A stretch of DNA of 6,072 nucleotides from Deltaproteobacteria bacterium (GTDB lineage: Bacteria > Desulfobacterota > DSM-4660 > Desulfatiglandales > HGW-15), in NCBI GenBank assembly GCA_016926135.1, contig JAFGPH010000488.1:1-6072 (forward strand), written 5' to 3'. The position numbers were made by a program, and so were the translations under genes. This document shows, piece by piece, positions 1 to 6,072 of this stretch. Numbering within the stretch: position 1 is the stretch's first letter; each line of letters starts with the position of its first letter. A model generated the notes under the pieces. That model worked only from the letters and a program-made list of their open reading frames with translations, searched no databases and had not been told where the DNA came from.

Positions 1-1
1 G

Positions 2-118
2 TCTGAGACCAAGCTGCCCATCAACATCGCCGAAGACGCGCTCTCCGCCGTTGCCATCGGTGCCGGCAAGGCCCTGACCAACATCTCCATTCTGCGGAAC
101 CTGGGAAGAGACCATTAG
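2..118 (+). CDS. mreB: MreB C-terminal end (partial; 5' part lies outside the window)
   Basis: Reading from base 2, an open frame of 38 codons ends in TAG at 116-118. The translation contains LPINIAEDALSAVAIGAGKA, which matches the C-terminal block of bacterial MreB and MreB-like actin homologues, where a conserved (L/M)P(V/I).(A/I)(E/D)(D/N)P...VA.G(T/A)GKALE stretch closes the ATP-binding fold. MreB forms membrane-associated filaments that direct lateral cell-wall synthesis, so the organism is probably rod-shaped. The typical Pro of the EDP motif is Ala here, and the tail is short and charged (LGRDH). Only the last tenth or so of the protein is present, so paralogues such as Mbl or MreBH cannot be excluded. 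No mreC follows; the next gene on this strand is pepF after a 256-base gap, so mreB appears to end its transcription unit here. Confidence 0.75.
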   Translation, partial: SETKLPINIAEDALSAVAIGAGKALTNISILRNLGRDH

Positions 119-374
119 TGTCGTGTCCCATAAAAACGCGCGAGTACCGGGCGTTTGAGGGGCCGCAACCCATCTCTCTCGGTTGCCCGTCTCCTTCCTC
201 ATCATGTTGAACTCCTTTCCGGGCAAGCGACAGGGATGGCCCCCACTACAGGCACCCTCAGCGGGGGCTGCTTGTAAAAAGCGCAGAATGTGAGTCCCGT
301 ACTATAGGCACCGCAGAAATAGACACACCCTAGTCCGCATAGGGAATGAGCGCATAGGCGATGAGAGGCGAACT
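119..374. other. Non-coding gap between mreB and pepF with several short hairpins
   Basis: No convincing gene is visible in this 256-base stretch. It holds three short inverted repeats: AAACGC/GCGTTT (134-139 with 151-156), GCAACC/GGTTGC (165-170 with 181-186) and GCCCCC/GGGGGC (239-244 with 263-268). None is followed by a T-run, so a classical intrinsic terminator for mreB is not evident, although the first two hairpins are placed where one would be expected. An ACTAyAGGCACC 12-mer occurs twice (245-256 and 301-312, one mismatch). No good sigma-70 promoter with correct spacing was found; TACTAT at 300-305 is the best -10-like hexamer but lacks a matching -35. The pepF promoter presumably lies in this region. 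Confidence 0.5.
336..365 (+). repeat. 15-bp tandem duplication at the pepF ribosome-binding site
   Basis: CGCATAGGGAATGAG (336-350) is followed immediately by CGCATAGGCGATGAG (351-365), matching at 13 of 15 positions. The second copy runs into the purine-rich Shine-Dalgarno sequence GAGAGG (363-368) of pepF. The first copy overlaps an inverted repeat CCCTA-N7-TAGGG (328-332 with 340-344). This could be an operator, an mRNA hairpin next to the start, or a chance local duplication. No function is shown by the sequence. Confidence 0.55.
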
Positions 375-2153
375 GTGACGGAAGACGTGATATGGGATCT
401 GGGCGACCTTTATGATGGCCCGGACGATCCCAGGCTCAAGGCAGACAGGGACCGGTGCCTGGAAAAGGCGGACCATTTTGCCGAGGTCTACGCGAGGAAG
501 GGGGCTCATCCCGCGCCGGAGGGCCTGCACGAAGCGCTCTCCAGACTGGAGAAGATTGAGGAGACCTGCCGGAGGGTCGTCTCTTTTGCCTATCTCTCCT
601 TTATCACCCAAACCGCCGACCCGCGTATCGGCCGGCTCTGGCAGTCCGCCCAGGAACTGGAGAGCACCGTCCGGCGAAAGACCCTCTTCTTCTCCCTGGA
701 ATGGACGGGGCTGGACGATCCGCAGGCACGTTCCCTGATGGAGCACGAGATGCTCCGGTCCTACCGTCATTACCTGGAGAGGTTGAGAGCCTACCGCCCG
801 CACCACCTGTCGGAACCGGAAGAACAGGCCATGGAAGCGCTCTCCCTCTCCAGCCGGAAGGCCTGGGTAGACCTTTTCGACAAGGTCATCGGGCAGGCCC
901 CCTTCGGAGAAGAGGCTCGGCCCCTTTCCAGGGTGCTCGCCGATCTCTACCACCCTGAGCGGGAACGCAGAAGGAAGGCCGCATTGGACCTGTCGACGGG
1001 CCTGGAAGGAATCCTGCCTCTCGTCGCCCACATCTGCAATGCCCTCCTGCTGGACAAATCCCTCAGGGACGACCTCCACTTCTACCCGCACTGGCTGCGC
1101 GACATGAATCTCCGGAACGAGGCGTGCGACGATCAGGTTGAGGCCCTGGTTCATGCCGTGACCTCCCGGTATGATCTTGTCCGGGACTACTACACCCTGA
1201 AGCGGGAGATTCTGGGAATACCGGAACTCTGGGACTATGACCGTTATGCACCCCTGCCCGGCTGGCCCCACAAGGTATACACATGGAAGGAGGCGGGAGA
1301 GATGGTGCTCGCCGCTTTTCACGACTTCTCCCCGGAATTTGCACAGGTGGCGGACCTCTTCTTCCAGAATCACTGGATCCACGCCGCCCCCATCCCCGGC
1401 AAGGCCGATGGGGCCTTTTCCCATCCCACGGTGCCTTCCTGCCACCCTTACATCTCCCTTCACTTCACGGGGACCCGGCGGGACGTGATGACCCTGGCCC
1501 ACGAACTGGGCCACGGCGTTCACCAGGTCCTCTGCCGTGAGCAAGGCCTTTACAACAGCCGGGTTCCGCCCGCCCTGGGTGAGATCGCCTCCGTCTTCGG
1601 GGAGATGCTTGTCTTCAGAAGGCTCCTGGAAAGGGCGCAGACGGCCCCTGAGAGACTGGCCATCCTGTGCGGGAGGGTGGAAGAGATCTTTTCCACCACC
1701 TTCCGGCAGATCGCCCTCCACCGCTTTGAGGCCTCCCTTCACACCGAGAGACGCAGTCATGGGGAGCTCACACCGGAACGCATCTGTGACCTCTGGACAT
1801 CCACCCAGCAGGAGATGTTCGGGGATAGCCTCCTCCTCGGGAACCACTACTGCGTTTGGTGGGCTTACATCCCCCACTTTTTTCATTACCCGGGATATGT
1901 CCATGCCTATGCCTTTGCGGAACTGACGGCCCTCTCCCTCTTTGAGCAATACGAACGCGACAAGCTGGCCTTTGTCGTCATCTACCTGGACCTGTTGAAA
2001 AGGGGCTCCAGCGAAGGACCGGAAGAGATGATGAAGCCCTTCGGCATCGATCTTTCCGATCCCGCCTTCTTTCGGCAGGGACTCACGATCGTGGAGGATC
2101 TGGTGAGGGAAGCATGGAAGAGTACAATTGATACCAGTTCTCCCCGAGGATAG
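375..2153 (+). CDS. pepF: Oligoendopeptidase F, M3 family zinc metallopeptidase
   Basis: This 592-residue protein has the usual length and layout of PepF-type M3 peptidases, which cleave short peptides in the cytoplasm with one zinc ion. The N-terminal helical half includes the oligopeptidase F region (about residues 110-180, with the LSEPEEQ and KAWVDLFDKV blocks). The catalytic half carries HELGH at residues 376-380 (H376 and H380 as zinc ligands, E377 as catalytic base) and GEIASVFGE at about 402-410, where E403 is the probable third ligand. The aromatic YPGYVHAYAF block near the C-terminus fits the substrate-binding Tyr/His region. No signal peptide or membrane segment is visible. The GTG start at 375 is supported by GAGAGG at 363-368, six bases upstream. 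The length and motifs suggest the pepF/M3 subfamily rather than thimet oligopeptidase or Dcp. Its 3' end overlaps the convergent dipeptidase gene by 71 bp. It is probably general peptide turnover; a link to the neighbouring repeat peptide is only speculative. Confidence 0.93.
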   Translation: MTEDVIWDLGDLYDGPDDPRLKADRDRCLEKADHFAEVYARKGAHPAPEGLHEALSRLEKIEETCRRVVSFAYLSFITQTADPRIGRLWQSAQELESTVRRKTLFFSLEWTGLDDPQARSLMEHEMLRSYRHYLERLRAYRPHHLSEPEEQAMEALSLSSRKAWVDLFDKVIGQAPFGEEARPLSRVLADLYHPERERRRKAALDLSTGLEGILPLVAHICNALLLDKSLRDDLHFYPHWLRDMNLRNEACDDQVEALVHAVTSRYDLVRDYYTLKREILGIPELWDYDRYAPLPGWPHKVYTWKEAGEMVLAAFHDFSPEFAQVADLFFQNHWIHAAPIPGKADGAFSHPTVPSCHPYISLHFTGTRRDVMTLAHELGHGVHQVLCREQGLYNSRVPPALGEIASVFGEMLVFRRLLERAQTAPERLAILCGRVEEIFSTTFRQIALHRFEASLHTERRSHGELTPERICDLWTSTQQEMFGDSLLLGNHYCVWWAYIPHFFHYPGYVHAYAFAELTALSLFEQYERDKLAFVVIYLDLLKRGSSEGPEEMMKPFGIDLSDPAFFRQGLTIVEDLVREAWKSTIDTSSPRG

Positions 2154-3066
2154 CGGCAATGGACGGGTCCGGGTAGCCTTGTCGTGAAAGGAGTTCTGCC
2201 AGATCCTGGAGCCTGCCCATGTGTTCCAGTCCCTCATTCTCCCCGTCGAAACCTCCGAAATCCGAGCCCAGGGCCACCCCCCGGAAACCGTATTTCTGAA
2301 CCAACCCGTCCACCTGTTCGAACACGTCCCTGATCGTTGCGGAGCCGTCAGGAGTGAGCATCTCCGGGTTCACGCTCACCCCTACCGTGCCGTGACGGGC
2401 CATGAGGATCTTCACCTGCTCATTCGAGAGATTCCTCGGCATGTCGCAAAACCTGCGAAAACCGGTATGGGAGGAAATCAGGGCGCCGTCGAAGAGATCC
2501 ATGACATCCCAGAAGCACGGTTCGGCAAGGTGGGCCACATCCAGCACCACTCCCTGCCGATTCAAGGCGCGCGCCACCTGCCGTCCCATCGGCGTGAGTC
2601 CTTCCGGGGAGGCGACGCCGTTCCCGTCGCCAAGGCGGTTTCTTCCCGCATGGGTGAGACCTGCGGCGACAAAGCCCCGCCCCTTGAGATCGAAGGCGAT
2701 GTCGTCGGCAAGGGCGTCCGCGTTTTCAAGGAGGTTCAGGGCGCCCGGGCCCCCTGCGCCTTCCATGCAATCATTCAGATCCTCTCGTGATCGGATGACA
2801 GGAAGCTCGCTCAGGTAATGCTCAGCGTAGTGGAGGAGTTCCTGGAGGTGAGGGAGAGAGCGGCCGGGCCCGTTGTGGGTATCCTCACAATAGAAGGCGG
2901 AGACAAGGACCCGGACGTTGCCTTCCTCCAGTCCCAGGGGCGTCACCTCTCCTTCGTTCAGCTCCGCGAAATGCCTGCCGGGCCACTTGCGCCTCATCAT
3001 GTAGAGGAGGTCCACATGGCCGTCGATCAAGGGAAGGGGATTACCTCGTGGAGACAAGGAATTCAC
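2083..3066 (-). CDS. M19-family (renal/membrane dipeptidase-type) metal-dependent peptidase
   Basis: This 327-residue protein belongs to the amidohydrolase-fold M19 family, which hydrolyses dipeptides, often with broad or D-residue tolerance, using two zinc ions. The expected ligands are all visible: H17 and D19 in DGHVDL, E114 in LLENADAL (bridging Glu), H179 in DVAHL, H200 in ISSHTGF, and the catalytic Asp D269 in LGSDFGG. R211 in PRNLSNEQ matches the conserved substrate-binding Arg. The usual GSDFDG motif is GSDFGG here. The C-terminal ILGENWYQLY matches the closing helix of the family. No signal peptide is seen, so it is probably cytoplasmic. The frame begins with GTG at 3066, overlapping the methyltransferase end by 26 bp. 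A TTG at 3057, eight bases after a GGAG, has the better ribosome-binding site and would give 324 residues. Last in the minus-strand operon, it may trim or recycle peptides from the repeat-peptide pathway (inference) or simply be housekeeping. Confidence 0.9.
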   Translation of the reverse strand: MNSLSPRGNPLPLIDGHVDLLYMMRRKWPGRHFAELNEGEVTPLGLEEGNVRVLVSAFYCEDTHNGPGRSLPHLQELLHYAEHYLSELPVIRSREDLNDCMEGAGGPGALNLLENADALADDIAFDLKGRGFVAAGLTHAGRNRLGDGNGVASPEGLTPMGRQVARALNRQGVVLDVAHLAEPCFWDVMDLFDGALISSHTGFRRFCDMPRNLSNEQVKILMARHGTVGVSVNPEMLTPDGSATIRDVFEQVDGLVQKYGFRGVALGSDFGGFDGENEGLEHMGRLQDLAELLSRQGYPDPSIAAILGENWYQLYSSMLPSPDPPRS

Positions 3067-3982
3067 TCCGGATCATCTCATAGTGGTTGCGGTGATTCCG
3101 GATCATCCAGGAAACCCTCCCCTCATCCCGGATCTGCCAGGGTGGGCCGGTGATCCCCTCTTCGCCCTCCAAAAGGCGACGCACGTTCCGGATGCCTTCT
3201 CCCCCGAACCGCCCCCCCCCCTTCCCTCCAAGCCAGTCCTCCACCCCGGCGCTCTCCTCGGACCAGGAGAAGGGATCGGAAAAGAGGAAGAAGGCGCCCT
3301 TCCCCTTTGCGACCCGGTTCATCTCCTGGAGATGCCGCAGGGGCTTCGGGAGCTTGTCGATCAGATTGAGGGATGCCAGCATGGAGAACGCATCATGCGG
3401 AAAAGGCAGCGCGAGGGCGTCACCCACGATGAACTCCGCATTCTCCGGACGCCACCCCTCTGCCCTGACGATGGTCCTGGGTTCAGTGAGGCGGCCTTCC
3501 ATGATGAGGGGAAAGGTGACGCTGCCCTCGATCATCAGTTTCCTCGCAAGTCTCACAAAGGTCGCCGAGGTGTCCAGGCCCACCACAAAATCGCATCGCG
3601 GGCTCACCTCAAAGGCGAAACGCCCCACAGCGCAGCCCGCATCCAGACCGAGGCCGTGCCCACCCGGGACCAGGCCGGACCAGGCTGCGTACGCCCTTCC
3701 TGCCTCGGGATCCCCGAAAAGGTCACCGAAGTGGCTCCACAGGTAGGACGAGACCACGGCCTCGGTCTCGTAACGGCGCCGGGTCGCGTTCGCCCGGGAT
3801 GAGGCCGGAGGCAGCAAAACGCCCACCCCGTCCTCTACCGGGTACTCTGCGCCGCACCCCGGGCAGGTCAGGCGGCCGGTGACGATATCGTCCCCGTCAG
3901 CGCCTGCGATTGATCCCCTGAGGGGCTTCTCCTCCGGAAGACATGCCGGGCAGATGAGGAGTTCCAGGAGTCGTCTTTTCAT
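3041..3982 (-). CDS. Trm112-like zinc-ribbon plus class I SAM-dependent methyltransferase
   Basis: The 313-residue product has two parts. Residues 1-60 form a Trm112-like zinc ribbon with paired cysteines CPAC (C11, C14) and CPGC (C40, C43), followed by EYPVEDGVGVLLP. Residues about 70-313 are a class I methyltransferase: glycine-rich SAM-binding motif LDAGCAVGRF (about 113-122), acidic residue D137 in VVGLD, and GDALALPFP (about 187-195). The C-terminal block with PPWQIRDEG and WMIRNHRNHYE looks family-specific and ends in frame. The substrate cannot be read from sequence; small molecules, peptides and proteins are all possible. The frame is open back to an ATG at 4081, but ATG 3982 is preferred because Trm112-like domains usually begin this close to the first CxxC; its ribosome-binding site is weak (GAG ten bases upstream). 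It lies 208 bases downstream of the repeat-peptide gene and overlaps the dipeptidase start, suggesting co-transcription. A run of ten G lies inside the coding sequence. Confidence 0.85.
   Translation of the reverse strand: MKRRLLELLICPACLPEEKPLRGSIAGADGDDIVTGRLTCPGCGAEYPVEDGVGVLLPPASSRANATRRRYETEAVVSSYLWSHFGDLFGDPEAGRAYAAWSGLVPGGHGLGLDAGCAVGRFAFEVSPRCDFVVGLDTSATFVRLARKLMIEGSVTFPLIMEGRLTEPRTIVRAEGWRPENAEFIVGDALALPFPHDAFSMLASLNLIDKLPKPLRHLQEMNRVAKGKGAFFLFSDPFSWSEESAGVEDWLGGKGGGRFGGEGIRNVRRLLEGEEGITGPPWQIRDEGRVSWMIRNHRNHYEMIRSEFLVSTR
3212..3221 (-). repeat. Ten-G homopolymer inside the methyltransferase gene
   Basis: The plus strand has ten consecutive C, so the methyltransferase coding strand has ten consecutive G, encoding the end of Lys and three Gly in KGGGRF. 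Gain or loss of one base here would shift the last roughly 55 residues out of frame. The present length keeps the frame and yields a plausible conserved C-terminus. Such tracts can drive phase variation and are also prone to sequencing error. Confidence 0.9.
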
Positions 3983-4116
3983 GGCATGCACACTCAACAT
4001 CAGGGGCGGCAATCGGCAACCGATGAAGATCAGTTGCGGCCCAGAGAGACCACCCCCAGACGGCCCTGAAGCGAACAACATTTGCGAACGGTATTGTAAT
4101 AGTACACAGCATTGGT

Positions 4117-4131
4117 TGCGCTACAGGCGCA
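4117..4131 (-). promoter_or_regulatory. Small stem-loop following the main hairpin
   Basis: TGCGC (4117-4121) pairs with GCGCA (4127-4131) around a five-base loop. It starts directly beside the larger hairpin at 4132-4165, so the two form a tandem hairpin element in the mRNA downstream of the peptide gene. No T-run follows. On its own it is weak evidence. Confidence 0.35.
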
Positions 4132-4165
4132 GGAGCGGCCCGAACCCTGCGGTTCGGCCCGCTCC
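4132..4165 (-). promoter_or_regulatory. 15-bp GC-rich hairpin just downstream of the repeat-peptide gene
   Basis: GGAGCGGCCCGAACC (4132-4146) pairs with GGTTCGGCCCGCTCC (4151-4165) around a four-base loop, with a single C/C mismatch (G/G in minus-strand RNA). It begins 25 bases after the peptide stop codon. There is no T-run on either side, so it is not a typical intrinsic terminator. Its position fits a partial terminator or an mRNA 3'-end stabiliser that keeps precursor message in excess over the downstream enzymes, an arrangement common in peptide-natural-product operons. The structure is directly visible; the role is inferred. Confidence 0.7.
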
Positions 4166-4190
4166 GGTTGAAATGGACATTTCGTCACCA

Positions 4191-4346
4191 TCAGGCCGGC
4201 GCATGGCATGCCGGGGCATGGCACGCCGGGGCGTGGCATGAGGGTGCGTGACAAGAGGGCGCGTGGCACGAAGGCGCATGGCACGAGGGCGCATGACAAA
4301 TGGCCGCGCAAGAGACTCTTTTCTCCACCTGCTTCATCTTCAGCAT
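4191..4346 (-). CDS. Cys-His-Ala-Pro repeat peptide, probable RiPP precursor
   Basis: This 51-residue peptide starts at ATG 4346 and stops at TGA 4193-4191. The N-terminal part is MLKMKQVEKRVS, then CAAI, then seven pentapeptide units: CHAPS four times (residues 17-36) and CHAPA three times (37-51). It has eight cysteines (13, 17, 22, 27, 32, 37, 42, 47) and seven histidines. The seven DNA units are all different, but only third codon positions vary, apart from the base that makes Ser into Ala, so this frame is clearly under selection. The ribosome-binding site is near-perfect, seven bases upstream. The gene begins four bases after a radical SAM gene whose product ends in a PqqD-like peptide-binding domain, and a methyltransferase follows. 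These points fit a repeat-type RiPP precursor with a short basic leader and a repeated Cys core. I do not recognise it as a named family. Despite its sequence it is unrelated to the CHAP amidase domain. A metal-binding peptide is an alternative. Confidence 0.9.
   Translation of the reverse strand: MLKMKQVEKRVSCAAICHAPSCHAPSCHAPSCHAPSCHAPACHAPACHAPA
4194..4298 (-). repeat. Seven tandem 15-bp coding repeats of the CHAP(S/A) peptide
   Basis: Seven units of exactly 15 bases fill 105 bases with no spacer. Consensus on the minus strand is TGy-CAy-GCn-CCn-(T/G)Cn. Across the seven copies the variable columns are 3, 6, 9, 12 and 15 (all wobble positions) and column 13 (Ser to Ala); the other nine columns are invariant. 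Copies 1-4 encode Ser and copies 5-7 encode Ala at the fifth position. Confidence 0.95.
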
Positions 4347-4360
4347 AGGATCACCTCCTT
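4347..4360 (-). promoter_or_regulatory. Extended Shine-Dalgarno of the repeat-peptide gene, overlapping the radical SAM stop codon
   Basis: On the minus strand 4360-4348 reads AAGGAGGTGATCC, a 13-base complement of the usual 3' end of bacterial 16S rRNA. The core GGAGG (4358-4354) lies seven bases before the ATG at 4346. The same bases encode the last Arg-Arg codons and the TGA stop of the radical SAM gene. This predicts very strong translation of the peptide and possible coupling to the enzyme gene. Confidence 0.92.
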
Positions 4361-6072
4361 TCTTGAACGGTTCCGGGCGGTGCCTCCCGAAGGAGGTTCA
4401 TCTCCCAGAGCCCGATTAATGCCTCTCGGCATGCTTCTTCAAAGGCACGGTACTCCATGTTCTCTCCATATCGCTCAAAGAGGGTGCCCGTGATTTTATC
4501 CACCGTGGCCGACCCGTCGCACAGGACCAGAAACTCCTTTCCGAAGTCGTTGATCTGCGTGACCTCCAGTTGATTCCCCTCCTGACGGAACACGAGCCAG
4601 GTCGGATCAAGGGGGTACTCCGCCCTGAAAACTCCCGCCTTCATGTCCTCGATGATGGCAGGGACGTTCCTTTCAAAGCCCCGCACCACCACGTTCCCCC
4701 TGCGAAGGGGCATCCAATTGGAGAGGCGGCAGAGATCGATGTTGCCCGCCCGCTCCGCCTGAGTGAACCTGCCCGCCTCCAGGGCGGCCTTCTCATAGGC
4801 CAGAACGTCCTTCAGATGAGCCCACCCCGCTGCGTGGTCTCCGCCCTGCACAGACAGGACAAAGGGCGGGAAGTGTCGGTAGCACTCGGGGGCGGTAAGG
4901 GTCATTCCTTCCCTGTTCTCCCTGACCCTGACCCATTCCATCCACTCCAGAAACAGCTCACTCACCGATCTTCCTTCAGCGATACTGAGGAGCAGGAAGG
5001 TCTTTGGATAGAGGTTGACCATCAAAGGGAAATAGCTCGTAATCGTATAAAGCGCGGAAAGAGACATTCCCCTGCACGATACGTTGTAGAAACTGCTGAA
5101 CAGAAAGGGGTCGCTTCGGATCAGGTCCTCGTCCGAGGCAAGCCTGTGCCCCCCGTCGAACTCCAGCCCCAGGGAGAAATAGGTGTCCACGCCTCGGATC
5201 AGCCCCTCGTGAACCTTCTCATGGAGTTCCGTTCCCGGCAGCACGGTGGGCATCTGGATCAGGGGATTGCTGTTTCCCTGGATACCCGTCTTCAGGGCCA
5301 GTTTCAGGGTCTCGTCCACGTCCTCCCTCTCCTCCTCGGGAAACCCGATCACGAAGCTGAGGGTGGGCACCATGCCCTGATCGGTGGTCTCTTGTACCCG
5401 CTGATAGAGGATGCCCTCGTCAATGTGCTTCCGGATGAAGGACAGGGTCCTCTTCGAGCCCGAGTCGATGCCGTAGCACATGGACTCGCAGCCTGCCTCC
5501 CGCATCAGGGCCAGAAGCCGTTCATCGACCGTATCCAGCCTGGATATGCAGTACCAGGGAAGACGGTTCAAGCCTGCGGTGATGACCTCTTGGCAGAATT
5601 CCTCCACAAAGGTGCGCTCCGCCGTGAACTGATCGTAGGCCAGGAGAAAGCACTCCGCGCCGTACTTCTCGTGAAGTTGTCTCATTTCGAGCACAAGGCG
5701 ATCCACGGAAAAGGTCCTGGTCCTCCTGCGCCACAACCGTGACTCCGAGCAGTACACGCAACGGTGGGGGCATCCCCGGCCCACCTCCAGGATGGCGATG
5801 CTCCGGGGGATCCCGCAGGCGTCCCGGTATACGGAAAAGGGCGGGACAAGACGGTAATCCGGAATGGGCAGGTGATTCAGATCGGGGATGAGGTCTCTGT
5901 CCGGGTTTCGCACAATGTCGCCCCCCCTGCGAAAGGTAAGCCCGGCCACCGTGTTCAAGTCCCGGTCCTTCTCATACGCCTCAACAAGTTCCCGGAAGGT
6001 GATCTCCCCCTCTCCCCTGATCACCCCGTCGATCCAGGGGAAGGAGCAAAGGGTTCTTTCGTCCACAAATGA
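4351..6072 (-). CDS. Cobalamin-type radical SAM enzyme with C-terminal PqqD-like (RRE) domain (partial, N-terminus outside the window)
   Basis: The frame stays open to base 6072, so the GTG at 6066 is not a convincing start; the gene continues off the edge. Residues are counted from that GTG codon. The first part, FPWIDGVIRGEGEITFRELV and then LNHLPIPDYRL (64-74), is the junction typical of B12-binding radical SAM proteins, so a cobalamin-binding domain is expected upstream (inference). The radical SAM core has C99, C103 and C106 in GRGCPHRCVYC, which bind the 4Fe-4S cluster, and later YGIDSGS and VIGFPEEEREDVDETL. A less familiar stretch follows (about 300-480). Residues about 487-560, with VTQINDFGKEFLVLCDGSATV and ALIGLWEMNLL, resemble the PqqD winged-helix fold that recognises RiPP leader peptides. 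The repeat-peptide gene starts four bases after its stop. Likely role: peptide modification such as C-methylation, thioether formation or another radical-based change. The reaction cannot be told from sequence. Confidence 0.88.
   Translation of the reverse strand, partial: SFVDERTLCSFPWIDGVIRGEGEITFRELVEAYEKDRDLNTVAGLTFRRGGDIVRNPDRDLIPDLNHLPIPDYRLVPPFSVYRDACGIPRSIAILEVGRGCPHRCVYCSESRLWRRRTRTFSVDRLVLEMRQLHEKYGAECFLLAYDQFTAERTFVEEFCQEVITAGLNRLPWYCISRLDTVDERLLALMREAGCESMCYGIDSGSKRTLSFIRKHIDEGILYQRVQETTDQGMVPTLSFVIGFPEEEREDVDETLKLALKTGIQGNSNPLIQMPTVLPGTELHEKVHEGLIRGVDTYFSLGLEFDGGHRLASDEDLIRSDPFLFSSFYNVSCRGMSLSALYTITSYFPLMVNLYPKTFLLLSIAEGRSVSELFLEWMEWVRVRENREGMTLTAPECYRHFPPFVLSVQGGDHAAGWAHLKDVLAYEKAALEAGRFTQAERAGNIDLCRLSNWMPLRRGNVVVRGFERNVPAIIEDMKAGVFRAEYPLDPTWLVFRQEGNQLEVTQINDFGKEFLVLCDGSATVDKITGTLFERYGENMEYRAFEEACREALIGLWEMNLLREAPPGTVQERR

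What the first reader, a model, noticed from the sequence alone, without database searches (positions are those of the whole stretch)
4191..6072. Candidate undescribed RiPP system: CHAP-pentapeptide-repeat precursor next to a B12-type radical SAM enzyme
A 51-residue peptide made mainly of seven Cys-His-Ala-Pro-Ser/Ala units lies four bases after a radical SAM gene that ends in a PqqD-like domain. Repeated-Cys precursors paired with radical SAM maturases are known (CXXX-repeat peptides; ranthipeptides with repeated Cys-X3-Asp), but those I recall use SPASM-type maturases rather than a cobalamin-type enzyme, and I know of no family with a CHAP(S/A) unit. The Cys-His pairs every five residues could also form a metal-binding array before or after modification.
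Basis: partly seen in the sequence, partly recalled or inferred. Interest (0 to 1): 0.95.

Follow-up and report, generated by a model that had tools for sequence, protein, structure and literature searches.

The report
Cys-His-Ala-Pro repeat peptide with radical-enzyme partner
Many relatives of sulfate- and metal-reducing bacteria carry a tiny gene for a peptide built of Cys-His-Ala-Pro repeats right behind the gene of a radical enzyme that is predicted to use vitamin B12 and to modify those repeats, likely by adding methyl groups, so this looks like an undescribed route to a sulfur-rich peptide or small thiol.

Summary
The 51-residue peptide (window 4191-4346, minus strand) has seven Cys-His-Ala-Pro-Ser/Ala units and starts four bases after a radical SAM gene. 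Full-length homologues of that enzyme carry the B12 domain that the window cuts off. Its tail folds, in a prediction, like RiPP recognition elements bound to leader peptides. Of 46 related loci, 43 have a short peptide with a similar leader just downstream: 31 with three or more CHxP units, 3 intermediate, 9 without Cys-His. All 32 places with tandem CHxP units in these loci (725 kb) lie within 500 nt behind the enzyme. A Trm112-methyltransferase distantly related to thiohistidine N-methyltransferases and an M19 dipeptidase accompany it in many loci. The peptide is below the cut-off of the nearest curated family; three paper searches aimed at it found no description. I take it as a new RiPP-type pathway in which the enzyme likely C-methylates each unit and peptidases may release small products; target carbon and product are inferred. 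The boldest reading is a ribosomal template for penicillamine, which Geobacter sulfurreducens makes by unknown genes (PMC9874932); whether that strain carries the operon could not be tested.

The parts
4191..4346 (-). Precursor peptide, 51 aa: leader MLKMKQVEKRVSCAAI (4299-4346) and core of seven CHAP[SA] units (4194-4298), stop 4191-4193
   Evidence: ORF; similar leader and CHxP core behind the rSAM gene in 31 loci; 208 CHxP units in 31 peptides, 168 CHAP, 28 CHGP, 12 CHSP
4348..4360 (-). 13-base Shine-Dalgarno match in front of the precursor, overlapping the 3' end of the rSAM gene
   Evidence: at least 7 bases of SD match before 41 of 44 precursors (43 loci and the window) versus 1.3% of 1186 random ATGs
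4351..6072 (-). B12-type radical SAM enzyme (573 codons here, 5' end beyond the window) with CPHRCVYC cluster motif and C-terminal RRE/PqqD-like domain (residues 458-573, 4354-4701)
   Evidence: Pfam PF04055; PF02310 in full-length homologues; AlphaFold2 models; fold matches TokK, TsrM, AprD4, MgmA, CysS, OxsB and RREs
4132..4165 (-). Strong RNA hairpin right behind the precursor (processing signal or partial terminator, inferred)
   Evidence: -43.3 kcal/mol for 81 nt, z -5.5; z below -2 behind 35 of 44 precursors (single-base shuffles, 60 each)
3041..3982 (-). SAM methyltransferase with N-terminal Trm112-like zinc ribbon; methyltransferase domain distantly related to OvoA/OvoM/OvsM
   Evidence: adjacent in 20 of 31 CHxP loci and in the window
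2083..3066 (-). M19 (renal-type) dipeptidase, overlapping the methyltransferase gene end
   Evidence: PF01244 E 1.3e-54; PDB hits Lmo2462, renal dipeptidase, GliJ; near the enzyme in 15 of 31 CHxP loci (one of them upstream on the other strand), 3 of 3 intermediate and 8 of 9 Cys-less loci
375..2153 (+). M3 family oligoendopeptidase, convergent neighbour; possible helper in peptide breakdown
   Evidence: TIGR02290 521.7 bits, cut-off 561.7; relative near the rSAM in 5 of 31 CHxP loci, opposite strand

Best explanation
This is an operon, found in many Deltaproteobacteria-type genomes, that encodes a Cys-His-x-Pro repeat peptide and a radical SAM enzyme of the B12 type, which is predicted to hold the peptide's leader with an RRE-like tail and likely C-methylates the repeat units, most probably at the beta-carbon of Cys. 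Shown: the gene order, the conserved leader, the recurrent C-H-x-P unit, the B12 domain in homologues, and the co-occurring methyltransferase and dipeptidase genes. Predicted: the RRE fold (AlphaFold2 plus structural comparison). Inferred: C-methylation (nearest profile ApyD makes beta-methyltyrosine; among the nearest solved folds TokK, TsrM and MgmA are methylases by name and CysS by recall, AprD4 and OxsB are not), Cys as the target, N-methylation of His by the Trm112-methyltransferase, and breakdown by the M19 dipeptidase, with an M3 oligopeptidase in some, into small thiol- and imidazole-bearing products. Repeats would then give many product units per precursor.
Against: No mass data. In CHxP units Pro is as constant as Cys, so proline could be the target (though the last unit of L036 lacks it), and His is as constant as Cys, which simple Cys methylation does not explain. 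Cys-less precursors show that Cys is not essential to the enzyme family; L036 (VVAI end) and L037 (YVPN end) do not fit the last-unit pattern cleanly. The Trm112-methyltransferase is not specific: of 15 loci read (13 of this type) eight lie beside molybdopterin oxidoreductase-like genes and two beside an inositol-monophosphatase-family gene, as do 10 of 11; its tree does not separate CHxP-adjacent copies from these and sets true OvoM far apart. L001 (63% identical to the query P0005) and L019 show no precursor; L007 ends 81 bp past the match. L003, L012 and L038 have neither methyltransferase nor dipeptidase nearby. Foldseek E-values for the tail are weak (0.017 at best). No experiment links the dipeptidase to the peptide.
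Confidence: 0.5

Rival explanations
1. The enzyme joins the Cys sulfur to the imidazole of the neighbouring His (thiohistidine-like thioether), the methyltransferase N-methylates it as OvoM does, and the peptidases release an ovothiol-like thiol: an oxygen-free route to thiohistidines.
For: Of 209 Cys in the cores 208 lie in CHxP units, each followed by His; one further His lies outside. Methyltransferase best PDB hits are OvsM (E 3.7e-23), OvoA and OvoM. Eight Geobacter-genus genomes carry a full-score OvoM-type gene (over cut-off in 8 of 11 genomes; genus), while OvoA's N-terminal part is over cut-off in 0 of 13 genomes, these eight included (3 of 13 have weak matches). C-S bond formation is among reactions reported for B12-rSAM enzymes (PMC11117315, passage).
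Against: Related enzymes act beside precursors with no Cys-His pair (9 loci). The operon methyltransferase scores 96.7 bits against a 170 cut-off for TIGR04345 and is far from OvoM in a tree. The OvoM-type genes of Geobacter lie on other contigs than the rSAM, and one such genome, perhaps incomplete, has no rSAM (G013). No C-S lyase in the core operon.
Confidence: 0.2
2. The mature peptide stays whole and works as a cytoplasmic metal-binding array (Cys-His pairs every five residues), with modification tuning its affinity.
For: Four to twelve CHxP units per peptide, one-residue spacers at 171 of 177 places; very strong ribosome-binding sites suggest high output. MNIO-made bufferins are a precedent for metal-buffering RiPPs (PMC12452194, start of abstract in a search listing).
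Against: Dipeptidase and oligopeptidase neighbours suggest breakdown; spacing breaks in L029, L030 and L032; Cys-less relatives keep leader and enzyme.
Confidence: 0.2
3. The short ORF is not a substrate but a Cys/His-sensing leader peptide that controls the genes behind it through the hairpin.
For: Strong SD and a hairpin right behind the ORF in most loci examined (41 and 35 of 44).
Against: The N-terminal leader is conserved at amino-acid level and survives loss of Cys and His; the x (mostly Ala) and Pro places are conserved as well; the adjacent enzyme has an RRE-like domain.
Confidence: 0.04

Closest known systems
ApyD of aminopyruvatide biosynthesis (B12-rSAM with RRE, beta-methyltyrosine)
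   Same: B12-binding plus radical SAM plus RRE in one enzyme, acting on a small adjacent precursor; nearest NCBIfam profile
   Different: 178.6 bits (window) and 250.8-269.5 bits (six full homologues) against a cut-off of 750; ApyA has a CBX2-3G motif and C-terminal Asp and is worked on by an MNIO and a P450 (PMC11117315, passages), while here the precursor is a CHxP repeat with a dipeptidase nearby
CefA, Cys-every-fifth RiPP peptide (NCBIfam NF038108)
   Same: Cys every five residues; matches the Cys-rich part of the window peptide only
   Different: 15.9 bits against cut-off 30 for the window peptide; 16 of 25 peptides scanned match at E up to 0.1, best E 0.0002, their bits not listed; in a scan of 395 genomes at E up to 0.001 the model found one CHxP peptide, at 21.3 bits
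CXXX-repeat peptides and ranthipeptides (recalled)
   Same: Repeated Cys precursors beside a radical SAM enzyme
   Different: Those use SPASM-type maturases (recalled); no SPASM domain was reported for this enzyme, and homologues carry a B12 domain
3-thiaglutamate pathway (TglA/TglHI), peptide scaffold for a small molecule
   Same: Logic proposed here: amino acid changed on a peptide and then released (PMC9016710, abstract start in listing); RRE-like tail resembles part of TglHI
   Different: No MNIO seen in the window; residues are encoded, many per precursor, not appended from a tRNA
OvoM/OvsM/OvoA methyltransferases
   Same: Methyltransferase domain homologous
   Different: Trm112 fusion, below the family cut-off, separate clade, no OvoA N-terminal enzyme over cut-off in 13 related genomes

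Membership tests
RiPP pathway (RRE-dependent) | Genetically encoded precursor next to the modifying enzyme, conserved across genomes | tested here: met
   43 of 46 loci; 13 of 13 genomes
RiPP pathway (RRE-dependent) | Conserved leader with changing core | tested here: met
   Leader kept in recognisable form while the core changes from CHxP repeats to YVVPT-type; Cys-less type nested in the enzyme tree of the 46 loci (rows from L001-L046, window not included, midpoint root)
RiPP pathway (RRE-dependent) | RRE domain in the enzyme | tested here: met
RiPP pathway (RRE-dependent) | Post-translational modification of the core | not testable with these tools
   Needs mass spectrometry
B12-dependent radical SAM enzymes | CxxxCxxC cluster motif and B12-binding domain | tested here: met
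   CPHRCVYC in the window; PF02310 precomputed for the 119 other listed homologues; the window itself lacks that end
CefA (NF038108) | Score over the curated cut-off of 30 bits | tested here: not met
   15.9 bits for the window peptide
ApyD family (NF050148) | Score over the curated cut-off of 750 bits | tested here: not met
   178.6 bits for the truncated protein, 250.8-269.5 bits for six full homologues
ApyD family (NF050148) | MNIO and P450 partners | not tested
   Neighbour families were clustered, not all annotated
SPASM-type Cys-repeat RiPPs | SPASM/Twitch domain in the maturase | tested here: not met
   No such Pfam hit at E up to 1
Ovothiol pathway | Methyltransferase over the TIGR04345 cut-off | tested here: not met
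   96.7 vs 170 bits for the window protein
Ovothiol pathway | OvoA N-terminal sulfoxide synthase in the genome | tested here: inconclusive
   Over cut-off in 0 of 13 related genomes, some incomplete, weak matches in 3; the window's own genome is not held

The most novel reading that the evidence does not exclude
The CHAP peptides are ribosomal templates for penicillamine: the B12 radical SAM enzyme doubly methylates the beta-carbon of every Cys, and the dipeptidase and oligopeptidase free the beta,beta-dimethylcysteine (or N-methyl-histidine dipeptides of it), which would supply genes for the penicillamine that Geobacter makes from cysteine and that alters mercury availability.
Probability: 0.17. 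Interest if true: 0.93.

Novelty: new variant of a known kind. Interest (0 to 1): 0.74.

Why it matters
It adds an unnamed precursor family and an unnamed B12-rSAM subfamily with a clear leader/RRE logic. Precursor evolution (repeat, single unit, Cys-less) on one enzyme scaffold gives a natural series for working out the chemistry. If the product is a small thiol it would explain part of the thiol pool of sulfate and iron reducers: one paper states that the mechanism of penicillamine formation in G. sulfurreducens is unclear and that it remains to be seen whether radical SAM enzymes are responsible (PMC9874932, section 8 read in both parts), and a second links that conversion to lower mercury methylation (PMC10173453, passages). 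The operon makes this directly testable.

Tried and rejected
CefA membership: window peptide below cut-off; the model's two other hits in 395 genomes (L131, over cut-off, and L132) fall in frames antisense to other repeat genes and show no such leader. Thiohistidine methyltransferase as proof of an ovothiol route: weakened by the wide contexts of the Trm112-methyltransferase. Cytochrome c (the CX4CH heme motif, recalled, is matched by CHAPSCH): rejected because the leader is charged and does not read as a signal peptide; no tool was run for this. Keratin_B2_2 Pfam hit (E 0.0025): below cut-off, taken as composition. Plasmid search with the peptide: no match. Protein search with the peptide: no candidate, a limit of the word method on a repeat. 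Penicillamine link: counter-evidence in the same paper is that labelled cysteine did not raise unlabelled penicillamine and that conversion was fast and reached 15-65% of the added cysteine, which fits free cysteine as substrate better than a translated template. In G. metallireducens only the enzyme was seen; its neighbours were not fetched. Paper searches: ten in all, three aimed at the peptide; one search listed 15 of 37 papers, by their titles unrelated to the peptide; the library is open-licence only. The window was left out of the enzyme tree by oversight.

Full report
Observation. The 51-residue ORF at 4191-4346 (minus) and the rSAM ORF at 4351-6072 (minus, open at the window edge) are as described, four bases apart. 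The repeat is the only tandem array reported in the window. Window shuffles gave no two tandem CHxP units in 300 trials.

Relatives. A protein search with the rSAM gave 655 hits, 120 listed; full-length ones 72-74% identical carry radical SAM and B12-binding domains, and names where given point mostly to Thermodesulfobacteriota/Deltaproteobacteria. A scan of genome contigs with a 22-row alignment gave 46 loci, all titled MAG. Of these, 43 have a short peptide with a similar leader directly downstream: 31 with three or more CHxP units, 3 with CH remnants (CHVPT, CHVPN, CHESS..SHVPT), 9 without Cys-His (YVVPT, FVVPT and similar, including YVVAI and YVPN); L001 and L019 show none and L007 ends 81 bp past the match. 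Starts lie within 40 nt of the enzyme's stop codon, overlaps included, in 37 of 43. In a draw of 395 genomes from the phylum of L016's genome, 13 have the enzyme at E up to 1e-120, and 13 of 13 have such a peptide (11, two more). All 13 also have a TIGR04345-like methyltransferase (E up to 1e-18), 11 of them beside the enzyme on the same strand, against 39 of 382 genomes without the enzyme (Fisher 8e-13). At least three of the 13 are genomes of the 46 loci.

The peptide. In 31 CHxP peptides (30 loci and the window; one locus with masked bases left out) there are 208 units: 168 CHAP, 28 CHGP, 12 CHSP. The count sought CH[AGSV]P, so the telling number is that one Cys and one His lie outside units in the cores. 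Spacers are one residue at 171 of 177 places and 4-7 residues at six. So the working unit is C-H-x-P. Pairwise codon differences between units are 1203 synonymous and 188 not. A Shine-Dalgarno match of at least 7 bases precedes 41 of 44 precursors (random ATGs 1.3%), and a hairpin more stable than single-base shuffles (z below -2) follows 35 of 44 (window hairpin z -5.5 against dinucleotide shuffles).

Partners. The methyltransferase has a Trm112-like start (PF03966) and its best solved relatives are OvsM, OvoA and OvoM. It is adjacent in 17 of 26 CHxP loci (window included) with 2.5 kb or more downstream, and in 0 of 10 others, one of them without a precursor (p 0.0004). But relatives of it sit elsewhere in 13 of 17 further genomes, in 10 of 11 loci read beside an inositol-monophosphatase-family gene that I read as CysQ-like (Pfam for one of them), and beside molybdopterin oxidoreductase-like genes in eight of 15 loci (read by eye); two of those 15 (L108, L113) have it beside an M19 gene with no enzyme in the short stretch held. 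The tree does not separate these contexts from CHxP-adjacent copies and sets OvoM apart. So I use it only as weak evidence for His N-methylation. The M19 dipeptidase is near the enzyme in 15 of 26 CHxP loci (window included) and 10 of 10 others with enough sequence; solved relatives include renal dipeptidase and GliJ. M3 oligopeptidases lie nearby in five loci and in the window. L003, L012 and L038 have neither methyltransferase nor dipeptidase nearby; L003's genome has the pair on another contig.

Mechanism. I commit to: RRE binds leader (predicted), B12-rSAM C-methylates the units (likely), most probably Cys beta-carbon (inferred from the Cys/Ser/Tyr/Phe pattern at that place and from ApyD), methyltransferase N-methylates His (weakly inferred), peptidases liberate small products (inferred). 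A Cys-His crosslink and an intact metal-binding peptide are live rivals.

Penicillamine. PMC9874932 (section 8 in both parts; passages) reports that G. sulfurreducens cells turn labelled cysteine into labelled penicillamine and says the mechanism is unclear, naming radical SAM enzymes. Geobacter relatives carry enzyme and peptide: six loci of the genus set (L012, L014, L021, L024, L038, L044) have CHxP peptides, four of them with the dipeptidase and none with the methyltransferase adjacent. G. metallireducens is named for the enzyme P0085; its neighbours were not seen. Against: labelled cysteine did not raise unlabelled penicillamine, conversion was fast, and the strain's own genome could not be checked here.

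Novelty. The precursor passes no curated family's cut-off and three paper searches aimed at it, of ten in all, gave no description. I rate it a new variant of a known kind: a RiPP-type pathway with an unusual pairing of CHxP repeats, a B12-rSAM-RRE enzyme and dipeptidases.

Noticed in passing
L064-L071, L075 (eight Geobacter-genus genomes): Full-score OvoM-type methyltransferase genes (TIGR04345, 306-326 bits) in genomes with no OvoA N-terminal enzyme over cut-off; five of the nine loci hold a gene beside it that I read as cobalt transporter CbiM (by eye, recalled).
   Followed up: partly
L110, L119-L128, L130: Trm112-methyltransferase paired with an inositol-monophosphatase-family (CysQ-like) gene, mostly in genomes that have the Cys-less or single-unit precursor elsewhere (L125 belongs to the CHxP locus L029, L130 to L019 without precursor).
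   Followed up: partly
L104, L105, L107, L111, L112, L115, L117, L118: The same methyltransferase family beside molybdopterin oxidoreductase-like genes (read by eye), suggesting a wider role.
   Followed up: no
L031, L034-L037, L043, L045: Seven Cys-less precursor systems lie beside a phosphorylase-superfamily and a GDPD gene (Pfam for L036 and L034), with genes further upstream in some that look like hopanoid biosynthesis (reading, recalled).
   Followed up: no
L016, L020, L039-L042, L046: A class-V aminotransferase gene lies on the opposite strand behind the operon in seven loci (Pfam for L040).
   Followed up: no
rSAM alignment, P0005 residues 79, 194, 249, 268, 283, 303, 307, 441: Eight further near-invariant Cys besides the cluster motif, kept in both precursor types; role unknown.
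   Followed up: no
window 2-118 (+): C-terminal end of an ORF that reads like the actin-like MreB protein (recalled, not tested).
   Followed up: no
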